From: Micromussa lordhowensis
Lineage: Eukaryota > Cnidaria > Anthozoa > Scleractinia > Lobophylliidae
Length of the DNA stretch: 64,000 nucleotides
NCBI GenBank assembly: GCA_964020085.1
Contig: OZ026607.1
Location: forward strand, 2,163,803 to 2,227,802
Direction of reading: 5' to 3'
Shown here: in pieces, positions 1 to 64,000 of the stretch
Numbering within the stretch: position 1 is the stretch's first letter
Layout of the letters: every line of letters begins with the position of its first letter
Notes under the pieces: model-generated
The model's database searches: none
Seen by the model: the letters and a program-made list of their open reading frames with translations, nothing else
What the model was told of the DNA's origin: nothing
Translations under genes and position numbers: made by a program

Positions 1-89
1 CCGTGGTCCGGTCCGTGATCCGGTCCGTGATCCGATCCGTAGTCCGGTCCGCGGTCCGGTCCGCAGTCCGGTCCGCGGTCCGGTCCTGG
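1..89. repeat. GC-rich 12-bp tandem repeat
   Basis: About seven degenerate copies of a 12-base unit, consensus CCGTGGTCCGGT, run from the window edge to about position 84 and decay into unique sequence. The array is probably longer to the left of the window. It is much more GC-rich than its surroundings. No coding or regulatory role can be read from it. Confidence 0.85.
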
Positions 90-314
90 TTTTGTCGACG
101 CCGTGTTCCCACAGTGTTTCTCGTTCTCCCAAGCTTCCACTTATGTTTTTACAACTCGATATAAAGAAACACGGAACATGTTTTTCAATGAAAATTCTCC
201 CGAAAGGCGGTATCAGCCTTCCTGAAGGTCTGTAAATTGGTGATTTTAGAGCTTGTCAAATTTCATTTAGGGCTATGTAAGCAAGTAAACCAAATTTGAG
301 GGACATAGATTCAT
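90..314. other. Left genomic flank of the transposon, paralogous to DNA upstream of gene B
   Basis: Non-coding. The stretch from about 190 to 306 (containing CTCCCGAAAGGCGG and AAGCAAGTAAACCA) matches about 25,440-25,515 upstream of gene B. In the paralogue the same line of sequence continues directly into the promoter-proximal DNA that here lies beyond 9057. This stretch is therefore the displaced distal part of the gene A 5' flank. Confidence 0.75.
307..314. repeat. Target site duplication, left copy
   Basis: AGATTCAT directly precedes the left terminal inverted repeat and recurs directly after the right one at 9049-9056. Because the outermost TIR bases can pair with the duplication, the alternative reading is a 6-bp duplication GATTCA (308-313 and 9050-9055) with TIRs starting TATGGGG. 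Confidence 0.85.
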
Positions 315-712
315 ATGGGGTGCCAAATCCGCCAAAATTATTGTTATACTATTATTAGGCATTACTCTGTTGTTATTAAGCATTGCCTTGTTATTATTAG
401 GCATGACTTTTCATTATTAGGCATTCCTCTGTTGTTATTAGGCATGACTTTTTATTATTAGGCATTAAATCGTAATTATTAGGCATTACTTCGTCATTAT
501 TAGGCATTGCGTTCTATTATTAGGCATTACTTTTTATTATGAGGCATGACTTTTTATTATTAGGCATTCCCTTTTATTATTAGGCATTACTTCGTCATTA
601 TTAGGCATTGCGTTTTATTATTAGGTATTCCTTTTTATTATTAGACATTCATTTTTTATTATGAGGCATTCCTTTTGTAGTATTATTGTGGTCAGCGGGT
701 TTACGCATTACA
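315..712 (+). repeat. Left terminal inverted repeat with 20-21-bp subrepeats
   Basis: It starts ATGGGGTGCCAAATCC and contains about 16 units of 20 or 21 bp with core ATTAGGCAT(T/G). The inner section, around 677-712, contains GTGGTCAGCGGGTTTACG, also present inverted at the inner end of the right TIR. The unit spacing equals two helical turns, so all cores face the same side of the DNA, as expected of serial transposase-binding sites (inference). The TIR ends 39 bp before the integrase ATG at 751 and probably holds its promoter. Confidence 0.88.
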
Positions 713-750
713 TCAGATGCCGTGAAGAAACGGAGAGAAACAACAAAGCA

Positions 751-2146
751 ATGACGACCAACACTACAGTTTCCGAGTTAAGGTACGAAATAACCTCCCG
801 ATTGAGAGAGATTGCTGCTTGTGTTGGGACAGCTGATAACAATGACTTGCTAGAAGAGCTTGAAGAAGTGCAGAAGCACATTACTGCTCTTGATTCACTG
901 ACACGGATACCTGAAGAACTGTTTAATTTGGTGAGTAGTGCTCGGTCAGTCCTTCATGAGAAGCAGGGAAGAGTAAGTGTTGTTCGTAGCGGCACTCCTG
1001 GAAGACCAGCGTTTCACATCAGTAAAGAACAACTTGCGATGCTTTTGAAAGCCAGATTTAGTGTCCCTTGTATTGCAGAGCTCTTGAACGTCAGTGCAAG
1101 GACCATAGAACGACGAATGCAAGAATACGGACTTTCGGTACGTGCTTTTTACACCGAAATACAGGATTGTCAATTAGATGACATAGTCAGAGACATAAAA
1201 TGAGGAAACCATGGCTGTGGTTCAAAAATGTTAATCGGGTACCTCAGTGCAAGGGGTATATTTCTTCCGAGAAGTCGGGTAAGAGAATCACTTTCAAGGG
1301 TTGATCCTCTTGCAGTTGCAGCACGACGCTGCAAGGCAATAAAAAGGCGTGTTTATAATGTAAAGAGGCCACTTGGTCTCTGGCACTTTGATGGCAACCA
1401 TAAACTGGTCAAGTGGCGCTTTGTTGTCCATGGCTGTGTGGATGGGTTCAGTCGACTCCCGGTTTTTCTATCATGTAGCACAAACAACACAGCTGCTACT
1501 GTGTACTCACTTTTTATCAAAGCGGTACAAGAGTGGGGATTACCATCAAGAGTCAGATGTGATCAGGGATCTGAAAATGTGGATGTTGTCAAATATATGC
1601 TGAGCACTCGAGGAACAGGAAGAGGCTCGGCTCTGGTCGGTAAAAGTGTGCATAATCAACGCATCGAACGATTGTGGCGGGATGTATTTGAAGATGTTTT
1701 GGCAAGTTTCTACGAGTTGTTTTCTCTGATGGAGGAACTGGGCATCTTAGACCCTTTATCGGAAATTGATTTATGGTGCCTTCATTTCTCATTCCTTCCT
1801 CATATTAACTATCGTTTACATGAATGGTCTGCCGCCTGGTCAAGACATCCCTTGTCAACGGCTAATAATAACACACCTCTTCAACTTTGGATCAAAGGTT
1901 CACTGAACTCTGCCGAAAACGGCAGACCCCATGGATGTCACCGATGTATATGGTATTGACTGGGATGGTCCTGTTCCCCTTGAGGAAGACACGGTAGAAA
2001 TTCCACCAACCTCTTCACCTCTGACAGATGAACAACTTGCTGAGTTCGATTCAAGAACAGCTTCCCTTCGGGAATCTTCCATAACAGATGACAAACTTAA
2101 ACTTTACAGACTTGCTAGAGAATTTCTTGAGCAACATGAGCCATAG
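751..2146 (+). pseudogene. DDE integrase (rve-type transposase), one stop and one frameshift
   Basis: This is the transposase of the surrounding element. The first part (ATG at 751 to 1200) is 150 residues: a helical N-terminus, then a helix-turn-helix-like segment (RPAFHISKEQLAMLLKARF, then ELLNVSARTIERRM). It ends at TGA 1201-1203, but the same frame continues through GNHGCGSK into an open stretch with the catalytic core. Counted from the Met at 1228, this shows D55 ([10 protein letters not shown]), D112 (VRCDQGSEN) and E147 ([10 protein letters not shown]), a DD34E triad. The frame closes at 1959, but the usual acidic tail ([14 protein letters not shown]...) is open in the +1 frame from 1931 to 2146, so a frameshift lies near 1905-1935. 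The ORF start at 661 lies inside the TIR and is less likely. An intron explaining the breaks is possible, but no good splice pair was seen. Confidence 0.85.
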
Positions 2147-3280
2147 ACCACCACATGAAATTTCTTCAATCTGCATCTTCTGCTACTTACATCTGGACAG
2201 ATTGATTGCAAACCATTACTTCTGTAAAAATAACTTTCAGATGTTATGAACGTTAATATATTTTTGCAATCGCTTTGGCCTGGGCTTTAGATGTCCATGG
2301 TAGGGCCCTTACGGCCTTTTTCAGCCCTGCTCGCACCAATGCGTACGGCCCTAATGCAGGGATTTTGCAAGCAGTCTTGCTATGGAAAGTGCTGGCGTGA
2401 CCATACTGGTGTTATGACCCACATTCATTATATTAGTTTTGCGCTGTACTTTTCACTTTGTTCGTCAATAAGAATGTAACACTGTATTCAGATAAAATTG
2501 CAACTCTTTATTTCATGTGAACGCAACAATTTCACAAAATCTTTAGCAACACCATTAACACTTTGCGACTTGAAACTAACACGCTAAAATCTGTTATGTG
2601 TTTGTTTATAATGTGCATGCCATAAGAACTGTAAAACCTTTATTGAATGACGTTGGGAATAACCGCCATAAGGAAATCATACTAGCACTGAACAACCAAA
2701 GACTTTGAGGGATGTGTTTAGGTGTCATTCCATTAGACCCCAACCCCGTGCTGAAGAAAAGGTCTACATTAAAAGGTGAATGGGGACATTTTCCTCTGGG
2801 CCGTCAAATTTTTCAAACAACAAACATTTGCATGCAAAGAAACGTTGATAAGCACATTTGAAACATACACCATTGATGGTAACTACTTTTACGAGAATCT
2901 TCAAATAGCAGTTTGCCCACCCTAATGTGGCTCTCTCTTAATCAACCAGGGCCCGGTTGTTCAAAAGCCGATTAACGCTAACCCCAGATTAAAAATTAAC
3001 CGAGGACTTTATTTCTCTACTCCTAAATGCTGTTCTACGCTGATATTTTGCAAAATTTTACTTTAGAAGAAGTCAATACTTAAAAACAAAAATAAGCAAA
3101 AGAAAGTTTCACCATAAAGTTAAAAACATGAAACAAAAGTTCACGCTAATCCTGGATTAAGTTAATCGGCTTTCGAACAACCGGGCCCAGGTACTTAAAA
3201 GAAGTAGCTTACACCAGTGATATTGTGTAATCTAGAGACATAGATAAGGAACAACATATTGCCTGCACAGACAGTAATAG
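2147..3280. other. Convergent intergenic region of the transposon
   Basis: Non-coding DNA between the 3' ends of the integrase and HECT genes. It holds the nested foldback element at 2949-3188 and presumably the 3'UTRs of both genes. Short open frames here (for example 2291-2479) have no recognisable content. Confidence 0.6.
2949..3188. mobile_element. 240-bp foldback element (MITE) nested in the transposon
   Basis: Inverted ends GGGCCCGGTTGTTC(A/G)AAAGC, followed by GATTAA on the left and its complement on the right, enclose about 190 bp of AT-rich DNA. CAG flanks the ends on both sides, so the duplication may be only 2-3 bp. There is no coding content. It inserted into the larger element, probably in the 3' region of the HECT gene. 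Confidence 0.75.
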
Positions 3281-4724
3281 TTAACTAAAACCAAACCCTT
3301 TACTGTTTCCGATTGCAAAATTCATTGCATCTTTAAAAGCGTCATATGATTTGTGAACAATGGGTAACTGCAGTACGGGCCCACATGTATTTGCCTTTGG
3401 ATACGGGGATAAATTGTTATCGTTATCTGGATCATGAAGAAACCCAAGAGATAAGTCCCATCCCAGTCGCATTGGCGGTAATTGTTTCAACCCAGAAGTG
3501 AAAAATAGCACATCACTTAAGGTGACCATCGTTTCACCATCTTCTGCATCTTGCAAGTAATCGTGCCAATAAGACAAGATTACATTTTCTGTTGCTCGTT
3601 TGTTTGACCCTTCTTCACTGTATAGAACAATGAACATACCACTGAATGTTAGTGCATCTAGTTCCTCTGGAAAGTGGCAGAAAGCTACAGTAAAAACATT
3701 GGGATTATTTGTTATTGCTTCTAACACACCCATATCTGATAATCCCTGGTTAAACTGCTCTAATGCTGGCCACGCCCGTCCCAAAGTGTACCAATGGGCT
3801 GTTTGTTGGACGATTTTGTCAATGTCCTTAATGGACTTTACGCGGTTAAGGGTGCCCGCTAACTCCAAAATGGTGTCAAGATTGTTACGTGACATCATTT
3901 CGTAGGCATCTGGAACTGCCTGAGCTTGAGAAAGCTTCTGTAGTGATGATTTTAGCTCAGGATCATAAACATCGTCTACAGTTGCCTGTGCTTTATCTAC
4001 ACCATTGACCAAAGCATCATACAGACAAGGCGAAGAAAAGTGAAGCCCTGGGCCCCCATGGACAAGAGACAAAGCAGTTATCTTCCCAGCATACAGGTAC
4101 TCAGAGTTGTCTAAACAGGCAGCATTGCATGATAAAAACTTTGCTTCCCTTGGCCCACAGAAAAGTTGAGAATTAGCCAGCCAGTCTATGACAAGAGTGA
4201 GGAATTCCCGTGTAGGTCCACCCAAATCCACAGCACCTTCAGATCTCCCAGAATCATCACTGAATCGTACAGATATCTTATTACCAGGAGAAAAAGATTT
4301 CCTTGTTAATCCTCTTTTTGTGCCCTCCCAAATATCGTTTCTGCAGATGTTAAATTTGGAAATTTTGTTTTCACTGATTCCCCTAGCTAAGTCTGACAAA
4401 ATTTCTTGTAACGACAAGTGAGGTGCTATGCTTCTTACTTCTACTTCTCTAAATGTATCAGTAGTTTGCTCGTTATCAGAGTCCACCTCTATAGTTATTT
4501 GATCATCAAACAAGGAGCTATAGAAAAGATCTGTATTGTCTGTTTCCTTCAATGACATTGAATTAGAGGTACTTGCTAATGGGCCACTTGTGTTATCCAG
4601 TTGCCTTGGTAATTGGTCACTTGCCTCACCGTGTTGTCTCGATGATTCATGTGTTGTACTCTGGGATTGTGTTCTTGGTGGTGTTGAATGTCCTTGGTTT
4701 CGAATGCTGCAGTCAATGACTTCT
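3281..4724 (-). CDS. HECT E3 ubiquitin ligase, catalytic (last) exon
   Basis: HECT ligases take ubiquitin from an E2 onto a cysteine and pass it to a substrate lysine. This exon is open from a CCCCAG acceptor (exon starts at 4724) to the stop at 3281. A Ser/Thr/Gln-rich linker is followed by the HECT fold. Counted from the internal Met at 4558, the N-lobe signature DLGGPTREF is at 111-119. The C-lobe ends in PYPKANTCGPVLQLP, placing the catalytic cysteine at about residue 392, 33 residues from the C-terminus. The closest relatives I recognise are the G2/M-phase-specific E3 ligase (G2E3)-like genes that are multicopy in fish and corals. The exon needs 2 bases from the preceding exon (phase 2). 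It is uninterrupted, unlike the integrase on the other strand. Its substrate is unknown. Confidence 0.88.
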
Positions 4725-4925
4725 CTGGGGAAAAAAGGTTAAGGCAAAACTATTTTTGGTGTACTTTTCAACAATTTTTGTTACAACAGGATGAATGCTG
4801 GTTGGTGAATATAAATTTTTCATCTAATACTGGAAATATATAATAAGGCCAAAGCTATATGTAGCTTATAAATAACCATACGACAAACTATGCATTAAAC
4901 ACCTTTAGATACAATGGTTGTGTTG
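4725..4925. other. Intron DNA upstream of the HECT catalytic exon
   Basis: AT-rich sequence between the 3' splice acceptor of the catalytic exon (AG at 4725-4726 on the minus strand) and the start of the TTATG array. I see no exon in it. Confidence 0.6.
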
Positions 4926-7280
4926 TTATGTTATGTTATGTTATGTTATGTTATGTTATGTTATGTTATGTTATGTTATGTTATGTTATGTTATGTTATG
5001 TTATGTTATGTTATGTTATGTTATGTTATGTTATGTTATGTTATGTTATGTTATGTTATGTTATGTTATGTTATGTTATGTTATGTTATGTTATGTTATG
5101 TTATGTTATGTTATGTTATGTTATGTTATGTTATGTTATGTTATGTTATGTTATGTTATGTTATGTTATGTTATGTTATGTTATGTTATGTTATGTTATG
5201 TTATGTTATGTTATGTTATGTTATGTTATGTTATGTTATGTTATGTTATGTTATGTTATGTTATGTTATGTTATGTTATGTTATGTTATGTTATGTTATG
5301 TTATGTTATGTTATGTTATGTTATGTTATGTTATGTTATGTTATGTTATGTTATGTTATGTTATGTTATGTTATGTTATGTTATGTTATGTTATGTTATG
5401 TTATGTTATGTTATGTTATGTTATGTTATGTTATGTTATGTTATGTTATGTTATGTTATGTTATGTTATGTTATGTTATGTTATGTTATGTTATGTTATG
5501 TTATGTTATGTTATGTTATGTTATGTTATGTTATGTTATGTTATGTTATGTTATGTTATGTTATGTTATGTTATGTTATGTTATGTTATGTTATGTTATG
5601 TTATGTTATGTTATGTTATGTTATGTTATGTTATGTTATGTTATGTTATGTTATGTTATGTTATGTTATGTTATGTTATGTTATGTTATGTTATGTTATG
5701 TTATGTTATGTTATGTTATGTTATGTTATGTTATGTTATGTTATGTTATGTTATGTTATGTTATGTTATGTTATGTTATGTTATGTTATGTTATGTTATG
5801 TTATGTTATGTTATGTTATGTTATGTTATGTTATGTTATGTTATGTTATGTTATGTTATGTTATGTTATGTTATGTTATGTTATGTTATGTTATGTTATG
5901 TTATGTTATGTTATGTTATGTTATGTTATGTTATGTTATGTTATGTTATGTTATGTTATGTTATGTTATGTTATGTTATGTTATGTTATGTTATGTTATG
6001 TTATGTTATGTTATGTTATGTTATGTTATGTTATGTTATGTTATGTTATGTTATGTTATGTTATGTTATGTTATGTTATGTTATGTTATGTTATGTTATG
6101 TTATGTTATGTTATGTTATGTTATGTTATGTTATGTTATGTTATGTTATGTTATGTTATGTTATGTTATGTTATGTTATGTTATGTTATGTTATGTTATG
6201 TTATGTTATGTTATGTTATGTTATGTTATGTTATGTTATGTTATGTTATGTTATGTTATGTTATGTTATGTTATGTTATGTTATGTTATGTTATGTTATG
6301 TTATGTTATGTTATGTTATGTTATGTTATGTTATGTTATGTTATGTTATGTTATGTTATGTTATGTTATGTTATGTTATGTTATGTTATGTTATGTTATG
6401 TTATGTTATGTTATGTTATGTTATGTTATGTTATGTTATGTTATGTTATGTTATGTTATGTTATGTTATGTTATGTTATGTTATGTTATGTTATGTTATG
6501 TTATGTTATGTTATGTTATGTTATGTTATGTTATGTTATGTTATGTTATGTTATGTTATGTTATGTTATGTTATGTTATGTTATGTTATGTTATGTTATG
6601 TTATGTTATGTTATGTTATGTTATGTTATGTTATGTTATGTTATGTTATGTTATGTTATGTTATGTTATGTTATGTTATGTTATGTTATGTTATGTTATG
6701 TTATGTTATGTTATGTTATGTTATGTTATGTTATGTTATGTTATGTTATGTTATGTTATGTTATGTTATGTTATGTTATGTTATGTTATGTTATGTTATG
6801 TTATGTTATGTTATGTTATGTTATGTTATGTTATGTTATGTTATGTTATGTTATGTTATGTTATGTTATGTTATGTTATGTTATGTTATGTTATGTTATG
6901 TTATGTTATGTTATGTTATGTTATGTTATGTTATGTTATGTTATGTTATGTTATGTTATGTTATGTTATGTTATGTTATGTTATGTTATGTTATGTTATG
7001 TTATGTTATGTTATGTTATGTTATGTTATGTTATGTTATGTTATGTTATGTTATGTTATGTTATGTTATGTTATGTTATGTTATGTTATGTTATGTTATG
7101 TTATGTTATGTTATGTTATGTTATGTTATGTTATGTTATGTTATGTTATGTTATGTTATGTTATGTTATGTTATGTTATGTTATGTTATGTTATGTTATG
7201 TTATGTTATGTTATGTTATGTTATGTTATGTTATGTTATGTTATGTTATGTTATGTTATGTTATGTTATGTTATGTTATG
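4926..7280. repeat. (TTATG)471 perfect pentanucleotide array
   Basis: 2,355 bp of uninterrupted TTATG, equal to 471 copies with no visible variant. It is preceded by an imperfect TGTTG and followed by TTACATATAT. Because 5 is not a multiple of 3 and the unit carries no stop on the + strand, all three + frames appear open for about 800 codons (repeating MLCYV); these are artefacts. The minus strand (CATAA) has stops in every frame. The array lies between the two exon groups of the HECT gene, probably in an intron. Confidence 0.97.
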
Positions 7281-7827
7281 TTACATATATGTTGCTATGT
7301 GTTATTATGACTTGTCATAACAATGTAATAACTCCTACCTGGGATGAATGGTGAAAAACAGTTCACCATTAACGCAACATTGGACTTTCATGTAATATTC
7401 TAGGGGGAACATGGCTTTGGGGGCAAGCATTTTTCCACAACTTATGTGAATAAGACATGATGAAACAGGACTGAAATGTTGGATCCTACCCCGTAAAATA
7501 ACATACTCAAAATATTGCCAAAATATTGCAACACACAGTCACGGTTTTGGTCACACACATTGTGTCATTAAATTCTTATCTACCCATCTCGCCCTTCTTC
7601 GAGGGAGGAGGTTGGCGATAAAAAATAACGTCACCCATCCACAGGTTGGGTCTGTTCAGAGGGGTCAACACGCTTCTTGTTCTTTTAATGCGAGTTCGGC
7701 CTTGAAACCATGAAAAATATGCTATTAAATTAGGGACAATAATTTGTGACAAGTGGATATTCCGGTCTTTCTTTCAAGAAATATATTCCATTTCTAAACA
7801 TCAAGCAATTCCAGTTGCACTTCTTAC
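7281..7827. other. HECT gene intron, possible unlocated linking exon
   Basis: Mostly AT-rich DNA. The first exon ends in phase 0 and the catalytic exon needs phase 2, so at least one exon should lie between. One weak candidate on the minus strand ends at 7339 (CCCAG before GTAGGA). Its frame contains VQCCVNGELFFTIHP, and its end phase fits the catalytic exon, but no acceptor was found that fits the first exon. The linking exon may have been lost or may simply be unrecognised. Confidence 0.35.
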
Positions 7828-8529
7828 CTTCATGTGCTCCCTCAACTTGTCCATCGATACGAATTGCAAACAGGAATTGCATATTTCCTCGAAAACGGTG
7901 GGGTCCGTATGGACTTGATCAGCGGTAATATCAATATTACATTGGATGGGACGAATATACACCCTTCCTTGCCCGATAAACTGCGAGATGTATGCCACGG
8001 TGTTCCCTTGAGGACCAGTGGGAATAAGGTGTAAATCGCGTTTTCCTGGTTCGGTGTACATCAATTCAAACCCTCCAGCATCAGAGAGCCTCGGAAAAGA
8101 ATCCACCAGAAGCGCATGTAGTCGAGGAAATTCACCGTCCACTGGAAGGGCAATTTTTTTATCACCTAAACCGCCCAGGAAAAGTTCCCTTTTCTCTTGA
8201 ACGGTTGGAACATCCGTCTGACTTTTGTCCGCCAAACAGACAAACTTCCTTGTGACGGTTTTCTCCTTTTTTTTCAAGGAAGTGCTGCGATATTTCTTGC
8301 TGGAGAACTTTCTATGAGTAGTTGTCGAGGATGTCCTCTTCTTGCCGTACACGTTGGGAAATAGCCGCTCCAATTCGGTTTTGTAATTGCTGCTTGAGGA
8401 CTGATTTGAAGAGGAATCAGTTCGCCTTTCAGTTTTGCTGTCTCCCTCCTCAGTGTCAGCGAGCCCTTCCATTGCTTTCACGGCCTTAGTGAGCAGATCT
8501 TTCAGTTCACTCACGTTCTTCTCCGCCAT
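7828..8529 (-). CDS. HECT E3 ligase gene, first exon (N-terminal region)
   Basis: Starts at ATG 8529, 39 bp from the inner edge of the right TIR, and runs 234 codons to a donor AAG|GTAAG at 7828 (phase 0). A Ser-rich region (about residues 35-60) and a basic region precede a conserved module with the blocks TRKFVCL, GLGDKKIALP, FPRL...GGFELMY and GRVYIRPIQ. This arrangement is one I recognise from the N-termini of G2E3-like HECT proteins. The exon ends in CNSCLQFVSMDKLREHMK, the first half of a zinc finger that the intron would split. This is the evidence for joining it to the HECT exon 3.1 kb away; the join itself is inferred. Confidence 0.75.
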
Positions 8530-8568
8530 GTTTGCCTCGTGTTATACCTTGTCATACCTTGTGAAGTT

Positions 8569-9048
8569 TGTAATGCGTAAACCCGCTGACCACAATAATA
8601 CTACCAAAGTAATGCCTAATAATGACGAAGTAATGCCTAATAATGACGAAGTAATGCCTAATAATGACGAAGTAATGCCTAATAATAAAAGGGAATGCCT
8701 AATAATAAAAAGTCATGCCTCATAATAAAAAGTAATGCCTAATAATAGAACGCAATGCCTAATAATGACGAAGTAATGCCTAATAATAAAAGGGAATGCC
8801 TAATAATAAAAAGTCATGCCTCATAATAAAAAGTAATGCCTAATAATAGAACGCAATGCCTAATAATGACGAAGTAATGCCTAATAATTACGATTTAATG
8901 CCTAATAATAAAAAGTCATGCCTAATAACAACAGAGGAATGCCTAATAATGAAAAGTCATGCCTAATAATAACAAGGCAATGCCTAATAACAACAGAGTA
9001 ATGCCTAATAATAGTATAACAATAATTTTGGCGGATTTGGCACCCCAT
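8569..9048 (-). repeat. Right terminal inverted repeat with 20-21-bp subrepeats
   Basis: Inverted counterpart of 315-712, ending GGCACCCCAT. It contains about 20 units (ATGCCTAATAAT plus spacer) against about 16 on the left. A block of five units (about 8,680-8,780) is repeated almost exactly as the next five (about 8,780-8,880), which accounts for most of the 82-bp size difference. The outer 11 units match the left TIR nearly base for base. It probably carries the HECT promoter. Confidence 0.88.
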
Positions 9049-9056
9049 AGATTCAT
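9049..9056. repeat. Target site duplication, right copy
   Basis: AGATTCAT, identical to 307-314, followed by genomic CGGCTCTCTGCACTTG, which is paralogous to GGCAGCTGCACTTG upstream of gene B. Confidence 0.85.
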
Positions 9057-9326
9057 CGGCTCTCTGCACTTGACCGGAAGAAAAAGTTTTCTGAGAATCG
9101 ACGGCTAAAAATAACGGACCAATGACAGCGACGCATGTGTGGGGCGACTGATTAAATAGCATAAAACCGGTAGGTTTCTGAGAACTGAGAAAGGAAATAA
9201 GATTTTCTTGGAATCGAGAATGGTCTCTTTTTTGCAGAGAAAGACGTATTTTTGGTGCAATATACAGAATTGTTGCTCTGATAGTTACCTAGAAATGCGC
9301 CGACAAATGGCCTGGAGGAGTTAGAG
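9057..9326 (+). promoter_or_regulatory. Predicted promoter and 5'UTR exon of ZNFX1-like gene A
   Basis: Paralogous to 25,545-25,825 upstream of gene B. It contains CATAAAA at 9160-9166 (TATAAAA in B), TTCTGAGAA at 9089-9097 and 9176-9184, and TTCTTGGAA at 9205-9213. TTCN3GAA is the STAT-type (GAS) consensus. A conserved splice donor GAGTTAGAG|GTGAGT ends a putative 5'UTR exon at 9326. The transcription start would be about 9190 (inference from the TATA-like box). The coding sequence begins after the next acceptor, at 13203. Confidence 0.6.
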
Positions 9327-9489
9327 GTGAGTTGATGAAATACTTTTCTCAATCGGAACACTGCCTAGTAAACATACCACATGATTCTAGACATTCTATA
9401 CTGCCTCGAAGCGTTTCATTTTTGCGCTGTCGTTTCGCAAAGTTTTACGGACGCAACGATTGGAACAACGAGAAAAGATGTTCATTCTG

Positions 9490-9834
9490 ACTTGAAACGA
9501 ACTTTATTAGGAACTCCTTACGTTATAGAGGAGCAATTGCATGGAATAGTTTAACGAACAAGGAAACAACAACGAAAACCTTGAAAGATTTTAAACGCTG
9601 TCCTCGAAAATTTGACACCGATGAAATGAACTTCGAACCTATTTTAGCTATAACTAAAAACAGAATCCCCGGTTACAAATATTTCTGATGGGTTTTATTT
9701 TTAATTCTTAATTTTAAATTGTATATATGTTTTAGTAATTTTTATTTTCTGAAATTATTGTTTGCACGACCCCACCAGCAATGCTGATCTTTTTATCGTG
9801 TTGAAATAAAGTTATTACTTACTTATGTTGAAAT
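9490..9834 (+). mobile_element. 3' fragment of a non-LTR retrotransposon
   Basis: The frame from 9497 to 9688 encodes the typical carboxyl tail of a LINE reverse transcriptase (RNSLRYRGAIAWNSL...). About 145 bp of 3'UTR follow, ending GTTGAAATAAAGTTATTACTTACTTA. This insertion is absent from the paralogous gene B flank. It is severely 5'-truncated and not functional. Confidence 0.8.
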
Positions 9835-11990
9835 TTTGAGCAACGTATATTAACTTGGCGATAAAAATTCAGACTCGCTAGTCTTGCCAGTTACACCGCG
9901 AAAGTTACACCGCAAAACTAATTACTGTTCTGTTATAACAAGAACCACTGAGAACGTTCAGCGCAAATCTACTTTCAAACTCCAGTTAGACTGCGGGTGA
10001 GAAGGGCATCTCAAATTTAACGCCGACCGTGTTCTTCATAAACTAAACGTCAAAATGAAACAAGACCTTTCATGCTCTTTGACGTCCTTCCAGACCAATA
10101 AGGCAATTTTTTAAGCCTTTGATGCAGCTGCAAGCACTGATATTCACCTCAGAGCAAACAGAGAGAAAAATGGCTTCCCGTTTCGCTTCGGTAATCTAGG
10201 AGCAAATTTTATCGATGAGCGAGGCTGATTATTCAACTTACGTGGTCTGATTAAACTAATAAAACAATTATTCACCTCAGGGTCAGTGAAAATGGTGGGT
10301 GTGGAATTTACCAGATTTTAATAACCAGTTGTACACTTGAAAACAGTTGCCGGGCTGTGGTATTTTCGGTTTTTATTATCGAGAACGTTCTCCGCGACCA
10401 TTAAGATTCATTTCTATGTGATAGAAGCTTATTTTCAAACTTAAAATGATATGATCTTTACGCAAAGGTTTTTGGTATGTAACTGCGCAGCTGGTGAAAT
10501 CGGAAAATAGACAAAATATTAAAATGTTAAATTCGTCGAATGAATTATTTAAGCAATTAAATAATGTGCAACACTCGGGAATCTTAACTACTTCTTGTAC
10601 ACTATCTTTTATCTATGAGTTTAGCTAAGAGTTTCTCCCAAAAAGCAAAGCTGAAAAGCAAACCAGACTTTATCTGTATTATTTCACTACCAATAAATTA
10701 AGGCAAATGTTGCCATACCTTCTAGACTTCTGTTTCCATCATCTTTTGTTTTAAGAACCCACTGAGCTTAACCTCGCTTCATTGAATATCTAGTGACCTG
10801 TAGAGTCCATTGTGTCATGCATCCTTCTAGAAAGTACGTGGAATTAACTTTCAGCTATCCCGCATCTTCGTATTTGAGCATAAGGCCACCGATAGACAAA
10901 ACAAATTGAGATTCAATTTTGCTTACTGCATTTAGTTCGCTATGCGGTCTGCTATCGCTCTAATACTTCTTGCACAACACGCCGGGGAAATTTAACAATC
11001 ACCGTTTTCACGCATCAAATTAATGCATGTTTCCGTCCGCACTACGCGGAAAAAATTGAAAACGCGACAATCAGCGCTCATTTTCAAAATGTTTTCTGTC
11101 CGCACTAAAACGCAAAGCCGCGGTGTTTTCAAATTCCGTTCGGTTTGAAGAGCGTTTTCGAAAAGCTCCGTTTTCGTGACGGATTATAGTGGACAGTAGG
11201 CCTAACGATGGAAATAAAGCTGACGTTAGATGAATGTTGTTTTCTAAATCATTGGGAGTCTATCCTGAGACAGGAAGACAGTTTTAAAGAAAGCTACGAG
11301 TTTGGTTTCTATGACAATAGCTACATGCAGTTAAAAAAAAAATATTGGAATGTATACTCATGGCAATTACAATCGATTTCAAAACCGCTAGACGTCATAT
11401 AGCCTTGAGACACAAAGCTCACTTTTATCAACATTGTTTTAAATCTTAGCGGTCTGACAAGAAATTAGGGGGAGGTATATTTTTTGGCACCATTTTTTTT
11501 TTCGCGAGGGGAACGTCACATACAGCTTGTACTACAATGGAACCCCGTTAATCTGGTCACCAACAGGCCACAGAAATCTGGCCATATTAACGGTTCTTGA
11601 AATAAGAAAATAACTGACTGAGCTTTTGTTCGAGCCGGGTAAAAGTGTCCGCAATAACGAGGAGCAGTAATCGGCTCCTGCGAGGAGGCCCTCTTTCGTG
11701 GTTTTTGCTCAAGAGGGGGTCTGTAGAATTTTATCGGCCCTGAGCTAGGTTTTGAAACAATGTGCACTTGATATCACCAAAACGTGCGGGCAAGGCTCTG
11801 AATTCTCGAGGTTATCAGTTTAAACACTTTTTAGTGAGAGAGTTATTCGAAGACAGATGGAGCTGGATGGGTGTGCAAATATGTTGGTTCATCACACCAA
11901 CGTAGCAAACCATACAAACCACTTACATTTTATAGCGGGCTGTAAACATGTTTAAAATCTTGAAGGTGGAAAAACGTGTTTTATGCACAT
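9835..11990. other. 5'UTR intron of gene A, no gene seen
   Basis: AT-rich intronic DNA between the predicted 5'UTR exon and the coding start. About 9,835-9,980 is weakly paralogous to 26,040-26,200. The region 10,998-11,200 belongs to a dispersed family sharing TTTTCGAAAAGCTCCGTTTT with 12,290-12,330. Around 11,535 is part of an element beginning ACAATGGAACCCCG, related to 37,723. No coding region is supported. Confidence 0.5.
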
Positions 11991-11997
11991 GACGTCA

Positions 11998-12148
11998 CAG
12001 TGGCGGATCCAGACCTTGAGCTAAGGGGGGGGGGGGGGCTTGATTTACTTGCCATGGCGGCCATTTTCCCTTCAGTCATTTCTTCTTTTTTTACCCAAAA
12101 TAAGGGGAGGGGCCGGCCCCCCGGGCCCCTCCCCTAGATCCGCCACTG
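11998..12148. mobile_element. 151-bp MITE with CAGTGGCGGATC ends
   Basis: Inverted ends CAGTGGCGGATC...GATCCGCCACTG, flanked by the direct repeat CGTCA (11,993-11,997 and 12,149-12,153). The interior has runs of G and C. It is the same family as 31,088-31,354 and 31,578-31,738. The ends resemble hAT-like TIRs, but the duplication is 5 bp rather than the usual 8 bp. Confidence 0.85.
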
Positions 12149-12159
12149 CGTCATACCCC

Positions 12160-12410
12160 GTCCACATTATGCCGGAGGAGTTTCACTCTGAAAACGCATC
12201 AAATGTTTTCCGTCCACGCTACCCCAACAATCACCGGTCATTTTGGATTTGTGTTTGAGGAAAACTCAGGCAGGGAAATCACATGATTATCGTGACGCTA
12301 TCGTTTTCGAAAAGCTCCGTTTTCAAAATGTTTTTCGTCCACAAGAAAACGAAAAGCCGGCGTTTTCAAATTCCGGTGTGGTGTGGACCCCGGGAAGAAG
12401 GGAACTCCCA
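12160..12410. repeat. Dispersed repeat related to 10,998-11,200
   Basis: GTCCACATTATGCCGG at the left and GGTGTGGTGTGGACC at the right form imperfect inverted ends, with internal TTTTCGAAAAGCTCCGTTTT shared with the copy about 1.2 kb upstream. It is a likely non-autonomous element of unassigned class. Confidence 0.5.
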
Positions 12411-13202
12411 TGTTAAAACGACGGCGGGGGGGGCTCGTCGTAGCTTTTAGGGGTTAAAAAAAGAAGTTTTGGTAGCTCTTAGGGTGTTAAGCCTCAAAAG
12501 GTCCACAGCGGGAGATTTTCCGGTACGTTAGCTTTTAGGATATTGAGCCGAAAAAAATATATAAGAGATTATGTGATAGGTAAGAATTTCTATCTCTTAC
12601 GCGAGAGAAAAAATTTCAAGCCGCGCCCATAAAGCAGGATTTTGGTACCTCTTAGGGGTTATTTTCAAAATTTCCCACGAGCACCCCCGTCCTTTTGTAT
12701 ATTGCAGTCCCCTCCCCGGGGTGTAGACGCTGCCTGACTTTCAACTATTGTGAGCAAGTTGAATGTAGAACAATCAAATACTTACGTTAGGAACTTATTG
12801 ATTCTTCAGCCTATGAATTGGAAAGGTTTCATAATGCCATTATGGAACCCGACCAGGTATTGTTACAGATCTAGCTAGAGCGGTGTCTTAACAAATGAGC
12901 TTCAGTTATGATTGTAATCTTTTGAATTTCAGTTCAGAGTATTTCTAGCAATAGAGGCACACGACATTTACCCAAGAACAGGAGAAAAGAAAAAGGATTC
13001 CTAACGTAGACCTTATTCTTAAGGTAATTCCTCTCAAGGTATGTTTAGATGACTCCAGGGTTAGGGTCGTCGTTCTTTAGTCCGATCAATGCAGCCTGAT
13101 TTTATGGTCTTTCTGTATATAGATCAACCAACACCTCCCCACACATCCCACCCTTGTTCAGTTAATTATTTTGACTACTTACTTGGCTAATATACTTTAC
13201 AG

Positions 13203-16200
13203 ATGTCACGTAACTACCGACCTCCTGTGATAGATTTACGAAATAAGATAACGGGTCAAGGTCGGAAGCGTAAGTCCGATGATGCGCTGATGAGTCCAGG
13301 CTGGCCAAAACGACGAAGAACGACTCGGCCCATTGGCTTCAAAGAACTTGAAAACATCTGTAGAGAAGAGGTACAAGAAAAAGGCATTTTAGAATTGGTT
13401 AGCAAGGCTGAAAGGTTTGAGGCGCTGTTAGCTTCAGAAGAAATAAAACCAGATTTGTTGAAACTCGTGATTTCTGCATTTCATCTTCTGTGCTCGGCGA
13501 ACACCCGAATGAGAGAAAACGCGGAGAAGTTGCTACGCTCTACTGCAGCCAAGAAGTTCATGACCGGGACTGTTCTTTCATCTTTTGTCAACAAGATGCC
13601 TTTTTCAGAATGCTGGAAAGACGAAAGTGATCGTGCCGCTGTGTTAAATGATCTGGCAGCAATTTTTCTTGCGTTGCTCCAGAGGCTCGGTGAAAGCATA
13701 GTGCATAGTCTGCCGCTTCCCTCGCTAAGTGCCTCCTGGGACGAGCTGAAAAAGAAGAATCTCATTAAAGACACCGGCGACCTTGACAAGAAAATCCGAC
13801 AAGTCTTGGAGTTGAAAGATCAAGTAATTCGGCGTGCAAAGTCTGCGCATGATCAGGAATCGTGCAACGAGCCTCCGCAGGATTTCCGAGAGCTCAGCGT
13901 CATTCCACAATTATCAGACCTTTGTTTCAGGCCTTTTCTTCGCGAAAACATCACAGACAGGAAATTTAGGGACCTGGATCATTATCTTGACGTGCAGTTT
14001 CGCCTTCTGAGAGAAGACTTTGTGGCACCCCTTCGAGACGGCATTAAACAACTGAAGAAGGGAAGCAACTACCTGGATACGAATCCTGCAAGTCAAGTAA
14101 GGCGCACCAATGACGTTCCTGTATATCACGACGTCACAGTCCTGTATCCCGTATGCAGCAGGAAAGGCCTGGTCTACAGAATCAGGTTTAACCCGTCGCA
14201 TCCAAAGGTAAAGCGAGTAAACTGGGAAAGATCCAAGCGGCTCAAGTATGGCACGCTGGTTTGCCTTTCTTCAGATGAGTTCAACACACTTGTCTTCGCA
14301 ACGGTAGAAAATCGAGATGTTAAAGGGCTCAAAGTCGGTGAATTGGAAGTGCGATTTGAAAACGTTGGCATGGAAGAGATAAACCAATTCATTCAGCGGC
14401 AAGAGAAGTTTGTCATGATAGAGTCGCCTGCTTATTTTGAAGCGTACAGACACGTATTGGAAGCCTTGAAGGAGATCAAACCTGAAGAATTTCCTTTTCA
14501 GAAGCATATTATTGAATGCTGTCAGGACGTTGGCCCTCCTGAGTATCAAGTCAAGAGAGAAAACAGCAGTGAGTTCAAGTTTAACTTTACGGATGTCTTA
14601 GTTGTAAAAACGCCAACAAACCCAGAACGCCCTGGTTCACATCAACAACAAGAGCCCCATAATCCTTCTACGATTGCGCTGGAGTCAGGACCTGAGGAAC
14701 GTCAGTCAGTAAGTGGAAGCAGCACTGAGGATTCTTCAACTGACATGGACGCTCCAATGGACCAGGAGATACTTTCGGCTGAAGTCAAACATGAGTTCAC
14801 CACTAACGTCTGTACCTGGCCCGATAACGAAAGCCTGGGCTTTAATGAATCACAGATGCGCGCATTCAAAATGGCGCTGACCAGAAAGTTTGCCGTTATT
14901 CAAGGACCGCCAGGGACAGGAAAGACTTATGTGGGTTTGAAGATTGCACGTGTTCTGTTGCAGACAACCTCGCTCTGGGAGGACAAAGAAGACCGCTCAC
15001 CAATCTTGATGGTGTCTTACACGAACCACGCCTTGGATCAGTTCCTGGAAGGGCTCATGTCTCTGACGAAAGGTGAGATAAATCGTAATTAATGTTTAAT
15101 GGCATTGGACAAAAAGAATTGGCATGTCTTTTGTTAAGAATTCACGCACAAAACGACACATGTGCTACTGGTATCGATCTATTAACAGCACATGCCAAGT
15201 TTAATTGGCCTACCCAACAAGCGAGCATATAAAGATGAATGATGAACATAGGCCATGGTGCATGACTCCAATATTTACCAGAATGTTTTGGAAATTTTAT
15301 TTGGAAAGGTTGGATTAATATCAATGATCGGAAGACTCCGAATAATGTTTCGACCGAAAAAGTCCCATAATCCTTATTAGCTTTTCCTGTTGTTTACGTC
15401 ATATCTATGGCTGACTGCGAAGGAAAGTTCGTCTCGTTTAATCGTTATAAAGTTGAGGAGGTTCTATTTTGAAAATGTCGTCTGAAGGTCAAGAGCCAAA
15501 AGGCATCTCTACATCAATGGAGACCTGAAAATAACGGCCTTTTTAATAATTTTACTATAGTATTGCACTGAAATTTCCAAAATGGTGACATTTTGTTCCC
15601 CTTTTCTCTCCTTCATTCCTTCCACTTGAAGAGCCCGCTCGCAGGCTATATTTTAAGTTGGCACACGCACAAATATTTGATCGCTAATTGGAAAGGGCAC
15701 CATGGCAAAACCTCAGCACCGTTTTGACCAAAAACGTCGCTCAATCCTCGTGACAGTGTGTTTCCTTTTTAGCGAACAAACTAAGTCAAAACCAAGATAT
15801 TTCAGGAAGATAGAGGTTAAAAAATATAGTGATAAAGTGAGTGATAAAGTTTGTCTTTCATCGTTTTAGATATTGTTCGTGTTGGTGACCGCAGCAGAAA
15901 TAACAAGCTTGATATCGTGTCTCTAAGACATCTTCAGACAACAATGCGTCAGAACAGAGAGGTTCCATACCATATTTACAGAGCCAGAATCCAAACTGAA
16001 CTCGAGACTAAAACGCACAGAGGAGTTTTTAAAAGATCTACCAAGTTGTTAAGAGTTCTGAGAACAAGTATAGTGTCCATACACGTCCTTGGTCACGAAG
16101 ACTTCATGCTACCAGAACATTGCACCCAACTCTTGCAGAGCTCTGGCCAGGGATCGATTGACGAGGGACTTCTTGATTGGCTTGAAGTCAAACCTCTTCA

Positions 16201-19200
16201 GCATGAAGAAGATGATTGTTTAGATGATTTGGAGGAGTTTTCAACACCTGGATTTGGCTATGATTACATCCCTTCGGAAAACAAAGATCTCGACGGTCCT
16301 TCATTTCAAGTAGAAGCTCTGACAGTCGAAGAGGCTGACGATCCTCAGTATGTGAGAGAAAACCTTACAAATGAAGAAGTCATGACGGAAGACGAAGAGA
16401 GGAATGTTGATGATATTTACAGTTTGGAAACAGAGGATCGTTGGAAGCTCTACAAACTGTGGCGGCAAAGAGTGAAAGTCTACCACCAGGAACTCTTCCA
16501 AACTCGGCAGGGCGAGTATGAACGAGCATTACGACGAGAACAGGAGGTAAGGGGACAGGAAGAGCTCGATATTCTTAGCAGGGCACGTGTCATTGGCATG
16601 ACAACCACGTGCGCGGCCAGGTACCGCCACATTCTCCAAAAAATCTGCCCCAAGATAGTCTTAGTTGAAGAAGCAGCTGAAGTTCTGGAGGCTCACCTTA
16701 TTCCGTCATTGACACAGGGATGCGAGCACTTGATTTTGATTGGCGATCACCAGCAACTAAGACCCACCCCCGCAGTTTATGAGCTAGCCAAGAAGTACAA
16801 ACTGGACGTGTCTTTGTTCGAGAGAATGGTGAATGTTGGAATTCAGTGTGAGAGGCTGTCCGTGCAACATCGCATGAGACCTGAGATTGCTGCCTTGATG
16901 AAGCACATCTACGAAAATCTGGAGAATCATGAGTCAGTGGAGAAATACGAAAACATCAAAGGAATGAAGAAAAACATGTTTTTCATCGACCACAACTATT
17001 TGGAGATGTCCTGTAATCAGACGCACAGTTATGTCAATGAGCACGAGGCTGGGTATCTAGTGGCCCTGTGTCGTTATTTACTACAGCAAGGCTACAAAAC
17101 CCATCAAATAACACTTCTGACAACCTACATGGGTCAGATGTTTGCCATTAGAGATTGCCTCCGAGAGGAAGACGATCAAACTTTGAGAAATGTCCGATTG
17201 ACGACAGTTGACAACTTCCAAGGTGAAGAAAACGACATTATTCTTCTTTCGCTCGTGCGTAGCAACAAAACCGAGAAAGTTGGTTTCATCAAAAGTGTGA
17301 ACCGGGCATGTGTGGCGCTTTCTCGGGCCAAAAAGGGTTTCTACTGCATTGGAAACTTTACCCTTCTCTCTAATCACAGTGACATCTGGAGCAACATTGT
17401 GGCCGATTTGAAAGCGAGTGGAAGCATTGCAAAGGCCTTGCCCCTTGTTTGTCAAATCCACCATGATGAGCTCCAAGCTGAATCAGCCAAGGATTTCAAT
17501 GAGAAAGCCCGCGATGGGGGATGTCAGCGACCATGTGAAGTGCGTCTGGATTGCGGTCATGCGTGCAGACAGTTCTGTCATCCACGTGACGCCGAACATT
17601 TGGAGTATTGTTGTGTGCAGCCATGCAGCAAGAAAATCAATGGCTGTGATCACGACTGTCCAAAACTTTGCTGGGAAAAGTGTGTGCGACATTGCGGAAA
17701 ACTTGTCACGAAAAAGCTACCAATTTGTGGCCATGATGCACAGGCCAGGTGTGACACGAATCCGAGGATGGTGAAATGCAAAGTAAGATGCGAGAAAGCC
17801 CTCTCCTGTGGCCATCAATGTCAAACCTACTGTGGAGCCCCGTGTACCGAAAAATGCCAAGAGCTTGTTAAGAGAACTGACTGGCCATGCGGGCATGGAG
17901 CCACAACCGCCTGCTCGGCCGTTCAAGCAGATTGCGAAGTCCGTTGCCAATACAAGCTGGAATGTGGTCACAAGTGCTCTGGTACTTGTGGAAAGTGTCG
18001 CATGGGTAGAGTTCACAAAGGTTGCAAGCTGAGGTGCGGTCGTCCTCTAATTTGCTCACATGTCTGTAAAGAGTTCTGCAGGATGCCGTGTTTTCCTTGC
18101 AACACGAAATGTGAAAACCATTGCGTGCACAGCACTTGCCCAAAACGGTGCGGAGAGCTATGCACTCCTTGTCGTGAAAAGTGTTCCTGGGAGTGCCTCC
18201 ATTACAAGTGCAGCAAAGAATGTGGTGAGCTGTGTGACAGACCGATCTGTGACGAGCCTTGCGACAAAATTCTATCATGCCACCACAGTTGCCGCGGTTT
18301 GATGTGCGAACAGGGGTGCATTTGTACCGAGTGTATGAAAAATGACGATCACGACCCGATAACAGATATCCTATTTGGTACAGAGCAAGATGAAGGCGCC
18401 CGGTTTATCCGGCTTCCAGATTGCAAGCATATCTTCGAAACGAAGGGTCTAGACAGGTAGGAATAACTTCAAACTAAGAAGCGAGTGAGCAGAACAGTTG
18501 TAAAGACAATCGATCTTTTAGCTTCCCCCTCGTCAATTCTAACAAACCTGATACATTGTTCAGTTAAGCTAACCTAAGCTGAAACTGTGACAAGAGGGGG
18601 GGGGGGGGGGGTAGTGAGAATTTCTGGTAACGTTTTAGGTGAAGCCAGACAGTTGAAAAATGCGGAGAACTTGGCATATGTGAACGCATCTTTTGTTCGC
18701 TACCAGATCCCCTCATGCACTATGCATGCAGAGGTGATTAGCCAAACCGATTACAAAATTGGCATCACCGGGAAAAACAGAAGATTAATATTTTTTTTGA
18801 CGGATATCGTATACCATTAAGTACAACACGTTTTCCTTAGGGTGAGGGAGATTGGTGAGGGCGCCCTCCCCCGCCAAGCAATGTGGCCTGGGGTCCATCC
18901 CAGTGTGAAAAAACGATCTACAGCTGATTTAGCTTCCGATCTCAGGCAATTAGAGAGAAAAAGAGCTAACAGGAGTGATAGGCTCCTGGAGCTAAACAAT
19001 CTTCAGCGTTTCTGGTATTTTTCTGCTGTTTCTGTTGGACGCCCGAGAACGCTGTGCCTTGATGTCCTTTATGAATGAACCGTGTCAAGTCACGCAATAT
19101 TTTCTTTAAAGAAATAATACTGAAAAGATTGCGTGACGAGCGCAGGAAATGTACGGGGCTAGATGCTAATTCCTAATGAACCTCCTACCTGAACTAGGCT

Positions 19201-22200
19201 ACAGTTACTGAAGGTAAAACGCAGATTTTAAGGCGGTTAATTTGTGTGACTTGTGCTTCTTCTTTAGATACATGGGGATTTCAAATGACGACACTGACAT
19301 TACGGATGATAGTCACGACGGTGACAGTCACGCCAATACTATGAATGACAATCAACCGATTCAACTGAAACTCTGCCCTCGTTGTAAGACTCCTATCCGC
19401 AAGAGCCTGCGATACGGTAACGTCATTAAACAGCAGCTCGAGGACATCGAGAAAGTCAAAGAAAAATTGTTGGGTGACAAACATGAGCTGAAAGGGAAGA
19501 AAGAACGCCTCTATGACCGTCACCGTACTATGCGTTCAATGCTTGACGAAAAAGAGTGGCTGACATTGGCAAGAAGTATTTGGAAACTGAACTCGGAATG
19601 GAAGGCTGCTGTCCTTGAAAACAAGTTGACACTCCTGGAACGGTTCTGTGACACAAGGAAGAAAATGAAAAGCATTCTGGGCAAAATGTCTGGGGAGGTC
19701 TTCTCAGAGAATGGCTTGCAAGGTAAGTCTGAATTTGTTACGAAGAGTAAACCGCTTCAGGAAGAGGAGGGGTGGGGAGAAGCTTCCATGTAAAAGAGAC
19801 GGGGGTCCTCGTCGAAAATTTTAAAAAGTACCCCTAAAAGGTACCAAGATCCTGATTTGTGGGTGAAGCTTGGAATTTTTTTCACCTCTAAGAGTTACCA
19901 ATTCTAAAACCGCTTTTTCAACCCCTAAAACCGGCGTTGAACTATTTAAGGCTCTCAGTCAGTGGGGACGATCCGGAAAAAGCGAGTGGGGGGGGGGGGG
20001 AGCGACGAGTGGGATCAGCGTTTCCCCCCGGGAAACCGCTTGGCCATGGACGTCCTTTCCGCGGGGGAATCTGAGCCACTCCCGCCGAACAAGTACTTTG
20101 ATCTGGGGGATTTCGGCCACCCCTGTTGACAGACTCTCCGGTCAAAAAGACTCATTTTTAAGCATTTTGACCAGAGGAGGAGAGGTGAAGCGAGGGGGGT
20201 ATAGTCCATTTCAAGGGAGCAGTGAGTGAGCAGTGAGTGAGTTTTATAGTTTGCACAGGCTTTTTATCTTGCGCTAGATTTATTAAAACCCAAAAACTTT
20301 GCACGTTCATCTCTGACCAACAATTTTGAGACCATTATTCAGTTTATAGGTACCACTAAGAATTTCAGACTACTATTGAACAATTTTTCTGTGGTCTCAC
20401 CGATCATGAGTACCTTTCAGCTGTCAGAACCTTGGCCTCATTCGTGTAGAAAATCATATAAGCAAGGTGTTACCGGCAAACGGATACCAGGTCTGGTTCT
20501 ATAGCTACAGGTGTTAGGAACAAACTTGGAAACCTGGCGTTTCTCCCTTTCTTGTTCTGTCAGTTCTTTCATAAATTTGTAATGTACATAATATTAGTCT
20601 CGTGTAATATTAATGTTATATTATATTATCATTCGATGAATTTTTTTTCTTCCTTTACATTGGCCAAGAGCCCACCACGTGACCTGCAAATAACTGCCTA
20701 CAAATAATGGTTTCTCAAACGTAGTAACATCTAAACGTGTTTTGCTGCAAATAATATTCTGCTCATGAGCAACTGAAAACCACGTTCTCGGGTGAAATAT
20801 CATAAATGGCAGATAGCTTCCGTGAGCTGTCAGAGAGTGAAATATGAAAACAAACTGGGTGATCGAATGATAAAACAATTATTGCACTCGGTTATCGCAA
20901 AATATCGTGGTTTGTCAGTGTCTCGGAGATCAATTATTTACACAACCTTCGCCTTCTGCAAATAATTGATCTGCTCGCCACTGACAAATCACGATTTTTT
21001 GTTCAACTTCGTCCAATAATTATAGTCGTTAATCGTTATTGCTATTGCTGCGTCAAGCCAGAAATATCACGTTTATAAAGCAATTCTTATATATATTTCT
21101 AACGACAGGCCAGCAATTTGAAGATGAACTGTGCTACCTTAAGAAGCGTTTTATGTCTGACGGAGTAACGCATAGGGAACTACGAGACATCAACACAGAA
21201 TTCTCTAGGCTCAATCTCCTGCTCGAACTGTGTTCTCTGACTCGCGAAATCAAGAGCCTGGCACTTGACCTCGAAGATTCTCACCGCCAGATGATGACAG
21301 CAGTACAAGAAAAACTGTCCAGCGGTAGGCGCATAGAAGACGAGAATCTGGATGAAATGTTGAACAATCTGAAGGCTATCAGGTAGTGCTTATAAACAAT
21401 TATTGGATGAGGTGTTTGTGATATCCAGAATAATCAAGGTCGAGGTAGGGGTTATCAGCCGAAGCCGAAGGCTGAGGCTGATAACCCTTACCGAGACCTT
21501 GATTATTCTGGATATCACAAAAACCGAATCTAATAATTGTTTTATGTATATAATAATGTATAATAATGCCTCTAATTGCCAGGGTTACCACATATCAGGA
21601 AATGGTCAGCGGAAAAATATTCTTCAAAGTCAGGGAATTTTACTTTGAGTCAGAGAAAATCGACAGTTTGAAGAAAAGTCAGAGAAAATTGAAATCATTT
21701 AATACGGCTGATTTAATACCATTGAAGGCTAGAAGAAACATTTGGGGTCACTGTGATCTCAACGATATTTTTTTAATGAAGAAAGAAAATTTGTTGAAAC
21801 TTATCACACTACTACACCTGACATTGGCATTTCTTTGGTCAGGGAAATGTTATTTTACCAGTGAAAATTCAGGGAGAAGTCAGGGCCCATCGTTTTCTTA
21901 CGACAAGTCTGCAAGCAAGCTTTCCTAGGCTTGTGATGAGAGAGGGCACTTTCACCCGTGCGAGAACGAGAGCTTTGTACCTGGATACTAGTTTATGATG
22001 AAAATTAAAAGGAACTACGGGTATTTGCTTTGGTTTGTTTTTGACCTGGATCACATGTACATGTTTTGTTTTTTATTTTAGACAATCTCAACCCACATTG
22101 TCTCGTTTGACTGAAGAAGACAAGAAAGTGATCGTGTCCGCGATAGGACTATCCAAAGGTCACTGGTTTAAGTGCCCCATGGGACATATCTACGTCATAG

Positions 22201-22382
22201 GTGAATGCGGCGGTGCCATGGAGAGAGGCACGTGTCCTGAATGTGGAGCTGTGATTGGCGGAGCAAATCACACACTGGAGGAGGGAAATGAGTTGGCTCC
22301 TGAGATGGACGGTGCAAACCATCCAGCTTGGTCAGAACAGGCAAACTTAGCAAACTATGAAAATTTACGCGATGTTTTATAA
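13203..22382 (+). CDS. ZNFX1: ZNFX1-like NFX1-zinc-finger SF1 RNA helicase, gene A
   Basis: Exons: 13203-15072, 15870-18456, 19268-19722, 21109-21382, 22082-22382; 1,828 residues, close to vertebrate ZNFX1 (about 1,900). A TTACAG acceptor abuts the ATG. Residues 1-560 form the N-terminal ZNFX1 region (FKELENICRE, LDHYLDVQFRLLREDFV). The helicase follows: Walker A GPPGTGKT at 568-575, then after intron 1 VEEAAEV (motif II), LIGDHQQLRP (III), TTVDNFQGEE (V) and CVALSRAKKG (VI). About nine Cys/His-rich NFX1-type repeats come next. A half-RING-like LPDCKHIF...CPRCKTPI straddles intron 2, a charged helical segment follows, and the RZ finger is C1760, H1764, C1771, C1780, C1783. The family binds dsRNA and acts in antiviral or small-RNA pathways. 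Its helicase core groups with gene C, while its N-terminus groups with gene B. Confidence 0.93.
15073..15869. other. Gene A intron 1
   Basis: 797-bp phase-1 intron bounded by GTGAG and TTTTAG, lying between helicase motif Ia (SYTNHALDQF) and the divergent insert before motif II. I see no element or gene in it. Confidence 0.8.
18457..19267. other. Gene A intron 2
   Basis: 811-bp phase-2 intron, GTAGG to TTTAG. It has a G run at about 18,596-18,611. Open frames here, such as 18,842-19,078, show no recognisable product. Confidence 0.75.
19723..21108. other. Gene A intron 3
   Basis: 1,386-bp phase-1 intron. It contains G-rich patches (about 19,987-20,001), repeated GTGAGTGAGCAGT around 20,220-20,240, and a palindrome-rich segment at about 20,620-21,020 with AACAATTATT and TGACAAATCACGA motifs typical of the foldback elements elsewhere in the window. 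No gene seen. Confidence 0.6.
21395..21541. mobile_element. Palindromic MITE in gene A intron 4
   Basis: A nearly complete hairpin: the left arm runs AACAATTATT...GATATCCAGAATAATCAAGG and the right arm is its complement (CCTTGATTATTCTGGATATC...AATAATTGTT). The centre is GCCGAAGCCGAAGGCTGAGGC. A second copy of the same family lies at 37,970-38,122, downstream of gene B. No coding capacity. Confidence 0.85.
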
Positions 22383-22522
22383 GTTGATCTGTTTTACCTC
22401 CCAGTGAACTAGTTTAAACTTTTCCCGAGTTGCGAAACAAAGTATCATGTTACTTTATGCAAAAGGTCACAAAAAGAAAATGACACAATGCGGTCCATCA
22501 GTTAGTTGACTGCCACACGAAG

Positions 22523-22528
22523 AATAAA
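22523..22528 (+). terminator. Polyadenylation signal of gene A
   Basis: AATAAA 141 bp after the stop codon of gene A, in sequence alignable with the 3' flank of gene B (CTGCCACACGAAGAATAAAT versus CCGCCACATGAAGAACT). Confidence 0.55.
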
Positions 22529-22869
22529 TCAAATATTTCTTAATTCCTTATTATTACAACAATTTAGCAAAACCCTAGTGGTTTTAACCATTACTAGTTC
22601 ATAGTTTATTGATGATCAAGAAAATGTTTTACCTTATCAACAGATATGATCGACAAGGATGTTATTACATTTCCGTTCTCTTAAAAATGCAAAATTTGAT
22701 AGAATTAGAGTCTAGGCAACGGAAAAATAACTACATAATAATTGGTTTCAGTATTGATTTCAATTACACGTGAATCGTTCGACATTTAACTGAATTTCCA
22801 GGCATTTAGTTTCAAGAAAAGTCACTTTACTTCACAGAAAAGGGCAATAAACAGGTTCCTGCTCTTTAA

Positions 22870-23890
22870 GGTGGAATGGTACCCTAAAAGGGACCAAAAA
22901 GTTTAAATATGGTGAAAAAAGATCAATTGTGTGCGATTGCACTCGGAAAGAGAAAATCAATTTTGAAGGTTTCACTCAAAATGGTTGCTATGGCAACCAG
23001 CCACAGCCCTTTGAGGTAGTGTTTTATAGTATTGACGCCAACACTTCCTGCTCTTTTACAAAACAAAATTTGACTGTCAAACAGGCATATCGTGCAAGTT
23101 TATGTTTTGTTCTGTGCAATGAACCTAAGTTTTGACAGTCAATTCTTGTTTTCAGTGCTTTTAACAGGCTTTATTTGGAAATAACCTTATTTTACACTAC
23201 ACTCAGTGGACAAATCATCTCATGTCACGTAACAGGCGTTAAAATGTTACGATTTTTTTGGTTTATTGCATCACGACACTATTGGTCTTTGATTAGCCCA
23301 AGTTTCAGAAAGTCTACTTAAATATTTTGCAAAGTAGAAATGTTGGCGTGAAGTCAGTCGTTGTAAAAGTAGATATTTCAGAAAAATGCACTTAAAGTTT
23401 CTTACACGAAGAATTGATCATTTAACAAGCCACAAATCGAGGAGGGGGGGTTCAGATTGGATCTCGGGGGAGAGGGTGTACTGGTTGTTCTATTTTGTAA
23501 AAAGTTACGGCAGTTGTAGGAAATATTCGTTTTCATAAGGGAAATGAATGAGCCTGTGAAGGCAATTCGAGGCAAAGGTTTTCACAAGTAGTTATATAAA
23601 TTGAATTATACATGTCTTTCAAACTTTTCTACATAGTTTCGTTCATATTTGTTAAACTAATCTGTATTTTTGGTCACGGTCTTATAGTAAACACCCGTTG
23701 CTATGGCCGTTGCTACGTAAAAAAATTTATACCTCTGTGTACTTTCCTCATATTTCACACTCATCTAAAGGAAAATTCGGCAAGATTGTTTGAAAGTGTT
23801 TTTGACAAGTGTTCAAGGGTCTTAAATCTTCTATTTTCATGAAATTGAATTTTTCTTGAGCATCGCCGTATTTTAGGGTATCATACCACC
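22870..23890. mobile_element. 1.02-kb non-autonomous element with TTAA target
   Basis: The left end GGTGGAATGGTACCCTAAAA and the right end, whose complement is GGTGGTATGATACCCTAAAA, are inverted repeats with 18 of 20 bases equal. Both ends are flanked by TTAA (22,866-22,869 and 23,891-23,894), as in piggyBac- or Kolobok-type insertions. Internal short frames (22,929-23,135; 23,612-23,842) carry nothing recognisable, so it is probably mobilised in trans. Confidence 0.8.
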
Positions 23891-24092
23891 TTAACACCAT
23901 CTTGTTCACGTGTCATTAGTTTTGTCTTGTTTTAGAATTGCACCGTAGAGTTTGGAACCTCTCTGATGAAAATTGTTTTCTTTTCCTTTTGTTTTTCTAA
24001 TGACAAACTGACTTTTCATTTTTGAGCTGCCATTTGCCTCGACTTCAGAACGAGGCCTCTCCAAAACCTTTTCTAGAAGATGAGTACTAAAT

Positions 24093-24411
24093 AACAATTA
24101 TTCCATAAGGCAGAGTTCGAAATGAAGTGATAAAATAACCAACGAACGCGTAGCGCGAGTTGGTTATAATCACTTCATATCCAACAAGGGCGAATGGAAT
24201 AATTGTTTTAGTAAATTCTCAAACCAGGTTTTGCCGTCGATTTTTATTTCGGCCATTATAGAGGGCTGAAGTTGAAAACTTCGTGCGGAAAATTTTTAAA
24301 CTTGGCGCACTATTTTCCATATGACGTAAGACTCCGACTACTGGCTCATAGTCGGAGTTTTTTAGCCAATCAAAAAGCTAGAAATGCAATAGTCGGAGCT
24401 GAGAATTTACT
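24093..24411. mobile_element. Double foldback element, copy 1
   Basis: Two adjacent palindromes. The first (24,093 to about 24,207) has arms AACAATTATTCCAT and its complement, and an inner hairpin AAGTGAT(A)AAATAACC...GGTTATAATCACTT. The second (about 24,210-24,411) has arms AGTAAATTCTC and GAGAATTTACT, with ACTCCGACTA/TAGTCGGAGT inside. The whole unit recurs inverted at 36,678-36,996. Confidence 0.8.
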
Positions 24412-24599
24412 AATTATATATAACCACTTGATCATTTTGAGGAAAAAGAACTCATTTGGATATTATAATGTTTTATGCCATAAGGCAACTTGGTATTGGC
24501 TGATACACTGTTGGATAATTTGCTTGGTATGTCATCTATTATAACTTCACATCATCAATATTAATAAATTGAAGTCACAATGTTTGTGTCTGATTATTT

Positions 24600-25060
24600 C
24601 AAGTGATAAAACATAAGGAAATTTAAAGAAGCTCTGATAGACTGAATGGACATAGAAAACACACACGATACTCACAGGTAACTCGCAAGTAATTCACAGG
24701 GAGCTCAGAGGGAACTCACGGGGATCACCGGGGATATGCCTACGGTATATGCAGTGGGCACGAAATTACCCCACGGGAACCGTTAGAGGACGCTTGGTTG
24801 AAACTCAGGCAGAATGCGCGCAAAACGAGTCTAAAACGGAAAGCTACGCCAGCTATAGACGGGCCAACCAGGAACTACACGCGTAAACTCACGGTGAAAT
24901 GGTCAAGGAAACGCATGGGTAACCCACAGTGGCCGAAATAAGGGGAAAATAGGGGGTACTCATATGGGAAGAATGGGCAAAATAGAGGGGTAACCTGCGG
25001 GAAGTCATACGGGAACGCATCAGATTACGAAAGACAACATACCCCAGAAGTTTACACACT
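24600..25060. repeat. Dispersed repeat with GGGTTACCC-like subunits, copy 1
   Basis: Shares CACGATACTCACAGGTAACT, CCGGGG and ACCGTTAGAGGACGC-like words in order with 40,600-41,100. It consists of short purine-rich subrepeats (CTCACAGGGAGCTCAGAGGG and similar). Class unknown; no coding content. Confidence 0.6.
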
Positions 25061-25530
25061 AAAAAACATAAAATTCATATCTTCTCTCCACCGTGTAATA
25101 TCCTCTATATAATTCGTCTCACTTGAACGTTTCCCTGTCAATCTTACATATGCGCATGCATAATCAACAATTTAGATACGAAAATTTACGAGCGAAACAC
25201 TAATGGTGGCTCTGTTGACAGATGATTTGATAGGCTAGATTCTTTGACTAAGATTTTCATTAATACTAGTATAATTAACGCTGACTGGCTTGCTGAATTT
25301 ATCCACTGGTTCATCTCTAGATAAAAACAATCGATTACAGTATCCACAGATGCGAACAACGGGAATTTATAAGAGAAGTAAAATTCGTTTGACCGGAAGG
25401 GGTATTGACATATTTCATTACGGGGAACTACGATGAAGAATCTCCCGAAAGCCGGTTTAAGACATCCTGAAGATCTGTACATGTAATTTAGGACCTTTAT
25501 AAGCAAGTAAACCATATTTAAGGAACGATA
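25060..25530. other. Distal 5' flank of gene B, including the element-free target paralogue
   Basis: Non-coding. About 25,440-25,515 matches 190-306 left of the transposon, and the sequence continues without interruption into the promoter-proximal DNA. In gene A that DNA starts only after the transposon, so this stretch serves as an internal empty-site control. Confidence 0.7.
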
Positions 25531-25825
25531 CTTGGAAAGGCAGCTGCACTTGACCGGACGAAGAAGTTTTCTGAGAATTGACGGCTAAAAATAACGGACC
25601 AATGACAGCGACGAAAGCATGGGGTGATTGTTTAGATAGTATAAAACGGGGTGGTTTCTGAGAACTGAAGAAAGGAAATAGATATTTTCCTGGTATCGAG
25701 AATGCTCTTTTAAATGCATGTCGCGAAGTGTAGTTATAAAGAAATACGTATTTCATGTGTAATTGTTGTTATGATATAATTACCGAGAAATGTGCCGAAA
25801 AATCGCCTAGAGCGGGAGTTTAAAG
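25531..25825 (+). promoter_or_regulatory. Predicted promoter and 5'UTR exon of ZNFX1-like gene B
   Basis: Paralogous to the gene A promoter. It has TATAAAA at 25,640-25,646, TTCTGAGAA at 25,569-25,577 and again at 25,656-25,664, and a donor TTTAAAG|GTAAGT ending a putative 5'UTR exon at 25,825. The two palindromes keep the same position relative to the TATA box in both genes. The third site of gene A is degenerate here (TTCCTGGTA). Confidence 0.6.
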
Positions 25826-26229
25826 GTAAGTTGCTCAAATACTTGTCTCTTCGCAGTCTGCTATCCCCTATGTAAGAGAGGATTGCTCGATTATTGCGAA
25901 GCAACTGCAAGTTGCATGAAATCGAAACACTGCCTAGTGCCACATGATCGGCTGTACTGCCTCGCAGCGATTTCTTTTCCGCTGTCGTTTCGCAAAGTGC
26001 CGCAGACCTAACGATTCGGACAACGCGACGAAAAGATGTTAAAACTTTGAGCGTTCTGTGTTAAACCTGTCGATAATACAGGTAATTCAGACCCGTTAGT
26101 CAAGTTACATGGCTGCGAACTTATTATCTATTATAAAACCAAGATAAAAGATTTAGCAGCACTGAGCGCATAAATCTTCCTTCACTCTAGCGAAACCTGT
26201 ATGAAAGCTATAGTAATTAATGCTTGCAG

Positions 26230-26520
26230 ATAATACCTGGACATGCACTGACAAATCCGCTGCAGGAGTTAAAGGTGAGTTGATGATTTAAAAAGTACTT
26301 GTCTCTTCGCGGCCTGAAATCTCTGATGTAAGACAGGATTATAAAAAACTTGATGTAGCGAAACAACAGTGCAAGAGTTTTTCCGTTTAATTTACAATAT
26401 CGTTTCGCAAAGTGTCACTGACGCATAGTCAATGGATTCGTTGCAACAACACGAATTCAAAAGATGTTTAGCTTTGAGCTTTGTTCTCAGTCTGAGAGGT
26501 TAGACAGCAAAACGTAATAA
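26230..26520. repeat. Tandem partial duplicate of the gene B 5' exon region
   Basis: Contains GCAGGAGTTAAAG|GTGAGTTGATG, ACTTGTCTCTTCGC and TCGTTTCGCAAAGTG, repeating in order the features of about 25,790-26,050. It brings a second potential 5'UTR donor (26,276/26,277) but no second TATA box or TTCTGAGAA pair. Confidence 0.6.
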
Positions 26521-26999
26521 GAACATTTAGCAGCACGAAAATCTGCATTCACATTTTAACCATAGTCTGCCACTCGGCTAAACCTGAGGCAAAACCTGAA
26601 GGACTTCAGGCACCTCCTTTGCCATCAGTTTTTGTCCCAGTTTGAACAGAAATAAGAGTTATTTTAAATAAATGGGGAATTTACCTAGTTTTAACAATCA
26701 TACATATGACTACCGAACTAAAAACTTTCGTCTGCTGTCTTAATTTTTTTAAAATAATGAACATTAAGATTGATAAAATAAATTTGGAAATCGAGCTCGT
26801 CTTCACGGTCTTTTAGCTGGCTAGCTTTGACAGCTCATACTTTAAACGTCGAACGGAGAAAATTAATTTCACACCAAAGCTTCAGTTTTATATTAGCGAC
26901 ATATTTCGCAGACGATAAAATAAAAGAAAAGAGCAAATTAGAATAGCGACTACACAGAAAAACCGTACACTAAGAAACGTAAAATTAAACGCAAAGTGC

Positions 27000-27340
27000 C
27001 TGCTATAAATATGCATGAACAGGTTTTGGACAACGTTCCCTTGTAAAGTACTTAGTCATCAAACGCTAGAAGCCACCTCTGTTATGATGTTCAAAACTTC
27101 GCATGGATTGACTCCTGAATATCTACAATTTCGATTGGTATCTCGAAATGATATTACTTCGTATCGACTTAGGAATTCTGAAACTAAATTGGTTCTTCCA
27201 CAGCCCCGTACCAAGTTTAAAGAAACGTTTTTCCTCCAGGGGTGCTATGTTGTGCAACACTCCAATCTACAGTTTCTTTCAGCGAATTTAAACGTAAACT
27301 ACGTCATGACAGATTTGAATGACACACGGCATCCTTGAAA
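27000..27340 (+). mobile_element. 3' fragment of a non-LTR retrotransposon
   Basis: The frame 27,015-27,338 encodes a LINE reverse-transcriptase tail (GLTPEYLQFRLVSRN, RLRNSETKLVLPQPRTKF). It has no upstream catalytic part. It lies in the 5'UTR intron of gene B and is a decayed relic. Confidence 0.75.
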
Positions 27341-28882
27341 AGCAGCTTTAGTAATATGATAAATTTTATTTTTATGATACGATATTAATGATTAGTTGGA
27401 TATTATACATACTTTTAAATTGTGCTGAAGGAATCATTCAATCAACGAAAATTGAAAAACGCTACAGACAAATTAAAATGACCGCAGGAAAACTTGTCAT
27501 AAAAACCATATCAAGGAAAGTTCACCGCTTAGCTTTGTCAGCATTGTACATAGCTGCAAATTTTCGCATACTTTAGACCATATATCTGTTCCAGCCGTTT
27601 TCTATTGCCTATTAATAAGAACATGTTTTAGCAGGTTAAGTTTAACTATAATGATTACAGATCCGGGGGGTGGGGGCACCCCCATATATGTGCTATAAAG
27701 GTATGTGCCGGGGGATAGGGTATGGTTTTTGGGGGTTTTCGATTCCCCTGTTGACATTGTGTTGGTTCCTGGTATGATCCTTAGATAGGGTTCCTAAACT
27801 GTATCAGCTAAAATTGCAGTGCGTAAATGCCCAGCTAAACAAAAAACAAATTATATGCTTCCAATGTTACAGAAACGAAATTAAATTAAGGCGGGGGTAA
27901 ACCCGAAAGCCGTATTTTGGCTGGGTATTATGTTTTTAATGCAAATATCTCGTTTACGTTTCAAGCAATCAAGAATCTCTATGCTCATCTCACATATCTA
28001 TGTTTTGGGTTGTTTTGTAAATTTTTTGGTGATTTTTAGGTATATTTGGAGAGAAATAGTTTTTCTCAAAGGATTAGTAAAATTGATGGAAATAGGAAAT
28101 TTTGAAGATTTGTTGTTGTTTTAAAATTAGAGTTTGAAATTAAAAATTGGTAGATACACTCCAAACAGTTGCCCAACAACCTGGGGTGCCATTGTGCGGT
28201 CGGGCAACTGTCTGGTGGTGTTCCATAACCCTTTTTTTCCCTTTCAACCTCTCTTTAAACTTACCAAAATTTCACTTAAATTCACCTTTACCCCCTTCTT
28301 AACCCGATCACGTCATCCTTAGTTTTTGCTTTTTCATTGAAAATTGGGTGCCATTTGTCGGGTTTGGGCTTTAAGTATGACAATGTCAGTGCTCGCCGAG
28401 TTTTAGTTGCTCTCGTTGTTAGTGTTTTAAAATGTTTCAAAGTACGTGGCTTTTGATTTTGTCACGAGAGCTGTACGAGTAAATAAAGCTCTCACTGGAT
28501 TTTTGAGCTTTCAAAACATTTCGTCCATTGCTTGCTTTTTTCAGTTCCTTTACTTGTTGAATATGCTCTGTTTATACAGCCTTGTGCAAAGTGGCTGCAC
28601 AACCAATCAGGATTTTGTATGATCGAATTTACAGCAAACAAAATGTGTGTTGTGTGCTGTGCTGAATTTTGTCTCAGTGCCTTTGTTCCGTCATTTGAAA
28701 TTTGTAATTAGCATAGATTGCTACAAAAAATAAGGTGTTTTAGACCATCAACCTACTTTTATGGTCCTTCTTTACAGACTAACAACCCGTCCAACCCCAC
28801 CCTACCCACCCCAGTTTTGATCAGTTTTTTTTTTGAATACCTACACAACCATGTCACCCTGGTGCTTTGAAATTTTTCACAG
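27341..28882. other. Rest of the 5'UTR intron of gene B
   Basis: AT-rich non-coding DNA. The last about 140 bp (TTTATGGTCCTTCTTTACAG onward) aligns with the end of the corresponding gene A intron and supplies the TTTCACAG acceptor that abuts the ATG at 28,883. No gene seen. Confidence 0.65.
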
Positions 28883-31800
28883 ATGTCACGTGACGTCCGA
28901 AACCCAGCCAAGCACAGAGCTTGGGATCGGAAGCGCAAGTCCGAGGATGTGCCGAGGTTCAATGACCTAAAACGAAGAAAAACGGGAAATGGAGAAGAAA
29001 CGGACAAAACGACTAGGCCCATTGGGTTCAAAGAACTGGAAAACATTTGTAGAGAAGCTGTTCCAGAAACGGGCATTCTAGGGCTGGTTCAGAAAGCCGA
29101 AAGATTCGAAGCCCTCTTAGCTTCAGAAAAAATAAGACCAGATTTGTTGAAGCTGGTAATTTCTGTATTTCGTCTTTTGTGCTCGGCTAACAGCCTAACG
29201 ACCGGAAACGCGGAGAAGCTGCTACGCTCTCCTGAAGCAGAGAAGTTCGTAACGGGGCCTGTTCTTTCCACGTTTGTCAACGAGATGCCTTTTTCAGAAT
29301 GCTGGAAAGATGAAAGCGATCGTGTCGTTGTGTTAAACGATCTGGTCGAAATTTTTCTTGCGCAGATTAAAAGGCTCGGTGAAAGCATAGTGCACAGGCT
29401 GCCACTTCCCCAACTAAGTAACTCGTTGGATGAGCTAAAAGAGAAGAATCTCGTCAAGGACGTCTGCGAACTTGAGAAAAAACTTCAGCAAGTCAAGGAG
29501 TTGAAAAATGAAGTGATTCGGCGGGCAAAGTCAGCGCATGATCAGCAATCAGGGGCGGAGCCCCCGCAGAACTTCAGGGAGCTTAGCGTCATTCCACAAG
29601 CAGCAGACCTTTGTTTCAAGCCTTTTCTGCGCGAAAACATCATAGACAGAAAGTTTAAGGACCTGGACCATTATCTTGACGTGCAGTTTCGCCTTTTAAA
29701 AGAGGATTTCGTAATGCACCTTCGCGATGGCATCAAACAGCTGACAAAGGAAAACAATTCCCTGGAAACGAGTCCTGCTAAGAAAGTTAAACGCGCCGAT
29801 GATGTCTCTGTGTACAATGACGTCACAGTCCTACATCCTGTATGCAACAGGAAAGGCCAGGTTTACAGAATCAGGTTTAACCCGTCTCATCCAAAGGTAA
29901 AGCGAGTGAACTGGGAAAGATCCAAACGGCTCAAGTTTGGCTCGCTGGTTTGTCTTTCTTCGGATGAGTTCAACACACTTGTCTTTGCAACGGTGGAAAA
30001 TCGACGAGCCGAGGGGCTAAGCGTTGGTGAATTGGATATACGTTTTGAAAACATCTCTAAAGAGGAACTTAATCTTTTTGTCACGGAGAAAGAGAGGTTT
30101 GTCATGATAGAGTCGCCTGCTTATTTTGAAGCGTACAGACACGTATTGGAGGCAATGAAGGAGATTAAACCTGAAGAATTCCCTTTCCAGAAGCATATTG
30201 TGGAATGCTGTCGGGAAGTTGGACCTCCAGAATATCAAATGCAAAGAAAACTAGAAGACAAAGCAGTTTTGTTTGATTTCACTGGCATTCTTACAAAGAA
30301 AAAGCCTTCAATGTCTTCCAGAAGAAGTTATTCTGATACCTCGACTTCCAAAATGCTCATTGATGGGAGCTCAAGTTCCAGCTCACAGCAAGAACAGCTG
30401 TCAGCCGTCGTTGTTAACGACTCGTCGAACAGCCTGGATGTTGCTATGGACAACCAGGTGCCTCAAGAGATCTTCAGTTGGCCCGACAGAAAAAGCCTCG
30501 GTTTCAACGAGTCCCAGATGCGCGCTTTCAAACTGGCGCTGACCAAAGAGTTCGCTGTGATCCAAGGACCCCCGGGAACAGGGAAAACGTACGTTGGTTT
30601 GAAGATAGCTCAAGCTCTCTTGCAGAACAACTCTTTCTGGCAAAAGCGCGGTGAAAGGTCTCCCATCTTGATGGTGTCTTACACGAATCACGCTTTGGAT
30701 CAGTTTCTGGAAGGTCTTCTTCCAATGCAGGGTGAGTACACTCAATGCTTTATATTTGTTCATTGACGATAATATTATTATTATATGTTCTCGGCGTAAG
30801 TGACTACAAGTGCTGTTGATAGACTCACACCCGGATAGATAGACAGACAGTCAGCCAGGCAGATAGATAGATAAAACTGACACTTGTTACTGTTCAGATA
30901 TAAGATATTCGGTGCGCCATGAACGAAATAATTACTAAGTACTTCTAGAGCTCCTGACTGTCATTAAACCTCAAAAAGATACGCATGGAGCATACAAAGA
31001 AAAGAACGGAAAATATGGAAACAGAGGGAAAGCAGACGAAACAAAGAACGTAATAGCTGTATCGATTGGTGAACATGTACCCAAGTGCAGGGGCGGATCC
31101 AGGAATTTCTGAAAGGGGGGGTTGTACACTATCAATGAATGTCACCTGTTCATGTCGCTTGTTATACCTGAACTTGCGAAATGTACATTATCTTTTCATA
31201 ACTTGACAAACAGTCGAATGGTGAAAGTGAAGTAACTTCGCAAAAACAATTTTATTCTATTATTATTTTGCGAAGAATCAGGCAAAATAACAAAGCAAAA
31301 ATTCTCAAAGGGGGGGTTGCAACCCCCTCAACCCCTCCCCTGGATCCGCCTCTGAAGTGTTTAAGCCTTGACATGGTTGTTTTTCTCACGGCATGAAAGG
31401 CAAGTTAAAGTGCTGGCGATTTCCAACTTAACAATCCACTGGAAATGAATTTTAGCACACTGGTACTTGTAAGTGTGGACTAGCAATTCAGTAAAAACCA
31501 AACAAACAAAAAAATACGATTTTGGAGATTCAGTTTTGACAACAAAAAATGAGAACTGCGGACTAGGAGCATGCAGTCAGTTGCGGATCTAGGGAAGGGC
31601 CCCCCCTCTAATCTTGGGTTTTGGGGTAAATAAAAATCACAGAAGGAAGAAAAGTTTGCAGGGCAAGCAAAACAAAAGCGTCACCCCACCCCCCCCCCCC
31701 CCCCCCATTCCTTACTTCAAGGTCTGGATTCGCCACTGGAAGTAACAAAATAAGATTCACGATCGTTTGTTAATTGACAGGTATCGTACGAGTGGGCGGC

Positions 31801-34800
31801 CGCAGTAAAAGTGAAAAATTGAAGAACCATTCTTTGGCGTCAATTCGTCGCCAACCATGCCAGCCTGATAGAATGATCCGCAGAGCAAGAAGCGCAGCTA
31901 AGAGGGATATTTATCATGAGAAAAACTACTATCGGCGTTCTTCACTCTTGTTAGAAGCCTCAAGATCAAGCATTTTGTCGATGGATGTCTTTCACCGCTA
32001 TATTCGACGCCAGCATTATGCTCAATTCACAAGAAATCCTTGGAACGCATCGGTTAATGAAGAACTTCTAAAGTGGCTCTTCATAGAAAAGAAGGTTTCC
32101 CGCTCGAAAGATGTTGAAAAGAGTTATGAAAGAGATGACTTCCTTATGGAGTTTGAGGCGCCAGGATTCAGTTTTGACAACAGAGGGGTTTTCGACAAAG
32201 ATGACAACGCCTTACTTATGGGACTAGCTGTCCTCTCGTGGAAAGATGCTAAGAATTCCGGAAAGGTGAGGCAAAATCTGATTAGCGAAGAAGCGATGTC
32301 TGAAAACGAAGAAAGACGCGTTGATAATGTCTACCGTTTGTCGAATAGGCATCGTTGGAGGCTATACAGACTTTGGCGTCAAAGATTGGTCAACGACCAA
32401 AGGAAGCAGTTGCAAATTTGCCAAGTGGAGTTTGAAGAAGCGTTAGCACGTGATAAGGAAGTAACCACGATGGAAGAGTACAGGGTTCTTTGCAATGCAC
32501 GTGTCATTGGCATGACAACAACGTGTGCGGCCAGGTACCGTACAATTCTCCAAAAGATTTGCCCTAAAATCGTTCTGGTTGAAGAGGCTGCTGAGGTCCT
32601 GGAAGCTCACATTATTACCTCATTGACGAAAGGCTGTCAACACTTGATCTTGATTGGTGATCACCAGCAACTAAGGCCTACTCCTGCAGTCTATGAATTA
32701 GCCAAGAAGTACAAACTGGATGTGTCACTGTTCGAGAGAATGGTGAATGTTGGAATTCAGTGTGAAAGGCTGTCCGTTCAACATCGCATGAGACCTGAGA
32801 TCGCTTCCTTAATGAAGCACATCTACGACGATCTGGAGAATCATGAGTCAGTTGAGAAATACGAAAACATCAAAGGAATGAAGAAGAACATGTTCTTCAT
32901 CAGCCACAGCCATTTGGAAGAATCCTGTGATGAGACGCATAGCCATGTAAACGAGCACGAGGCTAAGTTTTTAGTGGCGCTGTGCCGCTACTTGCTTCAA
33001 CAAGGATACTCGTCCAATCAAATCACTCTTTTGACAACCTACACAGGACAGATGTTTGCGATTAGAGACTGTCTCCAAGCGGCCAAAACTGAAGAGCTGG
33101 AGCACGTACGTCTTACCACCGTGGACAACTTTCAAGGTGAAGAAAGTGATATCATTCTACTTTCGCTCGTGCGCAGCAACAAAGACGGAAAAGTTGGCTT
33201 CATCAAGGTTGAAAATCGCGCGTGTGTGGCGCTTTCGCGTGCCAAGAAAGGTTTCTACTGCATTGGAAACTTTGCTCTTCTCTCTGAGCACAGCGACATC
33301 TGGAGCAAAATTGTAGTCGATTTGAAAGCAGGTGGTAACATCGGAAACGCCTTGCCCTTTTCCTGTCAAATCCACCAAGACGAAATGACTGCGGAAACAG
33401 CAGAAGATTTCATTCAAAAAGCTCCAGATGGGGGATGTCAGCGGCCATGTGGCGTGCGTCTGAAGTGCGGTCATGCGTGCAGACAGTTATGTCATCCAAA
33501 TGACACCGAGCACAAGACCTACCCGTGTGGAGAGCCTTGCGGAAGAACCATTAAAGGGTGTGATCATTTGTGTTCAAACACTTGTAGCGAGCCCTGCATA
33601 ACTCGATGCTTGGAAATGGTCGATAAAGTTTTGCCAGATTGTGGTCACACTTTAAAGACAAAGTGCAGCGCTGACCTAAAGGATGCTGAGTGCAAAGAGA
33701 GGTGCGATAAAATCCTGTCCTGTGGCCATCCCTGCCAAAACTGCTGTACAAAACCATGCACGACTAAATGTAACGAGCTCGTAAAGAGAACGGATTGGCC
33801 GTGTGGTCATGAAGTCACCATTGCCTGCTCGGCCACTTCAGTAGATTGTCCTGTTCTTTGTGATGGTGTTTTAGATTGCGGTCACCAGTGCTCTGGCCAA
33901 TGTGGTGAGTGTCGAATGGGTCGAATTCACAAGGGCTGCACAGAGAAATGTAAACGTGTGTTGGTTTGTTCTCATGGCTGTGAAGAGCGCTGCAGCATGC
34001 CATGCCCCCCATGTTCCAAGACGTGTGAAAATCGCTGCGTCCACAGCAAATGTGATGAAACTTGTGGAGAGCCATGCATTCCTTGTCGCTATCCGTGTCC
34101 GTGGGAATGTCAGCATCACAAGTGCTACAAGCGGTGCCACGAGATTTGTGACAGACCCAGATGTGACGAGCCCTGCGTCAAAATCTTGCCTTGCTACCAC
34201 GTTTGCCGTGGGTTGATGTGCGAAGCGGAGTGCATTTGTGCTATCTGCACAAAAAAATACAATGGTAATCCTATTACCGAGATCTTCCTTGGTGGAGAGG
34301 AAGACGAAGATGCCCGCTTCATCAGGCTGCCAGACTGCAAGCATATCTTCGCTGTGTCTGATCTTGACAGGTACTTGTGACCTAAAGTATTTTTAAGTGA
34401 TACCAAACAAAACAGCAAGAATTGATGGAGTTTTAAACACTTACGTTTTCTCTTAGTCGTTGACCGAGACATGATGATTGCTTAAGGGTTCTGAGCAGAT
34501 ACTTACTATAGGAAGTCATTTTGTTGAGTTATCTTTGTAACATTTTTCGGAGTTTTGGCCTCGCAATAATGATAGTGCATGACCTTTCACTGAAACTGAA
34601 TTCCTGGACAGCTGATTCCATTGATTCGACTTCGTTAAATTCCTTTTACCGGTCAAACCCATGCACACATTGTGGCCTGTTCTATGAAATCTCTAAGCCT
34701 CATGAGCAGCTTAGTCTCAGGGTCTTGGTCATAGAACGTGAAAAGAACATGGCAAACGAATAATTCCCAAGTTTCACGCGACTATAATACTCTTTCGTTC

Positions 34801-47700: not shown

Positions 47701-49116
47701 ATCTGGAGGATCAACAACCTGCTTGCATTCTACAATGTGCTCTTGGAAAGGCAGGCTATCAGGCGTGATTTCTTTAAACGCTTCCAGAACGTATCTGTAC
47801 GCTTCAAAGAAGGCTTCAGACTCCACCATGTCAAATTGCGTCTTTGCCGCCATAAAGCGATTCAATTTATCGAGCTCTTCGCCTTCAAATTGAACATCAA
47901 GCTCGCCGAAGGAAAGTTCTTTGGGATCTCGACTCTCGACTGTCGCAAACAGAGGAGTGTAGAAGTCATCAGCTGAGAGGCAGAGAACGGACCCAAACTT
48001 CAAACGTTTGCTCTTTTCCCATGGGATGTTCCTCGCACTGTGATGAAACGCGTCGAACCGGATTCTGTAAACCATTCCCTTTGCACTACATACGGGGTAC
48101 AGCACTGTGACGTCGCGGTAGAAGTGCACGTCTTGTGTTTCTTTGCTGTCATGGTTACCGCTCCTTCCAAAGCCACCGTTGTCCTTTCGAAGCTGTAGGA
48201 TTCCCTTACGCAGAGGCAAAACGAAGTCTGCCCTGACAAGCCGAAACTGTACATCTAAGTAATGCTCCAGATCCCTGTAACGATGTCTAACAACGTTCAC
48301 GCGAAGGAAGGGCTGGTAAGTCACGCTAAGGTCTGCAGCTTGTGGAAAAACGCTGAGTTCTCGAAAACTGCGAGGGGGATCAACTTCGGGTTCTTCTTCC
48401 TTTCTACACACAGAATCGAATTCTTCATCGGTAACTTCTTTATGCAATTCTCTGACTTGTCGGACTCTCTTTTCCAACGTAGTTGTGTTCTGTAAAAGCC
48501 TTCTAGCTTTTAATTCCGCGAAAGTGTGTTCGAGTTGAAATACAGGAATGGAGTGCACAATTTCGCGTCCAAATCTTTGCAAGAATTCAAGAAAGACTTC
48601 CGCCAAACGCGAGATCATATCAGAGGGTTGGAACTCTTCTCGGTTAGATACTGCGTACGATAACATTCGACTAATGAAACTCGACACGTGTACAGTCAGA
48701 AACTTCGTTTCAATCACGAGACGTAGAATGTCTTCGGCGTGATGTCGCACCGCGTTTGGCGAGCAACAAAGATGAATAGCCCGAATAATCAGCTGCATCA
48801 GATCACGTCTTATCTCCCTGGATTTCAGCAATGCTTCGAATCGTTCACGCTTGATAGCGAGTTCCAAGATTCCATCTTCAGGAGACTTTGAATGACAAAT
48901 TTCCTCCAAGGCCTTGTACCCAAGAGGCGATGGGAATTCTTCTCCTTGAGGTCCACCCGCCCAACCTGCCCCTACTCTCTCATCTGTTGTCCGTCTTCGT
49001 TTTGGCGAGTGTCCCCGTGAATCACGTGGTAAATCAGCTCTATCACTGCGTCTTCTGTCTTCTCTTCTCCTGGAATCAGTAACTTCACTGTAACATCTCT
49101 TGCGCGCTGACCGCAT
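41765..49116 (-). CDS. ZNFX1: ZNFX1-like NFX1-zinc-finger SF1 RNA helicase, gene C
   Basis: Minus-strand exons in order: 49116-47295, 46837-44209, 43908-43499, 42884-42611, 42038-41765; 1,802 residues, phases 1, 2, 1, 2. The ATG at 49116 (MRSARKRCYSE) is chosen because it matches gene D (MRRARKRFYGE). The N-terminus is basic with a PKRRRT nuclear-localisation-like word. Walker A, VEEAAEV, IGDHQQLRP, TTVDNFQGEE and CVALSRAKKG are intact, followed by NFX1-type repeats. The RZ ligands (C-x3-H-x6-C-x8-C) are kept, but GHWFKC of the other copies is GRWYKC here. The shared tail (PEMDGANHPAWSEQANL) is replaced by an unrelated basic end (NNTRTRFVRPQQNYR). The core words SLTQGCEH and CLREEDDQTL match gene A, while the N-terminus and last zinc fingers match gene D. 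Confidence 0.93.
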
Positions 49117-49291
49117 TTTTATTTTCAATTTCCAAACCCGTGGTCCACGTTTTCGAAGAGCAGAACTTGTCTGGCTTGGGAAGGTGACTTCATCATCGAT
49201 AAAGACCCTGCTGAAGGAAGACTTAATAAGTTGAACACATGAGCAAGATGGTTTTCCTGAGGGAAAACGTGATACATCTATAACGCAGGAA
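49117..49291 (-). other. 5'UTR portion of gene C coding exon 1
   Basis: A candidate acceptor GTTTAG|TTCC at 49,291/49,292 aligns with CTTTCCAG|TTCC of gene D (62,558). The 175 nt between it and the ATG include an upstream ATG (49,277) opening a short out-of-frame uORF that closes just before the start codon. The uORF is not conserved in gene D. Confidence 0.45.
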
Positions 49292-49696
49292 CTAAACTGC
49301 TTTGACAATGAACAGCGTAGAAAGAAAGTCGCGCGTAACAGTTGGGAGGCACTGAAGTTAGACTAGAGGATGGCAAAGTAACATTTTTGAACTTTTTATT
49401 TCGTAGATGAAATTATGAGAAAGATCTTTGGGATGGCACGCATTGTCCCAAACTTGGCTATTTAAGAAAACCTCGACCATCTAAATTATTTGCACCCACT
49501 GTCTTAATTTATGCTGTTTTAAATACAAAGCATTTTTCTCTTTGCTATATACTGACATGAGGCCTAGAGAATACAAACTAAAGAAACTGAATGTGCATGT
49601 TTATTCTTTTGCTTGGCTCCAGACTTTAATGTATCGAAAGCAGCCTTTTATTAGAAACTTTGAATGAAAAGAAACAGGACGCGAACAATCATTGAA

Positions 49697-50581
49697 ATCG
49701 ATGATTGGAAAATCAATCGATCAAGGGATAACAATCGATGGAGATTATTCGATTGCTGATTGGCCCACTTTCTTTAGAAAGGGCCAATAGCAAAGTAGCA
49801 ACTTCGATCACCAAACGACTATTCCAATGGGAAAGTAATTACTAAACGAGAAACTTATCAACCTTTCTTGGAAAACAAAGGGAGCTAGACGGATTGAGAA
49901 AGACCTTTACCTTCACCTTGAAAAGCTTGAAAAGCATGAAAACCAAGGTTATCACGCCTCCAACAGAAGCTGACGAGATTCGTGAAGAATTGAAATTGGC
50001 GGTCCTACTGAAGCCATGTAAACTATGACAACGACCTTCAAAAATCCCTCAAAGAAAGTCCATCTCCTGACCAAAATGACACTGTCATTCCAATACCAAC
50101 TACAGCTTTATTCTGTCCTCCAACATGCATGGACACCGTTCACTACGCATTGGAGCAAAGCGTTAATGGCGAGTCGGTGAGATTACGTCTTACCATGGCA
50201 GCCCAGACCACCTCGTTACGCAAGCGAGAACAACATTTGTCACAACATGCATACCCAGCGAGTGACGATCTTAATTTTGTAACTTAATATTTCAATATTC
50301 TTGTATGGCGGAAGAGCCCCCAAGGGGGAGCTATGCAATATATATGTATCCATCTATGTTCGTTAGAAGGATTTTTGTTAATAACTGGGTTACAATACAA
50401 TACCAGCCGTTGATGAACACCATCAATACAAAACCTCAGAGCATATCATACAAGACAAAAAAAAGGTGCATTTGTTAGAGTGAAAAGTATTACAATCCCG
50501 ACTCACGAGGCGAGTGATTATCGATTGGCCAATTAACTAACAGGAAATTGATTAGTATCGATTGATTTTCCAATCATCGAT
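49697..50581. mobile_element. 885-bp element with perfect 25-bp inverted ends
   Basis: Positions 49,697-49,721 and 50,557-50,581 are exact reverse complements (ATCGATGATTGG...CAATCGAT outermost). The related sequence TCGATTGGCC/GGCCAATAG lies just inside. It sits in the 5'UTR intron of gene C and is missing from the otherwise alignable intron of gene D. No target duplication was found next to the ends, and no coding region is recognisable. Confidence 0.75.
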
Positions 50582-50737
50582 ATCTTCGAGTCTCTTGGAA
50601 TGGGGTTGAATTAAATTAAACACATGTAAACAACCAGTCTATCACGTGCAAAGGATTAGTATAGGCACTGTGTAACGCTAGCCAAGAAGGGGTATAAGCC
50701 ACAGCAACGAGAAAGTGTTTTAGCTTCTTTTACTTAC

Positions 50738-50800
50738 TCTCTCGGTTAGGTTGGTCTCTTGAAGTCAGACGATATCGTAAACTGAAGATGTAAAGACAGC
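50738..50800 (-). other. Candidate 5'UTR exon of gene C
   Basis: On the minus strand the sequence GACTTCAAGAGACC...CCGAGAGA|GTAAGTAAAAG aligns with gene D CTGACTGAAAC...GTG|GTGAGTAAAAG. Donor at 50,738/50,737. The upstream limit is arbitrary because no TATA box is obvious. The resulting intron would be 1,446 bp, mostly the 885-bp element. Confidence 0.4.
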
Positions 50801-53800
50801 ATAAATTTATCATCGTGGTTTACGTCATTTCACGCTGTTTTGTATGGGACGATAAAAATTATCAAAGCAACAATATTGAGTATATGTTGTCCCAGCTCAT
50901 CAATAAATTTAATACAGAGACATTCTGTCTTCTCACCTGCGAACCCTACTGTTAAAAATCGTATACTCTAAATCTTCTCTGTAATTAAAACTTTTATCCA
51001 TTTCGACTGCGCAAAAGAAGGACATTGATTGGGGTTATAATTTCCGAAAAAAAAATTCATGGTCGCAGTAAACGCCAAACGACAACAAAACCCCCAAATT
51101 CGGAGATGGCCTGCACCTCTTTACAACCTCTATTTTGATTCGTTCTTGTTAATCTGCACCTCTTTTGTTGTTAAGACTAGGGGCATTGTTTGTGTTGTTT
51201 ACCCATTGTCTCGTTTGGCCAATTATAGAGACCCTTGTAAACGGTGCGTGCTCGCCCCAAATTCGTAATAAATCATTCTCGATGAAGACAGGTACTTTCT
51301 TTCTGTTCGGATTGAAACTGCTATTGATGCGTATAATAAACACACTACATCTACGAGTTATGCAAACACAGTCGACATGACAGCCAGCGGCGAAAGTTTG
51401 GCCATTTCGGTGTGTGGAACTTATCGCTACACCCATCTTTGAGGTCTCAAACAACACAATGTGCAACACATTTTCATGTTAAAATCTGAGCCAGGCTTAA
51501 GTAATTCCAAAAGTTCAGTCTAATTTCGACACAGAACCTTAAAATCATTTCCTCCCTTGCCATATTGCTGAGCTATTAATAACACAAGCAAACTTGCAGT
51601 CGATACATGGGGTGTTTACATCCCAGCGCAAATAAAACGATCTCAAGGAGATTATCTTAGCGTTAAATCCCTAACACTTCGGCAAACGTGTTACAAAGCA
51701 AGTTGATTTACGGTTGGATTAGCTGCAAGACTCCAGCTATCGCGCAGTTAACACTTAGAGATCTTGTCTTACAAGAATGTTGCGCAGGATCGGATTCCGA
51801 CGAACCTTTGCATGAAATATGTTATTTTCCATCGCTCGACCAGACTTTTTGAAAAAAGTAAAAAAAAAAGGTCGTTTTGGGTCCATTAGCTACTCCAGTT
51901 TTGTCAATAGTTCTTTTGTTCGCTGCATTTAGTACTTATAAAGTCTAATTCGAATTGAAATATTAGCCCATCGACGGAATACGTTTTAAGAGAGAGCGAT
52001 CGATGAACCAAGCATCAGCTTTCGCGTGCGTACAACGTATAGAAACATCATAATCAGCTTCCTCCTACCTTGATCTGACCTGGAGTTCGTCTAGGATACT
52101 TCTTTAAAAGTTAACGAAATGCGACGAGCTACGGTAAAAAGCAACAACAACCTCGCAATTTGTTTTCTGCTTGTTTTTCCAGCTTTCCGGGAAGCTTCCA
52201 AAAGGATTCTGAGAAAGACAACTTCTTTGTGACTGGTTGCTGTAACGAGCCAATCACAGAAGCTGAATTCATTCGCGTGACCCCCACGTAATGCAATCCG
52301 CCAGCGGAACACTCTTAAAGGTATTAAAACAGTCAAGTAAAAAGTACTGAGTTCTCTTGCTGCATCAGCGGCAAGTGTATGGCCTCATTGGAATGTTACT
52401 GGTGAAGTTCTGAAGTGTGACCAGCAAGATGAATGCTTAAGAACAGCTATTTCCTCTGGTACTATTGCCGTTGCGTGACTGTGCATGTACCTTTCAAATG
52501 ACTCTGACAGAAAAACCTTTTAAAGAAACTTTCTTATGTTCTCGAGCAAGATGACGAAGCTTTTCGACGGCGCAAGGCCACGAACTGCTTCACAGATCTG
52601 ACAGATTGTAAGGCTTTGAGTTATTAGTCTGCGGAAACTGCGAAATATTAGTTGGATTATAAAGTGCAGCAAATCCGGAAAAATCCGCATTGCATCGATC
52701 AATGCGTTGAAACAGCATATGACTTCCTAGAATCTCTAAGGAAAGACTTTGTTTTGTAGAAGTTTGAGACCCTTTTTCCGGTTATTCAGTTAACATAATT
52801 ACCGCCGTTAACACCACATTTTAACACTTAAAGCTGGGGAAGCTCATTTTTGAAGTCAGAGTGTAAAGTCCTTTAACGTGGCACAAAAACTGTCCCACAG
52901 AACTGTTATATAAAAAAATCCCTGCTAAAAAAAAAGTAAAACAAACAATGGGGCTGCTCCCTATGACAGTTCCCCCCCCCGCCCCGCCCCGCCCCGCCCC
53001 AGCACACGGCTTCGACTCACAGACTCGCACATTAGTTTTACTTGTAATAAAGACTCAATCAAAATATACTAGCAGAATTTTGTGCATCCCCGAGAGGTAA
53101 TTAGCTATTTTTACTTCTACAGTATATTAGTGCAGAAATTATTGATGAAACTATGTAATGACAGTATCAATATTTAAAAGTATCTTCTAACACTAAAAAT
53201 TAAGGAGCTTAGAGTTTGTTTTACACCTAGGAATCAGACGAGCTAGTTGACTCTGCAATGTGAAGTATTCCGTTTGTTAATTGACCAATTAAGCAATGAA
53301 AAATTGTATTGGTCAACAATAGTACAACAGTACAAAGCTGGTATTTAGATGTAACGAAGAAGTTACCCCCTTTACTTCTTCTAATCAACTACTTAAAAAA
53401 AACCCTCTAAAATCATCCTCCACAAATCGCCCTTTCTTTAAAAGTATCAATACAAATTTAAAAATTGATATGCTAGTTAATGAGGCTCTGGTATTCTGCA
53501 TGTTAAGGGGGCCCACCCTGGCAGGGGTGGGAGGAGGGGGGGGGGGGCAAAACCTGAACCCTTGGAACTATAACTTAGCAACTTGACGATGCTAAAGAGG
53601 GGTAAACTGGTCCCTGTCCCAACCCTGATAGTGGGTATATTGCCAAGGATGGCCATTGCACTTACTGTGGGGCAAAGTGCAGCCTACGAGGGACTTCCCT
53701 AGCAACCGAGCTTTATTTACAAGGCACCTATAATAAGCTAACAGTAACGAATAACAACTGAGATGCAGATAAAAAACTAAATTAGTGGACTAAGTGATCT

Positions 53801-54165
53801 ACATTCTGATGAAGGGTAGGAGGGACAAAGCTACCAGTCGAGGGCAGGAGGGAGCGAAGCAGAGAACAACATAGCTTTACAAGTAGTTCACAACAGAGAC
53901 AGGGTGAATAGCGACCAGATTTTACTAAATGGAGATTGGCAGAGAGTAGTGCTTGCTTAGAGCATGCCATGTTTTCATGTAAGCATGTATGGGAAATCAC
54001 TGGGAGCTTTGTCAATATTCACTGTAGTTAGAAATTGATCCTGACCTATCGAACACCGTGTAGCTGTGAGTTTGCAAGACTAGCTATACTTTTGATGTGA
54101 AGCAAAGACTGTAGAGAGCCCATTAACGACAGATTCAGTGCCTAAACTTCTTATTAAAACCGTCC
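50801..54165. other. Intergenic DNA between the 5' end of gene C and the 3' end of gene D
   Basis: AT-rich with scattered homopolymers. A GCCCC(GCCCC)n tract lies near 52,973-53,000 and a G run near 53,538-53,548. Upstream control of gene C is expected in the left part and the 3'UTR of gene D in the right. An AATAAA on the minus strand at 53,712-53,717, about 450 bp past the gene D stop, is a possible polyadenylation signal. Open frames such as 51,149-51,469 show no recognisable domain. Confidence 0.5.
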
Positions 54166-56846
54166 TCAGTTTTCTGCTTCATCTAAAATGATATAATTTT
54201 GTAAGTTTGCCTGTTCAGACCAAGCTGGATGGTTTGCACCGTCCATCTCAGGAGCCAACTCATTCCCCTCCTCCAGTCTATGATTTGCTCCGCCAATCAC
54301 AGCTTTACATTCAGGACACGTGCTCCTCTGCATTGCACCACCGCATTCGCCTATAGCATAGATATGCCCTCTGGGACACTTGAACCAATGACCTTGAGAG
54401 AGACCCATTGCTGACACGATCTGTTTTCTTTCTTCTGATGTCAACGGAGAAAGACAGGGGTACGATCCTCTAGAAAAAAATGATATATTTAAAACAATGC
54501 CAATGCTAAATGCTTCGTATAGATAAACTGCTCATACTTTCAAGATTATCCATGTACTTTGTCCATCTTACCTGTTGTCCCTCCTACAACAATACCACCC
54601 ACAACGAAGCCTACGCTCGTCCTCTAAACTACTTTTTACTGTAGCTACTGTTAACTCTGTGACATACGGTGAACGCGACTTTTCAATTGCCGCACCTATA
54701 TTATGGAACAGTTCAACGGATTCTATTAAAAATACAACATCTCTTTCATGTTTTAAATCTGCCCTCAAAACATTCTTAAAGCAAACAATTTTAGTTTTGA
54801 TTTGTTCTATGAGGAACTCTACCAGCTTTTACTTTTCATATAGTAATGTAATCGCATTGAGTTTCTTTGAAATGCGCCCAAAAACTTTATCTATTATTAT
54901 TAAACGAAAATTATATTCATGGTCGCTATCAAGTCGTCCCTAGTCCAATTCCGTCAAAATTAGGGCACGAAATAAAATTATGTGTAAACGAGGCTTGTCA
55001 ATCACCTGACTGCTGCTATCCTCTCCGACAACTCATCGAGTTTCTCAGTCTCTATGAGTTTACCGCTGGACAGTTCTTCCCGGACATCTCTTATGACTTG
55101 ACTAGAGGATTCATCTAACGTCAGCTTAAAGCTTGTGACGCCGTATTCCAGTAAACACAGCTCAAGTTGCAGATTAAGTCTGGTGAATTCCAGATTGATG
55201 TCTCGAAATTCTCTGTGTGTGACTCCTTCGGACATGAAACGCTTTTTTAAGTTCTCCATTTCCCCTTGAAGGAAGGCGCCTGGCCAAAAATTAAAAGAAA
55301 AGAAAACTTGGGATAACCACGAAGCTGAGAATATTCCATAATAGAGGTTACTGAGCGATTAAAAATAGACGAAAATATACCCTTTAAACATTTACATCGA
55401 AAACTCTGAAAGGCATTGTGGTCATATGATGGCGGTGGGTCGTACGCCGGGCTGTCGATCGATGAAGTCACGACATTGTCACTTTGTTCTTTGGCAAGGG
55501 ATATTTGAAAATTGTTATCACAGTGTCTTCATCAAAACAGTTATCTACTGTATTGATGAAAAGAAGCGAAAAGACGGGGAACTTTAAAAAACATGCTGAG
55601 GGTCCCTGAGGTGTGGAAAAGTACCGTCCCTTTAATAAGGTTCAATCATACTCAACAAACATCTTTTCCAAATCTCTAATATCAAATTCGATTGGCGTAC
55701 TATTTCAGGAAGAAGGCGGGCTTAATTAATGGAGGTGGGCTTCTTGAAAATGTTCTTGAGAGAGTAGGGAAGAGGTGCTTAAAACATGGGAGAAAAGGGA
55801 AAAAGAGAATTTACGATGAACGCATAAGCCGAAAAGATAAAAACATGAACGTACCTTCCAAGCGACTCTCAGTCCTTACTTGGCTGCGGGGGACACTAAG
55901 AAGATTATCTTTCAGTCGCTGGCTCATAGCGCAAAATCGTTCCATTAGTGTCACCTGGTTCTCAGTCACAATTGCCGATGCCCTCGATCCTTTGGACATT
56001 CGTCTCAGACTTCCGTCTAACCTCTTCCACTCCTTCATTTCGTCCTCTCCGTTAAACGTACCCTTTAGGGCTATCAAGCGCGTTTCCAACCTTTCCTTCG
56101 TCTTGATTACGTCATCAGACTCTCCACGCACCTTCCTCTTGACTTTCTCGATGTCGTGTAGCTGCTGTTTTATGACATTACCGTATCGCAGGCTCCTGCG
56201 GATTGTAGTCCTGCAACGGGGACAGCATTTCAGTTGAATCACGTGACGGCCAACTGAGTCATCGTTTGTCGTATCCATGTACCTAAGGAGCAATCGCATC
56301 TAACTGTTATTAAATGTTCTAGTCTGAAGGGGTTAAAGGAAAACTCTCTGAGGCATCTATCTGTTTACCACTGGGAAAAGAAAGGATAAGCAAAGAATTA
56401 TGAATCATTCCAATATAACCTAGTAAAATATTTCTAGTTTTCACAAGCATTCATTTAACTTTGACAGAAAGAATCTATTATTCCTAAAGCGCTTCTAATT
56501 TTCTTTGAAAAAAAAACAGGGCGTCGTTTTCGAAATTTTTTTTACAGCTAACTACTTACCGTAATGATTCGATTTAGTGCACGGGCATTGAATAAATCTT
56601 TGAAGCTCATCTTGTTAAGTAAGTTATCTAATCACAAAAGGAAAATAATGATAGAATTCCATTCACCTTCACATTTCACCCTCAACAACCAAGCAGCCAC
56701 GCAGGAAAATCCGCACACAACCCACAATTCCTCGATTCGCTCCTACGAGGGGATAACGCTCGAAACGTCAGCTTTCGAATCTCTTTACGGTGGCCAATTC
56801 ACATTATAAACTCATTTGATAAAACCAAATTATGTTGTAATACTCT

Positions 56847-56878
<32 letters not shown>

Positions 56879-59800
56879 ACTGTATGATTTGATTTAGCTC
56901 CCCCCCCCCATGCTCCTACCAGCAGGCCATTTTGCATAAGCAAAACGTCCCCACCCATTTGAAGACGTCTATTGTAAAGGGCTACCGCCTTTACGATTCA
57001 TACCTACACTTAACAATGGGTGTATCTCTTCTCATGTTAAATACGGCTCAGTTAACTTACTTAACAAGATGAACTTCAAAGATTTATTCAATCAAATTAT
57101 CTTGCAGATCAAATCATAACTGACAGTGTATAGACCACTTTCATAAATGGCGGCCAATTATAAATTCTTTTGACAATATTAAAATTAGCCTTACTAACCT
57201 CATTTTGAAGTCAGTAATTCAAAAGAATTTTACACTGAGACGAGGTCAGTAAGGCTAATTTAAATGCATATAAAAGAATTGTTAATTGGCAGCCATTTAT
57301 GAAAAGGGTCTATGAGAAGGTACATGCTAAACAAAGTGTCATAAATACCTGTCAAGATCCGACACAGCGAAGGTGTGTTTACAGTCTGGGAGCTGAATGA
57401 ACAAGGCATCTTCTTCGTCTTCTCCACCTAAAAAGATTTCGGTGATTGCATCTCTACCGTTTTTCTCGCAGACGGCACAAATGCAGACCTCTCCACACAA
57501 ACCACGACAAGGGTGGGGATAACGCCTACTTCCACACTTGAGAATCCTGTTGCAAGGTTTGTCACATCTTGGACGATTGCACAACTCACCACACCGTTTG
57601 TCACACATGTAATGGGCACACCTCCACGCGCATTTGTGACTGCACGGCACGCACGCCTCTCCACATTGGTGCTTGCACTTTGCGTGGACACAACGGTTTT
57701 CGCACAGCAAGGAACATGGCGGACAGGACATTGGGCATGGCTCTTTACAAAGATGAGAACATACCAGCACACGATCACACCTCGATCTGCACCGTTTGTG
57801 CACCCGACCCATTCGACACTCGCCACACTTTCCAGAGCACTGGTGACCACATTCCAGAGTGGCTACACAGGGGACTGGGCAATCTACTGAAGTGGCCGAG
57901 CAAGCAATGGTGACTTCATGTCCACATGGCCAATCCGTTCTCTTTTCGAGCTCTGTGCATCGTTTGGTACAAGGTTCACCGCAACGACTCTGACAGCGAT
58001 GAGAGCACGTGGGTAGAATTTTATCGCACCGCTCTCTGCATCGCACTCTTCTTGAGTCCTTGCCACATCGTACTGTTTGCTTGTGTCCACAAGACGGCAG
58101 TGTTTTTTCCACAAACTCAGAACAGTCTGTTTCACACTTTTGGTAACAAAGCTTAGGACAGTCATGGTCACATCCCTCGATTTTCTTAGCGCATGGCTCT
58201 CCACAACGATACTCCAAATGCTCGGTGTCATAAGGATGACATAACCGTTTACACGCATGACCACACTCCAGACGCACTTCACATGGCCGCTGGCATCCCC
58301 CATCGGGAGCGTTTTGTCTAAAATCTTCGGCTGTTTCGGCCATCATCTCTTCATGGTGGATTTGACAGACAAAAGGCAACGCGTTTCCAATACTACCACT
58401 TTTGTTTAAATCTGGTACAATCTTTCCCCAGATCTCACTGTGCTTAGAGAGAAGAGCAAAGTTTCCAATGCAATAGAGTCCTTTCTTGGCGCGTGAAAGA
58501 GCCACGCATGCGCGGTTCACATCTGATATGAAGCCAACTTTTTCGTCTTTGTTGCTGCGCACGAGCGAAAGAAGAATGATGTCACTTTCTTCACCTTGAA
58601 AGTTGTCCACGGTCGTAAGACGTACGTGCTCCAGCTCTTCACTTTTGGCCGCTTGGAGACAGTCTCTAATGGCAAACATCTGTCCTGTGTAGGTTGTCAA
58701 AAGAGTGATTTGATTGGACGAGTATCCTTGTTGCAGCAAATAGCGACACAGCGCAACTAAAAAGGTAGCCTCGTGCTCGTTTACATGGCTGTGCGTTCCA
58801 TCGGAAGAACACTCCAAATGGTTGTGGTTGATAAAGAACATGTTCTTCTTGATTCCTTTGATGTCTTCGTATTTCTCCACTGACTCATGATTCTCCAGAT
58901 CGTCGTAGATGTGCTTCATCAAGGCAGCAATGTCAGGTCTCATGCGATGTTGCACGGACAGCTTCTCACACTGAATTCCAACTTTCACCATTCTCTCGAA
59001 CAGCGATACATCCAGTTTGTACTTCTTGGCTAACTCATAGACTGCTGGTTTGGGTCTTAGTTGCTGGTGATCGCCAATCAGAATCAAGTGCTGACAGCCT
59101 TTCGTCAAAGACGTAATAATGTGAGCCTCTAGTACCTCAGCAGCCTCTTCAATCAAAACGATTTTAGGGTGAATCCGTTGAAGAATGCGGCGGTATCTGG
59201 CGGCGCAGGTCGTTGTCATGCCAATGACACGTGCGTTTCGAAGAACATGGAAGTCTTCTTCAAGCATTAACTCAAACTTACGTGCCAATGCCCTTTCGTA
59301 GTCAGGCTGCTTTTTCTTAAGTTGATTTAGGTAATGGTTTTCTGTCTTTTGAACCCACAATCTGTAGAGCTTCCAGCGCTGATTCACTGACAATTGTTTC
59401 AGGTCATGATAACGCTTTTCTCCGTCTTCAGACGTGACAAGCTCTTGTTGGAGATTTCTGCGCAGCCCAGCTGGGTTGTTAGTGTCTTTTGCTGTACAAC
59501 TGGTTACCTCAGAAGGTTTGACTTCGTTTTCTCCATCGTCGTCTTCGAAATCCTCTTCGTTTGAGAAGTTACGAACTGACACCTGCATTTGAAAATCTTG
59601 GTTGCCGTTGACATCACGGTCAAGTTTCTTCTTGGAGTCCCTGCTTGCTATAATGTGAACGCCCAACCAGTGACACAACATATCGTTTAAGCCATGGATC
59701 TGTTCCCTCTCGAACCACCTGACATGACATTTTGACATAAACTGCTTTAGTATTTGAAAAGACAGAATTCCTCTTCTTGAAAATTTCAGTACAGCAGTAC

Positions 59801-62370
59801 AACGCTCCAGAGATCCATCTTTTTCTAAGTCTCTCAATTCATGTCGAACATTTTTCAGTGCTGTAGAAATTCTGCGAGGAGTTTGCATGTTGGCAGTGGC
59901 TTGATCTCGTCGAACTTTAAGGGAGCAACACTTCAACTTGTCACTGCAACGTCCACCGACACGAACAATCCCTGTTAAGAAAACCACGCTATGATTAACT
60001 TATATAACAGAAGTTTAAGCACAGAGGTTTCTGAACAATGCACTTTCATCATATTGCCAAAAATCTCACGTTTACGGATGGAATCTGAGAGCTTGGAAAT
60101 ATCATCGACTGCAAAATCCCTCAAAATGGTCTCGAGACAGAGCCTAGGGAAACGCTTGGTTTACTGAAGGTTCTAACGAAAACAAACTCTTGTTGCGTTA
60201 TATGGGACAGGCAATATAATGCTCTATTAGACCCCCCAATAGGAAGAAATATTCGATGCTTTCAAATTTTATTCCAGTCGGCATAATGTGCTTGCAACTT
60301 TGTCGCATACTCAAGAATTACGACTCGATCATGCGCGAGTTCACGTATAACCTGGTGAGCTCTTGCCCAGTGGAAAAGAGCGTTTCACATTGGCGGAGTA
60401 TGACAGTGCAGATCTACTAGTGTACTCTTACCTTCAGCTGGTAGACCACCCAAGAACTCGTCCAAGGCATGGTTAGTATAAGACACCATCAAGATTGGCG
60501 AATGCTGTTCTTCGTTTTGCCAAAGCAAGGAGCTCTGCAAAAGAACACGTGCAATCTTCAAACCAACATACGTCTTTCCAGTCCCTGGTGGCCCTTGAAT
60601 AACGGCAAATCGTTTGGTCAATGCCATTTTGAATGCTCGCATCTGTGACTCATTAAAACCCAGGCTCTCTTGATCGAGTTGCAGGTCGTAAACATTCACA
60701 AAACCTTCAGGTCGCCCTTTAGCCAAGTCGCCATCACTGGTTAAATCATTGCTGTCAATCGAGCACGAATCGCTTGGGACGGATGCCAACTCCCTACTAG
60801 TACTTGCAGGGACAACTGAATCGTCCTCTGACATCAACTCATCCACGATTGACTTCCGCTGTGGTGTAAGTGTACCGTCCGCTTCATCTTCTGTTATGCC
60901 ACTCATGTCGAAGAATCCGTTAGTCTTATTCTCATAATCAGGCGCCCCGACATCTCGGCTGCATTTCACGATGTGTTCGTGGAACGGCAATTCACCGGGT
61001 TCGATTTCTTGCAAGCCTTCCAAAACGTGTCTGTACGATTCGAAGAACGCCGGGGACTCTACCATATCAAATTTCTCCTTTTCCTCCACAAATCGATTCA
61101 AGGTTTGGAGCTGGACACCTTCAAATCGCACTTCAAGTTCGCCAAGGCAGAGCTCTCTTGGATCGCGATTCTCAACCGTCGCAAACAGAGGAGTGAAGAA
61201 GCCGTCGGCCGATCGTGAGAGACAAAGAAGGGATCCAAACTTGAGTAACTTGCATTTGTCCCACTTCACGCGCCGAACACTGTAGTGAAACGCATCAAAC
61301 CGGATCCGGTAAACCATTCCCTTTCCATTACATACAGGATACAACACCGTGACGTCACGGTAGACGTGGACGTCCTGGGCACGATTGCTGTGGTTTGAAC
61401 CAGTTGTGCCCGGGGCACGGCAGTCCTTTTGAAGCTGCCTTATTCCCTCGCGTAAAGGCAGGATAAAGTCTTCTCTCAAAAGTCGAAACTGTACGTCTAA
61501 ATAGTGCTCCTGGTCTTTGTAACTCCCATCTACAACGTTGACGCGAAGAAAAGGCTTGCTATGAATTTTAAGGTCTTCAGCTTCAGGGATGACACTAATT
61601 TTGCGGAAATTCTCTGGTGGTGTTAGCTGAGATTCGTCTTCTTGTCCTCGCGCAGCCTGGATTTTCCGACGAATTAGTTCATCTCTGTACTCTCTAACTT
61701 GAAGAAGTTTCTTTTCCAGCACGTCTGTGTCCTCGTGTAACAGACTTTTATCTTTCAACTCTCTCAGTGTTTCACTTAGCTGGGCAAGAGGGATGGAGTC
61801 GACAATGCCTCGCCCAAATCTCTGTAATAACTCCAGAAAAATCTTCGCCAAACGAGAGATCAAGTCAGAAGGCAGAAAATTACCGTTTAGCTCTGAATTA
61901 TATGACATCTGGCTAATGAAACTAGAGAGATGCAGACACAGAAAGTTCGAATTGATCACAACACGTAGCAAACGTTCGGCATTTTCTTTTACATCATTTG
62001 GTGAACAGCAAAGATGAATGGCACGAATTACGAGTTTCATTAGGTCGGGTCGTATGTCTGTCTCGGATTTCAGGAGAGCTTCAAACCTTTTAGATTTGTT
62101 AGCGAGATCCAAGATTCCATCTTCAATAGAGCCTGAATTACAAATTTCCTCCAAGGCTTTGTACCCTAGAGGGAGTGGGTCTCCTGTTCCCTGTGTTCCC
62201 CCTGTCCAAGCTTCCCCTCCCCTCTCGTCTGTTATGCGTCTTCGTTTTGGCGAGATTTCCCGTGAATCACGTGGCAAGTCATTTACTTTATTTCTTGGTC
62301 TTCCTCTTTCGGAGTCTGTTCTCCCGAGACCATAAACCTCGCCGTAAAATCTCTTGCGAGCTCGCCGCAT
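54166..62370 (-). CDS. ZNFX1: ZNFX1-like NFX1-zinc-finger SF1 RNA helicase, gene D
   Basis: Minus-strand exons in order: 62370-60432, 59971-57349, 56282-55855, 55279-55006, 54469-54166; 1,855 residues, the longest copy, phases 1, 2, 1, 2. The N-terminus is basic (MRRARKRFYGE, PKRRRIT), and an acidic Ser-rich linker precedes Walker A GPPGTGKT. Motifs II-VI are present, with copy-specific changes: IEEAAEV for VEEAAEV, LRPKPAVYEL for LRPTPAVYEL, MVKVGIQCEKL for MVNVGIQCERL, and YTNHALDEFLGGL for DQFLEGL. NFX1-type repeats, the CPRCRTTIRRSLRYGN segment, a helical exon and an RZ finger (GHWFKCPRGHIYAIGECGG...CPECKAVIGG) follow. The core groups with gene B (SLTKGCQH, CLQAAKSEELEHV), the rest with gene C. 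A LINE tail lies in intron 4 and a TA-flanked MITE in intron 2. Confidence 0.93.
54570..54960 (+). mobile_element. 3' fragment of a non-LTR retrotransposon in gene D intron 4
   Basis: The + strand frame 54,575-54,943 encodes a familiar LINE carboxyl tail (RSLRSSSKLLFTVATVNSVTYGERDFSIAAPILWNSSTDSI, quoted here only in part for identification: TYGERDFSIAAPILWNS). It is antisense to gene D and lies wholly within the intron (54,470-55,005). No catalytic domain is present. Confidence 0.8.
57133..57310. mobile_element. 178-bp MITE in gene D intron 2
   Basis: Ends GACCACTTTCATAAATGGC and, on the other strand, GACCCTTTTCATAAATGGC, flanked by TA on both sides. A second inverted pair, TTAGCCTTACTAACCTC/GAGGTCAGTAAGGCTAA, lies inside. 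The element begins only 39 bp past the exon 2 donor of gene D. Confidence 0.8.
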
Positions 62371-62558
62371 TTTTATTTTTCAATTTGCCATCACGCGTCA
62401 TCGAAGTGCAGAACTTGTCTGCCGGGTTGGAGACCGAGTGATTCGACCATTGACAGGAACCCTGCAGGAAGAATTTTTTTAATTTGACAACATGAGAATC
62501 TGGCTTTCCTCGAAAGAGAAGGGAACTAGAGAAAACGTATAAATTTGAAACGCTGGAA
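62371..62558 (-). other. 5'UTR portion of gene D coding exon 1
   Basis: Acceptor CTTTCCAG|TTCC at 62,558/62,559, aligned with that of gene C. 188 nt of UTR precede the ATG at 62,370; a tiny uORF (ATGTTGTCAAATTAA) occurs in it. The context AAAAATGCGGCG is shared with gene C. Confidence 0.45.
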
Positions 62559-62936
62559 CTGGAAAGCTTTGACAATGAACAGTCTACAAAGAAAGTCCTA
62601 CTCGACAGCGCGAAATCCCATTTAGGCTACTGAATTTTGAGTTACATTGGCATGGCAGTCAATCTTGTCTCCAACTTGACTTTTCAAGAAAGGCCTGAAT
62701 AACCTGATTTATTTGCACCCAGTGTCCTCATTCATGCTATTTTAAATAACAAAACATTTGTCTGTCTAACTATAAATCACTATGAATGAAAGGATCCCTA
62801 GAACGAGGTTGATGAGGTTGAATGAACAACTGCATCTGTCACATGCAAAGATCTGTGTATAGGCGCTGTATATAACAGCAAGTCGTGACTAAGGAAGTTA
62901 AGTAAAGCCACAACAACGACCAAGTCTTTTACTCAC

Positions 62937-62984
62937 CACATTTGTTTCAGTCAGGACGATCTCGTAAAAACAGTGTAAAGTAAG
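62937..62984 (-). other. Candidate 5'UTR exon of gene D
   Basis: The minus-strand sequence from about 62,984 to the donor GTG|GTGAGT at 62,937 aligns with the equivalent exon of gene C. The intron to 62,559 would be 378 bp. Upstream sequence is cut off by the LINE tail that starts at about 62,984, so the original promoter may be displaced. Confidence 0.4.
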
Positions 62985-63640
62985 TAAGTAAGTAACTTTA
63001 TTTCAACTCGGGTTGATGAGGCTGATTAGGCGCCTAGCAAATACATGCTAATATGCCGAGAAAAGTAAAATAAGTAAAAGAAATAAAAAAAATAATAAAT
63101 GCATACATACTTGATCAATTAGTAACTAACAATCTAAATATAACGATAATTATACAATTCTAAATCTTAAAATTATTACAATGAATCATATAAATCTATA
63201 CGTTTTAAATGCAGTTCTCTCACAGCCTTCTTAAATTCCTTAAGGATTTTTGTTGAACGCAATTATCCGGTAAAGAATTCCACACTTTGGCACCTATAAA
63301 AGTTGTAGATTTTAGGCCCAAGTTTGAAGTTTTTTTTACGTGGGACGACTAACTTGTTGGTACCTCTCAGGCACTTCACATTATTACGTACGATGAACAA
63401 ATCACTTATCATTTGTATATCCCGGTAACATACCATGCTTTGGATAAAAGAGTTAAAGTTAAATCGATTTGTGTACATGCGAGGTGTGGCGTGTAGAGCC
63501 GTTTTTGCAGGAGGAGATATACACCAACCAAGATGCATAATGTTATGCCTGCTTATCAATAAATCTTTGTCGGAGACATTCTTTTCACTTAGTCTCCCTC
63601 CTCAACAGGGCACAGTGCTTAATAAAGAATGAGCCTTTAT
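62984..63640 (-). mobile_element. 3' portion of a non-LTR retrotransposon next to the gene D 5' end
   Basis: On the minus strand the frame 63,559-63,263 encodes a LINE tail (RFNFNSFIQSMVCYRDIQ, LRGTNKLVVPRKKNFKLGP, YNFYRC). A 3'UTR follows, ending GAGTTGAAATAAAGTTACTTACTTACTTAC at the lower coordinate. The AATAAAGTTA(C)TTAC tail is the same as at 9,810-9,834, so the two insertions belong to related families. It is in the same orientation as gene D, just upstream. Confidence 0.8.
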
Positions 63641-64000
63641 CTACGGTCTAACAAAAGAAATACTTTTATCGGTCCATATCAGCGACGGTTATAAGGTCTT
63701 GAAACGATGCCCAGACGGGTGCCCAGAAAACGACAACACAATCAATCGCCCTCGCTAAAATCTGGGTACTTTCGTTTACTGATTCAGATTTAAGCTGCTA
63801 TAATTGCTGTTTATAACAGACGCACTAGTAATTCAAACCCCGATAGCGGCACAGAGTTGAGGTCTCCCCAGAAGGGGGTATCATGCTCCCTTGATCCCGT
63901 CAAGATTTCCCTTGTTCCCTATTAATCAATTCCACTGTTCTCTCAAAGGTTTTGTCAAAAGTTCTCTTGATAGTATATAAATCCTTTGTTCCGTCAAATT
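63641..64000. other. Unassigned DNA at the right window edge
   Basis: No gene, RNA or clear repeat seen. If gene D keeps a promoter upstream of the retrotransposon, it would lie here or beyond the window. Confidence 0.5.

Follow-up and report, generated by a model that had tools for sequence, protein, structure and literature searches.

A probable two-gene IS3EU/GingerRoot-type transposon with a predicted HECT ubiquitin ligase in the coral Micromussa lordhowensis

Genes that reverse DNA methylation or strip off ubiquitin-like tags are known as transposon cargo. Members of the IS3EU/GingerRoot superfamily have TA..TA ends and 6-bp target duplications, according to PMC10045372, and the fungal IS3EU members described in PMC12730594 terminate in TAYGG..CCRTA. 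In rust fungi and truffle, the IS3EU elements bearing a TET/JBP gene have an alpha-kinase gene in opposite orientation to the transposase, with the gene order conserved, and the author infers that the TET/JBP gene serves escape from silencing (PMC12730594). Ginger1 transposases, for their part, bear OTU or Ulp1 protease domains, which Bao and co-workers suggested to act in transposition or repair (PMC2836005). The preliminary description of the locus reported here knew of no described class of transposon with its own E3 ligase; the kind of element is a known one, IS3EU/GingerRoot by its ends and duplication, but its HECT cargo was not found in the literature searched. These searches returned no report of a HECT ligase gene in a transposon, and for IS3EU they covered the main texts of PMC10045372 and PMC12730594, where HECT and ubiquitin are absent, with the original GingerRoot description and the Repbase entries outside this scope. 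A coelacanth paper among the results does not have 'hect' in its main text.

Ends, target duplication and class of the element

The window analyzed is a stretch of 64,000 nucleotides of Micromussa lordhowensis (assembly GCA_964020085.1, contig OZ026607.1, positions 2,163,803 to 2,227,802), and its positions 314-9049 are very probably occupied by a two-gene DNA transposon, as read from the sequence (Table 1). The boundary letters are TATGGGG..CCCCATA, i.e., TA..TA ends. The arms at 314-656 and 8707-9049 are 97% complementary, and they run further inward, to 712 and 8569, via a common 49-bp block. A 29-bp end pattern, allowing up to 3 mismatches, occurred twice in the window and was absent from 100 shuffles. 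The inverted ends, the DD34E integrase on one strand, the convergent HECT gene inside the same ends, and the start of both genes about 40 bp from the inner TIR edges, all proposed in the preliminary description, were borne out. The flanking duplication needed correction: the 8-bp AGATTCAT is literally present on both sides, but the true duplication is the 6-bp GATTCA, which had been read as 8 bp because of one coincident base on each side. A second copy of the element (C6) has exactly 6 bp at the same boundary.

Table 1. Positions of the element's features in the window
Feature	Coordinates	Strand	Remark
Left target site duplication, GATTCA, 6 bp	308..313	.	
Left TIR, begins TATGGGGTGCC	314..712	+	16 copies of a ~20-21 bp repeat at 350-685
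Transposase gene, integrase core rva_4 PF24764, DD34E	751..2146	+	TGA 1201-1203, frameshift near 1.92 kb
HECT catalytic exon, PF00632, Cys in TCGPVLQLP	3281..4724	-	5' limit 4724 or 4660, depending on splice site
Perfect TTATG copies within the HECT intron	4926..7280	.	471 copies
HECT first exon	7828..8529	-	Basic stretch, N-terminal domain, CxxC..H motif
Right TIR, terminates CCCCATA	8569..9049	-	20 copies of a ~20-21 bp repeat at 8606-9013
Right target site duplication, GATTCA, 6 bp	9050..9055	.	

The element is likely a member of the IS3EU/GingerRoot superfamily, an assignment made by ends and duplication. It resembles this group in its integrase-like transposase and in its termini, where TATGG..CCATA fits the fungal TAYGG..CCRTA (PMC12730594). 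TA..TA termini and a 6-bp duplication were present in the three elements whose ends were found, i.e., the window element (GATTCA), C6 (GGCTTG), and a divergent element, C1/L071 (CATTGT). Moreover, the DDD/E core of this superfamily has its first D at 100-300 residues from the N-terminus, and in the transposase homologue P0121 this is residue 244, about 214 residues from the second Met.

The two genes of the window copy

Both gene models were derived from sequence alone. The transposase matched the integrase core with an E value of 4.7e-80 in the Pfam scan, and the conserved acids in P0121 are D244, D301, and E336. IS3EU/GingerRoot transposases are characterized by the lack of an HHCC zinc motif ahead of the core; in the N-terminal part of the window transposase, a general Pfam scan picked up only helix-turn-helix matches below threshold, and none to an integrase domain of the zinc-binding type. 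The transposase profile had no match among solved structures. No OTU or Ulp1 protease domain was found by Pfam in the two transposase ORF pieces of the window, a scan that ends before the last, frameshifted C-terminal part. The window copy is interrupted by the in-frame TGA and is frameshifted with C6 as the reference. Its ATG at 751 lies 38 bp inward of the TIR edge at 712, and the ATG of the HECT gene, at 8529, lies 39 bp inward of the opposite edge at 8569; with both starts so close to a TIR, the two genes would thus be co-expressed.

The coding stretches of the HECT gene are open in the window copy and are split by one intron. The best splice donor (7827) and the best acceptor (4724) are out of phase, whereas a weaker acceptor at 4660 is in phase with this donor. 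At the place of the TTATG array, the C6 copy has runs of just 4 and 2 copies. The Pfam scan gave the HECT domain 34.8 bits, above its cut-off of 23.9. The AlphaFold model of the protein had a mean pLDDT of 76.6 and a pTM of 0.70, and comparison of this model with solved structures by Foldseek gave the Smurf2 HECT domain as the best match (E 1.9e-12). The C-lobe Cys (in TCGPVLQLP), which we take to be catalytic from the general HECT motif, was invariant in 25/25 aligned HECT proteins, and it was aligned in all nine transposon HECT C-lobes, these having been picked for HECT likeness. The protein is a predicted ubiquitin ligase on the basis of sequence and structural model. The domain encoded by exon 1 recurs in an ORF that converges on a different transposase gene (L048), with 34% identity over 173 aa (E 7e-26).

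Further copies and the pairing of HECT with transposase

A second insertion, C6, is 6991 bp long and has the same ends as the window element, its own duplication, and both genes inside; the two copies share 99.3% identity over 4680 aligned bases. Each gene of C6 has one stop, and its HECT exon 1 also has indels. Neither copy, in its assembled form, is a functional autonomous element, because the window transposase is broken and C6 carries these stops and indels. Between the two recent copies, the only ones on which this codon comparison rests, HECT exon 2 showed 6 non-synonymous changes against 2 synonymous ones, plus 1 stop codon change, and thus no sign of purifying selection. TIRs of the window family were matched five times in the genome: four matches belong to the termini of the two complete elements, each of which has the HECT gene, so that the TIRs did not occur consistently without it. 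The fifth match (C9) consists of a left end, after which come an inverted piece and a gap of N.

The divergent family at C1 (L071:956-7298) is an element of 6343 bp with the transposase on the + strand and a convergent HECT gene on the - strand. Its 305-bp TIRs are 99% alike and different from those of the window family, and they too consist of tandem repeats, here of ~19 bp. The element sits within a pseudogene of a reverse transcriptase, of which the sequence on one side scored 65 bits for RVT_1. Among seven further paired loci searched, TA ends with a 6-bp duplication were found at two (L006 and L071); they were not found at L068, L069, L070, L072, and L075, where the TIR search gave nothing above shuffles. 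Of the near-identical copies, L068 and L072 (98%) remain alike beyond the element, and L015 and L016 (99.5%) have a sharp edge, which is no TA end.

Genome-wide, 25 of the 136 listed HECT loci had a listed transposase within 8 kb, whereas random placement gave 0.77 such loci, with 5 as the maximum among 2000 placements; some of these pairs copy one another and are not 25 independent events, large HECT genes of the ordinary host type are among the 136 loci, and the counts rest on the transposase candidates listed, with 105 of 875 and 150 of 900 scored. The nearest pairs were convergent in 21 cases, tandem in 2, and divergent in 2, and all 18 pairs with a gap of up to 3063 bp were convergent. 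In a flank scan of 28 transposase loci, which form 15 clusters at 80% DNA identity, six HECT pieces from four clusters were detected (E<0.05), all downstream and on the opposite strand, and the three control flank classes yielded none. The preliminary claim that the HECT is a transposon gene is supported by three insertions of two families, with both genes inside matched TIRs and 6-bp duplications, and by the genome-wide recurrence of the convergent pairing. The remaining 111 listed HECT loci had no listed transposase within 8 kb. Among these 111 are the two nearest HECT relatives outside the window family (C2:5405938 and C11:15588903, 47% identical), with none listed within 8 kb and none found within 1.5 kb; the closest unpaired relatives retain open frames of 450 aa.

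Beyond the coral, the transposase alignment found four contigs in sponge-symbiont MAGs when compared with prokaryote genome contigs. On one of them, a likely sponge contig (L075), the transposase (+) is convergent to a HECT gene (-; PF00632, 28.5 bits, cut-off 23.9). L074 has a pol-like ORF downstream of the transposase and no HECT, and in L073 and L076 the downstream sequence is too short to show its presence or absence. The HECT alignment had no relative among the prokaryote genome contigs, and viral contigs scanned with the HECT protein, the HECT alignment, and the transposase alignment gave no relative either.

A shared phylogeny of the two proteins, put forward for testing in the preliminary description, was not seen overall: in nine families, the HECT and transposase distances, the former from short C-lobes, were uncorrelated (Mantel r -0.13, p 0.78), and the HECT may thus move between lineages. 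Only the coral L051 and the sponge L075 were grouped by both trees, with support values of 0.84 and 0.99, and the HECT pair L071 and L041 (0.99) was not a pair in the transposase tree. Identity among five paired families, in partial sequences, was 22-36% for HECT and 41-57% for transposase, with HECT the less conserved in 10/10 comparisons. This faster divergence fits an arms race and also relaxed constraint.

Proposed role of the ligase and comparison with known systems

The predicted HECT ligase likely serves the transposon rather than the host, because the two genes are again paired in distant relatives and on the likely sponge contig. Our main reading, to which we give a probability of roughly two in three, is that of a two-gene IS3EU/GingerRoot-type transposon whose predicted ligase likely marks a host protein that restrains it. 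Each TIR would drive one gene, so that the transposase and the ligase would be made together. The arrays of ~20-bp repeats in the TIRs are likely binding sites of the transposase, which would excise the element and insert it at a 6-bp staggered site. The N-terminal domain of the HECT protein would recruit a target, onto which the C-terminal Cys would transfer ubiquitin. As to this target, our preferred guess, a tentative one, is a host silencing or restriction factor restraining the transposon, and not the transposase; it is preferred because the HECT was less conserved than the transposase in every comparison, as an arms race would give.

Alternatively, the ligase of a two-gene transposon could act on the element's own machinery and ubiquitinate the transposase or the strand-transfer complex, either to limit dose or for handover to host repair. 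We consider this unlikely, even if the TIR-proximal starts of both genes and the role in transposition or repair suggested for the OTU and Ulp1 domains of Ginger1 (PMC2836005) would agree with it. A HECT that recognizes its own transposase should track it, so the missing distance correlation counts against this alternative, weakly given the short C-lobes, as does the faster divergence of the HECT, again weakly, with partial sequences. A slightly less likely explanation is that a host G2E3-like gene was captured by transposons, repeatedly or early, and rides along with no role in transposition. HECT relatives with host-type names are common among animal proteins, the HECT of recent copies has stops, the closest unpaired relatives keep their long open frames, and the tree discordance would fit repeated capture or exchange. 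However, the fixed place and the single orientation of the close pairs (18/18) speak against it, because random capture would not produce them, and so do the occurrence of all six blindly detected HECT pieces in a single flank class, the same layout on the likely sponge contig, and the predicted catalytic Cys kept in divergent transposon copies. That an independent mobile HECT unit or host gene was enclosed once, by chance, by an IS3EU element is highly improbable. The many unpaired HECT loci would suit this explanation, but it is contradicted by the target duplications that flank both genes together in two insertions and in a divergent family, and by a pair count far above random placement.

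Returning to a ligase directed at a restraining host protein, a broader version of this reading, which we hold at somewhat less than even odds, is that a HECT facing the transposase would be a conserved second gene of ancient origin in an animal branch of IS3EU, at least in cnidarians and sponges, acting in counter-defence against silencing, and that the G2E3-like families of corals and fish would be largely transposon genes or their domesticated remains. If true, a transposon with its own predicted E3 ligase could send host proteins to destruction, and the substrates of this ligase would be a concrete lead to what restrains DNA transposons in animals. Transposon cargo would, if true, also account for the numerous G2E3-like HECT genes of some animal genomes, and gene-family expansions in corals and fish should be read with caution, as they may be such cargo.

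The HECT domain is homologous to that of the G2E3-like proteins (G2/M phase-specific E3 ubiquitin-protein ligase-like) of fish, corals, and other animals, and the named matches from Acipenser, Parambassis, Paramuricea, Oculina, and Antedon were about 36-48% identical. These proteins carry host-gene annotation, unlike the window HECT, which lies inside TIRs. The N-terminal domain compared weakly with named animal HECT proteins: the G2E3-like N-terminal region matched exon 1 with an hhalign probability of 14.5, and the N-terminal region of a sturgeon protein, used as a query, returned sturgeon relatives only (3 proteins). Unlike the described IS3EU/GingerRoot elements, the window element carries a HECT gene facing the transposase. 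It shares a second enzyme gene opposite to the transposase with the TET/JBP-bearing IS3EU elements of fungi described in PMC12730594, where the enzymes are an alpha-kinase and a TET/JBP dioxygenase, whereas that of the coral element is a predicted ubiquitin ligase. With Ginger1, as reported in PMC2836005, it has in common an integrase-type transposase linked to the ubiquitin/SUMO pathway; the Ginger1 domains, fused to the transposase, serve to remove ubiquitin or SUMO, whereas the coral element has a separate gene whose product is predicted to add ubiquitin.

Two genes within one pair of inverted repeats

The element is bounded by terminal inverted repeats (TIRs) and contains a transposase gene and a HECT gene that face each other. 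This agrees with the preliminary description made from the sequence alone, which had placed both genes inside shared inverted ends, each starting about 40 bp from a TIR edge. The target duplication claimed there also exists, and only its size had to be corrected: GATTCA flanks the element on both sides, giving a 6-bp duplication, and the proposed 8-bp AGATTCAT is this hexamer plus one matching element/flank base per side.

Position and composition of the two-gene elements
Feature	Location	Size	Characteristics
Complete element	314-9049	8736 bp	TIRs and flanking duplication
Left TIR		399 bp	begins TATGGGG; 16 copies of a 20-21 bp repeat
Right TIR		481 bp	ends CCCCATA; 20 copies of a 20-21 bp repeat
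Integrase-type transposase gene	+ strand, begins 38 bp inside left TIR edge		PF24764 (rva_4, integrase core), E 4.7e-80
HECT gene	- strand, begins 39 bp inside right TIR edge		PF00632 (HECT domain), 34.8 bits against a cut-off of 23.9
Divergent two-gene element (L071)	C1:33.25 Mb	6343 bp	TA..TA ends; duplication CATTGT

In this copy the transposase gene is interrupted by an in-frame TGA (1201-1203) and shifts frame near 1.92 kb. Uninterrupted relatives occur elsewhere, such as P0121, a homologue of 393 aa that is 97% identical across the matched part and in which the DD34E triad was found. The HECT gene has at least two predicted exons with an intron between them, and in the window copy these exons are open reading frames. 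The best donor and the best acceptor are out of phase, so that a weaker acceptor would be required, and the exon join is a prediction. The structure modelled for the catalytic exon (mean pLDDT 76.6) matched solved HECT domains, with a best E of 1.9e-12, and all 25 aligned relatives share one Cys, which we take to be the catalytic one.

When the window's own genome (581 Mb) was searched, the TIR was found at five places: twice in the window and twice on C6, each time as the paired ends of an element, and once on C9. The C6 element, of 6991 bp, is 99.3% identical to the window element over 4680 aligned bases, contains both genes, and has its own 6-bp duplication, GGCTTG. There is one stop in each of its genes, plus indels in HECT exon 1. 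HECT exon 2 differs between the two copies by six non-synonymous, two synonymous and one stop change, so that no purifying selection is seen on these recent copies. The HECT intron of the window copy contains 471 TTATG units, all perfect (4926-7280), and the equivalent site on C6 only runs of four and two, indicating that the window array either expanded once the two copies had separated or arose in the assembly. The preliminary description had asked whether other copies of the TIRs lack the HECT gene; the C6 element has it, and the C9 end belongs to a broken piece. At that locus (L007:659-1958), the left end is followed by an inverted piece from the same region, beside an N gap.

As for the surroundings, a 12-bp tandem repeat, CCGTGGTCCGGT (7.6 copies), lies at the window start (1-90), and an array of several ZNFX1/NFX1-like helicase genes on both strands lies beside the transposon (13191-62379), with AAA_11/AAA_12 in five scanned ORFs and the ZNFX1 domain PF25396 in the first.

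Recurrence of the HECT-transposase pair

Among the matches listed, those of the window HECT query and PF00632 merged into 136 loci, and those of P0121 and PF24764 into 159. A transposase lay within 8 kb of 25 of the 136 listed HECT loci, some of these pairs being mutual copies, and random placement gave a mean of 0.77 and a maximum of 5 (2000 placements). The remaining 111 had no partner within 8 kb among the transposase matches listed. In the reverse direction, 24 of the 159 listed transposase loci had a listed HECT within 8 kb. The nearest pairs among these matches were convergent in 21 cases, tandem in two and divergent in two, and all 18 pairs with a gap of at most 3063 bp were convergent. 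Moreover, two HECT loci that are mutual copies (C4:19.18 Mb and C6:2.68 Mb) had a convergent transposase fragment outside the listed matches. The region C2:39022794-39036612 contains two oppositely oriented pairs separated by about 4.5 kb, one of them (L072) a 98% copy of a third at C2:36.42 Mb.

The nearest HECT relatives outside the window family, among the matches listed (C2:5405938 and C11:15588903, 47%), had no transposase within 1.5 kb. Their loci (C2:5404438-5408577 and C11:15587403-15591542) lie on two chromosomes, are 97-98% copies of each other and keep open frames of 450 aa; they are perhaps HECT-only mobile copies.

A scan with the HECT profile covered the regions flanking 28 transposase loci, which form 15 clusters at 80% DNA identity, and reached only about 0.8-1.4 kb downstream per locus. 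It detected six HECT pieces (E<0.05) from four clusters; every one lay downstream, on the strand opposite to the transposase, and the three control flank classes had none. At the locus L048, an ORF convergent to the transposase matched HECT exon 1 with 34% identity across 173 aa (E 7e-26); the 585 bp between them held no HECT domain, and this ORF is possibly a shortened version. It (L048:1-843) shows a weak SAM-like start, below cut-off, plus the HECT exon-1 domain.

The C1 family, though divergent, has the same design. Its transposase faces a HECT gene, and the two are 44% and 34% (partial sequence) identical to their window counterparts. The TIRs, of 305 bp and 99% alike, are unrelated to those of the window element and composed of ~19-bp tandem repeats, and the element is inserted within a reverse-transcriptase pseudogene. 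The sequence thus shows the structure of the element, its mobility as a unit and its recurrence, with the HECT gene travelling along.

Sponge-associated copies and probable HECT exchange

The transposase was also encoded on four contigs of sponge-symbiont MAGs, two of them too short for a HECT call. One contig (L075, 8.2 kb), from the MAG of a sponge (Iophon) symbiont and probably sponge DNA, carries a convergent HECT ORF (28.5 bits), and an ORF further upstream looks by eye like the N-terminal domain. Its HECT C-lobe shares 48% identity with the C-lobe of the coral family L051, and the two group together in both the HECT and the transposase trees (support 0.99 in one and 0.84 in the other). 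Another, L074, had no HECT and contained a pol-like ORF; by eye, retrotransposon pol-like ORFs follow its transposase in place of HECT (L074:2489-4211).

The co-phylogeny of the two proteins considered in the preliminary description was not borne out, as their distances were uncorrelated over nine families (Mantel r -0.13, p 0.78). It is therefore likely that HECT genes were exchanged between transposon lineages, as described for the TET/JBP genes of fungal transposons (PMC12730594).

Possible role of the ligase and known systems

We favor a mechanism in which the TIRs would drive co-expression of both genes, the transposase would bind the TIR repeat arrays, and the HECT protein would transfer ubiquitin, marking a host silencing or restriction factor as its putative target. 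In all 10 comparisons from five paired families HECT showed the lower conservation (22-36%, vs 41-57% for the transposase), and we read this faster divergence as pressure from changing host targets. Relaxed constraint would look identical, and HECT may instead be a passenger. The ligase may also act on the transposase itself.

The literature searched gave no transposon with a HECT ligase gene, and an unpublished or database-only mention may exist. Elements of the IS3EU/GingerRoot type are bounded by TA..TA, and their target duplications are mostly 6 bp long (PMC10045372). Fungal IS3EU members end in TAYGG..CCRTA and carry an alpha-kinase gene opposite in orientation to the transposase, with the TET/JBP gene between them (PMC12730594). 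Ginger1 transposases bear OTU or Ulp1 domains, and the authors who described them proposed a broad role for the ubiquitin pathway in transposition (PMC2836005).
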